Below are positions 1-64,000 of a stretch of 64,000 nucleotides of DNA, piece after piece. The notes beneath the pieces are model-generated. The model made no database searches. It worked only from the letters and a program-made list of their open reading frames with translations, and had not been told where the DNA came from. The DNA is from Saprospiraceae bacterium. GTDB taxonomy: Bacteria > Bacteroidota > Bacteroidia > Chitinophagales > Saprospiraceae. The stretch is taken from assembly GCA_017985675.1 (NCBI GenBank), contig JAGNXB010000003.1, positions 1-64,000 on the forward strand, in the 5' to 3' direction. Position numbers and translations under genes: made by a program. How positions within the stretch are numbered: the stretch's first letter is position 1; every line of letters starts with the position of its first letter.

Positions 1-1
1 A

Positions 2-121
2 CTGCGCCAGCAACTGCTCAAAAAGCAGCCGGAACTTGCAAAGGAGATTGTGCTTAAAATGGATATTATAAAGAAAAAGGAGCAGGATCCGGAGCTCCAA
101 AACTATTATCAGAATTATTGA
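2..121 (+). CDS. C-terminal end of an unidentified protein (5' truncated by window)
   Basis: An open frame runs in from the window edge and ends at TGA (119-121), giving the last 39 residues of a protein. The tail is rich in Lys, Glu and Gln, contains no membrane segment and looks helical, ending in Tyr-Tyr-Gln-Asn-Tyr. It is too short and too low in distinctive residues to assign a family. It converges on the methyltransferase gene, whose end lies 12 bases away. Coding status is inferred from the uninterrupted frame and plausible composition only. Confidence 0.45.
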   Translation: MRQQLLKKQPELAKEIVLKMDIIKKKEQDPELQNYYQNY

Positions 122-133
122 TCCTGACCACGT

Positions 134-910
134 TTATTCTTCCCGACTTACGAGGTATTGATAACTTATCCAACTTTTACCGGCGTTGTTATTATTGGTT
201 ATGTCGACAATTTGAATGCCTGGCCTTGTTAGTAGTTTGCAAACTTCCTCTTTTGGTATGCCGTACATCTCCATGTGTGGCTCCTGGCGGAATGTATTTG
301 TAAGTTGTTTGATTCTAGTGTAAACCTGGTCCGGCAAATTCCCAAAAACATGTCGTAGTACAATGCGAACGCGCATAGCTAAGGAGGATTTTTCGGGTAC
401 AACTTGTTCGCCAGGTAATTGAAAAAGCAATTTTCCACCGGGAGCTAAAAGACGTAAAAATTCGGCAATATATTTTTTGGCGTACCGTGGCTCCATATGC
501 TGCAGTGTAATATTGGAATAAATGAATGCAAAAGACTGATCCTCAAAGAGGGCGAGATCGTCTACCTCGTTTAAAAAATATTGGCATTTGTCTGCATATT
601 GATTATGAGAAACTGCCATTTCAATCATTGTTGGTGCAATGTCCACGCCATAAACCTGATTAAAATGGGGTGCCAAAGCCTGTGTTAGTCTTCCAATGCC
701 ACATCCAAAATCCAATGCTCTTCCTTTAGGAATTTGAATGGATTTCAATTGTAAATAACGGATCGTTCTGTTTATTTCCTTTCTACCTGTTTCAAAAAAG
801 CTCTCTTTGTCCCATTTACCACCCTCCATGCCTGGCCTGGTGATGATTGCCCACATAGGATCTTCCTTGCCAAACTGGTTCCAATTTTTTTGGAGGTCTT
901 TAAACTTCAT
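134..910 (-). CDS. class I SAM-dependent methyltransferase
   Basis: A 258-residue cytosolic protein of the Methyltransf_11/25 type. Motif I is visible as ALDFGCGIGRL near residues 66-76, followed by an acidic residue closing the second strand (VYGVDIAP). A later LAPGGKLLFQL segment is the usual post-motif III region of small-molecule methyltransferases. The N-terminal part (WNQFGKEDPMWAI) resembles methyltransferases found beside polysaccharide or glycosyl genes, but no such genes are here, so the substrate is unknown. The start is ATG at 910. It stands alone, divergent from the DUF3299-like gene. Confidence 0.85.
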   Translation of the reverse strand: MKFKDLQKNWNQFGKEDPMWAIITRPGMEGGKWDKESFFETGRKEINRTIRYLQLKSIQIPKGRALDFGCGIGRLTQALAPHFNQVYGVDIAPTMIEMAVSHNQYADKCQYFLNEVDDLALFEDQSFAFIYSNITLQHMEPRYAKKYIAEFLRLLAPGGKLLFQLPGEQVVPEKSSLAMRVRIVLRHVFGNLPDQVYTRIKQLTNTFRQEPHMEMYGIPKEEVCKLLTRPGIQIVDITNNNNAGKSWISYQYLVSREE

Positions 911-1129
911 GGTAGAAAATTAAAAAACGAATGAGGATAATTTTACACTATAGCCTAATTGTTTTACTAGAATTTATGTTTTGGGGCACTCAATAACTTA
1001 GTCGATACCTCTTCTTTGAATCCTATGCAGGATACCAGGTGTCTTTTGCGCCTAATAACTTTTGTACTCCAAAGACTATCCAACAGTCACGCAAACCATG
1101 CCAGATTCGCCAATTCGTACCAATCCATG

Positions 1130-1137
1130 TACTTTTG
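1130..1137 (+). promoter_or_regulatory. possible -7 promoter element TACTTTTG
   Basis: TACTTTTG fits the Bacteroidota -7 consensus TAnnTTTG and lies 34 bases before the ATG of the DUF3299-like gene. No TTG lies at the usual -33 spacing, so this is a weak call. Confidence 0.35.
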
Positions 1138-1171
1138 CGAACTTCCTCCATATCACCTTTGTTTCTACTAC

Positions 1172-1627
1172 ATGAATCGGAAAGTCCTAATTTTGTTGCC
1201 TGCTTTATTTACTGGTTTGTTCCTTTTGTCCGGATTTACGGCCAGCGCTCAGGACAGTACGTGGAAAACGCTGGGCAAAATAACGTTCACTAAGAAGTAT
1301 GATGAGTTGCTTGGATTTAAGGTAGATGTTCCCGTTTTTTCCTCCGAAGTAAAAAAATTGGATGGGCAGCGTATTACGCTCAAGGGCTATATTATCCCGG
1401 TAGAGGGCTACCGCAGTCATAAGGAGTTTATTTTCTCGGCATTTCCGTATAATATGTGTTTTTTCTGTGGTGGGGCGGGACCTGAGACGGTCATGGAGGT
1501 AAAGACGCTAAAGCCTGTAAAATATACTACGGAGCCGATCATTCTGAAAGGTACACTCCGACTCAACGACAGGGATATTAATCGCCTGATGTATTGGCTG
1601 GAAGACGCAGAAATCTCTGGTTCCTAA
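1172..1627 (+). CDS. exported DUF3299-like protein with CxxC
   Basis: A 151-residue protein starting MNRKVLIL, with a clear signal peptide ending near ASAQ; an upstream in-frame ATG at 1016 would add an implausible non-signal extension. The mature part carries LDGQRITLKGYIIPVEG and then CFFCGGAGPE. This is the layout of DUF3299 family proteins: a beta-strand, a G-Y-x-x-P turn, a hydrophobic strand, then a Cys motif. The two cysteines (CxxC) could bind metal or be redox-active. No partner is encoded nearby. The family match is by pattern only, and its function is not established. Confidence 0.6.
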   Translation: MNRKVLILLPALFTGLFLLSGFTASAQDSTWKTLGKITFTKKYDELLGFKVDVPVFSSEVKKLDGQRITLKGYIIPVEGYRSHKEFIFSAFPYNMCFFCGGAGPETVMEVKTLKPVKYTTEPIILKGTLRLNDRDINRLMYWLEDAEISGS

Positions 1628-1685
1628 AAATCGTTTATTGAAACGGGTGATTCTACCTTGTTTTGTTTTACTCCCTTCAATTCCT

Positions 1686-2198
1686 TTACTTCGGTCTTTC
1701 AAACATGGCAAACCAGCCATATCTGAAAAGGATTAACAAGAATATAAGGATCAGGATAACGATATAGAAGGGCAGGTAGGTAAACGCAATGATATGGGTG
1801 CGGTCAATGGCCCACATGAGGATGAGCACTACAAATACCATGATTAATAAACCGGCAATTTTGCCAAATCCGGGCACCTTGTCCAAGGGTGTATTCCAGC
1901 GAATCAGCCAAAAGGTGAGTACCATGGACAGGATGGGTAAAACTTGGATATACAGATCTGTTTCCAGGATACTGCGTCTTTCAAACAGCCAAAAATAAAG
2001 CGTCAGGATTAGGGCAAACATACCGGGCACTGCAGCGAGGTATACTAGGGATCCATACAGGTACTTCCACGGGGTCAAGTGCCCTTCAGCCTGACCGAGG
2101 ATCCCTGCCAGGAGGGCAGTCAAGGGGACTACAGCATAATAGCCGATTAACAGGATTGGATTCTGTCCAATGAGGGTGAAAAAGTCACCAAGCGTCAT
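1686..2198 (-). CDS. integral membrane protein of unknown function
   Basis: A 170-residue protein with about five hydrophobic helices (around residues 10-35, 45-70, 83-100, 112-130 and 138-162) and few charged residues. I recognise no family motif. It ends close to the DUF3299-like gene (convergent) and starts 9 bases after the sucB stop on the same strand, so it is probably co-transcribed with sucB. The start is ATG at 2198. Inner-membrane location is inferred from hydrophobicity. Confidence 0.7.
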   Translation of the reverse strand: MTLGDFFTLIGQNPILLIGYYAVVPLTALLAGILGQAEGHLTPWKYLYGSLVYLAAVPGMFALILTLYFWLFERRSILETDLYIQVLPILSMVLTFWLIRWNTPLDKVPGFGKIAGLLIMVFVVLILMWAIDRTHIIAFTYLPFYIVILILIFLLILFRYGWFAMFERPK

Positions 2199-2207
2199 GA
2201 AATGCGA

Positions 2208-3449
2208 TTATAGGCCAAGCATAAAGCGGAGCGGGTCTTCCAATAACTCCTTTACTTTTACAAGAAAGGTTACAGAAGAGCTACCGTCTATTACCCGATG
2301 ATCATACGATAGTGCAAGATACATCATCGGACGGATAACAATTTGACCATCAACAACAACGGGCCTTTCCTTAATGGCATGCATGCCCAGGATAGCAGAT
2401 TGTGGTTCATTAATAATCGGTGTACTCATAAGCGAACCAAACACACCGCCATTAGTGATGGTAAAGGTGCCACCGCTCATCTCCTCAAGTGAGAGTTTTC
2501 CGGTCCGTGCCTTATCTGCCAGATTTTTTATGGCAAATTCAATTTCGTGCAGTGCCAGACTTTCTACATTAAGGACGGGAGGCACCACCAAACCGGATGG
2601 AGTTGAAATAGCAATGGAAATATCCGCATAATCGTGCATGACCAGATCATCGCCTTCTACAAATGCATTTACCTCCGGCATTTCAAGGAGGGTTTGGGCG
2701 CAAGCCTTTGCAAAAAGGGACATAAAGCCCAATTTGATCCCATATTTTTTTACGAATTCATCTTGATATTTGGCGCGAAGTGCAAAGATAGCACTCATGT
2801 CCACCTCATTAAAGGTGGTTAACATTGCCGTATTATTTTTGGCCGAAACCAATCGTTTTGCAATAGTGCGGCGCATTCGAGACATCTTTTCACGATGTTC
2901 AACACGTGAAAAAGCAACTGAAGCTGTCGGGTTGTTAGTTGATGTTGAAGATAAAGATTCTGGAGAAGGTGCAGTTGCCTGCATTTCAGTGGCTTTTACG
3001 ACTACATCTTCTTTTGTGATGCGACCGTCCCGACCAGTACCCACTATAGTTTGGGGCGCAATACCCTGTTCTCTTAAAAGCTTGGCAGCTGCCGGTGATG
3101 GATGCCCTTCAACATGGGACCCAGATTTGGACAGTGATTCGGAAGTGGTGACCTGAGTTGATGGGTCAGCGGGCACTTCAACAGTGTTATTTGTTGACCC
3201 GTCTTGTTCAGCACTAGTATCCAGGCGGGCAATAAGAGCTCCGATCTCCAGGTCATCGCCGGCTTTTGCAATATGGGTTAACTTGCCGGAAGCTTCCACA
3301 GGATATTCGAGTGTTGCTTTATCCGATTCAAATTCACAAATGGGTTCATCCATTTTGACAAAAGATCCGTCTGCCTTCAGCCATTGGGCAAGAGTCACCT
3401 CAGTAATCGATTCACCTATCGACGGCACACGTATTTCAATAAGAGCCAT
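2208..3449 (-). CDS. sucB: 2-oxoglutarate dehydrogenase E2, dihydrolipoyl succinyltransferase
   Basis: A 413-residue E2 component that transfers the succinyl group to CoA in the TCA-cycle 2-oxoglutarate dehydrogenase complex. The N-terminal lipoyl domain has the modified lysine in ESDKATLE (K44). The peripheral subunit-binding domain is at about 118-150 ([12 protein letters not shown]...GRITKEDV), after a Ser/Thr/Pro-rich linker. The catalytic domain ends with YDHRVIDG (H384, D388) and LLEDPLRF, typical of the succinyl rather than the acetyl enzyme. E1 (sucA) is not in the window. A second flexible linker (about 160-185) precedes the catalytic domain. Confidence 0.93.
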
Positions 3450-3525
3450 AATATATAATTGATTGTAAAAATACCTGAATTCTCAGTACTGAGAGCTTAT
3501 TGGCCATTCCAGTCATTGAAACGGC

Positions 3526-4434
3526 TCAATGGCTGTCTGGTTCCATGTTTTGTTGGTTTTTTAATTTATTACGGAAAATAACGATTTGTCCAGGCTTTTT
3601 TTTATTGCCTTCACTGGCAATATAGAGATCTCCCTGCTGGTTGAAAGCTATACCCTCGGGTTGGGGGAAGATGGCAGGATCCAGTGCAAAGCTATTCGTA
3701 CAAAGTCCCTTTTTATCAAAAACCAACAGCACTTTCCCTCTATGGCTTAGCATATAAATTTCACTCGTGGAGGGGTGAATGGCTATCCCGGAAGGGCCTA
3801 GAAGAAATTGATCGGGTGTCTTTTTAAGCCAGGCCATGATTCGCTTTTTATCGGACTTTTTAATCTGTTTTTTAACTATCTCGCTAAATTCTTCTTTGTT
3901 GATACCCACTATAGTCGAGTCAAGCGTCGCAGACACTGGATCAAAATATAGCCAGCCTTTGGTGGGATTATTTAGGGAGGAGGGATCATCCTTCACGGCT
4001 ATAAGTAGTTTTTTTAAGATAGGGTCCCAGCCCAGGCCTTCAAGGTCAATTCCTTTTCGCGCAATGAGTTGAGATGACGATACGGCCCCGGAAGCTCCAT
4101 TTTGCCATGGGGTTTGCAAAAGCATGCCGTCGCTTCGCAACAGGTACAATATCGAATCGGCAACTTCAATCCCTTCAAAATCACCTTTTCCCGTCAAGGT
4201 CCAGCTTTGTTTAATCAGGCCGGTGGCAGGGTCGATACCGGAGACGATGCCTTTTTCGTCCTGGATGGCTAATAGCCACTCATCCTGCCCGGCGAAACTC
4301 AAGCCAGAAATTTCATGTAGGGCAACAGGCATTGGCCAAATTAAATCAGGCTTTGAAAAGTCATAATCTTGACCTTGTAAAATGCCTATTGAAAGGAGCA
4401 GGATAACCACCGTTATTTTAAATGATTGGATCAT
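3526..4434 (-). CDS. exported SdiA-regulated-like beta-propeller protein
   Basis: A 302-residue protein with a signal peptide (cleavage near LQGQ) and the SdiA-regulated family pattern: a HEISGLSF strand, a DE-K-G turn, GDFEGIE around residue 90, and a later PSGIAIHP/PQPEGIAF pair. These mark a periplasmic or surface beta-propeller of the YjiK/SMP-30-like superfamily. Its start codon shares one base with the stop of the upstream cyclase-NTPase-TPR gene (TAATG), so the two are likely translated from one message. Substrate and enzymatic activity are unknown. Confidence 0.75.
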   Translation of the reverse strand: MIQSFKITVVILLLSIGILQGQDYDFSKPDLIWPMPVALHEISGLSFAGQDEWLLAIQDEKGIVSGIDPATGLIKQSWTLTGKGDFEGIEVADSILYLLRSDGMLLQTPWQNGASGAVSSSQLIARKGIDLEGLGWDPILKKLLIAVKDDPSSLNNPTKGWLYFDPVSATLDSTIVGINKEEFSEIVKKQIKKSDKKRIMAWLKKTPDQFLLGPSGIAIHPSTSEIYMLSHRGKVLLVFDKKGLCTNSFALDPAIFPQPEGIAFNQQGDLYIASEGNKKKPGQIVIFRNKLKNQQNMEPDSH

Positions 4435-7400
4435 TAAGAAAGTTGTTTTATACGATGGCTAAATAGGATATGCGGTGTTTTTATCTGGGCTTTTTGGAAT
4501 AAATCATAGGCTAAATTTCGGGCATGAAGGTCTTTATTTGAAATCCATATCAAATAATTTGCTTCTGCCTGAGTCCAAATATCTGATGGATCTGAAAGTG
4601 CACTTTCTAATGCATCCTCTTTTTCCCTTCCGGAAAGAACATGCATTCTCAAACGCTTCAGTTGACCAATGAGTATTGGGTCTTCCCATAAGATTACATC
4701 CGGCTCTGCTAGCGCCAGATATTTTCTGGCTTGAGATAAGTCCATCACTTCAATAAATAGAGATGAGAGTTCCAGGGTTGCCGTTGCCAATAATTTGCGA
4801 TTACCGATTTCAGCAGCCATTTCAAGCGCCTCAGTGGCATATTTAATAGAAAGGTCAAAGTCCTCCTGCCAGCAGCTGGATTGGACAAGGCCTAATAAAG
4901 ATTTGATGATCCCTTTTTTGTAACCCATAGCTCTACTGATGGACAGTGCTTTTAACAGCAATTCCTCACCTTGGGACCAATGGCCAAGTTTAATCTCAAG
5001 ACTTCCTAATAATTCTAGCGCAATCGATTCACCTTGAGGGTCTCCAAGCTCCCGTGCCAGAGCCAAATCTGTTTTAAAGTCCTCGATTGCCTTTGCCCAG
5101 TCACCAGTGTTTTGGAGAGCTAGTCCTCTGGTGCCCAATGCAATACTCATCCAAAGTTTATTGGAATAGGTTTCTGCCAGAGTAAAACCTTTTTCCAAAT
5201 TTGACAAAGCTTCCTGGTATTTGCCCATTTCATTTTGTATCACGCCAAGATTGATATAAAGTGAAATAAGTGATTGATTTTCACCTGTTTGGTGTCTAAT
5301 CATTAATTCATTGTATATCAATTGCTCCGCTTCCTGATACCGCCCTTGATTCATTCTGATGAGCGAAAGGTTCATTACTAAGCCACTATCTTTTTGATGG
5401 TCTGCTGGTAGCCGTTCGAAAGTTTGAGTTATGTAGTTTTCTGCCAACACATATTCACCTTTCCTAAAATGTAAAACTGAAAGATCCCGGGTACAACCTG
5501 CCATTCCTTCATTATTATTTAAAGATCTGAATGCTTCAAAACTGAGATTTAAAACACTAGTCGCCTCCGAATATTTTCCTGAAAGTGTCAGTATATGTCC
5601 CTTTAATGCCAGATGTTTTGCTTGGAGAAGTGGAGATATTTTTTCATTGAAGAGGGGATCTTCTAATTCTTGAAAAGCTAGTTCCCATTGACCCAAAGCA
5701 ACACGAGCCGGAATCCCATCCAGAATAATGGGGATTTTGTCCAGTGGATTTGTTGTAAGCAATCGCGCATTGTCAAAGAAATCCAGCGCTTCGCGATTTT
5801 GATATTGTGACATAGCATATCGGCCTGCCATCTGGTAATAAGTGGCAGCCTGATTTTGTAATCCGGCTTCCTGACTGTGTATAGCTAACTCAACGGCATA
5901 TATTTCCAGGGAGCCTTTGTAAAGTGCCTCCATCGTTTCAACGACAAGTTTGTGGAAGTGCCTTAGCTTTGAATGCATTTGTACTTCAAGGATGACTTCG
6001 CGAAGTAGACTATGTTGGAAATAATAAAGATTATCCTTGTTGACATGTATGATTTCTGCTGCTTCTGCTTGTTTGAGTATTTTTTCCGCTCCTACTATGG
6101 CTCCGGGAACTAATTTAAGTAGTTCAAATAGGAGGATAGTGTCAAAGTACTGACCAATTACAGCAGCGAAGGTCAGCATTTCCCTGACGAGGGTATCCAT
6201 TTGATCGAGTCGGGCCAATAATATATCTCTTAAGGTACCGCCAAGCTTAATGTCTTTTTCGGAGGTAATTGCGAGTCCTTGTTCATTAGTGATAATCAGG
6301 TTTTTACTTTGCAAATAATACAAAAACTGTTCGGCATAAAAAGGGTTTCCATTTGCTGCTTTTTGGATGCTATCAACGAGATGTGGATCAGGATCTTGGT
6401 TGAGGACACAAGTGGCAAGCTGCGTCATGCCTGCATCAGATAGCGGAGGCAATTGCAATAATCTGTGTTTGCCAGAATGCAAGGCCTTAAGTTCAGCAAG
6501 CGGCTCTCTGGTTGTAACAAGTATATGAATTACCAGCTGATTGGCCAGCGCAATGAGGAGCTCACGTGAAGCATAATCCAAGTCGGGCCAATGTTCTATC
6601 CAAATGGCAACCGGAACATTTAGATGGCTTTGTCGGAGTAATTCGTCATGGATACTTCTGATTTGGTCAAAGCGCTCTTTAACAGGCAAATCTGCATTGG
6701 ATCTTATCCGCTCTAAGCGTTCTAAATTTATCTTTAAAAGGTCGTTAGTGCTCAGGGCCACCGTGCTGCGCCAAGCCATTTCAAGATCTTCAAATGGGGC
6801 AGTCCGCATTTGGTGTGCATCCACTTTTAGCCAATAATAATTGCTTTCCAGCAGTTTAGTCAGCTTCCGGGCAGTAAATGATTTCCCCACTCCGGGTTCG
6901 CCGGTGATTTCGAGGCAAGTGCCTGGTGAAGACAAAAAGTGATCTCTAAACGGGAGAAGGAATTCTTTTGGTCTATAATACCGATCATCCTTATCCAAGC
7001 GCACTTTAAAACTTTGGAGGGCAAAGATTTGGACAGGAGCTGTGAAACCCTTTGCATGAATCATTCCTAAATCATCCTTGATCAGTGAAGGCAAGGATGC
7101 GGTAAGCTCATCGGCACGAATCTCGCCAATGTCTGCTTTTAATGCAATGCGGGCTGCCAAATTGATGGATCTTCCAGCTACAATGTATTGTCTGCGATAA
7201 TCGTCACCTGCAGTGCCGCAAAAGGCTTGACCTGATGCAATTCCTATGCGCAATAGTAAGGTAGACTTTGCAAAATGGTCTCTAATTATGAATGCGGTAT
7301 CTATAGCTGCTTGATGTGAATCCCCCATATTCACAGGGGCTCCAAAAAAGGCCACAAAGAGACCACCTTTATCTGTAAAGTCAAGTTCTTTAAAATATCC

Positions 7401-8162
7401 ACCGCGACGTTCGATTTCGGCGCAAGAAAACACCAAAAAATTGTCTAGCGCTGTAGTGTTTGTATCCCCCTGAATTGAAATAAATAGGCTGGTAACAGCT
7501 CTGAATTCACCGCTATGAAACCGATCTCTTAAAAATTCGGGATAAAAAAAAGGCGCACTAGGGGTTGAGATTGGTTTTACATTAGGTATGTCACTGGGTG
7601 CTTGTGGGATCAATCGAAAATATCCGCTTTCTGTGAGCACTTCCTTTGAAATAGTGGGTGTAAGATTGGCAACAGCCTGGGAAATGCAGATTTCATTTGG
7701 ACCAGCGTGCTGTTCTGCGCTTACGGCATCAGCCATACCTTCACCACGGATATACCATTTATAGGGTTGTTCTTTTGTAATATGCCACTCAAGACTGCCT
7801 GTACCCAAGCCAATACGAAGTGGAATATCAATTGCAAGATCAAGAAGTTTTCGCCGGATATCCTGAGCAGCAAAAATAGCTTGCTGTGCTCCGGATGTGC
7901 TAATAAAAACGCCTGTAAACGCATCACCGGCAAAATAAGGAATAAAGCCATCTCTGGTGTGAATGGAAATGGAGGCTGCGCAAAAAACTTCATTCAACAT
8001 TTGGGATAGAAGTTCGGCACCTGCGTTGCCCTTTGAGAGCAACTTTTCAGTGTAACTTGTGAACCCTTGCAGATCCGCAAAGATGATGACCGCATTAACC
8101 TGACCGTGATGGTTGGACAAAGCAATCTGTTGGTCAATAAAATTTGGAATAAAACCTTGCAC
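4434..8162 (-). CDS. tandem class III cyclase / NTPase / TPR signalling protein (soluble adenylyl cyclase-like)
   Basis: A 1242-residue cytosolic protein. Residues about 20-170 form a class III nucleotide cyclase domain with both metal-binding Asp positions present (D30 in FADLQGFT; D80 in AGDAFTGVF). Residues about 220-350 form a second cyclase domain in which the first metal Asp is missing (FISIQGD), so it is probably regulatory. A P-loop NTPase follows (GEPGVGKS near 420), then about ten TPR repeats (about 800-1190). This is the architecture of ADCY10-like cyclases and related AAA/TPR regulators. It starts at GTG 8162, the only start codon after the upstream in-frame TAA. It likely makes or senses a cyclic nucleotide; the product is not determined. 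Confidence 0.85.
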   Translation of the reverse strand: MQGFIPNFIDQQIALSNHHGQVNAVIIFADLQGFTSYTEKLLSKGNAGAELLSQMLNEVFCAASISIHTRDGFIPYFAGDAFTGVFISTSGAQQAIFAAQDIRRKLLDLAIDIPLRIGLGTGSLEWHITKEQPYKWYIRGEGMADAVSAEQHAGPNEICISQAVANLTPTISKEVLTESGYFRLIPQAPSDIPNVKPISTPSAPFFYPEFLRDRFHSGEFRAVTSLFISIQGDTNTTALDNFLVFSCAEIERRGGYFKELDFTDKGGLFVAFFGAPVNMGDSHQAAIDTAFIIRDHFAKSTLLLRIGIASGQAFCGTAGDDYRRQYIVAGRSINLAARIALKADIGEIRADELTASLPSLIKDDLGMIHAKGFTAPVQIFALQSFKVRLDKDDRYYRPKEFLLPFRDHFLSSPGTCLEITGEPGVGKSFTARKLTKLLESNYYWLKVDAHQMRTAPFEDLEMAWRSTVALSTNDLLKINLERLERIRSNADLPVKERFDQIRSIHDELLRQSHLNVPVAIWIEHWPDLDYASRELLIALANQLVIHILVTTREPLAELKALHSGKHRLLQLPPLSDAGMTQLATCVLNQDPDPHLVDSIQKAANGNPFYAEQFLYYLQSKNLIITNEQGLAITSEKDIKLGGTLRDILLARLDQMDTLVREMLTFAAVIGQYFDTILLFELLKLVPGAIVGAEKILKQAEAAEIIHVNKDNLYYFQHSLLREVILEVQMHSKLRHFHKLVVETMEALYKGSLEIYAVELAIHSQEAGLQNQAATYYQMAGRYAMSQYQNREALDFFDNARLLTTNPLDKIPIILDGIPARVALGQWELAFQELEDPLFNEKISPLLQAKHLALKGHILTLSGKYSEATSVLNLSFEAFRSLNNNEGMAGCTRDLSVLHFRKGEYVLAENYITQTFERLPADHQKDSGLVMNLSLIRMNQGRYQEAEQLIYNELMIRHQTGENQSLISLYINLGVIQNEMGKYQEALSNLEKGFTLAETYSNKLWMSIALGTRGLALQNTGDWAKAIEDFKTDLALARELGDPQGESIALELLGSLEIKLGHWSQGEELLLKALSISRAMGYKKGIIKSLLGLVQSSCWQEDFDLSIKYATEALEMAAEIGNRKLLATATLELSSLFIEVMDLSQARKYLALAEPDVILWEDPILIGQLKRLRMHVLSGREKEDALESALSDPSDIWTQAEANYLIWISNKDLHARNLAYDLFQKAQIKTPHILFSHRIKQLS

Positions 8163-8336
8163 GCGGTGAAAATAGGATTTCTTCTCCGATGGAGGTCCTT
8201 TCCTATATCCAGGTTAATCCACAAGCTCGATTTTACCTGTTAACTAACATCCATAGAAGGTAGCCCAACTTACAGCGTTTGATTTGAAAAGGGCCTAACT
8301 GCTCACCTGTTGTGTATATTTAGCTAAGAAATTAAT

Positions 8337-9071
8337 CTAGTTAACATCACAAATCCGGCGCACCACCTTATAGACCCGGGTATATTCATTGACTTCTTCT
8401 TCAAAGGGATCATGTTCGAGATGGTTGGCCGAAATCAGCCGCAAGTGCCGAACCCGGCCTTTGTGATCAGGAATTTTCTGAACATATTTAACCCAAATGG
8501 CGCCATTTGATTTAACTGCATAAATGTCGTTGTCTCTGATTTTTTCAATGGAATCGACAGCCTTACAAATGACGATGTCCTCATCATTGATAACAGGCTC
8601 CATACTATTCCCTTTAATAGGGAAGGACACAAATTCTTTGCCCGCAAGTCCGGGAATATGAAAAAAATCAAGGTCCTCTTTGTCAAAGCTGTCTGCGCCT
8701 ATTGTTGACCCGGCAAAAGCCTGTGTTGTAGTAAACAAGATATTGTTGGAAGTTTTACGAGGCACCTGTGCGGATTGATACCCTGGTTCAATACCAAACG
8801 GGGTCCCTTTTCCATGTAGCATCCAGTTTTCATTAACACCAAATTCTTTGCACAATGTTTGAGCGTGGTGGTAATCTATGACCCGCCGATCTTCGCGATT
8901 TAAGAAGGCCCGAATAATATGGCCGTAGGTCCTGTTTCCAAGAATTCGCTCTGCAAAATCACCCATACCCCTGCCATCGCGGTCATTTAATACTATGACG
9001 CCTCGGGCTTCAAGAATATCAAACACTTTTATAAATCGCTCATTGAGCTTCAATCGGTCATCAGTAATCAT
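8337..9071 (-). CDS. LexA/CI-type self-cleaving repressor (HTH + peptidase S24)
   Basis: A 244-residue regulator. The N-terminal ~90 residues form a helix-turn-helix region. The C-terminal half is a LexA-fold S24 peptidase with nucleophile S156 in GNSMEP and general base K195 in WVKYV, 39 residues apart as in LexA/CI. An Ala-Gly pair (A120-G121), 36 residues before the serine, is a plausible autocleavage site. Such proteins repress stress, phage or conjugative-element genes until cleaved. No phage genes surround it. It is transcribed from its own promoter, with a palindrome overlapping the -33 region. The regulon is unknown. Confidence 0.85.
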   Translation of the reverse strand: MITDDRLKLNERFIKVFDILEARGVIVLNDRDGRGMGDFAERILGNRTYGHIIRAFLNREDRRVIDYHHAQTLCKEFGVNENWMLHGKGTPFGIEPGYQSAQVPRKTSNNILFTTTQAFAGSTIGADSFDKEDLDFFHIPGLAGKEFVSFPIKGNSMEPVINDEDIVICKAVDSIEKIRDNDIYAVKSNGAIWVKYVQKIPDHKGRVRHLRLISANHLEHDPFEEEVNEYTRVYKVVRRICDVN

Positions 9072-9108
9072 AGCCGGCTATTTTAAAACAAAATAAAGTT
9101 TCCGACAG

Positions 9109-9144
9109 CAAATATAAAACATTTATTTTCAAACAAAGCGTTTG
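9109..9144 (-). promoter_or_regulatory. promoter with overlapping palindrome upstream of the S24 repressor
   Basis: On the minus strand TTG (plus 9134-9136) lies 17 bases before TATATTTG (plus 9109-9116), matching the Bacteroidota TTG-N17-23-TAnnTTTG promoter. An inverted repeat CAAAC-AAAGC-GTTTG (9130-9144) overlaps the -33 element, a natural place for an autoregulatory operator. That function is inferred. Apart from this and the hairpin at 9173-9195, I see nothing in the gene-free stretch 9072-9375. Confidence 0.5.
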
Positions 9145-9172
9145 GTTTGCAATTAATTATATATGTATTGGT

Positions 9173-9195
9173 AACGGCTCTTACAATGAGCCGTT
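9173..9195. terminator. perfect hairpin AACGGCTC/GAGCCGTT
   Basis: AACGGCTC and GAGCCGTT form an 8-bp perfect inverted repeat around a 7-base loop (TTACAAT). It sits between the end of the DUF1501 gene and the repressor promoter. There is no clear T-run on either side, so it may be a weak terminator of the minus-strand DUF1800-DUF1501 operon running through, or a protein-binding site. Confidence 0.4.
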
Positions 9196-9375
9196 TCTAA
9201 ACTAATTGGTATAAACCAGATTTGTTTATCACCGGAGATATACTACACAAGGATTCGTGCAAGGCAATGGCCGATGGACCAATACCACCTTCCATCCAAC
9301 TATGGTGGAGTGTTTTAATGAATAATTCCGTTCGCAATGCATCCCTGACCGTCTAACCAAGCCGTCTATTCAGGC

Positions 9376-10947
9376 TTATCGGATATGCACCATCGCATGC
9401 GTGAGTTGTCGTGAAGGGGTGCGCAAATGGGCGAAATAATTGCCTGCCGGAAGGTTTCCTGCATCCAAAGTGACCTCAAAGCGACCTGGTTCCAGATAGC
9501 GATCTATCAATACCTTCATTTCATAACCAGCAGCATTGAAGACACTCAGGTAGACACGTTCGCCATTGCTGGAAAAGGTTATTCGGGTGCTTGCTGAAAA
9601 TGGATTTGGCGTATTGAAAAATTCATTATTTACCTGAAGTGATCCGCCATTTTGTTCCGTTGAAGTAGTGGTACAGCCTTCAATTAGAGGTATCTCTGAA
9701 AAATCACTGTACAAAAGTGTCTGGACATCCTCCAGTGGTACTTCAAACCATTGTTTCAACAAGGAGCCATAAACGGATCGAAAATCAAATTGCATGGCCA
9801 CACCTTCCTGTTCGTCAACCGTATCATTAATGGTGGGATTAGCACCAATTATACCTGGTTTGACACAAGAGCCAAAAATAAAAAGAGGAGCTGCAGAACC
9901 GTGGTCCGTACCATTGGCCCCATTAGAGCGTATTCGCCGACCAAATTCAGAAAAAGTCATTCCAACGACACGTTGATCCAGCTTTTGCAAAACAAGATCA
10001 CTTTGGAAAAGACCAATGGCCTCAGAGAGCGTAGCCATTAGGTTGGCATGTCCTCCTGTTGTGGTATCCGTGGCATCAACCTGGTTGGCATGTGTATCAA
10101 ATCCACCAAGGCTGGCTACATAAATGCGCGTTTTTAAGCCACCTGAAATAAGGAGGGCAATAGTTTTCAGTTGTTGTGCAAGCCGATTGGCCGCCGGATA
10201 GGTAACTAAATTGGTACCCTTTGATGCTGCTTCAGAAATCACAGTACCATAAGCATTGGTCTGGGCGATGGCGGTTCGGACGAAATTTATCTCTTTGCCA
10301 TAACATACTGTTGGATCCGTATTATTGTCGTCATCTTCCAGGAGTGGGGATATACCAAAGGGGTCTTCAAGCGCCAGCGAATAATTGGCGGCAAAGCCCT
10401 GGCACGTTTCGGAAATAATGGATCCGACTGTTATGGCAAAGGGATCAGGATACGATGCATTGGGATACCCTTCGGGATAATCCATTACGTATGAGTCAAA
10501 AAACCTTCCGGTCCACCCTGTATTAATCACTTCATTAGCAGAGGAACCTGTTTGCCAAATATCAGTAGAACGAAAATGGGATCGATTTTGGTCCGGATAG
10601 CCCACATTTTGAATAACGCTAAGTCTGCCCTCATCAAAACTTGTTTTGAGGTGGGTCATTGCAGGATGTAATCCCGTTTCCAGTGAAAGTTGTAAAGCCT
10701 GATTTTCAGGGATCAGAATATTCTCTCTTGCAGTAAATAGGTTGCTATACTGATCCAGAGGCAGGACCATGTTTAATCCATCATTTCCACCATTAAGCTG
10801 GATAAGCACAATGACCCGATCGGAGTCCTGGTTCATTCCATTAAATAGAGCATGGCGGGAAATGGCAGACAGTTTGTTGCCGTGGAGGAGAAGAGGCAAC
10901 GAAAAGGAAGCTGCTGCAGTATTTTTGAGGAAAGTTCTTCTTTTCAT
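9376..10947 (-). CDS. DUF1501 protein with T9SS C-terminal sorting domain
   Basis: A 523-residue exported protein. The N-terminus MKRRTFLKNTAAAS resembles a Tat-type signal. The body has DUF1501 landmarks of the alkaline-phosphatase/sulfatase-like fold: QLNGGNDGLNMV near 50-61, GGFDTHANQ near 280, and FSEFGRR...GTDHGSAAP near 335-355. The last ~80 residues (NTPNPFS... to AMVHIR) form a type A T9SS sorting domain, so the protein is expected to cross the outer membrane and be cell-attached or released. It follows the DUF1800 gene by 25 bases; the two families usually occur as a pair. Confidence 0.88.
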   Translation of the reverse strand: MKRRTFLKNTAAASFSLPLLLHGNKLSAISRHALFNGMNQDSDRVIVLIQLNGGNDGLNMVLPLDQYSNLFTARENILIPENQALQLSLETGLHPAMTHLKTSFDEGRLSVIQNVGYPDQNRSHFRSTDIWQTGSSANEVINTGWTGRFFDSYVMDYPEGYPNASYPDPFAITVGSIISETCQGFAANYSLALEDPFGISPLLEDDDNNTDPTVCYGKEINFVRTAIAQTNAYGTVISEAASKGTNLVTYPAANRLAQQLKTIALLISGGLKTRIYVASLGGFDTHANQVDATDTTTGGHANLMATLSEAIGLFQSDLVLQKLDQRVVGMTFSEFGRRIRSNGANGTDHGSAAPLFIFGSCVKPGIIGANPTINDTVDEQEGVAMQFDFRSVYGSLLKQWFEVPLEDVQTLLYSDFSEIPLIEGCTTTSTEQNGGSLQVNNEFFNTPNPFSASTRITFSSNGERVYLSVFNAAGYEMKVLIDRYLEPGRFEVTLDAGNLPAGNYFAHLRTPSRQLTHAMVHIR

Positions 10948-10972
10948 GAGTTGGTTATTTTCCAGGTAGGGG

Positions 10973-12646
10973 TTAGGACAATTGATATTCTGGCATTTGC
11001 ATCATTGTTGCGATCAGGTTTCGGAGTTTATTCGAAACGGCATTTGCTAAATCTGTGTCAGAAGGGTTAGCCAAATGATCGGTATACTCTACTGTCCATT
11101 CATAGTCCGGCAAACCGGGTAAAAGCACTTCCTTTAGGTATGCCATCTTTTGGGTAGAAATGGGTCGGGGAAACAATTGTAATGCCAATCCTTCAATGAG
11201 TGGGTCTGGTTCAAAAGGGTTTTCTAATGATGCTACCCAGGTTAGTACAGGAAAAGTGGCTGCTGGATTATTACCAACTTTTAATCCCGTAAATGTCAAT
11301 GTCTTGACTAAATTGGATCGAATGGGCAATGTTACCGAATTAATCCATGTCTGATAAAAGGAGGGTTCCTGATACCAGGCTTTCCAGCCGGATACACTGG
11401 GAGGATCGTAATAGGCCATTTGCATAAGGCCAAACGAAGGGAAAACCAGCGCCCAATAACGATAGTTCAAGTTTAGATTTCCTGGTGCTGACCAACCCGA
11501 CTGCCTAATCATACTCATGGTAAAATCAACGGGATGTTTGATCATTGCACCCAGGATACATTCCTCATAAAAATGGGCACTGGATAATAAAGCTTCAAGA
11601 GCAGGTTGTATCTCATAGTTGTTGCTCAAAATCAATTGAGCCATAGGTTCAATGACATCGGCCTCAGTCACAGCATCGATATCATAATAAACAAACCAGC
11701 GGTACAATTTTCGAGCAAGGAATCGGGCACATTCACTTTTTTGAAATATAATATCAATTAGATGGGCATATTCCTGATCCGCCAAGTTGGTAATAACTTC
11801 ATTATCAAAACGATGAGACAGTGTTTTAGAACCTGTATCATGTCTTGCAATCCTAAATTCCGAAGCCACTTTTATATCCGGATTAAGCGTGTTGAAACCC
11901 GTGGTGACCCATCCCGTAAGGACTTTGGCCATTGCTATGACATCGTCTTCGGTGTAGTTGGTGTAATCACCCGGACCTGCCTGAGGACCTTTACCAATAG
12001 TAAAAAGTTCTAATAATTCACGGGCATAATTTTCATTGGGTTTAGTCTTGGTACTTTGATTGCCATTCAAGTACTGCAACATGGACGGGTCAATGGTAAT
12101 TTTTTTTGTAAGTTCCCTGAAATTACCCATTGCATTCTCCCGGAGCAATGTAATGTAGACGTACTGGAATTTAGGATCATTGACATCAACCCTTGAAGTC
12201 ACAAAATGATTATGCCAGAACAGGGTTAATTTTTCCTGGATATTCATACCACTTTGCATCATCAGACCTACCGTCCAGGCATTCAAAGATGTAGTACGAT
12301 AACCCTTTAGATTAATGACGGCATCATAAGGCGCATCAATCCAAGTTTCTCCCAAAGGTACGTTAGGATCGTTTGTAGCTAAATGATTTATAGGAGGAGT
12401 AGGCATTGCCTTGCTTTCAAAAAGCTTGTTTACAGTGCCGCTAAGTCCTAGACTTACCGATTCGGTAATTTCAGATTGAGTAGGCCCAAACGTAGTTCTG
12501 CGTAATAGATGCGCAGCCGTCTCTTTCGTCCAGGGTCCTGCATAGGGCTCGAGTCCTCCATTACCAGAAAATGATGTTTTTTTTATCGTCCGCTTTGATG
12601 CAGTTTTGCCAGTTAGCAAGACTTCGAGTGTACTTCTTCTATCCAT
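10973..12646 (-). CDS. DUF1800 family protein
   Basis: A 557-residue protein starting MDRRSTLEVLL; the frame stays open for 43 codons upstream, but that stretch looks non-coding. DUF1800 hallmarks are AHLLRRTTFGPT near residue 50, LTLFWHNHFVT near 150, NENYARELLELFT near 220 and FLARKLYRWFVYYD near 310. The family is almost always encoded just before DUF1501, as here. Its biochemical role is not established, though it is thought to act in export or envelope processes with its DUF1501 partner. The N-terminus lacks a standard signal peptide. Confidence 0.88.
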   Translation of the reverse strand: MDRRSTLEVLLTGKTASKRTIKKTSFSGNGGLEPYAGPWTKETAAHLLRRTTFGPTQSEITESVSLGLSGTVNKLFESKAMPTPPINHLATNDPNVPLGETWIDAPYDAVINLKGYRTTSLNAWTVGLMMQSGMNIQEKLTLFWHNHFVTSRVDVNDPKFQYVYITLLRENAMGNFRELTKKITIDPSMLQYLNGNQSTKTKPNENYARELLELFTIGKGPQAGPGDYTNYTEDDVIAMAKVLTGWVTTGFNTLNPDIKVASEFRIARHDTGSKTLSHRFDNEVITNLADQEYAHLIDIIFQKSECARFLARKLYRWFVYYDIDAVTEADVIEPMAQLILSNNYEIQPALEALLSSAHFYEECILGAMIKHPVDFTMSMIRQSGWSAPGNLNLNYRYWALVFPSFGLMQMAYYDPPSVSGWKAWYQEPSFYQTWINSVTLPIRSNLVKTLTFTGLKVGNNPAATFPVLTWVASLENPFEPDPLIEGLALQLFPRPISTQKMAYLKEVLLPGLPDYEWTVEYTDHLANPSDTDLANAVSNKLRNLIATMMQMPEYQLS

Positions 12647-12953
12647 GATCTGAATTTTTTCGGGGGAAAGATGACTGAGGTAAAGGTTATTTCGTGGGTG
12701 GTGAATACAAAGTTGTGGAAATATTAATGATCTATAAAACGTCTGGAGATAATTGTCAGTTAACAAAGTGAACATCTAAAATTCACTGCTTGCTTACAGT
12801 CTTATCTTCGACAAAAACCAGGCATCCTTTGAAGCTGGTTAGAAAATTAAAGATATGGTGTAAAGAATTAGAAAGTGGTTGCCTGCCTTCCAAAAAAAAA
12901 TGAACCCGACATGCTACGCATCCAATTGCTATTTTTACGGCACAAGAAATAAT
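12647..12953. other. divergent intergenic region between DUF1800 gene and lgt
   Basis: This 307-base AT-rich stretch separates two divergent genes and must hold both promoters. I found no exact TAnnTTTG element in either direction and no strong hairpin. Short open frames here look like chance. Confidence 0.5.
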
Positions 12954-14114
12954 ATGTATCCGAATCTCAGCTACCTTGTCCATGCACTTACCGGATGGGG
13001 ACCAGACAATGCCTTATCCATCGTACAGACCTTTGGATTAATGTTGGCTATTTCATTTTTAGCCAGTGGGTGGTTCCTCTCCTTAGAGTTAAAACGGAAG
13101 GGCGAGGAAGGACTCTTACAGCCCACGTATACTACAATTACTGTAGGTAACCCGCCCTCATGGATGGACATTTTTTGGAATAGCCTGTTTGGGTTTCTTA
13201 TTGGATATAAAGGGATATATGCCTGGCAGCAAAGCGATTTATTTCAAACGGATCCAGGTGCAATTATACTTTCCGGGGAAGGCCACCTTATTGGTGGATT
13301 CCTGGGGCTTATCCTCTTTGGCGGATTGAAATGGTGGCAACGCCATTCTGCTAAAGGCCCGGGAGAGCAAAAAAAAGTAGCTATATGGCCACACGAGCGG
13401 GTGTGGGATATTGCAATGATTGCTGGCATCAGCGGAGTTGCGGGTTCTAAGCTCTTTTCTGTTCTGGAGGATCCGCAGGCGCTCATTTCAGATCCGATGG
13501 GTCAATTGTTTTCAGGTTCCGGACTCAATTTCCTGGGGGGTTTGATTCTCGGCTTCATTGGCGTGTATACATATATCCGATTAAAAAAACTTCCAGGAAT
13601 ACATATCCTGGATGCGGTTGCACCTGCTTTGGTTGTGGGATATGCCGTAGGTCGTATTGGCTGTCAGCTTTCAGGTGATGGCGACTGGGGTATTGTCAAT
13701 CTTGAGCCTGTACCTGGATGGTGGTTTTTGCCTGATTGGATCTGGTCATTTCGTTTTCCACACAACGTACTAAATGAAGGAGAACTTATTCCGGGCTGCA
13801 CTTGGAATTATTGCAGCCAGTTAGCTCAACCTGTTTACCCCACTGCATTTTATGAAACCGTGTTAGGTGCAGTAATGCTCAGCATTCTTTGGATGATCCG
13901 TAAGAGGATAAACATACCCGGTATGCTTTTTTTCATTTACCTGATACTCATCGCGACGGAGCGATTTTTTATTGAAAAAATTCGGGTTAATGACAAGTAT
14001 GATTTGCTTGGCATGCAAGTCACCCAGGCAGAGGCTATCTCTGTCATTTTATTCCTGATCGGGGTATCCGGTGTGGGCTATTTATGGTACCGGGCACGCC
14101 GATCGAAAACCTGA
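12954..14114 (+). CDS. lgt: prolipoprotein diacylglyceryl transferase
   Basis: A 386-residue inner-membrane enzyme that moves diacylglycerol from phosphatidylglycerol to the lipobox cysteine of prelipoproteins, the first step in making the many lipoproteins in this window. About seven hydrophobic helices are visible. The Lgt signature lies in VGYAVGRIGCQLSGDGDWG (around 238-256), with YPTAFYE near 300 and ERFFIEKIRVN near 345. It is longer than the ~270-residue enterobacterial enzyme because of an insertion before the signature, as in other Bacteroidota. The start is ATG 12954 (MYPNLSYL); the in-frame ATG 75 bases upstream gives a non-membrane extension and is less likely. Confidence 0.9.
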   Translation: MYPNLSYLVHALTGWGPDNALSIVQTFGLMLAISFLASGWFLSLELKRKGEEGLLQPTYTTITVGNPPSWMDIFWNSLFGFLIGYKGIYAWQQSDLFQTDPGAIILSGEGHLIGGFLGLILFGGLKWWQRHSAKGPGEQKKVAIWPHERVWDIAMIAGISGVAGSKLFSVLEDPQALISDPMGQLFSGSGLNFLGGLILGFIGVYTYIRLKKLPGIHILDAVAPALVVGYAVGRIGCQLSGDGDWGIVNLEPVPGWWFLPDWIWSFRFPHNVLNEGELIPGCTWNYCSQLAQPVYPTAFYETVLGAVMLSILWMIRKRINIPGMLFFIYLILIATERFFIEKIRVNDKYDLLGMQVTQAEAISVILFLIGVSGVGYLWYRARRSKT

Positions 14115-14174
14115 TGTTGGCCTAGGGATCTCAATAGTAAAGGATTCACACCTGTAATAGCACGAATGGCTTGA

Positions 14175-14201
14175 GGTAATTATTTATTTGGTGTAATTAC
14201 C
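14175..14201. terminator. hairpin between convergent lgt and nadD
   Basis: GGTAATTA (14175-14182) and TAATTACC (14194-14201) form an 8-bp perfect inverted repeat with an 11-base loop, in the gap between two convergent genes. The stem is AT-rich and lacks a T-run, so terminator function is tentative. Confidence 0.4.
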
Positions 14202-14245
14202 GGGTGTGGAAAAAATGTCCAGGGGAAAAATAGTTCTTGGTCGGG

Positions 14246-14836
14246 TTATTCCCTGTACATCTTGCATGTATCCATGTAATGGAAGACCGGATCAGGAAGC
14301 ATATAGCGCATACTTTGGCCATTGCGTAAACCTTGACGGATGTATGTTGCGGAAATATCCAAAAGTGGAGCGTCGAAGAATTGCACATTGGGATGATCAT
14401 CAAATGCTGAGCTGCCAACACCAGGACGGCGATACACCAGTATATTATAATCCCTTAAAATGATCTCGTAATTTTTCCATTTATCCAATGTCACCAAATT
14501 ATCCCCTCCCATTATGAGTGCAAATGCATCGAAGGGATATTTTTCTTTTAAATAAACCAGAGTATCAATGGTATATGATGGCTTGGGAAGGCTAAATTCA
14601 ATTGCTGATGCCAGTAGTTTGGGATTATCTTCAATGGCAATGCGGACCAGATGTAGCCGATCATGATCTTTTGCCAGCGTTTGTCGCGGTTTTAAGGGGT
14701 TATGTGGTGAAACGACAAACCAAACCTGGTGAAGGTCTGCCAACTCAGCCATGTGATTGGCAATAATTAAATGACCAATATGGACAGGATTAAATGAACC
14801 AAAAAAGAGGCCAATTTTTCTACCTTCTTTAGTCAT
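14246..14836 (-). CDS. nadD: nicotinate-nucleotide adenylyltransferase
   Basis: A 196-residue cytosolic enzyme making nicotinate adenine dinucleotide from NaMN and ATP in NAD synthesis. The nucleotidyltransferase signature GSFNPVHIGH lies at about 13-22. The late ISATYIRQGLRNG segment is the second nucleotide-binding motif (the ISSTxIR equivalent). FVVSPHNPLK near 40-49 matches NadD rather than NadM or CoaD. The start ATG overlaps the end of the upstream lipoprotein gene by 8 bases, suggesting translational coupling. Confidence 0.93.
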   Translation of the reverse strand: MTKEGRKIGLFFGSFNPVHIGHLIIANHMAELADLHQVWFVVSPHNPLKPRQTLAKDHDRLHLVRIAIEDNPKLLASAIEFSLPKPSYTIDTLVYLKEKYPFDAFALIMGGDNLVTLDKWKNYEIILRDYNILVYRRPGVGSSAFDDHPNVQFFDAPLLDISATYIRQGLRNGQSMRYMLPDPVFHYMDTCKMYRE

Positions 14837-15293
14837 TGGTCTCTGTTTGTTTTAGCCTATCAGGATCTTCCAGGTCTACTTTCCAATTGCCGTTTATCCG
14901 TATCAAGCGAACACTATCTAATTGTAGCATATCTTCCCTTACTTCTGCAAACATGCATATAGCGGTATCGCCAAATAGGTTACATTGGATACTCTCTATC
15001 CTTGAAAGGGAGGATTTATCTGAAATTTCAGTGGTTGTTGAAAGCTTTTGCAATGTGTTTACCCACGCCTCGGTCTCTGGCGAACTCCATTTAATTGCAT
15101 CATTAAATCGGCCAAGATCCATTGCTTGTTGCCAGGCAAGAAAAATTGCATCAGGTGAGTTTTCTGGATCCGTGATGATTATGGCTTCATCCTGCAAAGG
15201 TAGATCGGTATCATTTGATGGATCCTTATCCGTTTGACAGGCGATAAGAAGTATGTAAATAAAAAAGAACGCTAAAGTCAATCTATTACGCAT
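14829..15293 (-). CDS. lipoprotein of unknown function
   Basis: A 154-residue protein starting MRNRLTLAFFF, with a lipobox at LLIAC and an acidic linker after the cysteine. The C-terminal ~100 residues alternate strand and helix and end in a VRLIRINGNWKVDL segment. This resembles the NTF2-like/DUF4878 fold that often closes with a 'G-x-W-K-V' strand. It overlaps nadD by 8 bases. A TACTTTTG element ends only 3 bases before the ATG. Function cannot be assigned. Confidence 0.75.
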   Translation of the reverse strand: MRNRLTLAFFFIYILLIACQTDKDPSNDTDLPLQDEAIIITDPENSPDAIFLAWQQAMDLGRFNDAIKWSSPETEAWVNTLQKLSTTTEISDKSSLSRIESIQCNLFGDTAICMFAEVREDMLQLDSVRLIRINGNWKVDLEDPDRLKQTETND

Positions 15294-15296
15294 CCA

Positions 15297-15304
15297 CAAA
15301 AGTA
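15297..15304 (-). promoter_or_regulatory. -7 element TACTTTTG directly before the lipoprotein start
   Basis: On the minus strand TACTTTTG is followed by TGG and then the ATG. If used, transcription would begin at about the start codon, giving a leaderless lipoprotein-nadD mRNA. No TTG lies at -33. Confidence 0.4.
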
Positions 15305-15408
15305 AAGCAAAATCAGGGACTAACTTTGGAATGGCCGCCTATAGCCCACCAGATGGCAAAAGGCCACCACAAAAGGCAAGACGATAGCGAGATATCTTGA
15401 TCCGGAGA

Positions 15409-16524
15409 TCAATTTCCTAACATCACAGGCATGACTAACATGAGAATATCCTCGCCTTCTGATTGTTCACCTGGCAGTAATAACCCGGCTCTTTGTGGTG
15501 TAGACAGTTCCATTTTAATCTCATCATACTCAAGTACATTGAGCATTTCAATCAGGTATTTGCCATTAAACCCGATGGAAAGGGGCTCGCCTTCATAGGA
15601 GCAAGTCAATTGTTCCGTGGCTTCGTTAGCAAAGTCAATATCCTGAGAAGAAATATTCAGACTACCAGCACTCATGCTGAGCATAATCTGGTTGGTAGTC
15701 TTGTTGGCATAAAGGGCGATCCGTCGTATGGAACTTAAAAAATCCTTACGTGACACATGCAAAACATTGGGATTGGAAGTGGGGATTACTGCATTGTAAT
15801 CCGGATACCGGGCGTCAATCAAGCGGGCACTCATCCTAAAATCACCTGCATCGAAGTAAACGTGGGATTTATTAAAACTGATCAGAATAGATGCGTTTTC
15901 ATGCACGATTCCTTTAAGCAGGTTAAGGGACTTTTTGGTAAGGATCATGGAGGCAGATGTATCCTGACCGGAGTGATTCAGTCGATATCTCACCAGCTTA
16001 TGGGCATCCGTAGCCACGAAAGTAAGTGAGTCCGGCTCAATCAAAAAGTAGACGCCCATCATAGCAAGACGCATTTCATCATTTCCAGCGGCAAATGCGG
16101 TGTGGGTAATCATATGACCCAATTCCATGCCGGTAACAGAAATTTCATCAACACCATCCGGCTGAGGTGGATCTGGAAAATCCGAACCATTTTCACCGGC
16201 CAGTTTATACTTTCCAAAAACGGAGGTGATCTCAATATTGAACGTATCCGGATTGACCTGGAAGGTCAATGGTTGTTCGGGAAGACCCTTCAGGGTGTCG
16301 AGGAGGATACGGGCGGGGATAGCCACCTCGCCATTGGTATCCGCGCTGACCTCAAGGGAGGTCGTGATGGAGATATCGAGGTCCGAAGCTGTAATGGTCA
16401 GTTTACTACCACTTATAGAGAATAGAAAATCCTCCAATATGGGCAGAACCGGATTATTACCGATGGCACCACCGGTTAATTGAAGCCTTTTTAGCAGTTC
16501 GGCGGAAGAGACAGTAAATTTCAT
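15409..16524 (-). CDS. dnaN: DNA polymerase III beta subunit (sliding clamp)
   Basis: A 371-residue clamp that encircles DNA and tethers the replicase. It starts MKFTVSSAELLKRL and shows the three-repeat clamp pattern: TASDLDISI near 48-56, LAGENGSDFPDPP near 115-127, VYFLIEPDSLTFVATDAHKL near 165-185, and a terminal LVMPVMLGN (the VMPM-like hydrophobic tail). Length is normal for the family. Its ATG is preceded by TATCTTTG. dnaA and recF are not adjacent, so there is no sign of the replication origin here. Confidence 0.95.
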   Translation of the reverse strand: MKFTVSSAELLKRLQLTGGAIGNNPVLPILEDFLFSISGSKLTITASDLDISITTSLEVSADTNGEVAIPARILLDTLKGLPEQPLTFQVNPDTFNIEITSVFGKYKLAGENGSDFPDPPQPDGVDEISVTGMELGHMITHTAFAAGNDEMRLAMMGVYFLIEPDSLTFVATDAHKLVRYRLNHSGQDTSASMILTKKSLNLLKGIVHENASILISFNKSHVYFDAGDFRMSARLIDARYPDYNAVIPTSNPNVLHVSRKDFLSSIRRIALYANKTTNQIMLSMSAGSLNISSQDIDFANEATEQLTCSYEGEPLSIGFNGKYLIEMLNVLEYDEIKMELSTPQRAGLLLPGEQSEGEDILMLVMPVMLGN

Positions 16525-16552
16525 GTAGGAGTACTTGCGGTTAGCTTGGGGC

Positions 16553-16560
16553 CAAAGATA
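16553..16560 (-). promoter_or_regulatory. -7 element TATCTTTG upstream of dnaN
   Basis: Minus-strand TATCTTTG lies 28 bases before the dnaN ATG, matching TAnnTTTG. No TTG sits at the expected -33 spacing. Confidence 0.4.
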
Positions 16561-16606
16561 GGTATCTTGTAATTTATAAGGGGCATAGGATTGCAATACC
16601 TGCAAC

Positions 16607-16614
16607 TATCTTTG
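16607..16614 (+). promoter_or_regulatory. -7 element TATCTTTG directly before the M16 gene
   Basis: TATCTTTG ends 4 bases before the ATG at 16619, implying a leaderless transcript if functional. The nearest TTG (16591-16593) is 13 bases upstream, closer than usual. Confidence 0.4.
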
Positions 16615-16618
16615 CAGA

Positions 16619-17887
16619 ATGATTGACAGGACTGTTGCACCCCCATTCAGGGAAATCACCCATTTGCATATGCAGGAGCCCCAAATGGTGCATTTGAGCA
16701 ATGGTGTCCCGATGTATGGGCTACCCGGTCCGACCCAAGGTTTATTGAAATTGGAGGTCATTTTCCTTGTAGGTAGGGTTCATGAAAGGCAGGCATTAAC
16801 AGCCAGGGCCGCATGTAGACTCATGAGGGAGGGCACTTTAAGTAATACGGGTGGAGAAATTGCTGAGATAAGTGACTTTTTTGGTGGATCCATCAGCTCA
16901 TCAGACAGTATGGACCACAATGGTCTTGTTTTACAATGTTTGTCCCATTTTTTTCATGATTTGTTGCCAGTATTTAGTGAAATGCTATTGCAACCTTCTT
17001 TTCCTGAAAAGGAGTTACAATCATTTATAAGGAATAACCAACAGCGATTATCAGAGGACCTATCCAAAAATGAAATCATTGCCTATCGCGAATTGACTTC
17101 GCTTATTTTTGGGGCTGACCATCCTTATGGGTACAACAGCACTTTGGAAAGTTACGCCGCCTTGACCAGAGATGCTGTGTTTGGCTTTTGGGAGGATCAT
17201 TATAGGGCAGGAAATGTGGTCATTTTTCTAAGTGGCCAGTATGATGATAATGTCATCCAGGCTATCGATGACTTGATTTGCAAGCCAATGCGCCTGGGCC
17301 AATCACGAACCAACTTTCCGAAACCTGAGCCTGTTTCGCGTCGTGTCTTGCACATAAGAGAGAGAGAATCCCTTCAGAATGCCATTCGCATCGGTCGTTT
17401 GTTATTTGATCGATCCCATCCGGATTATTACGATTTGCATGCGGTCAGTTTATTGTTAGGAGGGTATTTTGGTTCCAGGTTGATGACCCAAATAAGAGAA
17501 GAGTTGGGATTAACTTACAATATATACTCGCATATCGATGCTATGCGTTTAAGTGGCTACTTTTATATTTCCGCTGAAGTAAGCAAGGAGGAAACCACGC
17601 GTACTTTGGAAGAAATCTATTTGGAAATAACAAAATTGAGGACAGAACCCATGCAAGCAGAGGAATTGCTTATGATGCAACGTTTTGCTGTTGGGAATAT
17701 GCTCCACTTGCTTGATGGCCCTTTTAGCCAATCGGACACCTTGAAGAACCTGATTGTCGAGGGTGGTGACTTTAATGATTTTAATAATATGGTACAAGCC
17801 ATTCGGTCCATTACTCCCCAAAAAGTAATGGATTTGGCCCATAAGTGGCTTGATCCCAATGAAATGATTGAAGTCGTTGTAGGTTAA
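16619..17887 (+). CDS. M16 peptidase family protein lacking the zinc-binding HxxEH motif
   Basis: A 422-residue member of the pitrilysin/insulinase family. The N-terminal fold runs from HLSNGVPMYGLPGPTQGLLKLEVIFLVG, and the C-terminal domain contains YFGSRLMTQIREELGLTYNIYSHID (about 281-305), typical of M16B proteins. Where active members carry HxxEH followed by a GT turn, this one reads ARAACRLMREGT (about residue 61-72), so the zinc ligands and catalytic Glu are missing. Inactive M16B subunits normally pair with an active partner; none is encoded here. No signal peptide is visible, so it is probably cytosolic. Confidence 0.85.
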   Translation: MIDRTVAPPFREITHLHMQEPQMVHLSNGVPMYGLPGPTQGLLKLEVIFLVGRVHERQALTARAACRLMREGTLSNTGGEIAEISDFFGGSISSSDSMDHNGLVLQCLSHFFHDLLPVFSEMLLQPSFPEKELQSFIRNNQQRLSEDLSKNEIIAYRELTSLIFGADHPYGYNSTLESYAALTRDAVFGFWEDHYRAGNVVIFLSGQYDDNVIQAIDDLICKPMRLGQSRTNFPKPEPVSRRVLHIRERESLQNAIRIGRLLFDRSHPDYYDLHAVSLLLGGYFGSRLMTQIREELGLTYNIYSHIDAMRLSGYFYISAEVSKEETTRTLEEIYLEITKLRTEPMQAEELLMMQRFAVGNMLHLLDGPFSQSDTLKNLIVEGGDFNDFNNMVQAIRSITPQKVMDLAHKWLDPNEMIEVVVG

Positions 17888-17968
17888 ATGTGAATTCTTG
17901 GCTTCGTTAACTGATTTTTCTGTTGCTTTGTAGGTTCATAACCCCTTTACTCGCTGTATAAACCACTT

Positions 17969-19000
17969 ATGGGATTATTCAATTTTTTACGACAAGAACT
18001 TGCCATAGATTTAGGCACTGCCAATACGCTTATTATCCAGGATGGCAAAGTGGTGGTGGACGAGCCGTCCATTGTCGCCGTGGACCGAAAAACCGGGAAA
18101 ATCATTGCCGTCGGACGAAAAGCCATGCAAATGCATGAAAAAACGCACGATGAGATAAAAACAATCAGACCGCTTAAAGACGGCGTAATTGCCGATTTTC
18201 AAGCTGCTGAAGGAATGATTGAAGGTTTGATCAATATGGCTGGTGGAAAGCGCCGGTTTTTTTCGCACCTCAAAATGGTGATTTGTATACCAAGTGGTAT
18301 AACCGAAGTAGAAAAAAGGGCCGTTTTTGACAGTGCTGATCATGTTGACTCGAAAGAGACTTACCTGATTCACGAACCCATGGCCGCCGCTCTGGGTATC
18401 GGTCTTGATGTTGAAGAGCCTATAGGTCATATGGTCATAGATATCGGAGGGGGAACCACTGAAATTGCTGTTATTGCACTCTCTGGAATCGTCGCTGACC
18501 AGTCTATCCGGACGGCAGGTGATGAATTGACAGAGGATATTATTGATTTCATGAAACGGGAGCACAATCTGCTCATCGGTGAACGAACAGCCGAGCAAAT
18601 AAAGATCAATGTCGGATCTGCCCTCACCTTCCTTGAAAATCCACCGGATGATTATCCAGTGAATGGAAGGGACCTTATGACAGGTATTCCCAAGCAAATC
18701 AAAATTCACTATGCGGAAGTAGCGGAAGCAATCAACAAGTCTGTTGCAAAAATTGAAGAGGCAGTCTTGCGTGCACTGGAGAATACACCACCTGAATTAG
18801 CGTCGGACATATACAAAACCGGACTATACCTCACCGGTGGCGGTGCATTACTCAGAGGGCTTGACAAACGTATATCTGCTAAGACAGCGTTGCCCGTACA
18901 TGTTGCAGACGATCCATTGCGGGCCGTTGTGCGAGGTACAGGTATCGCTTTGAAAAATACGGATCGGTTTTCTTTCCTTATTGACAGAAGGAGTATGTAA
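17969..19000 (+). CDS. mreB: rod shape-determining actin homologue MreB
   Basis: A 343-residue actin-fold ATPase that forms membrane-bound filaments guiding lateral wall synthesis. Phosphate 1 loop IDLGTANTLI (13-22), phosphate 2 loop VIDIGGGTTEIAVI near 156-169, and the adenosine motif LTGGGALLRGLDKRI near 290-304 are intact. The N-terminal amphipathic MGLFNFLRQE would serve as membrane anchor. It is the first gene of mreB-mreC-mreD-mrdA, with mreC starting 4 bases after its stop. Confidence 0.96.
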   Translation: MGLFNFLRQELAIDLGTANTLIIQDGKVVVDEPSIVAVDRKTGKIIAVGRKAMQMHEKTHDEIKTIRPLKDGVIADFQAAEGMIEGLINMAGGKRRFFSHLKMVICIPSGITEVEKRAVFDSADHVDSKETYLIHEPMAAALGIGLDVEEPIGHMVIDIGGGTTEIAVIALSGIVADQSIRTAGDELTEDIIDFMKREHNLLIGERTAEQIKINVGSALTFLENPPDDYPVNGRDLMTGIPKQIKIHYAEVAEAINKSVAKIEEAVLRALENTPPELASDIYKTGLYLTGGGALLRGLDKRISAKTALPVHVADDPLRAVVRGTGIALKNTDRFSFLIDRRSM

Positions 19001-19003
19001 TGC

Positions 19004-19816
19004 ATGATTAATCTTCTTTACTTCCTCACACGGTATGGAGGGTTGCTGACCTTTTTGGTTTTAGAAATTGTATCCATCTATCTCATTGTGCGCTTCAACC
19101 ATACACAACGGGATATTTATCTTAACTCATCTCGCTATTATGCAGCAGTGTTTTATGATAAAACGGCCAGACTAAGGGAATATGCTACCTTGTCGTTTAC
19201 TGCTGATTCTCTAGGTAAAGAAAACGCTCAGCTTTACAATCGGCTATACAACCAACTTGCTCAATCTGGTCCGGAAGCCCCCTTGGACTCTACGTTTTCC
19301 ACATTTGATTTTGTGCCTGCACGCATCATTAAAAACAGCATTAATCTTCCGAACAATAGTATTACGCTCGACAAAGGGGAGCGCGATAGCATAACCCCGG
19401 GAATGGGTGTGATGCTGCCCAATGGTGTGCTGGGCATTGTCAGGAGCACGTCTCACCACTTTTGCCGGGTGATTTCCGTTTTAAATTCACAGTCCCATGT
19501 CAGTGCAGCCATATTACGTAATAGTAGTTTTGGCACACTGACATGGGATGGAAAGGATCCGGGTATTTTAACTTTGGAGGAAATACCAAAACATATAGTT
19601 CTCCAAAAAGGGGATACTGTTGTAACAAGTGGACATTCTGCGATATTTCCAGCCGGGATCCCAATAGGAACGGTCAAAAATTATTATGTGCCATCAGGCA
19701 GCAATAGCTTTCTTGTGGAGGTATACCTTTTTGCTGACCTTTCACGGATCAATAGAGCTTATATTATCAGAAACAAGTTTTGGGAGGAGATTCAATCTTT
19801 GGAGGAAGTAGAATAA
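19004..19816 (+). CDS. mreC: rod shape-determining protein MreC
   Basis: A 270-residue bitopic inner-membrane protein linking MreB filaments to the periplasmic wall enzymes. It has an N-terminal membrane helix (about 10-28), a periplasmic coiled-coil stretch (about 65-85) and the MreC beta-domain. That domain includes ITLDKGERDSITPGMGVMLPNGVLGIV (about 120-146) and GDTVVTSGHSAIFPAGIPIGTV (about 203-224), the two hallmark segments. It lies between mreB (3-base gap) and mreD (1-base gap). Confidence 0.94.
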   Translation: MINLLYFLTRYGGLLTFLVLEIVSIYLIVRFNHTQRDIYLNSSRYYAAVFYDKTARLREYATLSFTADSLGKENAQLYNRLYNQLAQSGPEAPLDSTFSTFDFVPARIIKNSINLPNNSITLDKGERDSITPGMGVMLPNGVLGIVRSTSHHFCRVISVLNSQSHVSAAILRNSSFGTLTWDGKDPGILTLEEIPKHIVLQKGDTVVTSGHSAIFPAGIPIGTVKNYYVPSGSNSFLVEVYLFADLSRINRAYIIRNKFWEEIQSLEEVE

Positions 19817-19817
19817 T

Positions 19818-20339
19818 ATGTATTTAGAACTAAGGCCTCATGCTGTTCGCCTGCTACTTCTCGTGTTGTTGCAGGTTTTAGTACTTCGTCAGATCATTCC
19901 CGGCGATGGCTGGTTGAGACATGGCGAAGTAATCCTTTATCCCTTGTTTATTATGATGCTACCGCTACGGTGGCATCTGGCCTTTATCATAATGAGTGCT
20001 TTTTTCTGTGGACTTCTAACCGATTTGTTTTATGATACGCCGGGCGTACACGCAGCAACTTCTACACTAACAGCGTTTCTTAGGCCACTCGTGCTTCAGG
20101 TCATTTCGCCACGGTCTGGATATGACCCCAAGCAGCAATTAACACGATCCACCTTTGGGCCAAGATGGTTTGCTTTTTATGCCGGTACATTTTTGCTCAT
20201 GCACATTTTTTTCCTTCAGGTATTTAATGTCTTCACGTTTTACTATTTTACAGAAATTCTCTGGAAGACACTTCTTACATGGATCATGTCTTTTGGTGTG
20301 CTCATGCTTCAGGATCTTATATTTAATCCAAAACAATGA
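19818..20339 (+). CDS. mreD: rod shape-determining protein MreD
   Basis: A 173-residue polytopic inner-membrane protein with about five helices, including a long hydrophobic stretch at 10-30 and another at 50-75 (IIMSAFFCGLLTDLFYDTPG). The sequence is weakly conserved, as is normal for MreD. Assignment rests on position between mreC and PBP2, size and topology. Its stop overlaps the next start by 4 bases (ATGA), indicating translational coupling with mrdA. Confidence 0.85.
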   Translation: MYLELRPHAVRLLLLVLLQVLVLRQIIPGDGWLRHGEVILYPLFIMMLPLRWHLAFIIMSAFFCGLLTDLFYDTPGVHAATSTLTAFLRPLVLQVISPRSGYDPKQQLTRSTFGPRWFAFYAGTFLLMHIFFLQVFNVFTFYYFTEILWKTLLTWIMSFGVLMLQDLIFNPKQ

Positions 20340-22180
20340 AAAGCGAAGAAGCGGGCATATATTGGTTTGTCGTTGGTATAGTCATTATATCTTCACTTGT
20401 ACTTATTGCTAAAGTGGGATATATTCAGCTTTTTGATGATACGTTTAAAGATCGAAGTCGTGCATATGCAATTGAGAAACAATTAATCTACCCTTCGCGG
20501 GGGCTCATATTCGACAGAGAAGGCCGCCTTTTGGTCCATAATGAAGGTAGTTATGACCTGATGGTTACCTACAGCCAGCTCGATCCGGATATGGACACAC
20601 TTTTACTCTGCAAGCTCCTTGGAATTGACCAAGTTACTTATGAGGCACAGATTCAAAAAGACTGGACAGACAAACGGTTTTCGCGCCATGTTCCATTTAT
20701 ATTTTTAAACAAGGTAAGTCCTGAGGTTTTTTCCCGGACGAAAGAAATCCTTTTTGAATTTCCCGGATTTTTCTTCCAAAGTCGTAATGTCCGCTCCTAT
20801 CCGTTCCCCCACGGAGCTCACTTATTAGGCTATCTGGGAGAAGTCAGTGTGGAACAAGTTGAAAAATCAGAAGGATCCTATCTCGCCGGGGATTTTATCG
20901 GTATGGCAGGTCTGGAAAAGTCTTTCGAAAAACCCCTTCGTGGTGTACATGGCGCCCGCTATTTGCTTAAGGACAATCTAGGCCGGGTAGTAGGGCCGTG
21001 GCTAGATGGCAGCAGGGATATAGCGCCTTTTTCAGGAAAGGATATACAGTCTACCATTGATATTGAATTGATCAAGTATGCGGAAACCCTGTTAAAAAAC
21101 AAACGTGGATCAATTGTAGCAATAGAACCAGCTACGGGTGAAATCCTGGCAATCGTTTCCTCGCCTAACTATGATCCCAATCTCCTATCTATATCCAACG
21201 AAAGGGGTAAAGCATTTCAGATGCTCCAAAATGATACCCTAAAACCGTTTTTTGACCGAAGTATCATGGCGAGATATCCGCCGGGTTCAATATTTAAATC
21301 CATCGTTTCCCTTGTCGCTATGCAAGAGGGGGTTTCCTATGCCAACAGAACCATCCCTTGTTCGGGTGCCTATTATTATAACAACGAGTCCTGGGGTTGT
21401 CATAATCATTACAAATGCACAAATGTACAAGCTGCACTGACCGTTAGTTGCAATACGTATTTCTTTACCTTGATCAGAGACATTCTCGACAAATACGGTG
21501 CAAAAAATGTGAAGCAAGGATTAGACCTGTTTAATTTTTATTTGGATGCATTTGGGCTGGGGAAGCCATTGGGTATAGAAATGCCCAACGAAAAAGGCGG
21601 ATATATTCCTACACCGGCTTACTATGATAATTTATACAAAAACAGGAAATGGTATTCGCCCACTATCATGAACATCGGTATAGGTCAAGGAGAAATTCAA
21701 TTAACCACTTTGCAGATGGCTCAGTTGGCAACCATTATCGCAAATAGGGGTCATTATTACACGCCACACCTTGTAAAAGCCTACATGCAAGGGAATACAG
21801 CAATAGATTCCATGTATTCTACTTTAAAACGAGTACCTGTAGATCCAAAACATTTTTTACCGGTAATAGACGGATTGGAGCAGGTCATGCAATATGGTAC
21901 TGCAAGTTCTTCTTTTATTCCAGGCATTTCTTTTTGTGGAAAAACGGGCACATCGGAAAACCCTCACGGTAAGGATCATAGTGTTTTTTTTGGATTTGCT
22001 CCAAAGAACAATCCAAAAATTGCTATTGCAGTGTACATTGAGAATGCCGGATTCGGAGGTGATTTTGCTGCGCCTATTGGCAGTTTGATCATAGAAAAAT
22101 TCATTAATGGTCAAATCATGCCTGAACGCCTTTATCTTGAAGAAAAAATGATAAACAGCAATATTATTGCCATGCCCTGA
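20336..22180 (+). CDS. mrdA: penicillin-binding protein 2, peptidoglycan D,D-transpeptidase
   Basis: A 614-residue class B PBP that cross-links lateral peptidoglycan with the Mre proteins. It has an N-terminal membrane anchor (about 10-30), a dimerisation/pedestal region with LIFDREGRLLVHNEG, and a transpeptidase domain. Active-site motifs are SxxK at S318 (PGSIFK), SxN (SCNTYF, about 372) and KTG (GKTGTSE, about 542). It shares ATGA with mreD. The usual downstream partner rodA is absent; the next gene, 67 bases on, is a GGGP synthase with its own promoter element. Confidence 0.95.
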   Translation: MKSEEAGIYWFVVGIVIISSLVLIAKVGYIQLFDDTFKDRSRAYAIEKQLIYPSRGLIFDREGRLLVHNEGSYDLMVTYSQLDPDMDTLLLCKLLGIDQVTYEAQIQKDWTDKRFSRHVPFIFLNKVSPEVFSRTKEILFEFPGFFFQSRNVRSYPFPHGAHLLGYLGEVSVEQVEKSEGSYLAGDFIGMAGLEKSFEKPLRGVHGARYLLKDNLGRVVGPWLDGSRDIAPFSGKDIQSTIDIELIKYAETLLKNKRGSIVAIEPATGEILAIVSSPNYDPNLLSISNERGKAFQMLQNDTLKPFFDRSIMARYPPGSIFKSIVSLVAMQEGVSYANRTIPCSGAYYYNNESWGCHNHYKCTNVQAALTVSCNTYFFTLIRDILDKYGAKNVKQGLDLFNFYLDAFGLGKPLGIEMPNEKGGYIPTPAYYDNLYKNRKWYSPTIMNIGIGQGEIQLTTLQMAQLATIIANRGHYYTPHLVKAYMQGNTAIDSMYSTLKRVPVDPKHFLPVIDGLEQVMQYGTASSSFIPGISFCGKTGTSENPHGKDHSVFFGFAPKNNPKIAIAVYIENAGFGGDFAAPIGSLIIEKFINGQIMPERLYLEEKMINSNIIAMP

Positions 22181-22233
22181 TGGCAACTTGCTTGCTCATC
22201 ACCCTAATTAGGTGTAAAAAACATATCCAGTCC

Positions 22234-22241
22234 TATCTTTG
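22234..22241 (+). promoter_or_regulatory. -7 element TATCTTTG directly before the GGGP synthase gene
   Basis: TATCTTTG ends 6 bases before the ATG at 22248, consistent with a leaderless transcript separate from the mre operon. No TTG lies at -33. Confidence 0.4.
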
Positions 22242-22247
22242 GTGTAC

Positions 22248-23003
22248 ATGATTTACCACAAACTACTAACAGACGCACGATTTGGGGAGAAAAAACTTGC
22301 TTTGTTGGTAGATCCAGACAAGCAACAACTCGGCAGTTTGGCTGAACTGGGACTTTTTGCGGCAGAATCGGGTGTTGATTATATATTATTAGGTGGTAGT
22401 TTGCTGTTGAGAGACCAACTTGATGATTGTGTGCACCATTTAAAAACCCAAAGTCAACTTCCCATTATCCTTTTTCCAGGCTCTACCTGGCAAATTAGTT
22501 CAGAAGCGGATGCGCTCTTATTTTTAAGTCTCATTTCAGGTCGGAATGCCGAATTACTCATTGGCCAACAGGTATTGGCTGCTCCGTTGTTGAAAGACCT
22601 AAAGTTAGAAGTTTTGTCTACTGGTTATATGCTGATTGATGGCGGCAATGCTACCTCTGTTTGCTATATCAGCCAGACCATGCCTATACCAGCAAATAAG
22701 CCAGAAATCGCTGTCGCTACCGCACTAGCAGGAAAGTATATTGGCATGAAAATGTTTTATCTGGATGCTGGCTCTGGAGCCCACAATACGGTTCCATTCG
22801 AAATGATCAGGGCTGTGCGAAAGGCTACGGAATTGCCCCTGTTTGTAGGAGGAGGGATCCGCACGCCAGATCAAGCTGCCAAGGCAGCACAGGCTGGTGC
22901 GGATATTATCGTGGTAGGGACAGCTATTGAACATGATCAGGCTGTTTTGCCAGCATTGTGCCAAGCGGTACATAGTGCAAATCATATTGCTGAATGGTCA
23001 TAA
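22248..23003 (+). CDS. geranylgeranylglyceryl-phosphate synthase family protein
   Basis: A 251-residue TIM-barrel prenyltransferase of the GGGPS/PcrB family, which in archaea joins geranylgeranyl diphosphate to glycerol 1-phosphate. Visible motifs are LLVDPDKQQ (the KxxxxDPDK-like start), DYILLGGSLL, YLDAGSGA near 171 and the phosphate-gripping FVGGGIRTPDQA near 201-212 with ADIIVVGTAIE. Bacteroidota encode group II homologues whose lipid product is not settled. It overlaps rsgA by one base (TAATG). Starts at GTG or TTG 6-9 bases upstream are possible, but ATG 22248 is preferred. Confidence 0.88.
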   Translation: MIYHKLLTDARFGEKKLALLVDPDKQQLGSLAELGLFAAESGVDYILLGGSLLLRDQLDDCVHHLKTQSQLPIILFPGSTWQISSEADALLFLSLISGRNAELLIGQQVLAAPLLKDLKLEVLSTGYMLIDGGNATSVCYISQTMPIPANKPEIAVATALAGKYIGMKMFYLDAGSGAHNTVPFEMIRAVRKATELPLFVGGGIRTPDQAAKAAQAGADIIVVGTAIEHDQAVLPALCQAVHSANHIAEWS

Positions 23004-23947
23004 TGGAAAAGGGCACCGTGATTAAATCTACCGGAAGTTGGTATCAGGTCAGACTAGAAGATGGTATTGTCCTTCCCTGCCGGATTACAGGAAAACACAG
23101 GCTTGGAAAAGAGCGAATAACTAACCCGGTCGGGGTAGGCGATGATGTACTTATCATAAAGGAAGGTGATGGCAATGGGATGATAAAATCGATCCTGCCA
23201 AGGCGAAATTATGTGGTAAGGCAAAGCCCGCGGCAAAAGCATCAGGTCCACTTCCTGGCCACCAATATTGACCAGGCTCTTTTGGTAACGACTATCATTG
23301 AACCCAACTTAAAACAAGGTTTCATAGACCGATTCCTATTGATGACAGAACCTTATGGCATACCCACTTTAATTTTGCTAAACAAATGTGATTTATATGG
23401 GGAGGAGGAATGGGAATTGGTAGAAGCGTTAAAAGGTCTGTACGAACCACTTGGATATGAAGTTATTGCATGTTCAGCAACAACAGGAGAGCATCTGCAA
23501 GAAATACGGAATCGCCTCAAAAATAATCGAAGCCTGATAAGTGGGCAGAGCGGTGTGGGGAAATCAACACTTATCAATGCGCTAGAACCTGAGTTAGATA
23601 TACGCACAACCGAATTGTCGGATTACAGTGGCAAAGGCCAGCACACCACTACATTTGCTGAAATGTATCCCCTCCCATTTGGTGGTGAGATCATTGATAC
23701 ACCTGGGATAAAATTGTTGTCTTTTAATCACCTTACTGTCCAGGATGTAATTCACAATTTTAGGGAAATTTTTCAGCACAGTTCCTCATGCCGGTTTGGA
23801 GATTGTACCCACCGCAATGAGCCGGGATGTGCTGTTAAAAAGGCTGTGGAAGAAGGACAAATAAGCCAACTCCGTTATATGAATTATCTTCAGATTCTGG
23901 ACGAAATAGAAAATCAAAAATATTGGGAACTTCGTGAAGATGTTTGA
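23003..23947 (+). CDS. rsgA: ribosome small-subunit-dependent GTPase A
   Basis: A 314-residue circularly permuted GTPase that helps late maturation of the 30S subunit. An OB-fold comes first (about 1-70). The G4 motif NKCD (about 127-130) then precedes the P-loop GQSGVGKST (181-189) and the G3 motif DTPG (about 232). The permuted order is diagnostic. A zinc-binding Cys/His knuckle (CRFGDCTHRNEPGC) lies near 265-278. The ATG overlaps the GGGPS stop codon (TAATG); another in-frame ATG 9 bases upstream is possible. Confidence 0.95.
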   Translation: MEKGTVIKSTGSWYQVRLEDGIVLPCRITGKHRLGKERITNPVGVGDDVLIIKEGDGNGMIKSILPRRNYVVRQSPRQKHQVHFLATNIDQALLVTTIIEPNLKQGFIDRFLLMTEPYGIPTLILLNKCDLYGEEEWELVEALKGLYEPLGYEVIACSATTGEHLQEIRNRLKNNRSLISGQSGVGKSTLINALEPELDIRTTELSDYSGKGQHTTTFAEMYPLPFGGEIIDTPGIKLLSFNHLTVQDVIHNFREIFQHSSSCRFGDCTHRNEPGCAVKKAVEEGQISQLRYMNYLQILDEIENQKYWELREDV

Positions 23948-23975
23948 CTAGTCTTGTGCCTGGATTTAGAAAGAT

Positions 23976-24710
23976 TTACCCGTATAATTCATAGCTGACT
24001 TGTTCTTTTTTGTATCCCGCTTTTACGATCAGTTGCACAACCGCATCATCGATCATATTGGTCCATCCGCATAGCAAGAATTTACGATCCGGTTCAGGGG
24101 TGGCGTAGCGATTCATATAGACATCATGGACATAACCCTTTGTGATCCAGGGCTCATCGGGCCCATCTTCAATGCGCGACAATGCCACCGAATATTGAAA
24201 GTTGGGATGTCTTGTAGCCATTTCCAGAAATTCATCTTTGTAGAGCAGGTCATACCGTGTTCTGCTACCATATACCAGATGAATTTGTCTTTCCGTCCAG
24301 CCCTTTCGTTCAAGATCAAGAAGCATACTTCGAAATGGGGCAATTCCGGTACCTGTACAAATCATTACCAAATCACAATCCAGAGGATCAGGCAATAGAA
24401 ATGATCCATCAGGTCCCTTAAAGCGGAGGGTATCGCCTACCTGCAAATCCTGACAGAGGAATGAAGAAGCCTGACCACCGGGCATGTGTACAATGCATAA
24501 TTCCAACTCCCCCTTTCCGGGAGCATCGGCCAGGGAATAACTACGCCAGCGCTGTAGACGTTTTTCCCCGATGGGCAAGTCAAGGGTAATGAATTGTCCG
24601 GCACGAAAATAAAACTCGGTTTGATCAGGTAAGGCTAGCCATATACGGCGCACACGGGAGGTAGCATTTTCTATCCGGGTAACTTGCGCATCTATCCAAA
24701 TCGGGGGCAT
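23976..24710 (-). CDS. ferredoxin-NADP reductase-like flavoprotein
   Basis: A 244-residue FAD/NAD(P)H oxidoreductase of the FNR superfamily. The FAD-binding motif is RWRSYSLAD (about 53-61), the nucleotide-binding motif is ICTGTGIAPFRSML (about 115-128), and KFLLCGW appears near 213. No iron-sulfur domain is fused, so it needs a separate acceptor. It is the last gene of the minus-strand isoprenoid cluster, 4 bases after the GHMP kinase, and might supply reduced flavin or ferredoxin to that pathway; Fni requires reduced FMN. That link is inferred. Confidence 0.85.
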   Translation of the reverse strand: MPPIWIDAQVTRIENATSRVRRIWLALPDQTEFYFRAGQFITLDLPIGEKRLQRWRSYSLADAPGKGELELCIVHMPGGQASSFLCQDLQVGDTLRFKGPDGSFLLPDPLDCDLVMICTGTGIAPFRSMLLDLERKGWTERQIHLVYGSRTRYDLLYKDEFLEMATRHPNFQYSVALSRIEDGPDEPWITKGYVHDVYMNRYATPEPDRKFLLCGWTNMIDDAVVQLIVKAGYKKEQVSYELYG

Positions 24711-24714
24711 AACT

Positions 24715-25638
24715 TTATCCTTCGAGCACTAAATCCTTCCATGAAAATATCGTGGTATATCCCTGGTTAATAAACCACTCTTTCATTTCCTTCGGATCTT
24801 CTTTACTTACAGCCATAAAAAAATCACCGCCCCATGCACCAAGTGGCTTTATGATACCTGGAAATGAAGGTACCCATGGATTAGGATCTAGCTGAAGTAA
24901 ATTGCCTATAAGTTGATTATGTTCACTCAGCAACCCGATAAATGTTATCAGATCCGGAGCATCTTCGATCTGTTGGGTTAGTGTTGAGACGCCCTGAATA
25001 AGTGACGCAGATGCTTTTTTTAACGAAGATGTATGGGATGAGACAGAATCTCTGGAATTTTGTTTCCTACCCGACCATACTAAATGAATGTTTTCCTTAA
25101 AAGGCCAATTTAACGTAACGGGTGTAATCCTGATTTCATCATCTGTGCTTTGAAAGATTATGGGACCATTTGATGTGGCACATGCGAGGTCATAACCTGA
25201 CCCGCCAAAAGTCTGTTCCAGCAGGGTAAATGCTTCTGCTTCTCCCCACTCTGCCATAGCATGGATTAATGTGGAACTTGTACCAAGCCCCCATTCGGGA
25301 TTAAATTCAAGACGACTCTCTACACTCTGCCCCTTCCAATCCGCGAGAAAATCGGGATTTTGACGAGTTATTGCGGTTAGAATTTTCGAAATTCCGGCTG
25401 CTATTTCAGGATCGGTAGCTTCCTGTGCACTGAAATCCAGCAATGAGAAGACCCCTTTAAACCACTCACTGCCATCAGGACGAACACTTTTCCAATGTAG
25501 ATCAGCTCCACGCATTTTTTTTACCTGGACATGCTGCCCTAAACGAAGGGGGACGGCTAAAGCTTCAGCACCTTGCAACACAAGGTACTCACCTGTTATG
25601 AGCAATTTTCCGTGACCGTAGAAGGAAGTTTGGGACAA
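24715..25638 (-). CDS. GHMP kinase, mevalonate-pathway type
   Basis: A 307-residue GHMP-superfamily kinase of the Bacteroidota GYDLxxA group. HGKLLITGEYLVLQGAEALA (8-27) is the N-terminal substrate strand, EWGLGTSSTL (about 116-125) is the ATP-binding loop, and SGYDLACA (about 149) follows. The C-terminal LGAWGGDFFMA replaces the usual GxGxGG loop. Position beside HMG-CoA reductase and Fni suggests that it phosphorylates mevalonate or phosphomevalonate. The start is TTG (25638); I see no ATG between the HMG-CoA reductase stop and the conserved region. Confidence 0.85.
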   Translation of the reverse strand: MSQTSFYGHGKLLITGEYLVLQGAEALAVPLRLGQHVQVKKMRGADLHWKSVRPDGSEWFKGVFSLLDFSAQEATDPEIAAGISKILTAITRQNPDFLADWKGQSVESRLEFNPEWGLGTSSTLIHAMAEWGEAEAFTLLEQTFGGSGYDLACATSNGPIIFQSTDDEIRITPVTLNWPFKENIHLVWSGRKQNSRDSVSSHTSSLKKASASLIQGVSTLTQQIEDAPDLITFIGLLSEHNQLIGNLLQLDPNPWVPSFPGIIKPLGAWGGDFFMAVSKEDPKEMKEWFINQGYTTIFSWKDLVLEG

Positions 25639-25651
25639 AGGACAGCTATTT

Positions 25652-27010
25652 TTATGATTTGGCTGCTAAGGTAGTAGCTGCTTGGCGAATGTGCATCAAA
25701 TAGTCGCGAACACCATGGTAGGTAATCGTTTTATTGCTGAAATAGGTGGCAGAATGCTCTTTTTCTAATTCAGTAGCACCCAGACCTTGCAAAATATTTT
25801 GAAGGTGCATTTTCATGTGCCCTTGCTGAATACCCGTGGTAATTAGGGAACGAATAGCAGCAAAGTTTTGAGCCAGGCCCACTGCTGCCACGATTTCCAT
25901 TAATTCAGGCGCCGTAGGGTTGCCGAGCATTTCGAGCGAACGACGTGCGATGGGATGTAAAGCAGTCAGACCACCTACAGTACCCAATGCAAGCGGGAGT
26001 TCCAGCCAAAACCGAAATACGCCATTTTCAAGCGTGCAATGACTTAGGCTCCGGTATTGCCCATCTCGGGATGCGTAGGTATGCCCGCATGCCTCAACTG
26101 CTCTAAAATCATTTCCTGTAGCAAGGACAACCGCATCCACTCCGTTAAAAATCCCTTTGTTATGGGTCGTTGCTCTGTAAGGATCCTCACAGGCTATGCG
26201 TATGGCCAACTCAAATTTATTCGCAAATTCTTGAGGGGTCATTTCATTTAATCCAGGTCCTAAATTTTCAATAGGGCATGAAACACTAGCTCTGACCAAG
26301 CATTGTGGCGTGTAATTTGAAAGGATAGACATGATGATTTGGACCTCCCTTTCTTCGAGCAAAAAGACCGGGTGTGTTTCGATAAAGTCAGTCAAAGTCT
26401 GCGCAAATGACTCGAGTATGGTATTGGTAAAATTAGCACCCATAGAATCGCAGGTTTGCAAGTCCAGGTCCAACTGGAAATACCCTGGCTCAATGTGGGG
26501 CATTCCTATCAAACGGATCGTTGTAATACCTCCGCCACGTTGTTCCATATTGGACGTATGGATCTGCACATTACTTCTAAGGAGCACTTCCAATTCGGGA
26601 AATACAGTACGCAACTTTTCAATCGGGCCTTTCCATATAAAATGAACCTGCCCCTTTTTTATCGTACCTAAAACTTCTGTTTGGATACCTCCACGATCTT
26701 GCCAGAATTTTGCAGCACTTGAAGCCGCCGCTACAACTGAGCTTTCTTCTGTTACCATTGGCACACAATAAAAGCGATTGTTTATTCGAAAATTGGGTGA
26801 AACGCCAAAAGGAAGCGGAAAATTGCTGATGGTGTTTTCACTAAATCCATCCAGGATTTTTTGTTGTTCTTCGTTGTGATGCCAGTAGCTGACTAACTCG
26901 CGCATGACCGTTTCGGGTTCGCGAAAAAAGTGCTCAACAATCCATTTAATTTTACCCTTTTTGGACAACTTGGAGAAGCCACTTATAGGTGTAGGTTTAG
27001 ACGTACTCAT
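25652..27010 (-). CDS. mvaA: hydroxymethylglutaryl-CoA reductase, class II
   Basis: A 452-residue class II enzyme converting HMG-CoA to mevalonate, the committed step of the mevalonate route. Landmarks are ENTISNFPLPFGVSPNFRI (about 58-76), catalytic Glu in PMVTEESSVVAAA (about 84-96), MGANFTN near 192, the lysine region HNKGIFNGVDAVVLATGND near 280 and the catalytic His in GHMKMH near 405. It lacks the membrane domain of class I enzymes, so it is cytosolic. It follows fni by 11 bases and precedes the GHMP kinase by 13. Confidence 0.94.
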   Translation of the reverse strand: MSTSKPTPISGFSKLSKKGKIKWIVEHFFREPETVMRELVSYWHHNEEQQKILDGFSENTISNFPLPFGVSPNFRINNRFYCVPMVTEESSVVAAASSAAKFWQDRGGIQTEVLGTIKKGQVHFIWKGPIEKLRTVFPELEVLLRSNVQIHTSNMEQRGGGITTIRLIGMPHIEPGYFQLDLDLQTCDSMGANFTNTILESFAQTLTDFIETHPVFLLEEREVQIIMSILSNYTPQCLVRASVSCPIENLGPGLNEMTPQEFANKFELAIRIACEDPYRATTHNKGIFNGVDAVVLATGNDFRAVEACGHTYASRDGQYRSLSHCTLENGVFRFWLELPLALGTVGGLTALHPIARRSLEMLGNPTAPELMEIVAAVGLAQNFAAIRSLITTGIQQGHMKMHLQNILQGLGATELEKEHSATYFSNKTITYHGVRDYLMHIRQAATTLAAKS

Positions 27011-27021
27011 CCTCTTTCCAC

Positions 27022-28077
27022 TTATTTCACCATTAAAAAAGCTTGTGCCATTTCCAAACCGCGAATTTGTGCCTGCAAAAACGCATCGAGTGCCAAATCC
27101 CCTTCCAAAGCCGCATTCAACAGGCCGGAAGCCTGACCGTAAATAGCAGGTAATGTTGATTTTTGCATCAAATAATAACCATCCAGAAAATCTTTTATGC
27201 CACCCGAAATAATAATTTGCTGACAGGATAATTTGCCTTTTGTCTCTTCCTTAATGGCATTTACCCAACCCACCATTTCTTCCGCGTCATGTCCAATTTT
27301 TACTAAAGGGGCCCAATAATCCTTATTAATATTACCCCGACGGAGATTTTCCAACAAGGCAAAGTTGGTTCCACCTGCAGCTCCAAAATCGACAGCTGCC
27401 AGTGGCAGATGCAATAAATGTTTCAAACTCTGATAACCCATTCCCTGCCCTACCTCCTTAACAATGATTGGATAAGTTGCCTTGTGTAACAATTGTTGCA
27501 ACGTATGTAGAGGTGCCTTTTGTATACGGTCACCTTCCGGTTGAAACCATTCCTGCATCGGGTTGAGATGGATGATAAGGCCATCCGCCCGCAATCGAAG
27601 TATAAGATCATCAATTAACTGCAATGCGCCTTGATCCAGCAATTTTTCTACCTGAGCTATACCCAGATTGGCATAAAGTGGTAATTCGTAACCTAAAAGA
27701 TCACGCACATCAAAATCGGCAATATGCTCGTCACTGGTTAAAAGCGCTCTACATGAGCCAAGCCCCATTCCCATGCCATAACGGTTGCAAGCCTTGGCCA
27801 ATACAGTATTAATGTGGAATGCCAACTGGGCTCCACCTGTCATACTTGACACCCATATTGGTGTGTTGAGCGTTTTCCCAAGGAAAGTGAAAGGCTTCAG
27901 GCTACCCGAATCTGGATGACTGGAAAGCAAGGGCTCATAATAAAATCGACGGTCCAGCTCACTGCTTTCTGTCCGGGCGCGAAAGGCAAGCTCAATATGA
28001 TCCGATTTACGGGTCTCAGCCAGTCCGGGCGCTTCTGCATGTACTAAAGGATTCTCTGGTTTGCCCTTCTCATTCAT
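27022..28077 (-). CDS. fni: type 2 isopentenyl-diphosphate delta-isomerase
   Basis: A 351-residue FMN- and NADPH-dependent enzyme interconverting IPP and DMAPP. The start region RKSDHIELAF (about 23-32) is the diagnostic R-K-x-D-H-I motif. SSMTGGA near 79, HLNPMQEW...EGDR near 171-184 and GGIKDFLDGYYLMQ near 294 are the FMN and substrate sites. The TIM-barrel length is typical. It heads the minus-strand cluster fni-HMG-CoA reductase-GHMP kinase-FNR. No diphosphomevalonate decarboxylase is in the window, so the pathway is incomplete here. Confidence 0.94.
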   Translation of the reverse strand: MNEKGKPENPLVHAEAPGLAETRKSDHIELAFRARTESSELDRRFYYEPLLSSHPDSGSLKPFTFLGKTLNTPIWVSSMTGGAQLAFHINTVLAKACNRYGMGMGLGSCRALLTSDEHIADFDVRDLLGYELPLYANLGIAQVEKLLDQGALQLIDDLILRLRADGLIIHLNPMQEWFQPEGDRIQKAPLHTLQQLLHKATYPIIVKEVGQGMGYQSLKHLLHLPLAAVDFGAAGGTNFALLENLRRGNINKDYWAPLVKIGHDAEEMVGWVNAIKEETKGKLSCQQIIISGGIKDFLDGYYLMQKSTLPAIYGQASGLLNAALEGDLALDAFLQAQIRGLEMAQAFLMVK

Positions 28078-28198
28078 AACTCGAAGTTAACATAATCGCT
28101 CATTTGCTGATGACCCATGGATAGTCTACAGTCGGCCAACTAACAGCAGGTGTTATCTAAAGGTTGAACAAACTGGGCCCAACTTAAAGTCTTTACCT

Positions 28199-28206
28199 TA
28201 TTTTTG
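28199..28206 (+). promoter_or_regulatory. -7 element TATTTTTG upstream of hutH
   Basis: TATTTTTG lies 36 bases before the ATG of hutH and matches TAnnTTTG. No TTG sits at the canonical spacing. Confidence 0.35.
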
Positions 28207-28242
28207 ACCTTGCTCGATTGTTACGGGCCTATATTTCGCTTC

Positions 28243-29745
28243 ATGATTTCAATAGACGACGACCATCTTTCCTCAGGAGATTTATATAACTACGCTCAAC
28301 AACATGAAGGGATTAACCTCCGTCAGTCCACATGGCATATTATCCAATCAGGAAAGGAGGCTTTGGACCAACTGATAAATGCACCAGATGCGGTATATTA
28401 TGGAATAAATACCGGATTTGGGGATCTACATAATATTCGGATTTCAAAGGATGATCTATGCAACCTTCAGCGAAACCTTATTCTCTCCCATGCTTGCGGT
28501 ATGGGGGAAGAAGTGCCCCCCAAAATAAATGAACTGATTCAATTGCTGAAAATCAGAAATCTGTGCCGAGGGTATTCTGGAGTGCAACAGCAAACGGTAG
28601 AACGATTAATCGCATTATACAATGCGGGTGTCCGGCCGGTCATATTTCAACAAGGTTCATTGGGTGCATCCGGCGATCTTGCGCCCCTCGCGCACCTTTC
28701 ATTGGTTTTGCTAGGTGAAGGTGAGGTGGATTACCAGGGCATGCGAATGAGTGCATCGGCGATGCTCAGCGAATTGGGAATGCAACCTATTCAATTGGAC
28801 GCTAAAGAAGGTTTGGCGTTGTTAAATGGTACTCAATTTTCAACAGCGTATGGCGTGTGGGCTGTGGAACAGGGCCGGTCAATTTTAGCCTGGGCTAATG
28901 CCATTGCCAGTTTATCATGGGATGCTTTTTTATGCCAGCTTGCGCCCCTTGATGATCGTTTGCATCAACTTCGGAAGCAGCAAGGCCAGATTCATGCTGC
29001 ACATGCCATCCGCCAATGGTTGCATGATTCACCGCTTCAAATGCAACCAAGGCAGGGGGTCCAGGACCCATACGCTTTTCGTTGTGTGCCTCAGGTACAT
29101 GGTGCATCATATGATGCCTGGAAGTACGCACAACAAGTCATCGAGCGGGAAATCAATGCGGTAACGGATAATCCAACTATTTTCCCGGAAGATGGCGATA
29201 TCCTGAGTGGCGGTAATTTTCATGCCCAACCGGTTGCATTAGCTTTAGACTTTCTGGCCATTGCCCTGGCAGAATTGGCAAGTATTTCAGAGCGTCGCAC
29301 ATTCCAATTGCTCAGTGGAAAGAGAGGACTACCTGCTTTTTTAGTGAAAAATCCAGGACTACATTCCGGACTCATGATAGCGCAATACACAGCAGCAAGT
29401 ATAGTAAGCCAGAACAAACAATTATGTACACCCGCTTCGATCGACTCTATTGTTTCATCTAATGGGCAGGAAGATCACGTGAGTATGGCAGCTAATGCAG
29501 CGACAAAACTCTTCCGGGTGGTGGAAAATACACGATCCGTTTTGGCGATAGAATGGTTATGTGCAGCTCAGGCTCTGGATTTTCGCGCTCCAGGCAAGAC
29601 GAGTCCCACCTTGCAAGCGTTGATCGATGAATATCGAACCATAGTGCCATTTCTATCAGTAGACCGTATCCTTAGTCTGGATATGAGAGCAACAAGTCAA
29701 TTCCTTTTGGATCGGGATATTTCTATCCTTCATACCGACAAATAA
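28243..29745 (+). CDS. hutH: histidine ammonia-lyase
   Basis: A 500-residue enzyme removing ammonia from L-histidine to give urocanate. The Ala-Ser-Gly triad that cyclises into the MIO cofactor is A142-S143-G144 in GSLGASGDLAPLAH, the same numbering as in Pseudomonas HAL. GINTGFGDL near 60 and SNGQEDHVSMA near 407-417 separate it from Phe/Tyr lyases, although the split is not absolute. The start is ATG 28243 (MISIDDDH); an upstream TTG frame is less likely. Other hut genes are not nearby. Confidence 0.9.
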   Translation: MISIDDDHLSSGDLYNYAQQHEGINLRQSTWHIIQSGKEALDQLINAPDAVYYGINTGFGDLHNIRISKDDLCNLQRNLILSHACGMGEEVPPKINELIQLLKIRNLCRGYSGVQQQTVERLIALYNAGVRPVIFQQGSLGASGDLAPLAHLSLVLLGEGEVDYQGMRMSASAMLSELGMQPIQLDAKEGLALLNGTQFSTAYGVWAVEQGRSILAWANAIASLSWDAFLCQLAPLDDRLHQLRKQQGQIHAAHAIRQWLHDSPLQMQPRQGVQDPYAFRCVPQVHGASYDAWKYAQQVIEREINAVTDNPTIFPEDGDILSGGNFHAQPVALALDFLAIALAELASISERRTFQLLSGKRGLPAFLVKNPGLHSGLMIAQYTAASIVSQNKQLCTPASIDSIVSSNGQEDHVSMAANAATKLFRVVENTRSVLAIEWLCAAQALDFRAPGKTSPTLQALIDEYRTIVPFLSVDRILSLDMRATSQFLLDRDISILHTDK

Positions 29746-29857
29746 AAAACTTTATTGCGCCCAATTTCAATATTCCAGGATATACAACACACAGGATTTT
29801 GTGCCCTTGGAACGGAACGATTTATAAATAATTTTCACAAAAATTTGATCACCTGCT

Positions 29858-30976
29858 TTGTTACGATTTTTAATTTTTTTTCTGCTTTTCATTTTTTATT
29901 CGGACTTGCAGGCTCAAGGCCGGAAAGGCATTGGATTGACACTTTCAAACCATACAGGGGGCATTATTAAACATACGGACAAATTAACATTTACTCCCCC
30001 CTCTTTCAGTAGTGGATTGGAAGCAACAACAACATTCCGCACTTATGGTCGAAAAGACTGGGAAGCATGGCGAAATTATCCCATCCTTGGATTGAGTGCC
30101 CATTGGTTTAATCTTGGTTCGGACCAATTGGGTCATGCTATTGGCTTTTTCCCATTTGTTGATGTTCCTTTAGTACGCCGGCCACAATGGCAGGTATATT
30201 TTCAGGTGGGTAGCGGTATTGCATGGCTAAGTCAGCGATATGATCGGATCAGGAATCCTCTCCAAAATGCTATTGGGTCCAATGTAAACAATGTGTCTGC
30301 TTTTCGAATCCATGTCGATTACAAACTTCATCCTGAATGGCTATTAACAGGAGGTTTTAGTTTCACTCATTATTCAAATGGGCAGGCCCAAATCCCCAAT
30401 TTTGGTATAAATGTCATAGGTGGCATGCTCGGTGTTCAATGGACGCCTCGACCTCTGCTCCCGGAAGATTATCAATCTGCCGGAATGGATAAAAAAGCCC
30501 TCCGGAAATGGGGTATTTCTGCACATGCCGGACTTGCGCTTAAAGAGTATTTTGCTACAGGAGGCCCACAGTATCCTGTTTATATCGGATCCCTGGCTGG
30601 ACTTTATCAGGTATCCCGTATTAATCGACTCTATTTGGGGGTCGAATATGAATTTAACAAAGGCGTTTATACGTTCAGTAAATTGAATTGGCAACACGAT
30701 TCTGATAATGAACGCACCTGGGCTGCCAGTCGGATAATGGCCTTTGTGGGTGAGGAATTTCTATTTGGCGATTGGGCGATCTTACTTCAGGCAGGCACTT
30801 ATTTGGGCAACTTTGGATTATTAATTCCTTTTCCGGTATATACCAAATTGGCCATTCGCTATTATTTGCCTCCATTGCCAAAGCAACGAACCCGATTTTT
30901 TGGAGGGGTATATATGAAATCACATATGATAACAGCGGAGTATATTTCAGTAGGCATGGGGATGACGCTGGAATAG
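29858..30976 (+). CDS. PagL-like lipid A 3-O-deacylase (acyloxyacyl hydrolase family)
   Basis: A 372-residue outer-membrane protein with a signal peptide (LLFIFYSDLQAQ). The sequence FTHYSNGQAQIPNFGINVIGG near 168-188 contains the His-x-Ser-Asn pattern of PagL, whose His/Ser pair cleaves the 3-linked acyl chain of lipid A. The rest is alternating beta-strand, about twice the length of Pseudomonas PagL, with a second barrel-like half (230-372). The start is TTG 29858: an in-frame TGA lies four codons upstream and no ATG precedes the signal peptide. Confidence 0.75.
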   Translation: MLRFLIFFLLFIFYSDLQAQGRKGIGLTLSNHTGGIIKHTDKLTFTPPSFSSGLEATTTFRTYGRKDWEAWRNYPILGLSAHWFNLGSDQLGHAIGFFPFVDVPLVRRPQWQVYFQVGSGIAWLSQRYDRIRNPLQNAIGSNVNNVSAFRIHVDYKLHPEWLLTGGFSFTHYSNGQAQIPNFGINVIGGMLGVQWTPRPLLPEDYQSAGMDKKALRKWGISAHAGLALKEYFATGGPQYPVYIGSLAGLYQVSRINRLYLGVEYEFNKGVYTFSKLNWQHDSDNERTWAASRIMAFVGEEFLFGDWAILLQAGTYLGNFGLLIPFPVYTKLAIRYYLPPLPKQRTRFFGGVYMKSHMITAEYISVGMGMTLE

Positions 30977-31127
30977 GAAGTGGAGATCCTTTTATCATTG
31001 TCTATTTATGAACATAGCGATTCCCAAACTGTTAGATATATTGATGTTTCAGCGTAAATATTGGAATTTTGCTAAACATTAGCACCCGTGCAACTAAATA
31101 CCTATCACGTTTAAATTTTAACAAAAA

Positions 31128-32144
31128 ATGAAATCAGTTCTTATAGGATGTATATCCTACGTTTTACTTTTCCATTTAGGAAATGTTGGATATGCTCAAC
31201 CTTTTACCCTTCCTGCTCTGGCTTATAGCTATGATGCTTTAGAACCTTCTATTGATGCGCAGACTATGGAAATACACCATACCCGTCACCATCAGGCGTA
31301 TGTGAATAACCTAAACAAAGCGGTGACTGGCACGCCTATGGAAAAATGGTCATTGGATGTGCTTTTGCTTGGGGCAAGCAAAAGGGGTGATGCCATTCGC
31401 AATAATGGCGGGGGTCATTACAATCACACCTTGTTTTGGGAAATACTGTCTCCTAAAGCAGCTAAGGCACCAACAGGAGCATTGGCAGTGGCTATCTTGG
31501 AAACTTATGGTAGTCTGGATAGCTTAAAAACCCTTCTAAACAAGGCGGCAGCTACTCGTTTTGGATCTGGCTGGGCCTGGCTCCTTGTCACTACAGACAA
31601 AAAGCTTATGGTTAGCAGCTCGCCCAATCAGGACAATCCTATAATGGACGTTTCGCCAGACCGCGGACTACCTATTTTAGGTATTGATGTATGGGAGCAT
31701 GCTTACTATCTGAAATACCAAAATAAGCGGGGCGACTACCTGGCTTCCATTTGGGATGTTATTGACTGGAAAGCGGTTTCAGATAAATATGATGCCGCCT
31801 TAGTAAATCCTTTTCTCCGGCGCATTGAGCGGGATAGTTGGAAGGAGTTGAACACCTTTCATGAAGTCATGTCTCAAACCTTTCATCCAGCAGAGGAAGG
31901 CGATCTTCAACCGATCAAAACACGGTCTGGTGAATTGGCAGAAAAAGCCTCCCAGCTCAAAATCTCGAACATTCCCGCCAGCTTCAAAACCCATGCAGTA
32001 CGAAAATCATTAGATCGCCTTGTGGCAGAATCGGCATCTCTGGATAAATTGGTCCGAAATAAAAAGGACGATAAGCAGATAATGAAGTCACTCAATCAGC
32101 TTCATCAGCGCTTTCATGAAGTGATGGAGGAGTGTGATCATTAA
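31128..32144 (+). CDS. exported Fe/Mn superoxide dismutase with C-terminal helical extension
   Basis: A 338-residue protein. After a signal peptide (cleavage near VGYAQ), residues 28-225 form a complete Fe/Mn SOD that dismutates superoxide. Metal ligands are H50 (EIHHTRHH), H100 (HYNHTLFW), D187 and H191 (DVWEHAYYLKY). GGHYNHTLFW favours manganese or cambialistic use. Residues ~226-338 are an extra charged helical domain, absent from ordinary SODs (~200 residues). It begins and ends with a repeated FHEVM (244-248 and 329-333) and finishes ECDH. A strong terminator follows. Export points to defence against external superoxide. Confidence 0.9.
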   Translation: MKSVLIGCISYVLLFHLGNVGYAQPFTLPALAYSYDALEPSIDAQTMEIHHTRHHQAYVNNLNKAVTGTPMEKWSLDVLLLGASKRGDAIRNNGGGHYNHTLFWEILSPKAAKAPTGALAVAILETYGSLDSLKTLLNKAAATRFGSGWAWLLVTTDKKLMVSSSPNQDNPIMDVSPDRGLPILGIDVWEHAYYLKYQNKRGDYLASIWDVIDWKAVSDKYDAALVNPFLRRIERDSWKELNTFHEVMSQTFHPAEEGDLQPIKTRSGELAEKASQLKISNIPASFKTHAVRKSLDRLVAESASLDKLVRNKKDDKQIMKSLNQLHQRFHEVMEECDH

Positions 32145-32167
32145 ATACTTCTTAGATCTGTTATTTG

Positions 32168-32195
32168 AAAGGGGAAGCCACTGCTTCCCCTTTTT
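32168..32195 (+). terminator. rho-independent terminator after the superoxide dismutase gene
   Basis: AAAGGGGAAGC and GCTTCCCCTTT pair perfectly over 11 bp around a CACT loop, followed by a T-run. It lies 24 bases after the SOD stop and may also stop the convergent helicase transcript, since the A-run on the left gives a T-run on the other strand. Confidence 0.9.
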
Positions 32196-32230
32196 CATTC
32201 TAATTGGTTACACCTGATCTCAGTTGCTCA

Positions 32231-34150
32231 TTAACCTTGAACATAAGCCCAGGCCGAACGCCAGGAACCTGTTTTTTCACAGTGCATGATGAATTGTTGA
32301 TAAAAAGGGTCATTGCCGATTGTAGCACTATCTCCGATAATAACCAACTGTAACCGGGCACGCGTCATAGCCACATTCATCCGCCTGTAATCTTTCAAAA
32401 ACCCTATTTCTGTCTGACCATTCGAACGGACAAGTGAAAGGATGACTACATCTATTTCCTGCCCTTGAAACCCATCTATGGTATGAACAGTAATAGGAAG
32501 ATCCTGATATTTAGGATCTTCCTTTAGTTCTTCTTCAATGAATTCCACTTGTTCGCGATAAGGCGAAAGAATGGCAATTTCAGGCCACGGTTTTTCAAGC
32601 AATCCGTCTCTTAGATTTTCTAAATGGCAGGTGATCAGTACATATTCGTCAGGATTATATCGTGATTGGGTTTCCGGATTCGTTTTTTCTTCAAATCCAC
32701 AGCCGGCGGTATCAATAAAAATTAATGGTAGATTATCCGATATGGGCAAAAGGTTGTGTTCCAAATCTGCAGCCGACTGTAATAAACCATTATAAAACCA
32801 GGTATTTGAAAAAGCCATAATAGCAGGATGCATTCTATACTGCAGGGTTAGCAAGTGTACATGTGGCAAAGTGGGAAGCAAACGTTCCATCATGGTGATA
32901 GACAATCCTTTCCTGGCGGCATCTGTAGACTTTACAGTCGGAGGTAATTGATGGGGGTCACCAGCTAAAATCAAACGTTGCACTTTTGCTAACGGTATCC
33001 AGATTGCTGGATCCAAGGCCTGAGCAGCTTCATCCAAAATCAAGGACTCAAACCGACGTTTTTCGAGTAAGGAATGTGCCGCACCTGTCAGCGTTGTTGC
33101 AATTACCTGGGCGCTATCAAGTATTAGTTCTACTAAGCGGTTTTCTAAATGGCGCACCCAATCTTCCAGTTCACGTGCTTCCTGAAATCCTGACTTGCGT
33201 TCATCCCTAGCATGTTGGTCAAAATTTCGTTTATATTTTCCTGCTTTGTTCCGGGCTTCGGCGGCCTGAATTTTCACTTTTTTTATTTCTCTGCTATCCG
33301 GATGAGCTGCTACCCGGGCATCCAAAGTCAGGTTAATAATGCTTTCATCTACTCTGGAAATATGTCCTAATCGCACGACATTTAACCCTTGCAGCGACAG
33401 GCGCTCTGCCAACACATCTGTTGCAGTATTTGACGCGGCACATACTAGTACCACTCGTTCTGTTTGCACCAAATGTCCCACCGCTGTTGCCAACGTTGTT
33501 GTTTTTCCTGTGCCTGGCGGACCGTGGATCAAACCCAGCTCTCTTGCGGCCAGGATGCCCTGGACGGCTTGGATTTGGGAGGGGTTCAAATTTGAGTTGT
33601 TTACTGGTATGTCCGCAGATCCAAATAATGGAGCTCGCTGCCCGCTAAGCACAGCTCTAAACATTGGCAATGAGCCGCTTGTGGCTTTAATGGCGCGGTC
33701 TAATGCCTTCTCCATCTCCTGATAAGTCCGAATATCAAATTCCAGATCTACACCTAGTGGTCCGGCTTGTATCCAATCCGGCAGATCCTGACTATTCAGG
33801 ATAATTTGCATTTTGGATTCAGTAGCGAAATGGATTACACCTGATAAACGAGGTTTGTTAGCCATTGAGGCTGCCGTATAAAACGTTACTGGTGCACCTG
33901 CTTTAAATCGGGAGTCTTTCCTGGGTCCTACTTTTCGCTGGAGGGTAACGGTAGCCTTATCGCCCAAGGCATAGCCGGATTTGATGACTTGTACCGGTTG
34001 CCAGGATAATCCATGGTATAACCGTTCTGAGAGAGACATGCGCTTAATCTTATCTTGCCATAGCGTCAGATCAGCTGCTTTTTCTATCCCGAGCAACTCC
34101 TTTAGATTGTGGAGATAAATTAGCGCGTGGTCCATATGATTTTTATCCAT
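32231..34150 (-). CDS. superfamily 1 helicase of the UPF1/IGHMBP2 type
   Basis: A 639-residue helicase. Motifs in order: GPPGTGKTTTLATA (about 210-223), LDEAAQALDP (motif II, about 365), AGDPHQLPPT (motif III, about 390), LQYRMHPAIMAFSN (motif IV/V region, about 435), GFQGQEIDVVILS (about 555) and MNVAMTRARLQLVIIG (motif VI, about 580). An N-terminal beta-barrel (about 50-160) precedes the core, as in IGHMBP2. It likely unwinds DNA or RNA 5' to 3'; the target is unknown. ATG 34150 is chosen over TTG 34177, which would overlap the adenosine deaminase stop. Confidence 0.88.
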   Translation of the reverse strand: MDKNHMDHALIYLHNLKELLGIEKAADLTLWQDKIKRMSLSERLYHGLSWQPVQVIKSGYALGDKATVTLQRKVGPRKDSRFKAGAPVTFYTAASMANKPRLSGVIHFATESKMQIILNSQDLPDWIQAGPLGVDLEFDIRTYQEMEKALDRAIKATSGSLPMFRAVLSGQRAPLFGSADIPVNNSNLNPSQIQAVQGILAARELGLIHGPPGTGKTTTLATAVGHLVQTERVVLVCAASNTATDVLAERLSLQGLNVVRLGHISRVDESIINLTLDARVAAHPDSREIKKVKIQAAEARNKAGKYKRNFDQHARDERKSGFQEARELEDWVRHLENRLVELILDSAQVIATTLTGAAHSLLEKRRFESLILDEAAQALDPAIWIPLAKVQRLILAGDPHQLPPTVKSTDAARKGLSITMMERLLPTLPHVHLLTLQYRMHPAIMAFSNTWFYNGLLQSAADLEHNLLPISDNLPLIFIDTAGCGFEEKTNPETQSRYNPDEYVLITCHLENLRDGLLEKPWPEIAILSPYREQVEFIEEELKEDPKYQDLPITVHTIDGFQGQEIDVVILSLVRSNGQTEIGFLKDYRRMNVAMTRARLQLVIIGDSATIGNDPFYQQFIMHCEKTGSWRSAWAYVQG

Positions 34151-34173
34151 GGTAGGATGGTTGGATAAGTTCC

Positions 34174-35178
34174 TCAAATCGAATAGCCACTTTCCAGTAT
34201 ACCCAGAAGTTTGTTTTTTGTTTGCAAATCACAAAATGCTGCTTTCAATGCCATGCGGTTGGTTTTTAAAAATTCAATATTGGACCATCCAAAAGTCTCA
34301 CGGATTGTATCATATTCCTGTGTCAGGGTTGTAGCTGTTAAGCCTCTGCCATCCGTGTTTATACTTAAAGAAACGCCAGCCCGATAAAGGCGATCCACAC
34401 TATGATCTTTCATTGTTTGGAACACGCCAGTTTGAATATTACTGCCTGGGCAAATTTCCAGGTGGATCTTATTTCGAGCAAGTAGATTCACCAAGTCAGG
34501 GTTTTCCATGCTGCGCACACCATGACCAATACGGCGGGGATGGAGAAAATCCAATACATCGATCACGCTTTCAGCACCTAGTGCTTCACCGGCATGGGCT
34601 GTCGCAGGCAGATTCCATTCGCGTGCGAGCTGAAACGCAGGTATATGATGCTCCAGTGAATAGGCGACCTCATCACCTGCAAGATCAATTCCAACAACGC
34701 CTTTTGATTGCCACCCTTTGGCGAGTTGGACGGTAGCTATACTTTCCAATTGCGAAAAGTGACGCAGTGCACAGAAGATTAGTCTGCACTGAACACCTGT
34801 TTCAGCAGAACCTGCCGCAACCGCATTACAAACAACTTCTGCTACTTTATCCGGCAGCAGTCCTGCACGGGTATGCAGGAGTGGTGCAAAACGGATTTCC
34901 GCATAAATGACGTTGTCGGCCTTTAGCTCCCGAATGAGTTGGCGCAAGGCTTTGTCCAAATTTTCTGCAGTTTGCAACAATCGCAAAGCAGGTTCAGTAA
35001 AATCCAAAAAATGACTAAGATCCTGGCATTTGGCAGGTGCCACATAATCCTTTTGATAGGCATACTCCGAGATTGTCGGATCGAGGATTGCGACATTTTG
35101 ATAACTCAGCGATGTGTCCAGGTGTACATGTAGCTCAATTTTGGGCAAGTGGAGCAGAGTTGAAAAGCTAATCGACAT
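34174..35178 (-). CDS. add: adenosine deaminase
   Basis: A 334-residue zinc enzyme hydrolysing adenosine to inosine in purine salvage. Metal and catalytic residues are visible: HVH at 17-19, HAGEALG near 196 (zinc His and catalytic Glu-containing loop), RIGHGVRS near 218 and SINTDGRGL near 271. In the last motif the second Asp of the usual TDDP is Gly; TDGR variants occur in other bacterial adenosine deaminases, so activity may persist. It is followed on the same strand by the helicase gene. Confidence 0.88.
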   Translation of the reverse strand: MSISFSTLLHLPKIELHVHLDTSLSYQNVAILDPTISEYAYQKDYVAPAKCQDLSHFLDFTEPALRLLQTAENLDKALRQLIRELKADNVIYAEIRFAPLLHTRAGLLPDKVAEVVCNAVAAGSAETGVQCRLIFCALRHFSQLESIATVQLAKGWQSKGVVGIDLAGDEVAYSLEHHIPAFQLAREWNLPATAHAGEALGAESVIDVLDFLHPRRIGHGVRSMENPDLVNLLARNKIHLEICPGSNIQTGVFQTMKDHSVDRLYRAGVSLSINTDGRGLTATTLTQEYDTIRETFGWSNIEFLKTNRMALKAAFCDLQTKNKLLGILESGYSI

Positions 35179-35277
35179 ACGCCAAAGTTGGGAAGAAATG
35201 TGGATTGACGGATCGAAATATGAACATCTTGTAGTGGAATGCGGGTTTATTAGGATTCAAAATAACTTTAGGCCGGT

Positions 35278-35820
35278 ATGCAGCATGAATTTGTTGAAAG
35301 CAGACATCGGATTATTTTTGACAGGAGTTATCAGGTCATTGCTTTTGACAGGACGGAATGGTTCTCCCGATTAACCGGTTTTGGATTCAAAGGAGTGGAC
35401 TTCATGGCATTGAAGGACGGGAAGCTTTACCTGATTGAAATGAAGAATTACAAACAGGCTGCAGGGTTTCCGGAGCCTTTATTACCCATTTGGGATCGAT
35501 TTATTCAGAGCATGGGTGAAAAGTATACCGATAGCTTGCGGATAATTCATATAGTAGTTGAAACGTTGCGCAGGCATTTTCTTTTCCGCGTGTGGTGGTG
35601 GCTGGCGCATAGAATTCAATGGATAAAAAATGCAGAACCCCAATGGGCATTTTGGATGGATGCAAAGTCAGCTAAGGAGTCAGAAAGGGTTACAAAAGTG
35701 CTATGGATTATACATCCGGACTTCCCCGGCATATTGTCTTTTCCTGATCACTGGATCGTTCTTACAGGTAGTGGACCATTTGTCGATCTAAAAGGTGTAT
35801 TTGCGCTGGAGCAGGAGTAG
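35278..35820 (+). CDS. hypothetical protein with PD-(D/E)xK nuclease-like core
   Basis: A 180-residue protein of no family I recognise. Residues about 36-58 read GFKGVDFMAL...LYLIEMKNYK. This is an Asp followed by a beta-hairpin and an E-x-K triad, the spacing of the PD-(D/E)xK nuclease fold (D40, E53, K55 approximately). A Trp-rich hydrophobic stretch (FRVWWWLAHRIQW, about 101-113) follows, which is unusual. The 3' half ends in a beta-rich segment (DHWIVLTGSGPFVDL). It sits alone between divergent add and moaA. Nuclease activity is an inference from motif spacing. Confidence 0.6.
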   Translation: MQHEFVESRHRIIFDRSYQVIAFDRTEWFSRLTGFGFKGVDFMALKDGKLYLIEMKNYKQAAGFPEPLLPIWDRFIQSMGEKYTDSLRIIHIVVETLRRHFLFRVWWWLAHRIQWIKNAEPQWAFWMDAKSAKESERVTKVLWIIHPDFPGILSFPDHWIVLTGSGPFVDLKGVFALEQE

Positions 35821-35981
35821 AAAGACAATGAAATAGTAGCAAGAGATTATACTTAGTTCAAATCACGACAATACAGCTTAATATGGTTATTGCCAAAGAG
35901 GGGCGACATAGCTTCCTTCTGACTCAATGAGTGTGAAACACTTCCATATTCCTGCTTTACAAATCAACTACTAAAAACCAA

Positions 35982-35989
35982 TACCTTTG
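35982..35989 (+). promoter_or_regulatory. -7 element TACCTTTG directly before moaA
   Basis: TACCTTTG ends 4 bases before the moaA ATG (35994), suggesting a leaderless start. No TTG at -33. Confidence 0.4.
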
Positions 35990-35993
35990 ATGG

Positions 35994-36998
35994 ATGAGCG
36001 CTTCGCCTGCCGGGCCCCTATTAACGGATAAATTTGGTCGTTTTCACGATTATTTGCGGATATCCCTCACGGATTCTTGCAATCTGCGCTGCCAGTATTG
36101 CATGCCTGAGGAGGATATGCATTTTATGAAACGTGAGAACCTTATGACGGCAGATGAAATTAATACACTGGCTGGGCTTTTTGTACAGCATGGCGTCCGA
36201 AAAATACGTCTTACTGGCGGAGAACCATTGGTCCGTAAAGACGCTGGCAAAATCATCCGGATGCTGGGGCGTTATCCTGTCCAACTGGCACTTACAACCA
36301 ATGGCGTGTTTATTGACCGGTTTATAGATGACTTCAAGGCCGCTGGCTTGCGCAGTGTGAATATCAGCCTGGATTCTCTTAATCCTGAAGTCAATCAACA
36401 GATTACCCGTCGCCCACATTTAACCACTGTTGTGAAACATATCGAGTTGCTCGTATCAGAGGGATTTCGGGTTAAAGTCAATATGGTGGTCATGAAAGGA
36501 ATCAATGAATTTGAAATTCCTGATTTTGTAAATTGGGGCAAATCACTTCCCATTCATATTCGTTTTATTGAGTTTATGCCATTTGATGGTAATGGGTGGT
36601 CTGCGAATAAGGTATTTACACACCAGCAAATCCTTGAGCTTTTGTCGGATAAGCTAACCTTTGACAAATTGCAGGATGAGCCCCATGACACCGCGAGAGC
36701 TTATCAAGTCAGAGGCTATAATGGTACGTTTGCAGTGATCAGCACAATGAGCCAGCCTTTTTGTGAAACCTGTAACCGCATTCGTTTGACGGCAGATGGC
36801 AAATTTAAAAACTGCCTTTTTTCCCAAACCGAAACGGATTTATTGACGCCTTTGCGAAATGGAGATCCGATCGAAACCTTGATAAAAGAAGCTATCCTAT
36901 CAAAACATGCGCGTTTAGGGGGACAATTGGCAGACAATTATTTTGAAACAGATGCCAGCAACCTGCACAATCGTTCGATGATCACCATAGGAGGATAG
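35994..36998 (+). CDS. moaA: GTP 3',8-cyclase, molybdenum cofactor synthesis
   Basis: A 334-residue radical SAM enzyme doing the first step of molybdopterin synthesis. The N-terminal cluster is CxxxCxxC at C29-C33-C36 (SCNLRCQYCMPEE). The C-terminal cluster is in PFCETCNRIRLTADGKFKNC near 258-277, and the C-terminus ends in Gly-Gly as needed for activity. RLTGGEPLVRKD near 77 is the SAM-binding GGEP motif. No other moa or moe genes are present here, so the pathway is dispersed. Confidence 0.95.
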   Translation: MSASPAGPLLTDKFGRFHDYLRISLTDSCNLRCQYCMPEEDMHFMKRENLMTADEINTLAGLFVQHGVRKIRLTGGEPLVRKDAGKIIRMLGRYPVQLALTTNGVFIDRFIDDFKAAGLRSVNISLDSLNPEVNQQITRRPHLTTVVKHIELLVSEGFRVKVNMVVMKGINEFEIPDFVNWGKSLPIHIRFIEFMPFDGNGWSANKVFTHQQILELLSDKLTFDKLQDEPHDTARAYQVRGYNGTFAVISTMSQPFCETCNRIRLTADGKFKNCLFSQTETDLLTPLRNGDPIETLIKEAILSKHARLGGQLADNYFETDASNLHNRSMITIGG

Positions 36999-37013
36999 TC
37001 CTTTCTCCCATCA

Positions 37014-37045
37014 TTGTGCCGTTCGTCTACCAAAACCTATTTTTG
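37014..37045 (+). promoter_or_regulatory. promoter TTG-N21-TATTTTTG
   Basis: TTG (37014-37016), a 21-base spacer and TATTTTTG (37038-37045) match the Bacteroidota housekeeping promoter. The -7 element ends 8 bases before the ATG of the following small gene, leaving almost no leader. Confidence 0.55.
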
Positions 37046-37053
37046 TTCCCGAT

Positions 37054-37410
37054 ATGGAAGACTGGGAAATAGACTTCAGTTGGTTGGCATTGCGTCATCA
37101 GGTGCAAGATGCAATGGGTCGTGATAGTTTACCCGACCTGAATGCTGTGTTATTTTTGGTGGGCATTCAAGTGCTCGGAAAAGTAAAACATAGCTATACC
37201 AAAGAAGAAAAGCAGGACCTGATGCATATAGCAATATGTCATCTACTCAGCCAGGAAGGGTATTTTGAGTTTGTAGGGCTCGATGCTGATGGCTGGCCCC
37301 ATTATGAGATGGTCAAAGCACATGATACTACCGGATTAAAAACTCAGGAGGCATGGCTCAAACGATTGCTTATTCGATATTTCCGGGAAAATGAAATCTT
37401 TGCAAAGTGA
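37054..37410 (+). CDS. conserved-looking small protein of unknown function
   Basis: A 118-residue acidic, soluble protein. It is helical, with a central LNAVLFLVGIQVLGKV helix, a TKEEKQDLMHIAICHLLS helix and a beta-turn YFEFVGLDADGWPHYE. There is no signal peptide or known motif. The compact size, well-placed promoter and good codon use support a real gene. It precedes the cyclophilin gene, whose ATG lies 74 bases after its stop, so the two may be co-transcribed. Confidence 0.7.
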   Translation: MEDWEIDFSWLALRHQVQDAMGRDSLPDLNAVLFLVGIQVLGKVKHSYTKEEKQDLMHIAICHLLSQEGYFEFVGLDADGWPHYEMVKAHDTTGLKTQEAWLKRLLIRYFRENEIFAK

Positions 37411-37484
37411 AGTGGAAGGCAACACAACCATCATGTAAAGGGATCTATAATCCGGCTTTTGCGCATCTTTCCGCATTAAAATAT

Positions 37485-38138
37485 ATGATGATGAAATGGT
37501 CTTTTTTGTTGATAGCTATGATTTCCATGATAACCGTAAGTTGTCAATCGGATAAATCAACGTATGCGCTTATCACGACACCTTATGGAGACATGAAGAT
37601 TCGGTTGTATAATTCAACCCCGAAACACCGAGATAACTTTATTAATCTGACGAATAAAAAATTTTATGATTATACCCTTTTTCATCGGGTCATTAAGGAT
37701 TTTGTAGTGCAGGGTGGAGACCCTCTTTCCAAAGATGCACACGTCCTGGATGTCCTCGGAGAGGGTGGACCAGGCTACCAGCTTGATGCAGAAATCGGGG
37801 CTATTCATGTAAAAGGAGCGGTTGCAGCAGCACGTTTGGATGATTCGCAGAATCCAGAACGAAAAAGTTCCGGATCTCAGTTTTATATCGTTCAGGGCAA
37901 AGCAGTCACAGATCTTGAACTGGATCAATGGGAAGCTCAGAAAGGCATAAAATACACTCCGGAGCAACGCAAACTTTACCTGGAAAAGGGAGGGCTTCCT
38001 TTTTTGGATATGGACTATACGGTGTTTGGTGAAGTGGTTGAAGGTCTGGATGTCATCGATCGTATGTCTACTGTTCCCAAAGGACGATATGACCGACCTA
38101 CCGAAGACCTAAGAATGATTGTCAAAATCGTAAAATAA
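37485..38138 (+). CDS. lipoprotein cyclophilin-type peptidylprolyl isomerase
   Basis: A 217-residue cis-trans prolyl isomerase likely anchored in the envelope. The lipobox is ITVSC (C20). The cyclophilin core has the catalytic FHRVIKDFVVQGGDP (about 65-79), GSQFYIVQG near 129-137 and DYTVFGEVVEGLDVID near 184. An insertion between the last two (LELDQWEAQKG...EQRKLYLEKGG) is typical of Bacteroidota members. The next gene encodes a homologue with the same insertion, so the pair probably arose by duplication. ATG 37485 is chosen because it gives the lipoprotein signal. Confidence 0.9.
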   Translation: MMMKWSFLLIAMISMITVSCQSDKSTYALITTPYGDMKIRLYNSTPKHRDNFINLTNKKFYDYTLFHRVIKDFVVQGGDPLSKDAHVLDVLGEGGPGYQLDAEIGAIHVKGAVAAARLDDSQNPERKSSGSQFYIVQGKAVTDLELDQWEAQKGIKYTPEQRKLYLEKGGLPFLDMDYTVFGEVVEGLDVIDRMSTVPKGRYDRPTEDLRMIVKIVK

Positions 38139-38147
38139 CCAAAACGC

Positions 38148-38189
38148 AAAACGGCAAACCAGGCAATAGATATTGCCCGAACGCCGTTT
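38148..38189 (+). terminator. nested hairpin between the two cyclophilin genes
   Basis: An outer stem AAACGGC/GCCGTTT (38149-38155 with 38183-38189) encloses a perfect inner stem GGCAAT-AGAT-ATTGCC (38162-38177). It lies 10 bases after one cyclophilin stop and 23 before the next start. The short T-run (TTT) makes it a possible attenuator or mRNA-end stabiliser rather than a full terminator. Confidence 0.5.
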
Positions 38190-38211
38190 AGCATACGCCA
38201 AATAAAATCAT

Positions 38212-39102
38212 ATGTCAACTAGATATCTTCTCTTTCTTGGAGCCATTTCCCTACTGATCTCCTCTTGCGCCCGCCCTGTAGCGGACTTTACCTGGAGTGG
38301 ACAGGATGATCCTGCACCCTCCGAGATCCGGTTTGAGAATCAATCCAAACATGCCACAGAATACTATTGGGAATTTGGAGATGGCTCTACGGCTACTGAC
38401 CCTCATCCAATTCATACTTATTCATTATCAGGTAATTATACCATTGCACTCGTAGCATTGAACAAAAACAAAAAAACAAGAATGGAAAAAACGATACAAA
38501 TAACTGCACCGGAGCCTTGTCTGGTCGAAGTGAATACACCATATGGCAAAATGATCATACAATTGTCGGATGAGACCCCGCTGCATCGGGACAACTTTAT
38601 GAAACTGGTGGAAGAGCATTTTTATGATAGTCTGCTGTTTCACCGGGTCATCAGAGGCTTTATGATTCAGGGCGGCGATCCCGGTTCCAAGGGAGCATCC
38701 CCACAGGCGCGACTGGGTTCAGGCGGACCTGGTTATCAGGTGGATGCGGAATTTCGGACAAGCCTAGCTCATACGAAAGGTGCACTTTGTGCTGCACGGA
38801 TGGGCGATGGGGCCAATCCCCAGAAAAAATCCTCAGGGTCCCAGTTTTATATCGTACAAGGCAATAAAGCGACTGATGCCATCCTGGATGGTATCGAAGC
38901 ACGCAAAGGATTTCGATATACGGCTGAACAACGCGAACAGTACAAAAAAGTAGGGGGCACACCACAATTGGACCAGGACTATACAGTATTCGGAATGGTT
39001 ATCGAAGGATTGGATGTAATTGATCAGATCGCCAATGCAAAAACCTTGCCCGGCGACAGGCCAGAACAAGATGTATGGATGACGATGCGTCTGATCAAGT
39101 AA
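38212..39102 (+). CDS. lipoprotein with PKD domain and cyclophilin domain
   Basis: A 296-residue envelope protein. The lipobox is LISSC (C19). Residues ~22-100 form a PKD-type beta-sandwich (YYWEFGDGSTATDPHPIHTY), a domain common in surface proteins. Residues ~103-296 form a cyclophilin with FHRVIRGFMIQGGDP (about 143-157), GSQFYIVQG near 208 and DYTVFGMVIEGLDVID near 261. It presumably folds secreted or outer-membrane proteins. Homologous to the gene before it; the PKD domain is the added part. Confidence 0.9.
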   Translation: MSTRYLLFLGAISLLISSCARPVADFTWSGQDDPAPSEIRFENQSKHATEYYWEFGDGSTATDPHPIHTYSLSGNYTIALVALNKNKKTRMEKTIQITAPEPCLVEVNTPYGKMIIQLSDETPLHRDNFMKLVEEHFYDSLLFHRVIRGFMIQGGDPGSKGASPQARLGSGGPGYQVDAEFRTSLAHTKGALCAARMGDGANPQKKSSGSQFYIVQGNKATDAILDGIEARKGFRYTAEQREQYKKVGGTPQLDQDYTVFGMVIEGLDVIDQIANAKTLPGDRPEQDVWMTMRLIK

Positions 39103-39160
39103 TCTGCTTGAATGATTAGTATGTGTTGTTGTATAAACCTAATGACGGTGGATTTTGTCT

Positions 39161-39168
39161 TATCTTTG
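39161..39168 (+). promoter_or_regulatory. -7 element TATCTTTG directly before the metal-cassette operon
   Basis: TATCTTTG ends 2 bases before ATG 39171 (5 before ATG 39174), consistent with leaderless initiation of the three-gene cassette. No obvious Zur or Fur operator was recognised. Confidence 0.4.
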
Positions 39169-39170
39169 TC

Positions 39171-39512
39171 ATGATGGATTTTTCTAAAAGGTATCGCTTT
39201 TGGTCTTTTGTTCTGCTCATAGGGTTAGTTTCAGCCTATGGCATGCAGGCCTGGCACAATCCTGCGCTTCATCATCATGATCCATGTTGCATAGATGCCA
39301 GTGATGCTCATTTGCACGCTTCCGAAACGCATTGTCATCTCTGTGATTTTGTTTTTATCTACGATATGCCCTCACAAGGGCTTCGTCCGCTGATATTACC
39401 CGATGTCAAGTTTTATCGCGATGATTTCCATCTGGTCACCAGGCCGGGAGATAAACCTCTTTTGGGGTATGCCCTGCGAGGTCCGCCTGCTATTGCGGCC
39501 TTTTTTTCCTGA
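39171..39512 (+). CDS. His/Cys-rich exported protein ahead of TonB receptor
   Basis: A 113-residue protein with an N-terminal hydrophobic signal or anchor (FWSFVLLIGLVSAYGMQAW). A dense metal-binding segment follows: HHHDPCC, then HLHASETHCHLCDF. It ends in a Pro-rich LRGPPAIA tail, reminiscent of DUF2946-type small proteins found beside metal-linked TonB receptors. It starts 33 bases before the receptor's ATG, so the two form one operon. Zinc or copper binding is inferred from residue content; transport or sensing are both possible. Confidence 0.65.
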   Translation: MMDFSKRYRFWSFVLLIGLVSAYGMQAWHNPALHHHDPCCIDASDAHLHASETHCHLCDFVFIYDMPSQGLRPLILPDVKFYRDDFHLVTRPGDKPLLGYALRGPPAIAAFFS

Positions 39513-39544
39513 TTTAACTGCTTTTTTAATTATTCCAATAATGT

Positions 39545-41836
39545 ATGCAGACACCCAAATGGGTGGTGCTGGCATTAATTGTCCTGTTTCCCCTATTTTC
39601 ATGGGGTCAGGATTGTCAGATCACCCTTCAGGGAAAGGTCTTGGATGAACACGACCAAACCCCCCTTGAATTCTCATCTGTTTTCCTTTTAGAAAGCGGT
39701 AAAGGTGTATTAGCTGATAGTACAGGTTACTATAGGATGGATGGTCTCTGCCCGGGCAGGTACACCCTGATTGCATCCCATGTGGGCTGTGATCCGGTGG
39801 AAATCCAAATCAACCTGACTTCTGACACAACGATAGATTTGTTTCCTGAACATCATATCGAACTGCTGGAGACTGTCGTCACCACCGCATTTAAGGTTTC
39901 AGAGGCGCCTTCTCAAACCCGGTCGGAGCTCAGTGGGTTAGGCCTTGAGCGACTTCAGGGCAGGTCTCTGGCCCAAATGTTGTCCGGTATTTCCGGTGTC
40001 AATGTAGTGCGCACGGGTCCGGGGATCGGCAAACCGATGATTCATGGTTTATATGGCAATCGGATCCTGATCGTCCAGAATGACGTTCGTCAGGAAGGTC
40101 AGCAATGGGGCATTGATCATGCGCCAGAGATTGACCCAACGGTAGCCGGCAAACTAACGGTGATAAAGGGAGCAGAAGGTGTTCGATATGGTCCGGATGC
40201 ACTGGGAGGTGTAATACTTGTGACACCGGATCCCTTGCCGCGATCTGCAGGTATCCAGGGTACTTTTTTGTCGGAGGCCCAATCTAATGGATGGGGAGGC
40301 AAACTGGCCACTACAATCCAGGGGGGTATGACACGCCCGGGATGGGGCTGGCGAACAACCGGTTCGATCAAAGTGCTGGGTGACGCCACCTCACCGCGAT
40401 ATATGTTGACAAATACGGGGGTCAGGGAAGCAGGTCTTTCTGCTCAGGTAGGGTTTACGGGAAATAAAACCACCTTCGATGTGTATTATAGTTTGTACCG
40501 GGGACAGTTTGGCATTTTGAGAGCAGCACATATTGGTAATCTCACTGACCTGGAAGCAGCAATTGAGTCAAGTGAGCCCTGGTATCAACGGCCTTTTGGC
40601 TACGGACTGGGTAGCCCACGACAAGATGTTGTACACCATCTCGCCAAGGTGGAAGCGAGCCGGCAATTGTCTCATATGTGGACGATTAAGGGTCGGTATA
40701 GTGTGCAGTATGATGAGCGAAAGGAGTATGATGTGCGCCGTGGGGATGACAGTGACAGGCCTGCACTTGATATGGTCATCATTTCCCAGCAGGCAGATGC
40801 GCTGCTAGAACATCGATCCTGGCGCCATTTAAAAGGTACGTTTGGAACCTCTCTGCAATATCAAACCAACTATAACATCGCAGGTACAGGAATAAGGCCC
40901 CTCATTCCAAATTACATTACCACCACTGCTGCTGCCTATGGCATAGAACGGTATGTCCGCGAAAACTATGAGCTGGAAGCCGGGCTAAGATTGGATTATC
41001 GGTATCAGGAAATCAGCCGCTACAATGATCTGAATGTATTAGAATCACCTTCGCGAGAGTTCACCAATGTGAATTTCTCCCTTGGGGGTTTGTACCGATT
41101 TGGTCAGCGCTGGACGGCAGTGCTCAATGCAGGAACCGCTTTTCGGGCACCGGGTGTGAATGAACTTTACAGTCAGGGGCTGCATCATGCTACAGCTTCC
41201 ATTGAAAAAGGCGATGACCGCCTGACGCTTGAGAAGGGCCTAAAAACGGTAGGAACGATTGGTTATAAAAGTGAAAAGTTCGATTTCGACCTATCGGCTT
41301 ATGCCAATCTGATTAATGGTTATATCTACCTCAACCCGGATGAGGAATATGCCCTGACTATTCGTGGTGCCTTTCCGGTATTTCAGTATGAGCAAACAGA
41401 TGTGCTGATTTATGGAACAGATGTATCCGTGCGGTATGCCTTGCTCGAAAACTTGCAATACACCGGTCAGGCATCACTATTATGGGCTGAGGATCATGGC
41501 TCTGATCAGGCCTTATTCGGGATGCCTCCGATGCAGTTCAGACACAATCTGACGTATCGCTTGAACATCGGCGGATATTGGCAACTACTTGAAGCGGATA
41601 TTGGTGCCAGACAGGTGTTGCGCCAATACCGTGCTCCGGCATATGACTACGCTGAAGCGCCGCCCGCCTATTTTCTTTTTTCTACTGCACTTACTGCAGC
41701 CTATCGCAACAAACGTTTTATCCTGGGTGTCGACAATTTGCTGAATACAGCCTATCGGGACTACCTCGACCGGCTCCGGTACTTTGCGGATGGACCGGGA
41801 AGAAATGTGTATTTCAAATTCAACCTTCAATTTTAA
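39545..41836 (+). CDS. TonB-dependent receptor, probably metal uptake
   Basis: A 763-residue outer-membrane receptor. Signal peptide, then a carboxypeptidase-regulatory-like beta-sandwich (LQGKVLDEHDQTPLEFSS, about 28-110). A plug domain follows (SLAQMLSGISGVNVVRTG...IHGLYGNRILIVQNDVRQEGQQWG...GVRYGPDALGGVILV, about 137-220), then a 22-strand barrel ending in Phe (YFKFNLQF). The NDVRQEGQQWGIDHAPEID wording resembles ZnuD-like receptors for zinc. The His/Cys-rich protein before it supports a metal substrate, but the substrate is not proven. Confidence 0.88.
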   Translation: MQTPKWVVLALIVLFPLFSWGQDCQITLQGKVLDEHDQTPLEFSSVFLLESGKGVLADSTGYYRMDGLCPGRYTLIASHVGCDPVEIQINLTSDTTIDLFPEHHIELLETVVTTAFKVSEAPSQTRSELSGLGLERLQGRSLAQMLSGISGVNVVRTGPGIGKPMIHGLYGNRILIVQNDVRQEGQQWGIDHAPEIDPTVAGKLTVIKGAEGVRYGPDALGGVILVTPDPLPRSAGIQGTFLSEAQSNGWGGKLATTIQGGMTRPGWGWRTTGSIKVLGDATSPRYMLTNTGVREAGLSAQVGFTGNKTTFDVYYSLYRGQFGILRAAHIGNLTDLEAAIESSEPWYQRPFGYGLGSPRQDVVHHLAKVEASRQLSHMWTIKGRYSVQYDERKEYDVRRGDDSDRPALDMVIISQQADALLEHRSWRHLKGTFGTSLQYQTNYNIAGTGIRPLIPNYITTTAAAYGIERYVRENYELEAGLRLDYRYQEISRYNDLNVLESPSREFTNVNFSLGGLYRFGQRWTAVLNAGTAFRAPGVNELYSQGLHHATASIEKGDDRLTLEKGLKTVGTIGYKSEKFDFDLSAYANLINGYIYLNPDEEYALTIRGAFPVFQYEQTDVLIYGTDVSVRYALLENLQYTGQASLLWAEDHGSDQALFGMPPMQFRHNLTYRLNIGGYWQLLEADIGARQVLRQYRAPAYDYAEAPPAYFLFSTALTAAYRNKRFILGVDNLLNTAYRDYLDRLRYFADGPGRNVYFKFNLQF

Positions 41837-41854
41837 CTTCAAAAAACATTACTT

Positions 41855-42415
41855 ATGAAGATCTTAGCAAGACTATTCCCTTTTATTCTGGTGGGTTCCT
41901 TATTTCTGGGCGGATGCAAAAAAGACGCCGACCCGGTGAATGAAGAAGAACTGATCACCACATTGACCATGACCTGGACCCCTGTCGGAGGTGGGGCGCC
42001 CGTTATCTTCCAATTCAAAGATCTTGATGGTGAAGGCGGGAATGCGCCTGTTATTGCGTCCGGATCACTTGCTGCCAATACCACATATGGTGTTTCTATT
42101 GTAGCACTCAATGAATCCGTTACGCCAACGGAAGATATCACTGAAGAGATCGAAGAAGAAGGCGATGAACATCAGTTTTTCTTTGCAACTTCAGCAGGTG
42201 TCAATCTGAGTTTCAGCTACCAGGATGCGGATACCAATGGTGCGCCTATTGGTTTGTCGACCAATATGTTAACCGGCGATGCTTCAAGCGGTAAATTTTT
42301 AGTAACCCTGCGGCATGATCTGAATAAAGGTGGAGCTGGTGTAGCCCAGGGAGACATTACCAATGCAGGTGGTGATACCGATATCGAAGTAGAATTTGAT
42401 ATGGTGATCCAATAA
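41855..42415 (+). CDS. lipoprotein, third gene of the metal-uptake cassette
   Basis: A 186-residue lipoprotein (lipobox FLGGC, C21) with a beta-rich mature part and an acidic cluster (TEDITEEIEEEGDEHQFFF, about 90-108) that could bind cations. The VTLRHDLNKGGAG segment near 150-162 is a recurring feature of lipoproteins encoded beside such receptors. It lies 18 bases after the TonB receptor and ends at a strong terminator, so it is the last gene of the unit. A role as periplasmic or surface metal-binding accessory is inferred. Confidence 0.7.
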   Translation: MKILARLFPFILVGSLFLGGCKKDADPVNEEELITTLTMTWTPVGGGAPVIFQFKDLDGEGGNAPVIASGSLAANTTYGVSIVALNESVTPTEDITEEIEEEGDEHQFFFATSAGVNLSFSYQDADTNGAPIGLSTNMLTGDASSGKFLVTLRHDLNKGGAGVAQGDITNAGGDTDIEVEFDMVIQ

Positions 42416-42447
42416 TTTCCAGCTTTGTCTGGAAGTATTGCTTATAC

Positions 42448-42480
42448 AGGGCCGGTATCCAAAAGATGTCGGCCCTTTTA
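42448..42480 (+). terminator. rho-independent terminator closing the TonB cassette
   Basis: AGGGCCG (42448-42454) and CGGCCCT (42470-42476) pair around a 15-base loop and are followed by TTTT. The downstream end overlaps the stop codon of the convergent tocopherol-cyclase-like gene. Confidence 0.8.
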
Positions 42481-43470
42481 CTTGGTCCATTCGTTGGAAA
42501 GCAAGGAATCCACCTCTCCGGCTACTTCCAGACCACACCATTTGCCCTGACCTGTAAAAAGGACCTCGTTCCCTTTTAAAAACCGGACGTCCATTTTGGC
42601 CTGCAAGCTTTCGTTGACTTTGCCGGTCATAGCGCCTTGCAGCGGCGATTGTAAGTGGGCACCCGCGCCGGGCTTAGCACTGATTTCCAACGTATACTGA
42701 CGATCTTGGAAAGCTATATAGATGTGCTCCCCCTCGATCCGGGCTTGTCTTTTGCTACCTGTATAGGTTGCGAATCGATACAATTTGCCTTCGAAAAGAA
42801 TACCTCCAATAAAGCCTACAAATGAAGTCCCCAGCCAGGGGATATGCGCTGTAGAAGCCATGACGGATACTTCGCCTGAGGAATCAAAATGGTTGCATTG
42901 CGTCCAGATCCACCCACGCGGAAAGGAAGTCCCCCAATCCTTTTCTCCATACCCCCGTCCATTCGTAAAATCAAGTTCCTCCCCTTTCCAGGTCAGTTTG
43001 CCCGCCAAACGATGGTGCATACTCCAAACACCGTGGTAACATTCCATAAACGGCATAAACGCATACCAACCCATAATCCCTGGCGCACCAAGTGTTTTTG
43101 GCCAGGGGTACATATTGGAAAAGGAAAGTTGACCCTTCAATTCTGGTAAATCCAGTATCATCTCTTCATTTGAAAAACTATTTGAGCCTATATGAATATG
43201 GAAACGATCCGGACTGGGAGTGAACGCATCGACTGGAAAAGTATGGTAGTTGGCCTTTGCATTCAGCCCATCCAATACCTGAATAAAAACCTCTTTTTTG
43301 CCATGAGCATCCATTGAAATACCGGGAATGACAGCGAGAGCCGCCTTATCTTCAGGATGTATAAGTTTAAAATACCACCCTTCAAAATAAGCTTTTTGCC
43401 GACCCCAGCCATGATAGCGTTCCGGATGCCATAAAGCTTGCCAACGATGTTTAATAGCTGAAATGTCCAT
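42478..43470 (-). CDS. tocopherol cyclase-like protein
   Basis: A 330-residue protein of the tocopherol cyclase family (PF14249 type). Hallmarks are KAYFEGWYFKL (about 25-35), AVIPGISMD near 45, FTNGRGYGEKDWGTSFP near 168-184 and WIWTQCNHF near 187. Plant and cyanobacterial members close the chromanol ring of vitamin E. In non-photosynthetic bacteria the substrate is unknown, and no tocopherol pathway gene is seen here. It has no signal peptide and stands alone after a terminator. Confidence 0.85.
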   Translation of the reverse strand: MDISAIKHRWQALWHPERYHGWGRQKAYFEGWYFKLIHPEDKAALAVIPGISMDAHGKKEVFIQVLDGLNAKANYHTFPVDAFTPSPDRFHIHIGSNSFSNEEMILDLPELKGQLSFSNMYPWPKTLGAPGIMGWYAFMPFMECYHGVWSMHHRLAGKLTWKGEELDFTNGRGYGEKDWGTSFPRGWIWTQCNHFDSSGEVSVMASTAHIPWLGTSFVGFIGGILFEGKLYRFATYTGSKRQARIEGEHIYIAFQDRQYTLEISAKPGAGAHLQSPLQGAMTGKVNESLQAKMDVRFLKGNEVLFTGQGKWCGLEVAGEVDSLLSNEWTK

Positions 43471-43573
43471 CTTTTATTAAATAATCCAAATTAAAACGAA
43501 TGCTAAGTGCAGTAAGATGAAGATAGGGAATTAATGCGAGGAACTAAGTTGGATAAAGAGAAAAGAGGGCCAT

Positions 43574-43608
43574 AAAAAAAGCCCGGCATGGATACCAAGC
43601 CGGGCTTT
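43574..43608 (-). terminator. rho-independent terminator of the small gene downstream of clpB
   Basis: On the minus strand AAAGCCCGGC and GCCGGGCTTT form a perfect 10-bp stem with an 11-base loop, followed by a T-run, 18 bases past the stop of the small gene at 43627. Confidence 0.9.
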
Positions 43609-43626
43609 AATCGGTGATCAACATCT

Positions 43627-43878
43627 TCATACTTCCGCAGCTATTCGTGCACTGTAGGCGAGAATACGGTTTACCGCAGCATCACTTGGTGCAAACGTCG
43701 CTTTTGGCAACGAACGTCGTGTGTTATTCAGTTCAATAAACTGCTCGTTGAGCAGCGCATTTACTGCCAGTTCACGGCGCAAAGCAACAGTTTCTTCCGG
43801 AAGCGTTTCCCGGTACATAAAGGAGATCAAATTTAAAGGTGTAAAGTCATAGGCCATAGGCTGGAATACATTTTTCAT
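43627..43878 (-). CDS. small protein of unknown function
   Basis: An 83-residue soluble protein starting MKNVFQPMAYDF; a TTG 39 bases upstream would add 13 residues. It contains PLNLISFMYRETLPEETVA and an ELNNTRRSLPKATFAPSDAAVNRILAYSA tail. This resembles short Bacteroidota proteins with a helical 'E-E-x-A-L-R-R-E-L' core that I cannot name. A strong terminator follows and an AGGAGG-like sequence lies ~17 bases upstream of the ATG, so it is likely expressed on its own. The clpB stop is 150 bases upstream on the same strand. Confidence 0.7.
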   Translation of the reverse strand: MKNVFQPMAYDFTPLNLISFMYRETLPEETVALRRELAVNALLNEQFIELNNTRRSLPKATFAPSDAAVNRILAYSARIAAEV

Positions 43879-44028
43879 GAGTATAGGATAGATATCCCTC
43901 CTATAACCAATGGACAATACCGCTTATTGTGCCATAAATGTTAAAATGAAACCACGCCAACTAAATGGCGGTGACATTCATTTCTCACCTAAGGAATAAG
44001 TTCCAATTCTCCACCCATGGGCCAGATG

Positions 44029-46671
44029 TTATCCCTCGGTCAGAGGCAGTTCGGCCAGCACACCTGCTTTCCGGAAGACCAACTCCTTTTTGTCTTTTTC
44101 CAGATCGACAAGGATGGTGTCACCTGCCAGGAAGTCACCCGCCAGCAAATGTTTTGCCAGTGGATTGACCAGCTCTTTTTGTAATACGCGTTTCATAGGT
44201 CGTGCTCCAAACTGAGGATCAAATCCAAGTTCGGCCATCAATGCCCGGGCATCAGCACTCACTTCCAGTGTCATGCCCTGATCGGAGAGCATGCCCAGCA
44301 CCTTCTTAAGTTGGATATCCAGAATCAACTGGATTTCCTCCCTGGTCAATGGCAAGAACATGATCCGTTCATCGATCCGATTGAGAAACTCGGGCCGCAG
44401 ATGTTGTTTCAGCAGATCAAAGACTTCTTTTTGTGTCGTCTCTATAATATCGTCCCGGTGTTTGTCACCCAGATTAGCGAGGTCTTCAAAGTTCTCGAGG
44501 ATAATATCGGACCCCATATTACTGGTCATGATGATCAGTGCATTTTTAAAGTCTGCTACCCGGCCTTTATTATCCGTCAGGCGGCCATCTTCCAGCACCT
44601 GAAGGAGTATATTGAAGGTATCGGGATGTGCCTTCTCAATTTCATCGAGCAGGATGATGGAATAAGGACGACGACGCACGGCTTCGGTCAACTGGCCGCC
44701 TTCATCGTAACCCACATATCCCGGAGGCGCACCAATAAGCCGGCTCACCGCATGTCGCTCCTGGTATTCACTCATGTCAATCCGAACAATAGCCCGTTCA
44801 TCATCAAATAAAATCTCGGCTAATGCCTTGGCCAACTCCGTTTTACCGACACCCGTCGGACCCAGGAACAGGAAAGAGCCTATCGGCCTACCGGCATCCT
44901 GCAATCCGGCCCGACTCCGACGTATAGCTTCGCTCACAGCGACAACGGCTTCTTTTTGGCCAATCAGCCTTTTGCCCAACTCATCTTCCAGATTAAGCAG
45001 TCGCTGCCGCTCACTTTGCAACATGCGGTTGACGGGAATGCCTGTCCAGCGACTCACTACTTCGGCGATATCATCAGCGTCGACGGCCTCATTGGTGAGT
45101 CGTTTGTCTTTGTCTAAGGCCTTGAGTTGTTCCTCCGCTTCCTTGAATTTTGCTTGCTCCTCCTGTATTTTGCCATAGCGAATGGTGGCGACGAGTTCAA
45201 AATTGCTTTCCCGCTCTGCCTTTTGCGCTTGCAACTCTAATTGTTCAATTTGCTCGCGCCCATTCTGCACAATTGCAACCAGGGCTTTTTCATTTTCCCA
45301 ACGGGCACGCATCTCCTTGAGTTGATCCTGAATCTCAGCGATCTGCTCATTTAGGTTTTGCATCCGTTTGTCATTTTTTTCTCGTTTTACCGCTTCACGT
45401 TCAATTTCCAATTGCCGTGAACGACGCTCCAGTTCGTCTATTTCTTCCGGTACAGAGTTCATTTCCATCCGTAATCGGGCAGCAGCCTCATCGATCAGAT
45501 CGATGGCTTTATCGGGCAAAAACCGATCGCTGATATATCGGTGCGAAAGCTCTGCGGCTGCAATCAAGGCCTCATCGAGGATTTCGATTTTATGGAATAC
45601 TTCGTAGCGCTCCTGAAGACCGCGAAGGATAGAAATGGTGTCTTCCAGGCTGGGCTCGTCTATGACGACGGTTTGAAACCGGCGCTCCAGTGCTTTATCC
45701 TTTTCAAAATACTTCTGATATTCATCGAGGGTAGTGGCTCCTATTGTGCGGAGCTCCCCACGGGCTAGTGCGGGCTTGAGGATGTTGGCAGCATCCATGG
45801 CACCATTGCCACCGCCTGCCCCAATCAGGGTGTGAATTTCATCAATAAAGAGGATGACTTCACCATCTGCTGCCGTGACTTCTTTTACAACGGCCTTTAG
45901 GCGCTCTTCAAATTCGCCCTTGTATTTTGCACCGGCAATCAGCGCCGATAAATCCAACGTAAAAATCTTTTTCGTTTTCAGATTTTCCGGTACATCCCCG
46001 CGGACAATCCGCCAGGCTATACCCTCCACAATGGCCGTTTTACCCACCCCCGGATCACCAATCAGAATGGGATTGTTCTTTTTGCGGCGAGACAGGATTT
46101 GAAGTACACGGCGTATTTCTTCATCCCGGCCTATGATAGGGTCTAATTTGCCGTTTTCCGCACGTTCATTCAGATTGATGCCGTACTTGTTCAGCGCATT
46201 GTAGGTGTTTTCACTATGTTGATCAGTCACTTTGCTTCCTTTTCGAAGTTCGAGAATAGCTTTTTTCAGGTTGTCGACACTCAGTCCGCAATCTTTCAGC
46301 ATCTGTGCCCCTTTATCTCTCCCCTCGAGGATACCTAAAAGGACGAGTTCGACAGAAATATATTGATCCCCAAAGTCTTTCATGGCTTTACGGGCATGTT
46401 GGAGTGCCGTATTGGCATCCGGTGTGAGATACTGTTTATCAGATCCTTCTACCTGGGGATAGGTTTTTATAATTCGATCTGCTTCCTCAATTGCTTTGTT
46501 GAGATTAGCGCCCGTCTTTTGAAACAGGAAAGTTGTAACCTGATCATCCGTTTCATGGATGGCCCGGAATATATGCACGGTATCAACTTGTTGCTGGTTG
46601 TGTGCTCCTGCCAACTGTTGCGCTTTCAGGATAGCTTCTTGTGTTTTTATAGTAAACTCTTCGTAGGTCAT
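44029..46671 (-). CDS. clpB: ATP-dependent disaggregase ClpB
   Basis: An 880-residue AAA+ chaperone that, with DnaK, extracts proteins from aggregates. N-domain 1-145, first AAA module with Walker [11 protein letters not shown] (about 204-213), a coiled-coil M-domain (about 405-530) and second AAA module with [10 protein letters not shown] (about 606-615) are all present. [14 protein letters not shown]-type ring loops are intact. The long M-domain separates it from ClpA/ClpC. ATG 46671 has a good AGGAG four bases upstream, unusual in this window. An upstream palindrome suggests heat-shock control. Confidence 0.97.
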
Positions 46672-46732
46672 AGCTCCTCATTTTTCTATTGGATCACAAA
46701 TTAAACGCCAGCAGTGAAATGCTTGATTTTGC

Positions 46733-46777
46733 TGCCAAAATGGCTCAATTTTATGAAAATGGGGCGACATTTTGGCA
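46733..46777 (-). promoter_or_regulatory. 10-bp inverted repeat upstream of clpB
   Basis: TGCCAAAATG (46733-46742) and CATTTTGGCA (46768-46777) are perfect inverted repeats with a 25-base spacer, 62-106 bases before the clpB start. The placement suits an operator or a cooperative regulator pair controlling a heat-shock gene. No T-run accompanies it. The regulator is unknown. Confidence 0.5.
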
Positions 46778-46880
46778 TCAATTCGAGCATTCTTCTGTCG
46801 ATATAACATACTGGCCGAATAAGATCTCAAATTCAAATCTGAAAACAGTCCTAACTTAGCCTCGTCTAAAAGATATACGC

Positions 46881-47561
46881 ATGGCTTTTACGCTAGCCGA
46901 AGAGGATTATCTAAAAGCCATTTACAAGGGCTCGGAGAAGTATGGAAATCCCGTAAGTACCTCAGCCATTGCGGAGATCATGCAGACCCGGGCTGCCTCG
47001 GTCACCGATATGCTTAAAAAGCTGGCGGAAAAAGACCTCATTCATTACGAACGCTATCGCGGGGTAAGTCTGACCAAGGAAGGTGCAAAAACAGCGACAA
47101 TGCTGATCCGGAAACACCGACTTTGGGAAGTGTTTTTAGTCGATAAGTTGGGATTTACCTGGGATGAAGTGCATGATATTGCAGAACAACTCGAGCATAT
47201 TCAATCGGACGCCCTCGTCGATCGGCTGGATCATTTTTTAGGTACACCGCGATTTGATCCTCATGGTGACCCTATCCCCGATGCATCGGGAGCCTATCGG
47301 ATGCGACCGCAAATTCTGTTAAATGAATTGCCCCTGGCCCAATCTGCAGTGATCGTGGGTGTGAAGGAACATACATCAGCATTTCTAAAGTATCTCGATC
47401 AGATGGGACTCACCTTAGGTGTGCACCTGCACGTCGAAGAGGTCTTTCCCTATGATGGATCGCTCAAACTAATACTTCAGGACGGATCATCGCGGCTCGT
47501 GTCAGGCAAGGCTGCACCATTCATTTATGTACAGCTTAATCCTTCGGGGAATTCGATCTAA
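46881..47561 (+). CDS. DtxR/MntR-family metal-dependent regulator
   Basis: A 226-residue metalloregulator. The N-terminal winged helix (about 5-65) has the recognition helix RAASVTDMLKKLAEKDLI. The dimerisation/metal domain (about 70-140) contains HRLWEVFL and IAEQLEHIQSDALVDRLDHFLG, which supply the usual His/Glu ligands. The C-terminal ~70 residues form an SH3-like FeoA domain. It likely represses manganese or iron uptake genes when the metal is plentiful. No transporter lies next to it. It is divergent from clpB. Confidence 0.9.
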   Translation: MAFTLAEEDYLKAIYKGSEKYGNPVSTSAIAEIMQTRAASVTDMLKKLAEKDLIHYERYRGVSLTKEGAKTATMLIRKHRLWEVFLVDKLGFTWDEVHDIAEQLEHIQSDALVDRLDHFLGTPRFDPHGDPIPDASGAYRMRPQILLNELPLAQSAVIVGVKEHTSAFLKYLDQMGLTLGVHLHVEEVFPYDGSLKLILQDGSSRLVSGKAAPFIYVQLNPSGNSI

Positions 47562-47594
47562 TTGGGTTCCTATTGTCCAGAACCTGACCTCAAC

Positions 47595-48917
47595 TTAGAA
47601 CGCTACCTGTAGTCCTGCCCTGCCATTTGCGAGCCTACTATCATTTGGAATAAATAGCGATACCACATTGTCGGATGCAGCATAAATGCGCACGGGTCCA
47701 AGTCGCAGTAACGTATGAAGCCCAATATTGCTAAAAGTTTTGTCGTAGATGGTGTATGTCAAACCCGCCTCAAGGAACCGGAAGGGTTTAAAATTGGCAC
47801 CCAGCGACAGCCCGGTAAACAATTTGTCTTCTCGGTTTTGGCCGAAGATTAAACCGCTCACATTCATCATTTTGCCAATCTCATATCGGGCACCCACCTG
47901 GAAATGCCAGGGCAACGGCGTGGTATAACTTTTGCCGGGCACTTCCTCAAAGCCTAATAATTCTTCCAACGTGTCGAGTGCACCAACAATAGACAAGGAA
48001 TCGTCCGCAAAAAGGGAACTAAATTCAAAGCCGTCGTATTGGACTGTTTTTTTGGATTCATAGCCAACGACATCATCTTTCCAGGTGATGCGTCCGAGAT
48101 CCATAATAGCCGCATCGATGCGCAGTTTTTCCCCGAATTTAACGGTTCCGCCCAGATCGAGGGCAAGGCCGGTGTTAGACGAAAAGAATTTTTTAAAACT
48201 ATAATCATCCGTACCAATCTGGAAATCCGTTCCCTCCCCCTGGAGGATATCCAGGTCAGGAGAGGTATACAGCAGGTAGTCGCTGGTCAGGGTAAGTTGA
48301 TAAATATCATCACTGGTATAGAGGTCGAGTTTGTTGCGAACAGTCCGGGCACTGGTAGCCCCATTCAACCATTTGAGGCGGCCGCCCAGGCTGATCGATC
48401 CCAGTTCGACAGCGACTCCGCCATAGATTTCGCTGTAATTAAAACTGCTGACTTTTACGCCCATATTGGCCGTTTCGCCGATGTATGGGGCATTGCCCTG
48501 AAAAAATACGCCAAACACATCTTTGGGGTAATAAAAATAATTTTCAAACCGGATTTGGTGCCCGACTTCAAACCATAATTTGCCTATTTTCCATCCTGCG
48601 CCGAGGGTCTGTAGAGCACCATCGATTCGAAGGGTGTTTTCAGCTTCCAGCTTACCCAATACACCTGGTACATCAAGGGTGTAGATGTTGTTATTCGAAG
48701 AGACAACCAGGTCATTATAGGAAAAACCGGAGTTGTAGATACCCATGCCAAAACCGGGAAGAGTGATTACAAACTTTTCAGTAGGTACGGTCCCTGGCAA
48801 ACGATATCCCACATGATTGGCATGATAAAGCGAGGGCATTACCTGTCCCAAGAGGGAGGCACTAAAAAGAAGGCTGGCTGAAAAAATCAAAAAAGAAACT
48901 ATAGAAATTTGACGCAT
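47595..48917 (-). CDS. DUF5723 family outer-membrane beta-barrel protein
   Basis: A 440-residue protein with a signal peptide (LFSASLLGQ) and the DUF5723 layout: an N-terminal MPSLYHANHVGYRLPGT... then a stretch of aromatic, alternating strands typical of a FadL-like barrel, ending in Phe (GLQVAF). The family is frequent in Bacteroidota and has no assigned substrate. It is preceded on the same strand, 63 bases upstream, by the large lipoprotein gene, suggesting one operon. Confidence 0.8.
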   Translation of the reverse strand: MRQISIVSFLIFSASLLFSASLLGQVMPSLYHANHVGYRLPGTVPTEKFVITLPGFGMGIYNSGFSYNDLVVSSNNNIYTLDVPGVLGKLEAENTLRIDGALQTLGAGWKIGKLWFEVGHQIRFENYFYYPKDVFGVFFQGNAPYIGETANMGVKVSSFNYSEIYGGVAVELGSISLGGRLKWLNGATSARTVRNKLDLYTSDDIYQLTLTSDYLLYTSPDLDILQGEGTDFQIGTDDYSFKKFFSSNTGLALDLGGTVKFGEKLRIDAAIMDLGRITWKDDVVGYESKKTVQYDGFEFSSLFADDSLSIVGALDTLEELLGFEEVPGKSYTTPLPWHFQVGARYEIGKMMNVSGLIFGQNREDKLFTGLSLGANFKPFRFLEAGLTYTIYDKTFSNIGLHTLLRLGPVRIYAASDNVVSLFIPNDSRLANGRAGLQVAF

Positions 48918-48980
48918 GGTACGTGATTGTAGTTTGAAAAGAATTCGTTGTAAGGAGTGGGTGTGTTTGGAAGACCAGGA

Positions 48981-50504
48981 TTATTCCCCTCCGATACTAT
49001 AATCCAGCGTAGCTCGTAGGCCCATCCGGAGATTGACCTGATCGGAGCTGCGAATGTGCACATCCGTCTGTCCCATATTGGTTGTGGAGAACCGGCTGTC
49101 TACCCGGATTTTACGGGCAAGGCGCATTTTTTCCAACAAGGCGGCATCAGCTTGAATGTAAGTAATCTGGCTGCTTATTCCGTTAGAATAGCCATCCGCT
49201 CCTACAGGCGCAGCCTTAAGGATCAACCCAAAATCATTGAGCAGGGTACCCAGTTCAACACCATTTGCATCGATGAGAGTAGCCTGAGCGATGATATCGA
49301 CAGGCATGCCATTTTCTGCTATGAGTTTGAGCTCTGCTTTTTTCATATCCTCCAATGCTGAAAAATCGACATCAAAGGTTTTGTCCCCTTCAAAGCCATC
49401 TGCTTTTCCATGCAGGGGCAATTCCACCTGAACCTTCAGTGCAAAATAGGAGGAATCTGTAGTAAATCCAATAAGGTTGGGGATTTCATCCGGATTAGAG
49501 ATGGCATCAATCTGATAATCCAGATAAATGGGATATAGATTAAAGACCTCCTTGATATTGGAGTTACTTTTGTCAAAGTAAAAATTGGTAGTGGCGGTAG
49601 ATCCAACCTGATTTAATCCAGGATACCCAAAGTCAAATCCACTGGTCACCAGCGGACTTTCCAGATCGGCTGATTCGGTTTCATTGCTTACTCTCAACAC
49701 GGTGACTTTCGAACGAAGCGGGAATCCAAAGGAATTGTCAACAATAATGGTAACCCGTGGATCAGCAAATTCCAGGTTGCCTTGAAGGACATTTTTGAAC
49801 ACATCCATGGTAATGGTATCCCGCTGGATTTGGTGCACCTCATAACCAAAGTAGCCTTCCAGATAGGAGAACTTGATGCCGGTGATCAAGAAGCCTACCG
49901 TAGGCAATTTGACCCTTTCGCCATTTGACTTTTTGGTGGCGAAATAACGCACATTCACTTCCAAGCCGCTCAGGTTGATATCATAGCCGGCTGTGGAAAT
50001 AGCAGGAAAATTAACAATCACAGGAAGTGTCCCGGTATAATCGATTTCGCCAACCACCTTGAGTGTCTGTCCACCTTGAGTCACATCAGGAAATTCCAAT
50101 ACAAAATCCAGATCTTCAGGAATATTTGAATTGACCTGCACGTTAATTGTGCCGGCGGTAAAATGTGCGCGAATAATATTTATCTCATTTTCCAGCGTAA
50201 ATGGAGCGGAAAGCACCGAGTCAAACATGATGCCGGGAAAGGTTGGAATCGCTTTAAAAATTTCATTCGCTTCCCGACGTACAAGATCTCCTTTGTAGAC
50301 CAAAGTCATACTCCCATCCGAACCAATCACCAGGGACGAGGTATCTGTGTTTTCACCAAAAAGATCTGCCAATGTGGAGGTGGAAGAAAATAGCGGTAAA
50401 GCCAGTTCGGGTTCAAATTTAATTTCCTCCACATCCTTATTGCAGGCGGTGATAAGCAGAAATGAGGACAAAAGAATGAGGGAATAACGCACGATATTTT
50501 TCAT
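48981..50504 (-). CDS. large lipoprotein of unknown function
   Basis: A 507-residue lipoprotein starting MKNIVRYS, with lipobox LLITAC and a negatively charged linker. The body is beta-rich and Thr/Ser-rich, without a motif I can name. LPLFSSTSTLADLFGE near residue 37 is typical of Bacteroidota surface lipoproteins co-encoded with barrel proteins. It lies just upstream of the DUF5723 barrel gene and may act with it. A TTG start 9 bases upstream is possible. Confidence 0.75.
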   Translation of the reverse strand: MKNIVRYSLILLSSFLLITACNKDVEEIKFEPELALPLFSSTSTLADLFGENTDTSSLVIGSDGSMTLVYKGDLVRREANEIFKAIPTFPGIMFDSVLSAPFTLENEINIIRAHFTAGTINVQVNSNIPEDLDFVLEFPDVTQGGQTLKVVGEIDYTGTLPVIVNFPAISTAGYDINLSGLEVNVRYFATKKSNGERVKLPTVGFLITGIKFSYLEGYFGYEVHQIQRDTITMDVFKNVLQGNLEFADPRVTIIVDNSFGFPLRSKVTVLRVSNETESADLESPLVTSGFDFGYPGLNQVGSTATTNFYFDKSNSNIKEVFNLYPIYLDYQIDAISNPDEIPNLIGFTTDSSYFALKVQVELPLHGKADGFEGDKTFDVDFSALEDMKKAELKLIAENGMPVDIIAQATLIDANGVELGTLLNDFGLILKAAPVGADGYSNGISSQITYIQADAALLEKMRLARKIRVDSRFSTTNMGQTDVHIRSSDQVNLRMGLRATLDYSIGGE

Positions 50505-50600
50505 AAAAATCAACTAAATCTGAATAAATAATGGTTTGATAACACAAAGTAACCATGAAGGTAACGTGAATTGATTAAAAAGCGTTGTCTGGCACACACC

Positions 50601-52019
50601 TTAGTCCAAACCATGCAGGGTATACTCCTGTCCTAATTCGGGAATTTGGACATCACTAAAGCCATCCTTTATTAATAACTCAGAAAAGGATTGTTGTACG
50701 GGGAGAATGCCGTGTACCAGGAAGAGTTGTTTCACTTTTTGCTGTTGGCCATTCAGATACTCACGCATTTCGTCCCGGTCAGCATGTGCTGAGAAGGAGT
50801 CCATCATTTCGACCCGGGCATTTACATCTTTCCATTCGCCAAAGACGTGTACTCGTTTTTCACCACTGCGTAAGGCGTGGCCCTGGGTGCCGGGGGCACA
50901 GTAACCGACCATCAAAAATGTATTCCGGGCGTCTTCAATATGATTGGCCAGGTGATGTTTTACACGGCCGGCATTCATCATGCCGGATGCACTGATGATC
51001 ACACATGGGTCTTTGCGGCCATTCAGGGCTTTGGACGACTCAACACTACGGGTAAACGTGAGATTATTAAAACCAAATGGGTTGGGGTCTGTAATCAGGT
51101 ACTCTGTGAGATCTGCATCATAACATTCGGGATGCAGGGCATAGACCTCAGTAGCACTGGTGGAAAGAGGGCTATCCACAAAGATGGGAATATTTGGCAA
51201 TCGCTCTTCATTGGCCATTTGATCCATCATATAGATCAACTCCTGAGTTTTTCCAATACTAAATGCAGGGATGATCAGTTTGCCTTTTTGTTCCAGGCAC
51301 GTCTCCTTCAGGATACGCAGGAATCGGTCGTGTTCGGCTGGTTTTTCATCGTGGAGGCGGTCCCCATAGGTACTTTCGCTGATGAGATAGTCCACAGGAG
51401 CAAGCTGTTGTGGATCCCGGAGTATAGGTCTGTCTTTGCGACCGATATCCCCCGTGAAACCCAGTGTCACCTCTTGTTTGCCACGTCGGATACGGAGTGT
51501 TACATTGGCGCTGCCCAGGATATGGCCGGCATCTTTGTAATACACTTCCACCTCAGGATGGATACGCAACCAGCGATTGTAAGAGACGCCTACAAACTGG
51601 TTCATCACAGCAATCGCATCCGCCTGGGTGTAGAGCGGCTCCCGCACTTTGTTGTTGGGCCTGTTTTTTTTATGGTTCACCTTATGATAGTAGCCGGCAT
51701 CCTGCTCCTGAATCTTGGCGCTGTCTATGAGCATGATGGTGCATAAGCTATGCGTAGCTGGTGTAGCATAAATATTGCCGCGAAAACCATCTTTATATAA
51801 CTTGGGTAATCTGCCGCTGTGGTCGATATGTGCATGGGAGAGTACCACGCAATCAATGGTCTGAGGATTAAATAGCCATTGTTCGTTAAATCCGACCATT
51901 TCATCACTTCTACCCTGATACATCCCACAATCGAGCAGGATGGTAAAACCATCGTCGAGGGTCAATAGGTGGGCACTTCCGGTTACTTCCTGTGCGGCTC
52001 CACAAAATGTTAAATGCAT
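50601..52019 (-). CDS. metallo-beta-lactamase fold RNA-processing-type hydrolase
   Basis: A 472-residue two-metal hydrolase of the beta-CASP/CPSF73-like group. The metal-binding motif SHAHIDHSGRLP is near 60-71. GDIGRKDRPIL near 189, STYGDRLHDE near 215 and the beta-CASP motifs with SASGMMNAGRVKHHL near 350, VGYCAPGTQG near 377 and DSFSAHADRDE near 410 follow. Such bacterial proteins act as RNA endo- or exonucleases; the substrate is unknown. ATG 52019 (MHLTFCG) is the start. A longer in-frame version would translate the G-rich repeat upstream and is rejected. Confidence 0.9.
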   Translation of the reverse strand: MHLTFCGAAQEVTGSAHLLTLDDGFTILLDCGMYQGRSDEMVGFNEQWLFNPQTIDCVVLSHAHIDHSGRLPKLYKDGFRGNIYATPATHSLCTIMLIDSAKIQEQDAGYYHKVNHKKNRPNNKVREPLYTQADAIAVMNQFVGVSYNRWLRIHPEVEVYYKDAGHILGSANVTLRIRRGKQEVTLGFTGDIGRKDRPILRDPQQLAPVDYLISESTYGDRLHDEKPAEHDRFLRILKETCLEQKGKLIIPAFSIGKTQELIYMMDQMANEERLPNIPIFVDSPLSTSATEVYALHPECYDADLTEYLITDPNPFGFNNLTFTRSVESSKALNGRKDPCVIISASGMMNAGRVKHHLANHIEDARNTFLMVGYCAPGTQGHALRSGEKRVHVFGEWKDVNARVEMMDSFSAHADRDEMREYLNGQQQKVKQLFLVHGILPVQQSFSELLIKDGFSDVQIPELGQEYTLHGLD

Positions 52020-52079
52020 AAGCTTGTCATTTGCCCGAAGGTAAAGAAATGGAAGGTAATGAAGGAGTGAAGGAGTTGA

Positions 52080-52119
52080 GGAGGGGAGGAGGGGAGGAGG
52101 GGGCAGGTTTTGAGTAGGG
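52080..52119 (+). repeat. G-rich tract with four G-runs
   Basis: Three runs of four to five G (52083-52086, 52091-52094, 52099-52103), separated by AGGA, and a fourth GGG at 52117-52119 could form a G-quadruplex on the plus strand. It lies about 60 bases upstream of the metallo-beta-lactamase gene start and at the edge of the repeat cluster. Confidence 0.5.
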
Positions 52120-52137
52120 AGGTTTTGAGGTTTTGAG

Positions 52138-52183
52138 GGTGAGCTCACATACCCCGTAGGGGTGAGCTCACATACCCCGAAGG
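52138..52183. repeat. 23-bp tandem repeat, two copies
   Basis: Two adjacent 23-bp copies (52138-52160 and 52161-52183) differ at one base. Each begins GGTGAGCTCACATACCCC. The unit contains the 10-bp palindrome GTGAGCTCAC, and an ACCCC-GTA-GGGGT hairpin spans the junction. Confidence 0.8.
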
Positions 52184-52185
52184 GG

Positions 52186-52206
52186 CGAATGTCCTGTGGA
52201 CATTCG
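52186..52206. repeat. perfect inverted repeat CGAATGTCC/GGACATTCG
   Basis: Nine-bp arms with a TGT loop. The right arm merges into the first copy of the 72-bp repeat, so the hairpin straddles the two repeat types. Confidence 0.7.
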
Positions 52207-52393
52207 GTGAGCGAACCGAGCGCCCCTGCGCGAGGCTTACGTAATGCCTTTAGTAAAACAACACAATGTGGACTTTCGGTGAGCGAACCGAGCGCCCCCG
52301 CACGAGGCTTACGAAATGCCCATTAGCACATCAACATAATGTTGACATTCGGTGAGCGAACCGAGCGCCACCGCGCGAGGCTTTCTGAAAGCA
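52199..52393. repeat. ~72-bp tandem repeat, three 50-bp conserved blocks
   Basis: Conserved 50-bp blocks begin at 52199, 52271 and 52344 (period 72-73). The first two differ at four positions. The third diverges in its last ten bases. All share CGGTGAGCGAACCGAGCG. The 22- and 23-base segments between blocks are also related (both contain TTAG, CAACA and AATGT), so the whole unit is repeated rather than a fixed repeat with unique spacers. The blocks contain short internal palindromes (CGGT/ACCG). No coding frame is open across it. Function unknown. Confidence 0.85.
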
Positions 52394-52870
52394 TTAATTT
52401 GGAATCTGGAATGGTACGTAGCGTGGGGTGCCCTTGCCAGGCAGTAGAAAACACGATACGCATTAAGCATTTAAACGTTTAAACTTCCCCGAATATACGA
52501 ATAAACAAAACGTGGATGACCGTATATCAAGGGCAGTAAAAAAGGACCATTTCCATATTGTTACGAGCTTCTTAGCCTTCAGCAATTATTGCCAAATTTT
52601 TGAAATGATCAAGTTTTGTTGTAGCAAATGAGCGTTTTTTATGGAAAAAGAGGCCGATTGCGGGTGATTTTAATCATTTGTTGACCAATTTTTCAACTTT
52701 TATCATGTCACAGTTGGCGATTAAATATTGCAGGATTTTGTACAATTGGGAGCAACAGGTTACATAATTGTTGGATTAGTAATACATTTTTACAACACAT
52801 AAGAATCATTAATATATTAATTTAACGCAATTAAATGTCACAGTTTAGCTACATTATTGAAAATTTCTAT
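52394..52870. other. gene-free AT-rich region before the peroxidase gene
   Basis: No convincing open frame or RNA gene is visible. TGTCACAGTT occurs twice (52706-52715 and 52836-52845), 130 bases apart, upstream of the peroxidase promoter, and could be a regulator site. Otherwise I see nothing. Confidence 0.4.
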
Positions 52871-52901
52871 TTGACCAGGGCGGGATATGCTTGTAACTTT
52901 G
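52871..52901 (+). promoter_or_regulatory. promoter TTG-N20-TAACTTTG of the peroxidase gene
   Basis: TTG (52871-52873), a 20-base spacer and TAACTTTG (52894-52901) match the Bacteroidota promoter well. The ATG follows 38 bases later, so this gene has a normal leader. Confidence 0.65.
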
Positions 52902-52939
52902 AACACAGTTTTGGTAACTACAGACAAACATTTTAGAGC

Positions 52940-54292
52940 ATGGCGTGCACAACACCTACTCGCGCAGCATTAATAGTACTACTCGGCGTGAGTTTAATCA
53001 TCGGATGTAAACACGAGGCAAAGTTTCCGGAAATTCCGCTAGACCTGACCTTGCGAGCAAACCTGGAGACCCTATCTCCTTCCGGCAAACTGGATCATTT
53101 TCTATTGCCGGAATCAACCAATCTCGCACTGATTCCACAGGATCCTAAAAATCCATTAAATAAATCCAAAGTGGATCTGGGCAAAATGCTTTTCTTCGAA
53201 CCAGGTATTGGCATCGAAGCAAAACATCCGGAAGGTATGCGCACCTATTCCTGTGCCACCTGCCATACCCCCGAAGCAGGATTCCGCATAGGTCGATTCC
53301 AGGGTATTGCCGATGGCGCAATGGGTATGGGTTACCAGGGTGATATGCGGCAGATCCATAGCAGCTACGACATTAGCGAACTGGATGTGCAGGGCGCACG
53401 GCCTTTGAGTGTATTAAATGTAAGCCAGGTTGAAAACACGATGTGGTCCGGTGCTTTTGGCAGCTCGGGCAATAATGTAGGGACGGAATCAAAATGGGTG
53501 GGTGACTTTGCCGCGAATCTCGAAGGATTCAAAGCCCTGGAAAGCCAGAATTTTGTTGGTTTGGTGACACACCGCCAGGATATCAATCCACAAATGGCCG
53601 AGGCATTTGGCTATACCGAACTTTTTAATGAAGCCTTTCCAGAACTGAATCCTGCTGATCGCATCAACCGGAAGACAGCTTCTTTGGCCATTTCGGCCTA
53701 CCTGCGGACGCTGAACACCACAAAAGCACCTTTCCAACGATGGTTGCGTGGCTTCACCGATGAAATGAATGATGAGCAAAAGCAAGGTGCCATTTTGTTT
53801 TTTGGAAAGGCCAACTGCGCCCGTTGCCACAATGGCGCCAACCTGGGTGGCAATACCTTCCATGTTCTTGGTGTAAAAGATCTCTACCAACATGCCGGCA
53901 CAGTAGGCACCGATCAGTCGGAAAAACGAAATAAAGGCCGGGCCATGTTCACCCAGGAAGAAAATGATCTCTACAAATTCAGGGTGCCGCAGTTATACAA
54001 TTTAAAACATTCGCCGTTTTTCTTTCACGGTAGCAGCAAATCCTCCCTCGAAGAGGTCATCGACTATAAGTGTACAGCAGTTTCTGAAAACGAAAATGTG
54101 CCAAACGACCAGCTGTCACCTTTTTTCAAACCAGTAACCCTTACTGCCGAAGAAAAAGCTCAGTTGATTGCCTTCCTTCGGGATGGACTATATGATGCCG
54201 AATTCAAGCGCTTTGTACCTGAAAAAGTTGGATCGGGACTTTGTTTTCCCAATAATGATCCCATCTCCCGGGTGCAAATGGGCTGTGAATGA
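52940..54292 (+). CDS. di-haem cytochrome c peroxidase/MauG family lipoprotein
   Basis: A 450-residue periplasmic lipoprotein (lipobox LIIGC, C23). It has two haem c sites: CATCH at C105-H109 and CARCH at C293-H297, the arrangement of bacterial di-haem peroxidases and MauG relatives. LGKMLFFEPGIG before the first site and KFRVPQLYNLKHSPFFFHGSSKSSLEEVI near 355-380 are family-typical. It probably reduces hydrogen peroxide with electrons from a small cytochrome; MauG-like oxidation of a partner protein is an alternative. Length is a little above the ~330-residue Pseudomonas enzyme. Confidence 0.9.
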   Translation: MACTTPTRAALIVLLGVSLIIGCKHEAKFPEIPLDLTLRANLETLSPSGKLDHFLLPESTNLALIPQDPKNPLNKSKVDLGKMLFFEPGIGIEAKHPEGMRTYSCATCHTPEAGFRIGRFQGIADGAMGMGYQGDMRQIHSSYDISELDVQGARPLSVLNVSQVENTMWSGAFGSSGNNVGTESKWVGDFAANLEGFKALESQNFVGLVTHRQDINPQMAEAFGYTELFNEAFPELNPADRINRKTASLAISAYLRTLNTTKAPFQRWLRGFTDEMNDEQKQGAILFFGKANCARCHNGANLGGNTFHVLGVKDLYQHAGTVGTDQSEKRNKGRAMFTQEENDLYKFRVPQLYNLKHSPFFFHGSSKSSLEEVIDYKCTAVSENENVPNDQLSPFFKPVTLTAEEKAQLIAFLRDGLYDAEFKRFVPEKVGSGLCFPNNDPISRVQMGCE

Positions 54293-54497
54293 TGTTTAAA
54301 TGGATTGGGTAACGGCTTCTAGTAATAGCAGGCATATGCTAGATCTGTCGAGCTGGTAATTACTGCTTGCCCTGTCTGATGTGTGAATAAGTACTTCTCC
54401 TAACGATTGGGTCTCAATGATCACTGTCAGGCCTTTACCCAGTTGTTTACATGATTCAAATCCCAGATCTTAATATGATTTGGTGAAAAAAATCTAT

Positions 54498-55118
54498 TTA
54501 TCGCTTTAATAATTTAAATCCTATTTCTCTGCCTTGTCCCTGAAACATAGCCAGGTTTATCCAAAACCAGGCAAATTGTTCCATGAGTTCAAACTTGTCA
54601 TTGCCACCAATATTGTAACACTCCTCAAAGCCAGCATCTTTCGCTAATTGTATGGCTATTTTTTTTCCTTTTTCACTGTCGCCGGCAACAAATACATCAA
54701 GAGCCAAAAGGCCATAGTGGGGATTTTGCATATTATTCGCACCGGTCGTATTGAAGCATTTTACGACATCTCTGGTTTGGGTGTTATCCAATATAGCATC
54801 GGTGGTATTTTTGTATCCTTCTGGGCCTCTACCCAAAACAATATTCATCGCATCAATAATTATTTTGCCGGAGGTGTCACCTAAGCTTTTTATTACATCA
54901 ACAGTAGCTGGTGCAGGTGTAGAAATTAAAATAATGTCATTTTGTTTTACGGCAGCTTCAACTGTAGTGAAGCATTCTTCACCAATTTCAATGGCCAATT
55001 TTAAGTTCTTTTCACTAAGTGGCATTCGGGCCCCTACTAAAACAGCATGTCCTGCATTAATCCATTTTTTTGCCAATGTTCCACCTACATTGCCTGAGCC
55101 AATAATTGCAATTTTCAT
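54498..55118 (-). CDS. NADP-binding oxidoreductase, F420-reductase-like fold
   Basis: A 206-residue Rossmann protein. MKIAIIGSGNVGGTLAKKW (1-19) is the dinucleotide-binding loop, GARMPLSEK near 33 is the region selecting NADP, and ISTPAPATVDV near 65 follows. It belongs to the NADPH-dependent F420 reductase-like/NAD-binding 2 (coenzyme F420 reductase or Pyrroline-5-carboxylate-like) group. F420 itself is unlikely in this organism, so the substrate is unknown. The gene looks more AT-rich than its neighbours and may have been acquired. Confidence 0.8.
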   Translation of the reverse strand: MKIAIIGSGNVGGTLAKKWINAGHAVLVGARMPLSEKNLKLAIEIGEECFTTVEAAVKQNDIILISTPAPATVDVIKSLGDTSGKIIIDAMNIVLGRGPEGYKNTTDAILDNTQTRDVVKCFNTTGANNMQNPHYGLLALDVFVAGDSEKGKKIAIQLAKDAGFEECYNIGGNDKFELMEQFAWFWINLAMFQGQGREIGFKLLKR

Positions 55119-55183
55119 TTGATGTTATTTCCTCGTTTTTATTTTGTAATTTCTTTTTACGTCCTTGAATTATTCTCCCATTT

Positions 55184-56386
55184 TTAAATCCGGGGATAAA
55201 TTGCAAAATATTTACGGGTGATACGTTCCTGTATGGGAGAATCGGTTTCTTCGGAATAAGGTAATACAACCCCATTTTTTTTCAAAATCAGAATCTCTTC
55301 TGCGCCCTGCTGATAGGCATGCGATTCTTCTATCCCCGTCATGAGTAATTGTTTCCATTCGGGTGTCTGATTAGAAAAGGAATCATGTAGTTGTTGACGG
55401 ATGGCATCCAGATCCTGGGGTTTCATCTCTTGCCGGTCCAGTCTGACCTTAAACAGGTGGCGATCCAGCAGGCAGTTAGCTACATATCGGAGCAGGAAAT
55501 CAGGTGAATCCCGCAAAATTTTAATCTCCTGGATGATGTCGTGGTCATCCAGTCGGGTAAACTCCGGCAGGATATCCACCGGATCGGCATTGGGAGAAGG
55601 GGAAAAGTCCAGAATATTTCGCAAAATGGGTGACTGTGGCATTACCGTTCCCTCACGGTACAATCTTGCGAGGCGCTGAAACAACATAATCAGCATCTTC
55701 TCGGCAGCCAGTACCGTTTTATGGAGGTACACCTGCCAGTACATCAGCCGTCGGGCGATAAGGAATTTTTCGATGGAATACACGCCTTTTTCCTCCACCA
55801 CCAGTTGATCGTCCACTACAGAGAGCATCTTCACGATACGGTCATAACCGATGACCCCCTCATGCACTCCGGTAAAAAAACTGTCCCTGTTGAGGTAATC
55901 CATCCGGTCCATATCGAGCTGGCCGGATACCAGGTGATGGAGAAATGGTTTAGGATAGCTCCCTTCAAATATCGAGAGCGCCATGGTGAGCCGTTGGTCC
56001 ATTTGCTGGTTCAGTTCGGCCATTATGCATCGGGAAAGCGTTTCATGATGGTAGGGCAATAAGGTATTTTCGAGCACATGACTGAAGGGTCCGTGTCCGA
56101 TGTCATGTAGCAATATGGCGATCTGAACGGCTTCCGATTCCTCCGGGCTAATGGATATATTTTTGTTGCGAAGGACGTCTACGGCAGACCGCATTAAATG
56201 GAGTGACCCCAGGGCATGTTGAAACCGGGTATGCAGCGCACCGGGATATACATAATCCGTCATCCCTAATTGCCGGATCCGGCGCAGCCGCTGAAACCAA
56301 GGATGTTCGACCAGATCCAAAAGGATTCCTCGCGGTACAGTAACAAAACCATATACGGGATCGTTGAAGATCTTGTGCGGAGCCAT
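55184..56386 (-). CDS. HD-domain phosphohydrolase, SAMHD1/dGTPase-like
   Basis: A 400-residue metal-dependent hydrolase. HD signature residues are HTRFQHALGSLH (about 52-63), LLHDIGHGPFSH (about 92-103) and LDMDRMDYLNRDSFFTG (about 157-173), in the order of the SAMHD1-type HD/PDEase family. Close relatives cleave deoxynucleoside triphosphates, though the activity of this subgroup is not fixed. It is divergent from porX, with 103 bases between the starts, and has a TACCTTTG promoter element. Confidence 0.88.
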   Translation of the reverse strand: MAPHKIFNDPVYGFVTVPRGILLDLVEHPWFQRLRRIRQLGMTDYVYPGALHTRFQHALGSLHLMRSAVDVLRNKNISISPEESEAVQIAILLHDIGHGPFSHVLENTLLPYHHETLSRCIMAELNQQMDQRLTMALSIFEGSYPKPFLHHLVSGQLDMDRMDYLNRDSFFTGVHEGVIGYDRIVKMLSVVDDQLVVEEKGVYSIEKFLIARRLMYWQVYLHKTVLAAEKMLIMLFQRLARLYREGTVMPQSPILRNILDFSPSPNADPVDILPEFTRLDDHDIIQEIKILRDSPDFLLRYVANCLLDRHLFKVRLDRQEMKPQDLDAIRQQLHDSFSNQTPEWKQLLMTGIEESHAYQQGAEEILILKKNGVVLPYSEETDSPIQERITRKYFAIYPRI

Positions 56387-56423
56387 GTGGCGAAATTTTT
56401 TGCCTTTGAGTAACGTTCAGCAA

Positions 56424-56431
56424 CAAAGGTA
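56424..56431 (-). promoter_or_regulatory. -7 element TACCTTTG for the HD phosphohydrolase gene
   Basis: Minus-strand TACCTTTG lies 37 bases before the ATG at 56386. No TTG at -33 is visible. Confidence 0.4.
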
Positions 56432-56489
56432 CAGGAATCCGAAACCACATTCTGACCTGATAGTATTAAACATCTTTTAACAACCATTC

Positions 56490-58040
56490 ATGAAAATACT
56501 TTGGGCAGACGACGAAATTGACATCCTCAAACCACAAATTTTATTCCTCCAGGACAAGGGCTATGAAGTGATCACCGTGACCAACGGGTATGATGCGATC
56601 GATGAGTGTGCCAATCGAAATGATCTGGATATCGTGTTTTTGGATGAATCCATGCCCGGACTATCCGGTCTGGAGACACTGAATCGCATAAAAGATGCAT
56701 CACCCCAACTCCCGATCGTCATGATCACCAAAAATGAAGCAGAGCAGGTGATGGAGGAGGCGATCGGCAGCCGGATTTCCGATTACCTGATCAAACCTGT
56801 CAATCCCAACCAAATCCTGTTGACTTTAAAAAAGTTGACCGAAAACAAACGGTTGGTTAGTGAAAAAGTAATGACCGGTTACCAGCAGGACTTTCGCTCC
56901 ATTTTGATGGAAATTAATGAAGCGGGAAGCATCGAAGAATGGGTCGATATCTATCGCAAAATCATCAATTGGGAGCTCAAGATGGACGCCTCTCAATCAC
57001 AGGAAATGGGGGACATCCTGAATACGCAAAAGTCGGAGGCTAATGCGTCCTTCTGCAAGTTTATCGAAAGGAACTATCCCGCATGGATGGCCGATCCGGC
57101 TTCTGCTCCTACCATGTCCTGGAATCTGATGCGCAATAAAGTATTCCCCAAACACACGGAAGACAAAACCACCATTTTCCTGCTACTCGACAATCTGCGG
57201 TATGATCAGTGGAAAGTGTTGGCACCCATCATCACCGAGCAGTATCGGGTCATGGAGGAATCCTGGTTTTTAAGTATCCTGCCTACTACAACCCAGTACA
57301 GTCGGAATGCGATTTTTGGCGGTATGTTTCCTTCAGAGATCGAACGATTCTATCCGGATTGGTGGAGGAATGATGTCGAAGAAGGCGGTAAAAATCAATT
57401 TGAAGGGGACTTGCTGGGCAAGTTGCTGGAAAAAACATTCAAAAAGCCGGTCAAATGGAATTATACTAAAGTGACCAACTTGCAGGCAGCGCGTAACTTG
57501 CAGGAAAGCGCGCACGATTATTTGCAGAATAGCTTTTCGGCGATCGTGTACAACTTTATTGACATGCTCTCCCATGCCCGCACTGAGATGGATGTGCTCA
57601 AGGAGCTGGCAGGCGATGAAACGGCGTATCGGTCACTTACCGTGAGTTGGTTTACCCATTCCCCCTTATGGGCGGCTATGCAGCGATGGACGGAGAAAAA
57701 GAACGTGCGCTTGATTATTACCACCGACCACGGCACCATCCGCGTCAAAACACCTTCAAGGGTAACAGCAGATAGGGACACCACCACGAACCTGCGATAT
57801 AAAGTCGGTAAAAACCTCCAGTATGAGAGTCGGGATGTACTGGAAATCAGAGACCCTGCAAAAGGTGGTTTACCCCGGCCTAATGTAAGTTCGACATTTA
57901 TCTTTGCCAAGGATGACCGGTTTTTCCTGTATCCCAACAACTATAATTATTACCACAATTATTATAAAAATACCTTCCAACATGGTGGGGTATCCCTGGA
58001 GGAAATGATTTGTCCCTTTATCATTCTGGAACCAAAGTAA
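56490..58040 (+). CDS. porX: T9SS regulator PorX (response regulator with PglZ domain)
   Basis: A 516-residue two-domain regulator. Receiver domain 1-120 has D52 as phospho-acceptor (FLDESMPG), acidic pair D7/D8 and K102 region (LIKPVNP). A helical linker follows, then an alkaline-phosphatase-like PglZ domain with FLLLDNLRYDQW (about 232-243), the catalytic Thr motif SILPTTTQYSRNA near 262-274 and ITTDHGTIRV near 410. PorX with PorY controls T9SS genes; the PglZ domain hydrolyses cyclic oligonucleotides or phosphodiesters in studied species. porY and sigP are not in the window. Confidence 0.95.
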   Translation: MKILWADDEIDILKPQILFLQDKGYEVITVTNGYDAIDECANRNDLDIVFLDESMPGLSGLETLNRIKDASPQLPIVMITKNEAEQVMEEAIGSRISDYLIKPVNPNQILLTLKKLTENKRLVSEKVMTGYQQDFRSILMEINEAGSIEEWVDIYRKIINWELKMDASQSQEMGDILNTQKSEANASFCKFIERNYPAWMADPASAPTMSWNLMRNKVFPKHTEDKTTIFLLLDNLRYDQWKVLAPIITEQYRVMEESWFLSILPTTTQYSRNAIFGGMFPSEIERFYPDWWRNDVEEGGKNQFEGDLLGKLLEKTFKKPVKWNYTKVTNLQAARNLQESAHDYLQNSFSAIVYNFIDMLSHARTEMDVLKELAGDETAYRSLTVSWFTHSPLWAAMQRWTEKKNVRLIITTDHGTIRVKTPSRVTADRDTTTNLRYKVGKNLQYESRDVLEIRDPAKGGLPRPNVSSTFIFAKDDRFFLYPNNYNYYHNYYKNTFQHGGVSLEEMICPFIILEPK

Positions 58041-58066
58041 ACTCATCTTTCTTCAACCTCTATATT

Positions 58067-58498
58067 ATGTCAAACACCCTTAACACCTTAGTTTTATTGG
58101 CTTGTGGTAGCCTAATGTTATTTGCCTGTAGTGAAACCAATAAGGAGCAGTATAGCGAATGTTACTATTACGCTTCTGACCGGGATACGATCTCGATGGC
58201 ATTCAATATCTCCGGCGATCAAATTAAAGGCCAATTGGACTACCACCTATTCGATAAAAGGCAGGATACCGGTCCGCTGAAAGGTTACCTCAGGGGTGAT
58301 ACCATATTTGGTGAATTCAAATTCAAGACGGATGAGGAGAAAGAAATGACCCGTGAGGTGATGTTCATCAAAGGTGATGGCTTTTACAAGGAAGGCTACG
58401 GCGATTTGGTAGAGGTTGATGGCAAGTTGGTTTTTGAAAACAGCCTGGGACTCAACTTTGGCCATGATGTAAAATTGCAAAAAAAGGACTGCAATTAA
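58067..58498 (+). CDS. small lipoprotein of unknown function
   Basis: A 143-residue lipoprotein (MSNTLNTLVLLACG..., lipobox LMLFAC). The mature part is a beta-rich module with ISGDQIKGQLDYHLFDKRQDTGPLKG and a late GDLVEVDGKLVFE. This is the strand pattern of small Bacteroidota META- or lipocalin-like lipoproteins I cannot name. It starts 26 bases after porX and is probably co-transcribed. The in-frame start at 58010 overlaps porX and would destroy the signal, so ATG 58067 is used. Confidence 0.75.
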   Translation: MSNTLNTLVLLACGSLMLFACSETNKEQYSECYYYASDRDTISMAFNISGDQIKGQLDYHLFDKRQDTGPLKGYLRGDTIFGEFKFKTDEEKEMTREVMFIKGDGFYKEGYGDLVEVDGKLVFENSLGLNFGHDVKLQKKDCN

Positions 58499-58683
58499 GC
58501 CGTCTCAAGGAAATGGGTTATTCGTTTAGGTGTTAATGGGTTTATTTTTACCCGACAAAGCTTTAGCGGCAGCGGGCGTGTATTCGGGAAAACCTCCTTA
58601 CTAGCAAATAACCCGCGCCTAGACGAAACCTATTTGCTGCACTTGACCTTATCCCCTTGGGATCAATGGAATCCGCACCAACT

Positions 58684-58713
58684 AAAAAGGCCCTCTGCAA
58701 GGAGGGCCTTTTT
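58684..58713. terminator. bidirectional rho-independent terminator
   Basis: AAAAAGGCCCTC and GAGGGCCTTTTT form a perfect 12-bp stem with a six-base loop. It has T-runs in both directions, so it can stop rplY from the right and the porX-lipoprotein unit from the left. Confidence 0.9.
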
Positions 58714-58735
58714 ATATGGATATAGATCGTAATTC

Positions 58736-59317
58736 TTATTTCGCTTTTTCTGCAGCAGCTGCGGCGCTCCGGAGTGCACGTGGGATCTCTACCTGGCATA
58801 CTGGGATGCTTGGAGAAACCAACACTTCAATACCGGCAGGAATTTCAAGATCCTTTACACGAAGTGACTGACCCAATTCCAGATTGGAAATCTCCGCCTC
58901 GACGAAGTCAACCAATGATTCAGGTGTCGTTTTGATTTTGATCCGGCGCACCATTTGCATCATCTTTCCACCAGCACGAACACCGACGGAAACGCCTTTC
59001 AGCACGATAGGCACCTCTAATTTGATCGCCTTATTGGGGATCAACTCCTGGAAGTCAATGTGTACGATCGCTTCCGTTGTTGGATGAAATTGTACGTCCT
59101 TTACAATGCACTCATGCGTTGAGCCAGCGAGGGTTATACGAGCCAGCTTAAACTCAGGCGTGTATATCAAGTGACGGACTTCTTTCGCCGAGGTAGAGAA
59201 GTTAATATTCTCTTTACCGTAGATGCATGCGGGTATGCGTTCTGCATTGCGGACAGCTTTAGCAGCCTTCTTTCCACCCGATTCACGGCCTTCACCGGCA
59301 ATATCAATGTAGTTCAT
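58736..59317 (-). CDS. rplY: 50S ribosomal protein L25/general stress protein Ctc
   Basis: A 193-residue long-form L25 (CTC type) that binds 5S rRNA. The N-terminal L25 fold runs from about 6 to 90 (KAVRNAERIPACIYGKEN, then HIDFQEL near 91-97). The C-terminal beta domain (about 98-180) contains VPIVLKGVSVGVRAGG and GQSLRVKDLEIPAGIEVL. A short Ala-rich tail ends the protein (AAAAEKAK). TATCTTTG lies 25 bases upstream of the ATG. It precedes the terminator and follows prs on the same strand, the common prs-rplY order. Confidence 0.94.
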   Translation of the reverse strand: MNYIDIAGEGRESGGKKAAKAVRNAERIPACIYGKENINFSTSAKEVRHLIYTPEFKLARITLAGSTHECIVKDVQFHPTTEAIVHIDFQELIPNKAIKLEVPIVLKGVSVGVRAGGKMMQMVRRIKIKTTPESLVDFVEAEISNLELGQSLRVKDLEIPAGIEVLVSPSIPVCQVEIPRALRSAAAAAEKAK

Positions 59318-59342
59318 AATGATCGCTTTTCAAAATAGCACG

Positions 59343-59350
59343 CAAAGATA
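59343..59350 (-). promoter_or_regulatory. -7 element TATCTTTG upstream of rplY
   Basis: Minus-strand TATCTTTG lies between prs and rplY, 25 bases before the rplY ATG, so rplY may have its own promoter in addition to read-through from prs. Confidence 0.45.
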
Positions 59351-59401
59351 AGGCATTCAAGGAAATAATCCATAATTGCCTGATCTATTTTTCGAAAAAA
59401 G

Positions 59402-60334
59402 CTATCCTTCCATGAATAAAGCCGAGATCGAACGGTGTTCGTGCGTGTTTCTGATGGCTTTTGCAAAGAGTTTGGCCGTCGAGAGTACCTTTATTTTGGG
59501 CGAAGTGTGTTTCAGGGGGATTGTATCACACACGATCATTTCCAGAATACTGGATTGTTCGATGTTCTCATAAGCTTTCCCGGACAGAACCGGGTGGGTA
59601 CACATGGCGCGGACACTTCGGGCACCTTTTTCCATTAGGGCATCGGCGGCTTTGCATAGGGTACCAGCGGTATCGATGAGGTCATCGACCAGGATTACAT
59701 CAGCATCTTTCACTTCACCGATGACGGTGATACCGGCTACTTCATTGGCCCGTTTGCGCTGTTTGTCGCAGATGACGAGGTCGCGTTCGAAAAACTTGGC
59801 ATAGGAGCGAGCCCGTTTGACACCGCCTACATCCGGTGATGCGAAAGTCACGTTGCTCAGGTCCTGTTTTTGTAAATAGGGCATGAAGATGGCTTCGCTG
59901 CGAAGGTGGTCCACCGGAATATCAAAAAAGCCCTGAAGTTGATCGGCATGCAGGTCCATAGTCATTAGTCGGTGTGCGCCCGCAGCCTGGATGAGATTGG
60001 CGACGAGTTTGGCACTAATCGGTACGCGTGGTTTGTCTTTTCGGTCCTGGCGGGCATAGCCGTAATAAGGCAATACAGCGGTGATATAGCCAGCGGAAGC
60101 GCGTTTGGCAGCGTCGATCATAAGCAAGAGTTCCAGCAGATTGTCGCCGGGGGCGAAAGTGGACTGGATCAAAAAAACATAGGCACCACGAACAGATTCA
60201 TTGATGATGGGTTGCATTTCCCCATCCGAAAAACGCTGGAGGGTAATGTTTCCCAGGTTGGATCCGTAAAAATCAGCAATCTTCTCGGAAAGGTATTGGG
60301 ACTGCGTACCTGAGAATAGTTTGACCTCCACCAT
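59402..60334 (-). CDS. prs: ribose-phosphate pyrophosphokinase
   Basis: A 310-residue PRPP synthase supplying nucleotide, His and Trp synthesis. It starts MVEVKLFSG (an upstream in-frame start is less likely). Motifs: the ATP/regulatory FSDGEMQPIINESVRG (about 36-51), YYGYARQDRKDKPR near 93-106, the signature DLHADQLQGFFDIPVDH near 127-143, and the PRPP-binding loop VILVDDLIDTAGT near 210-222. It is a class I enzyme of normal length. TACTTTTG lies 15 bases upstream. Confidence 0.95.
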   Translation of the reverse strand: MVEVKLFSGTQSQYLSEKIADFYGSNLGNITLQRFSDGEMQPIINESVRGAYVFLIQSTFAPGDNLLELLLMIDAAKRASAGYITAVLPYYGYARQDRKDKPRVPISAKLVANLIQAAGAHRLMTMDLHADQLQGFFDIPVDHLRSEAIFMPYLQKQDLSNVTFASPDVGGVKRARSYAKFFERDLVICDKQRKRANEVAGITVIGEVKDADVILVDDLIDTAGTLCKAADALMEKGARSVRAMCTHPVLSGKAYENIEQSSILEMIVCDTIPLKHTSPKIKVLSTAKLFAKAIRNTHEHRSISALFMEG

Positions 60335-60349
60335 GATGTAATCTTTTCG

Positions 60350-60357
60350 CAAAAGTA
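60350..60357 (-). promoter_or_regulatory. -7 element TACTTTTG upstream of prs
   Basis: Minus-strand TACTTTTG lies 15 bases before the prs ATG. No TTG at the -33 spacing. Confidence 0.45.
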
Positions 60358-60511
60358 CAAAAACGAAATGCTCCGCTTTCCTGATATGGCGCTTTTCTTT
60401 AAGATGAGCAAAAGAAATCGATGCCTTCTGCCCAGGATGCGGGTAGATGATGATTTCATTTATCTTGAGCGGTGTTGCTGTCATCCATTTCCTAAGCTCA
60501 GCTTATCGTTC

Positions 60512-61960
60512 ATGAAAAAATTTTCGTTTACTGGTATTCAATTGCCACATGTCTTTGCATTGTTGTTTGGGGTTATCCTATTCTGTAGTGCATTGAGTTA
60601 TATCATTCCATCAGGGACATTTAGCAGAGCGGAGCGACAAGTAGGTACGATGACGCGCACCGTGGTCATCCCGGGATCATATGTGCACATGGAAAAGGTG
60701 TACAGTATCACCGGGGTTTTTGTCCCCGTTGAAGTGGAGGGCAAAGCCGCTCCGGTGAGTCTCACGCAGTTTTTTTCTGCCATTCCCAGGGGGCTGGAAA
60801 AAACAGCAGATATTATCTTTCTCATCTTTCTGATCGGCGGTGTTTTTGGCATCCTGCAGCGCACTGGCACGATCACGGCCGTCTTACATGCTCTACTGAC
60901 CAGGTATGCATCTTCGGGTCCGCTGCTGACAATTATATTGATGTTGGGCATCTCTGTGAGTGGCAGCACACTGGGCATGGGGGAAGAGTTTATCCCTCTG
61001 GTGCCTGTGTTTTTATACGTAGCCCGGGAGTTGGGTTATGACCGCATATATGGTCTGGCGCTGGTGATGGTAGCTGCTGATATTGGGTTCGCAGCATCAA
61101 CGACCAATCCGTTTACCGTGCAAATTGCACAGGGCATTGCGGAGGTGCCTATTGGCAGTGATATTGGTTTCAGGGTGATCTTTTACCTGACTTGCATGGC
61201 GATTACCATCGGCTATATGCTCTGGTATGGTCGCAAAATAAAACGCAACCCAGAGCGATCAATCATGGGTAATGAGGATTTTCACATCAAGGGCCTGGGT
61301 GAGATCCATTCGACCTTGCACCGCTATCATATCTGGACTGTAGCGATCTGTGGAGCCTTATTTGTTGGGATAATTTATGCGGTGCAAGCCAAGGGTTGGT
61401 GGCTGGCCGAGATGAGTGGGGGATTTCTGCTCATGGGCATCGTGGCGGCCATCCTGGCCAGGCTGAGCGTCAAGGAGACCACCACGGCTTTTATTAAAGG
61501 CATGGAGGAAATGGTGGTGGCGGCGCTGGTGGTTGGTTTTGCTAAAGGCATCCAGGTGGTGATGGAGGATGGGCAGATCATGGATACGCTGATCCAGCAT
61601 GCATCGATGACATTGAATGGATTGCCTCGTATCGTCGCCGCAGAGGGCATGCTAGTATTCCAGACGACGCTCAATTTTTTTATTCCTTCTGGCTCCGGTC
61701 AGGCGGCGACGACTATGCCGCTCATGGCGCCACTTGCGGATCTGATTGGTATTACCAGGCAGGCAGCCGTTTTTGCATTTACTTGTGGTGATGGTTTTTC
61801 CAATACCATAATTCCTACCTCTGGGGTCCTCATGGCGATGTTGGCGCTGGCAGATATTCCTTATGTCAAGTGGTTGAGGTTTATGGTGCCGTTGTTTTTG
61901 ATGTTGATGGTGGCATCGGCTATTTTTTTGGCGGTCGCAGTGGTTTATCCGATGAATTGA
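60512..61960 (+). CDS. YfcC-family (DcuC-like) inner-membrane transporter
   Basis: A 482-residue polytopic carrier with about 12-13 hydrophobic helices. The N-terminal LPHVFALLFGVILFCSALSYIIPSGTFSR (about 10-38) and the GSTLGMGEEFIPLVPV segment near 152-167 are characteristic of YfcC/C4-dicarboxylate-type carriers (PF03606). The late segment FFIPSGSGQAATTMPLMAPLADLIG (about 386-410) is also diagnostic. Substrate is probably an organic acid or amino acid (arginine/ornithine in some relatives), not decidable here. ATG 60512 is the start; it is divergent from prs. Confidence 0.88.
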   Translation: MKKFSFTGIQLPHVFALLFGVILFCSALSYIIPSGTFSRAERQVGTMTRTVVIPGSYVHMEKVYSITGVFVPVEVEGKAAPVSLTQFFSAIPRGLEKTADIIFLIFLIGGVFGILQRTGTITAVLHALLTRYASSGPLLTIILMLGISVSGSTLGMGEEFIPLVPVFLYVARELGYDRIYGLALVMVAADIGFAASTTNPFTVQIAQGIAEVPIGSDIGFRVIFYLTCMAITIGYMLWYGRKIKRNPERSIMGNEDFHIKGLGEIHSTLHRYHIWTVAICGALFVGIIYAVQAKGWWLAEMSGGFLLMGIVAAILARLSVKETTTAFIKGMEEMVVAALVVGFAKGIQVVMEDGQIMDTLIQHASMTLNGLPRIVAAEGMLVFQTTLNFFIPSGSGQAATTMPLMAPLADLIGITRQAAVFAFTCGDGFSNTIIPTSGVLMAMLALADIPYVKWLRFMVPLFLMLMVASAIFLAVAVVYPMN

Positions 61961-61983
61961 GGGGAAGGGTAGGAGATTTTGAC

Positions 61984-62688
61984 TTAATTATCTATACGCT
62001 CTCTTGCAATCCTATCAGGTTCTTCACTTAGATAATACGCCAAGCACATTTCCAATGTTTTTTTTCCAAGCACTCCTTCGTTCTATGCATTTTCTATTTC
62101 CTCCATCGTAGATCTTGGTGAAACCATGTATTGTGCATTATGAATACTTTCTAAATTTATTTTCCAGACAACTTTTCCAGACAACGAATCCAATAATTTA
62201 TAAATATTCACACCTAAACAAAAATCTTTGTAAAAAATACTTTCAGTGATCATCTCCTAATCAAAATATGGATTCGCATAGCTTTTTGTTAAGCAGTCTA
62301 CCAAGAAATTTATTTTAAAGGGCATCTCTATTAACCTCCGAAATAGACCAAAACTAAAGAAAACCAAGCGAGACAAGGCATTTTGATCGCATGCCGCCTT
62401 AGCTTCAGCGATGGCACAAGGAGCTTAGCCATAGCTAAGTGATTGAAAAATAATCCCACTAATAGCGGGACTTAGGTTTTATTTAGTAAAAATCCTGCAA
62501 GGATTTGTTTGGTCATTGAGTGGGGTTGATAGAGGTGCCCTAAAGTCTTTTACGAATATCTTGCTTTCCGTCGGAGTCGATCCGGGATAATCTTGTGCAC
62601 CCAGGAATGAAGTGTTAGCTATTATTAGAATTAAACAGAATTAATTAGACAAAATCAGTACATTCTTCCCTTTATAATTTGTATTCAT
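61984..62688 (-). pseudogene. decayed exported-protein gene, split by a miniature element
   Basis: Read on the minus strand from ATG 62688, one frame runs to TAA at 61984-61986 once the 221-bp element (62320-62540) and one of its flanking TAAA copies are removed. The joined sequence is 480 bases, exactly 160 codons. It contains three internal stops (codon 16 TAA; TAG at 62257-62259; TAG at 62083-62085), so it is dead. A signal-peptide-like stretch (LILIIANTSFLGAQ) follows the first stop. Downstream pieces read KINFLVDCLTKSYANPYF, GKVVWKINLESIHNAQYMV and EGVLGKKTLEMCLAYYL. Family not recognised. Confidence 0.75.
62320..62540. mobile_element. 221-bp MITE-like element with 33-bp inverted ends and TAAA duplication
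   Basis: The ends 62320-62352 and 62508-62540 are inverted repeats (24 of 33 positions identical without gaps), starting GGGCA and sharing CTCTAT and GACCAAA. TAAA flanks both sides (62316-62319 and 62541-62544), consistent with a 4-bp target duplication. No transposase fits inside. Smaller hairpins lie within (CTTAGC/GCTAAG at 62424-62439; AAATCC/GGATTT at 62490-62506). It interrupts the pseudogene, whose frame is restored by precise removal. Parent IS family unknown. Confidence 0.8.
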
Positions 62689-62783
62689 TTTTTACCATAT
62701 TAAATTTCAGATCAAATGTATGAGATACATAATATCAATAAAAATTATTTATTGTTTATATTAAATTTAATGTTTGGAATAGC

Positions 62784-63107
62784 TTAAACTAAATCAGCAA
62801 GCGACATCCATCCCATAAATAGAAAAAATAATGCAAATAAACCTATGGGAATACCCAACACAATGATCAGTGCAAGCCTGCGTGTACCTTGCACCGTTGC
62901 AGGCAATAAACTATGAACTAGGAATTCACCAAGAATCATTGATCCCCAATATATAAAAAACGGCACCCAGTTTCCGGGGTCTTGCATCCACTCAAAACTA
63001 TAATACCCCTCATCGATAAAAAATAAAAAAAGGGTTAATACAAAAGGAATCCCTATAGGTAATACTTTAGCCCAAAGACTTTCTTGCTGGTGCTTAATGG
63101 CGATCAA
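62784..63107 (-). CDS. small membrane protein of unknown function
   Basis: A 107-residue protein with three hydrophobic helices (about 14-30, 48-63 and 78-98) and a short Asp-rich loop (IDEGYYSFEWMQDPGNW). The start is TTG 63107: an upstream in-frame TAG (about 63168) leaves no ATG. It follows the small lipoprotein gene on the same strand by about 60 bases. I cannot name a family. The absence of an ATG lowers confidence. Confidence 0.5.
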   Translation of the reverse strand: MIAIKHQQESLWAKVLPIGIPFVLTLFLFFIDEGYYSFEWMQDPGNWVPFFIYWGSMILGEFLVHSLLPATVQGTRRLALIIVLGIPIGLFALFFLFMGWMSLADLV

Positions 63108-63168
63108 AGTCCATATGTTTATATTTGGATAACGGCCTGTTGCCTGCTGGCGTATATAGGGTGCCTAT

Positions 63169-63594
63169 TTAATTTTTCAGTTCTGAATTGGTTGCACAGA
63201 TCTCAAGCATTACTTTTTCCAACGCCTGATCCAGGCGGCTTCGATCTGCCTTTTCCGGATAACTGCCTTTGTAAAAGGTTTCCAATAAGTGGTTAATGGA
63301 ATCAGCCATGGTTTTGGTGCGCCGCCACATATCCGTAGTGCCCGCTTGCAGGTTTTCCAGTGCTATTTTACGAGCTGCTGATTCCGGTGCATCAGGATAC
63401 ATCATGAGTGTGTCTTCCAGCATCCGGATGTCATCCGCCAGTTTGAAACGCTCCGTTCTCAGCTCCTGTGCCTGACAATAAATCTGCGCCAGTTGCCGGG
63501 CATCCGCCTCAACTTGCTGATCAGACAATGTGGTTGTACATCCTGCACTAAACAGGATTATAAAAAGGGCCAGCAACCGGCTAACCGGTAACAT
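63169..63594 (-). CDS. helical lipoprotein downstream of the haloperoxidase
   Basis: A 141-residue lipoprotein starting MLPVSRLLALF, with lipobox LFSAGC and GGAAGG a few bases before the ATG. The rest is charged and helical, probably a coiled coil (QLAQIYCQAQELRTERFKL... and MWRRTKTMADSINHLLETF). No family recognised. It starts 32 bases after the stop of the haloperoxidase gene, so the two are likely one transcript. An ATG 33 bases upstream is also in frame but spoils the signal peptide. Confidence 0.65.
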   Translation of the reverse strand: MLPVSRLLALFIILFSAGCTTTLSDQQVEADARQLAQIYCQAQELRTERFKLADDIRMLEDTLMMYPDAPESAARKIALENLQAGTTDMWRRTKTMADSINHLLETFYKGSYPEKADRSRLDQALEKVMLEICATNSELKN

Positions 63595-63626
63595 GGCCCT
63601 TCCAAAATTTACAGGAAAAAATGGCA

Positions 63627-64000
63627 TTAGAAACTGGTTGGCCAGTCTATTTTAGTAATCACGTTTTGGCCGATGATACGGCCCATCGTTAGTCCTAACT
63701 GATTGTCCATATCGTAGTGAATACCTCCAAACAAGCGGGAGTCAGCGCACTCTTCCGCCATATCATTAAAATTGGTGTAGGTGCGTATTGGAAATCCGAA
63801 TTGCAACTGCGTACGGTCCGTAAAGTTGTAATTGCCATCGCCATTTGTAAACATCTCAATAAATACCTGAGATCCCGCTGCGGCTTCTGTAGCGTGGCCG
63901 GAAGTATAAGCAGGAAATGGTGGCGTACCGATGACTGTTGCAAAGGCCGGGTCAATATGTTGTTTGATGTAGCTGACAGGGCGAATTAAAAAATGGTCAT
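63627..64000 (-). CDS. C-terminal part of a vanadium-dependent haloperoxidase/PAP2-type protein
   Basis: The gene enters from the right edge; about 124 C-terminal residues are visible. They contain the vanadate/phosphate-binding PAP2 motifs: PAYTSGHATEAAAG (the P-S-G-H-like motif 2, with the acid-base His) and SRLFGGIHY (motif 3, with Arg and His). The spacing and the following DNQLGLTMGRIIG match bacterial vanadium haloperoxidases and related acid phosphatases. It could oxidise halides with peroxide, or be a phosphatase relative; the N-terminus needed to choose lies outside the window. Confidence 0.8.
   Translation of the reverse strand, partial: DHFLIRPVSYIKQHIDPAFATVIGTPPFPAYTSGHATEAAAGSQVFIEMFTNGDGNYNFTDRTQLQFGFPIRTYTNFNDMAEECADSRLFGGIHYDMDNQLGLTMGRIIGQNVITKIDWPTSF

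Follow-up and report, generated by a model that had tools for sequence, protein, structure and literature searches.

The 221-bp element near the end of the DNA analysed here, a 64-kb stretch (the window) from an uncultured Saprospiraceae bacterium whose own genome (G000) comprises 3.65 Mb in 137 contigs, is a miniature inverted-repeat transposable element (MITE), that is, a transposase-less transposon of IS5 type, a class that is already well known. Its ends are very probably of a kind recognised by an IS5_4-type DDE transposase, which would have inserted the element in trans into a small gene, with duplication of the target TAAA. The coordinates of the element, its flanks and the two parts of the interrupted gene are collected in Table 1.

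Table 1. Features of the MITE and its host gene in the window, and shared-flank relics in the same genome
Feature	Position	Strand	Remarks
Element	62320..62540	.	221 bp, non-autonomous, IS5-family MITE; host frame not open through the element
Left terminal inverted repeat	62320..62352	+	GGGCATCTCTATTAACC core; same core in genus elements
Right terminal inverted repeat	62508..62540	-	GGGCACCTCTATCAACC core; core also in genus elements
TAAA, left copy of 4-bp target duplication	62316..62319	.	Register is the 4 bp of the family
TAAA, right copy of 4-bp target duplication	62541..62544	.	Register is the 4 bp of the family
Host gene, 5' part	62541..62688	-	Up to ...VKDF; contains one stop; its low end carries the TAAA that was duplicated
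Host gene, 3' part	61984..62319	-	KINF... to stop; two internal stops
Shared-flank relic L254	G000:C120:69641
Shared-flank relic L255	C131:19048
Shared-flank relic L256	C87:21837
Shared-flank relics L257, L258

The two ends of the element, GGGCATCTCTATTAACCTCCGAAATAGACCAAA and GGGCACCTCTATCAACCCCACTCAATGACCAAA, match at 24 of 33 positions without a gap, and the core of the left end is close to the termini of full insertion sequence (IS) copies. An earlier note on this DNA had described these 33-bp imperfect inverted repeats with TAAA on both sides, and the sequence bears it out, as does a scan of all spans of 100-400 bp in the window with a threshold of at least 24/33 ungapped end matches: two spans pass, and identical 4-bp flanks are found at this element alone. 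The 221 bp contain neither a transposase gene nor an open frame running through them. A sequence-only family model, for which 22 genus elements were used, covers the element end to end with 144 bits.

With this model, the own genome yielded 8 matches and the congeneric genomes G003, G001, G002 and G004 yielded 28, 9, 9 and 2, respectively; there were none in the three other genera used as negatives. The ends, of which the earlier note had proposed to look for other copies, recur as paired termini in both genome and genus. The own genome carries a second 221-bp copy (G000:C110:75838-76058), 94% identical to that of the window, and diverged copies on C62, C118 and C120. Five of its 8 matches fall into two groups with common flanks (C120:69641 with C131 and C87; C118 with C120:54094) and are therefore relics within larger dispersed or duplicated repeats, not independent insertions. 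Further copies occupy unrelated flanks, with 4-bp duplications, which disposes of the possibility, raised in the same note, that the 221 bp belong to some longer conserved stretch. In G003 the end motif is matched 34 times, versus no matches for a reversed control pattern; in exact form, it is present in 8 of 298 genomes of the family Saprospiraceae. Three lone end matches in the own genome (C110:10157, C62:6204 and C93:7644) are unpaired and appear to be due to chance. When a plasmid collection was searched with the 6-kb region, only conserved housekeeping genes were recovered and the element was absent; in viral contigs the end motif was matched once, unpaired and within other sequence.

Two observations were made beside these copies. 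Near the second full copy, an open frame (L007:25-390, on C110 of the own genome) repeats the 7-residue unit FYFLLFT, which implies a 21-bp tandem array. At L208 (G313:C380) and L218 (G002:C177), the MITE and the displayed flanking bases are identical across two genera, for which contamination of G313 (estimated at 5%) is a likelier explanation than transfer.

A 4-bp target duplication is a property of the family. Among 54 element spans drawn from the genus of the window and other related genomes, the left and right flanks are identical over 4 bp in 20, versus 2.6 expected from shuffled pairings (500 shuffles, maximum 9), a rate that is lowered by some nested or false pairings in the set (L107, L099). 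At other lengths agreement is at or near chance, with 3 spans at 3 bp and none at 5 bp.

The copies of the genus also vary internally, gaining or losing short perfect palindromes at fixed sites (L021, L025, L030, L035, L042 and L071; alignment A2): CCTGCCTGCCGGCAGGCAGG, at two adjacent positions, TCCCGAGTACTCGGGA and ATCCGCCAGCTGGCGGAT. TCCCGAGTACTCGGGA was found at unrelated sites as well, in G001, G002, G003 and G313. One may speculate, although we consider it doubtful, that the family has been amplified genus-wide without a resident helper while evolving through palindrome gain and loss, and that smaller hairpin elements move within and between MITEs, the latter idea drawing on the occurrence of TCCCGAGTACTCGGGA elsewhere in these genomes, at unrelated sites. 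Two 49-bp elements in G001 (L046:1469-1517 and L061:1501-1549) consist of little beyond two ends placed back to back and seem to represent the family in its minimal form. Related elements in G188 (L099, L107 and L119) contain internal units, of about 41 and about 148 bp, in tandem, which repeat the end-like motif GGCTGCCTCTCTTCACTCCC.

A search with PF05598 among the genomes that have these ends recovered an insertion sequence of 1,268 bp (L122:162-1429) from G013, a metagenome-assembled genome of an uncultured member of the Saprospiraceae (record CAKZVJ010000156.1). Its termini, GGGCACCTCTATTAACTAT and GGGCACCTCTAAAAACCTC, have the same end core as the MITE and enclose a transposase of 354 residues, in which Pfam recognises DDE_Tnp_1 and DUF772. 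This protein scores 271 bits with the NCBIfam model NF033581 (transpos_IS5_4; cut-off 140), which places it in the IS5 family, and it stays below the respective cut-offs of IS1182 and the other IS5 models. The copy at C156 is without a perfect duplication, and at least two further copies are cut off at contig ends. Each end of this IS has about 15 of its first 18 bases in common with the MITE and no match was seen in the interior of the MITE, so we regard it as a relative of the helper and not as the parent. The other PF05598 loci recovered were set aside as being without paired ends of MITE type, as were the DDE_Tnp_1 transposases of G002, G004 and G439.

We then considered sixty-two related IS loci, which come from named genomes across many phyla. 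An exact 4-bp duplication is present at 20 of the 35 loci where both ends were found (these include several copies within single genomes), versus 2.0 in shuffles (maximum 6), with no duplications of 5-7 bp at these 35 loci, most of which end in GGGCAC[CT]TC[TG]A. As the motif at the ends, the length of the duplication and the class of transposase all agree, the type of the mobiliser, which the earlier note had left unknown, can be given as an IS5-family transposase, and that of the IS5_4 class is the probable mover. On these comparisons the MITE would itself be classed as IS5-family-derived, its ends matching those of a full IS whose transposase falls in the IS5 family. A full IS with the same termini thus exists in another Saprospiraceae genome but was not encountered closer to the window: queries with IS transposase, PF05598 and PF01609 found no transposase with these ends in G000-G004, which are draft assemblies where IS copies can be missing. 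IS copies are often located at contig breaks in such assemblies. Since no helper was found in the genome or the genus, it may have been lost from the own genome, left unassembled, or never resident there.

The insertion very probably proceeded as follows. A DDE transposase of the IS5 family (NCBIfam type IS5_4), supplied in trans, would recognise the ends of the MITE and make staggered cuts four bases apart at the target, where the element would be inserted; gap repair would then leave TAAA on each side of it. The target was the small host gene, split between the codons of the conserved F49 and K50. Movement was presumably by cut-and-paste, which is a general property of DDE insertion sequences and for this reason is adopted here for the MITE.

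Removal of the element and one TAAA joins the two halves of the host gene into a minus-strand frame (62688-61984) of 480 bp, encoding 159 residues and a stop, with three internal stops. Both the joining and the decay of the gene had been noticed earlier and hold in the joined frame. The restored frame had also been taken as independent support for an insertion, and here the restoration stands but its weight was overstated: element and duplication together make 225 bp, or 75 codons, so the reading frame is common to both halves whether or not the element is there (its presence adds two more stops), and such continuity alone is a coincidence expected one time in three. The stronger support comes, for this reason, from homologues. 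Searching with the joined protein (X placed at the stops), as had been suggested, we found two that are uninterrupted: one in the congener G003 (C11:3317-3730; 36% identity), which spans residues 17-156 of the joined protein, and one in G069 (C12:642-998; 34% identity). When the three sequences are aligned, no gap occurs at the junction, which lies between the invariant residues F49 and K50. The genes neighbouring the G003 homologue differ from those at the window locus, so that it is an uninterrupted homologue and not an empty allele of this locus; no such empty allele was found. The host protein matches no Pfam family, and the match of the homologue to RnlA_toxin_N (E 0.04) is under the cut-off and not significant. 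From the hydrophobic stretch at its start, the product is likely to be a putative secreted or lipoprotein-like protein.

The order of events in the host gene may have been the reverse of a simple inactivation, with the element landing as a neutral passenger in a gene that was already dead. This is compatible with insertion by an IS5-type transposase, and we give it close to an even chance. The three stops in the gene's own sequence would fit it, and the other full copy, on C110, likewise lies outside the listed open frames; the perfect duplication and the 94% identity of this second copy, on the other hand, fit a moderately recent insertion, although neither of them dates the stops.

Two other readings would alter the nature or the source of the element itself. 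It folds far more strongly than shuffled sequence (z -8.05 as DNA and -7.42 as RNA), as might a hairpin retained for a function as terminator, RNA or regulatory element and not as a selfish relic; strong folding, however, comes with any long inverted repeat by construction, Rfam gives nothing at threshold (the best match, an Aggregatibacter sRNA, has 26 bits versus a gathering score of 81), and among the copies the interior varies freely but ends and target duplications persist, so that we hold such a role to be very improbable. That a transposase from another family serves the ends, the terminal motif being merely common, appears very improbable too: no IS5 transposase was found in the genus and other DDE_Tnp_1 transposases are present in G002 and G004, but no matching end pair lies near these genes, whereas matching ends and 4-bp duplications surround IS5_4-type transposases in many phyla. 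Transposition by an IS5_4-type enzyme acting in trans is thus the reading that we retain.

Compared with IS5-family insertion sequences of the NF033581 type, the element of the window shares the ends (GGGCAC[CT]TCTA...) and the 4-bp target duplication, but those are about 1.2-1.3 kb long with a transposase and it is 221 bp long without one. Within the Bacteroidota, IS5-type MITEs have been described in Porphyromonas gingivalis (MITEPgRS/MITE464 and BrickBuilt; PMC4596501); they are likewise transposase-less, with ends matching IS5-family insertion sequences, but these ends are GAGAC..., matching ISPg1 and ISPg9, in place of GGGCA..., and the duplication length of BrickBuilt varies (PMC4596501), whereas that of the window family is 4 bp. 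The MITE of Cardinium, also Bacteroidota, is a transposase-less, IS-derived element of about 240 bp (PMC9769881); it derives from ISCca4, of the IS982 family, and its parent is intact in the same genome, whereas the element of the window is of IS5 class and no parent was found for it (PMC9769881 for Cardinium). In open-access text, we found no bacterial transposon paper containing the end motif and no prior description of MITEs in Saprospiraceae.

The insertion in the window is ordinary in kind, one of the many ways in which small bacterial genes break. With it, however, the Saprospiraceae gain a MITE family for which the termini, the 4-bp duplication and the class of transposase can all be stated, and such elements can be numerous without a detectable helper transposase.
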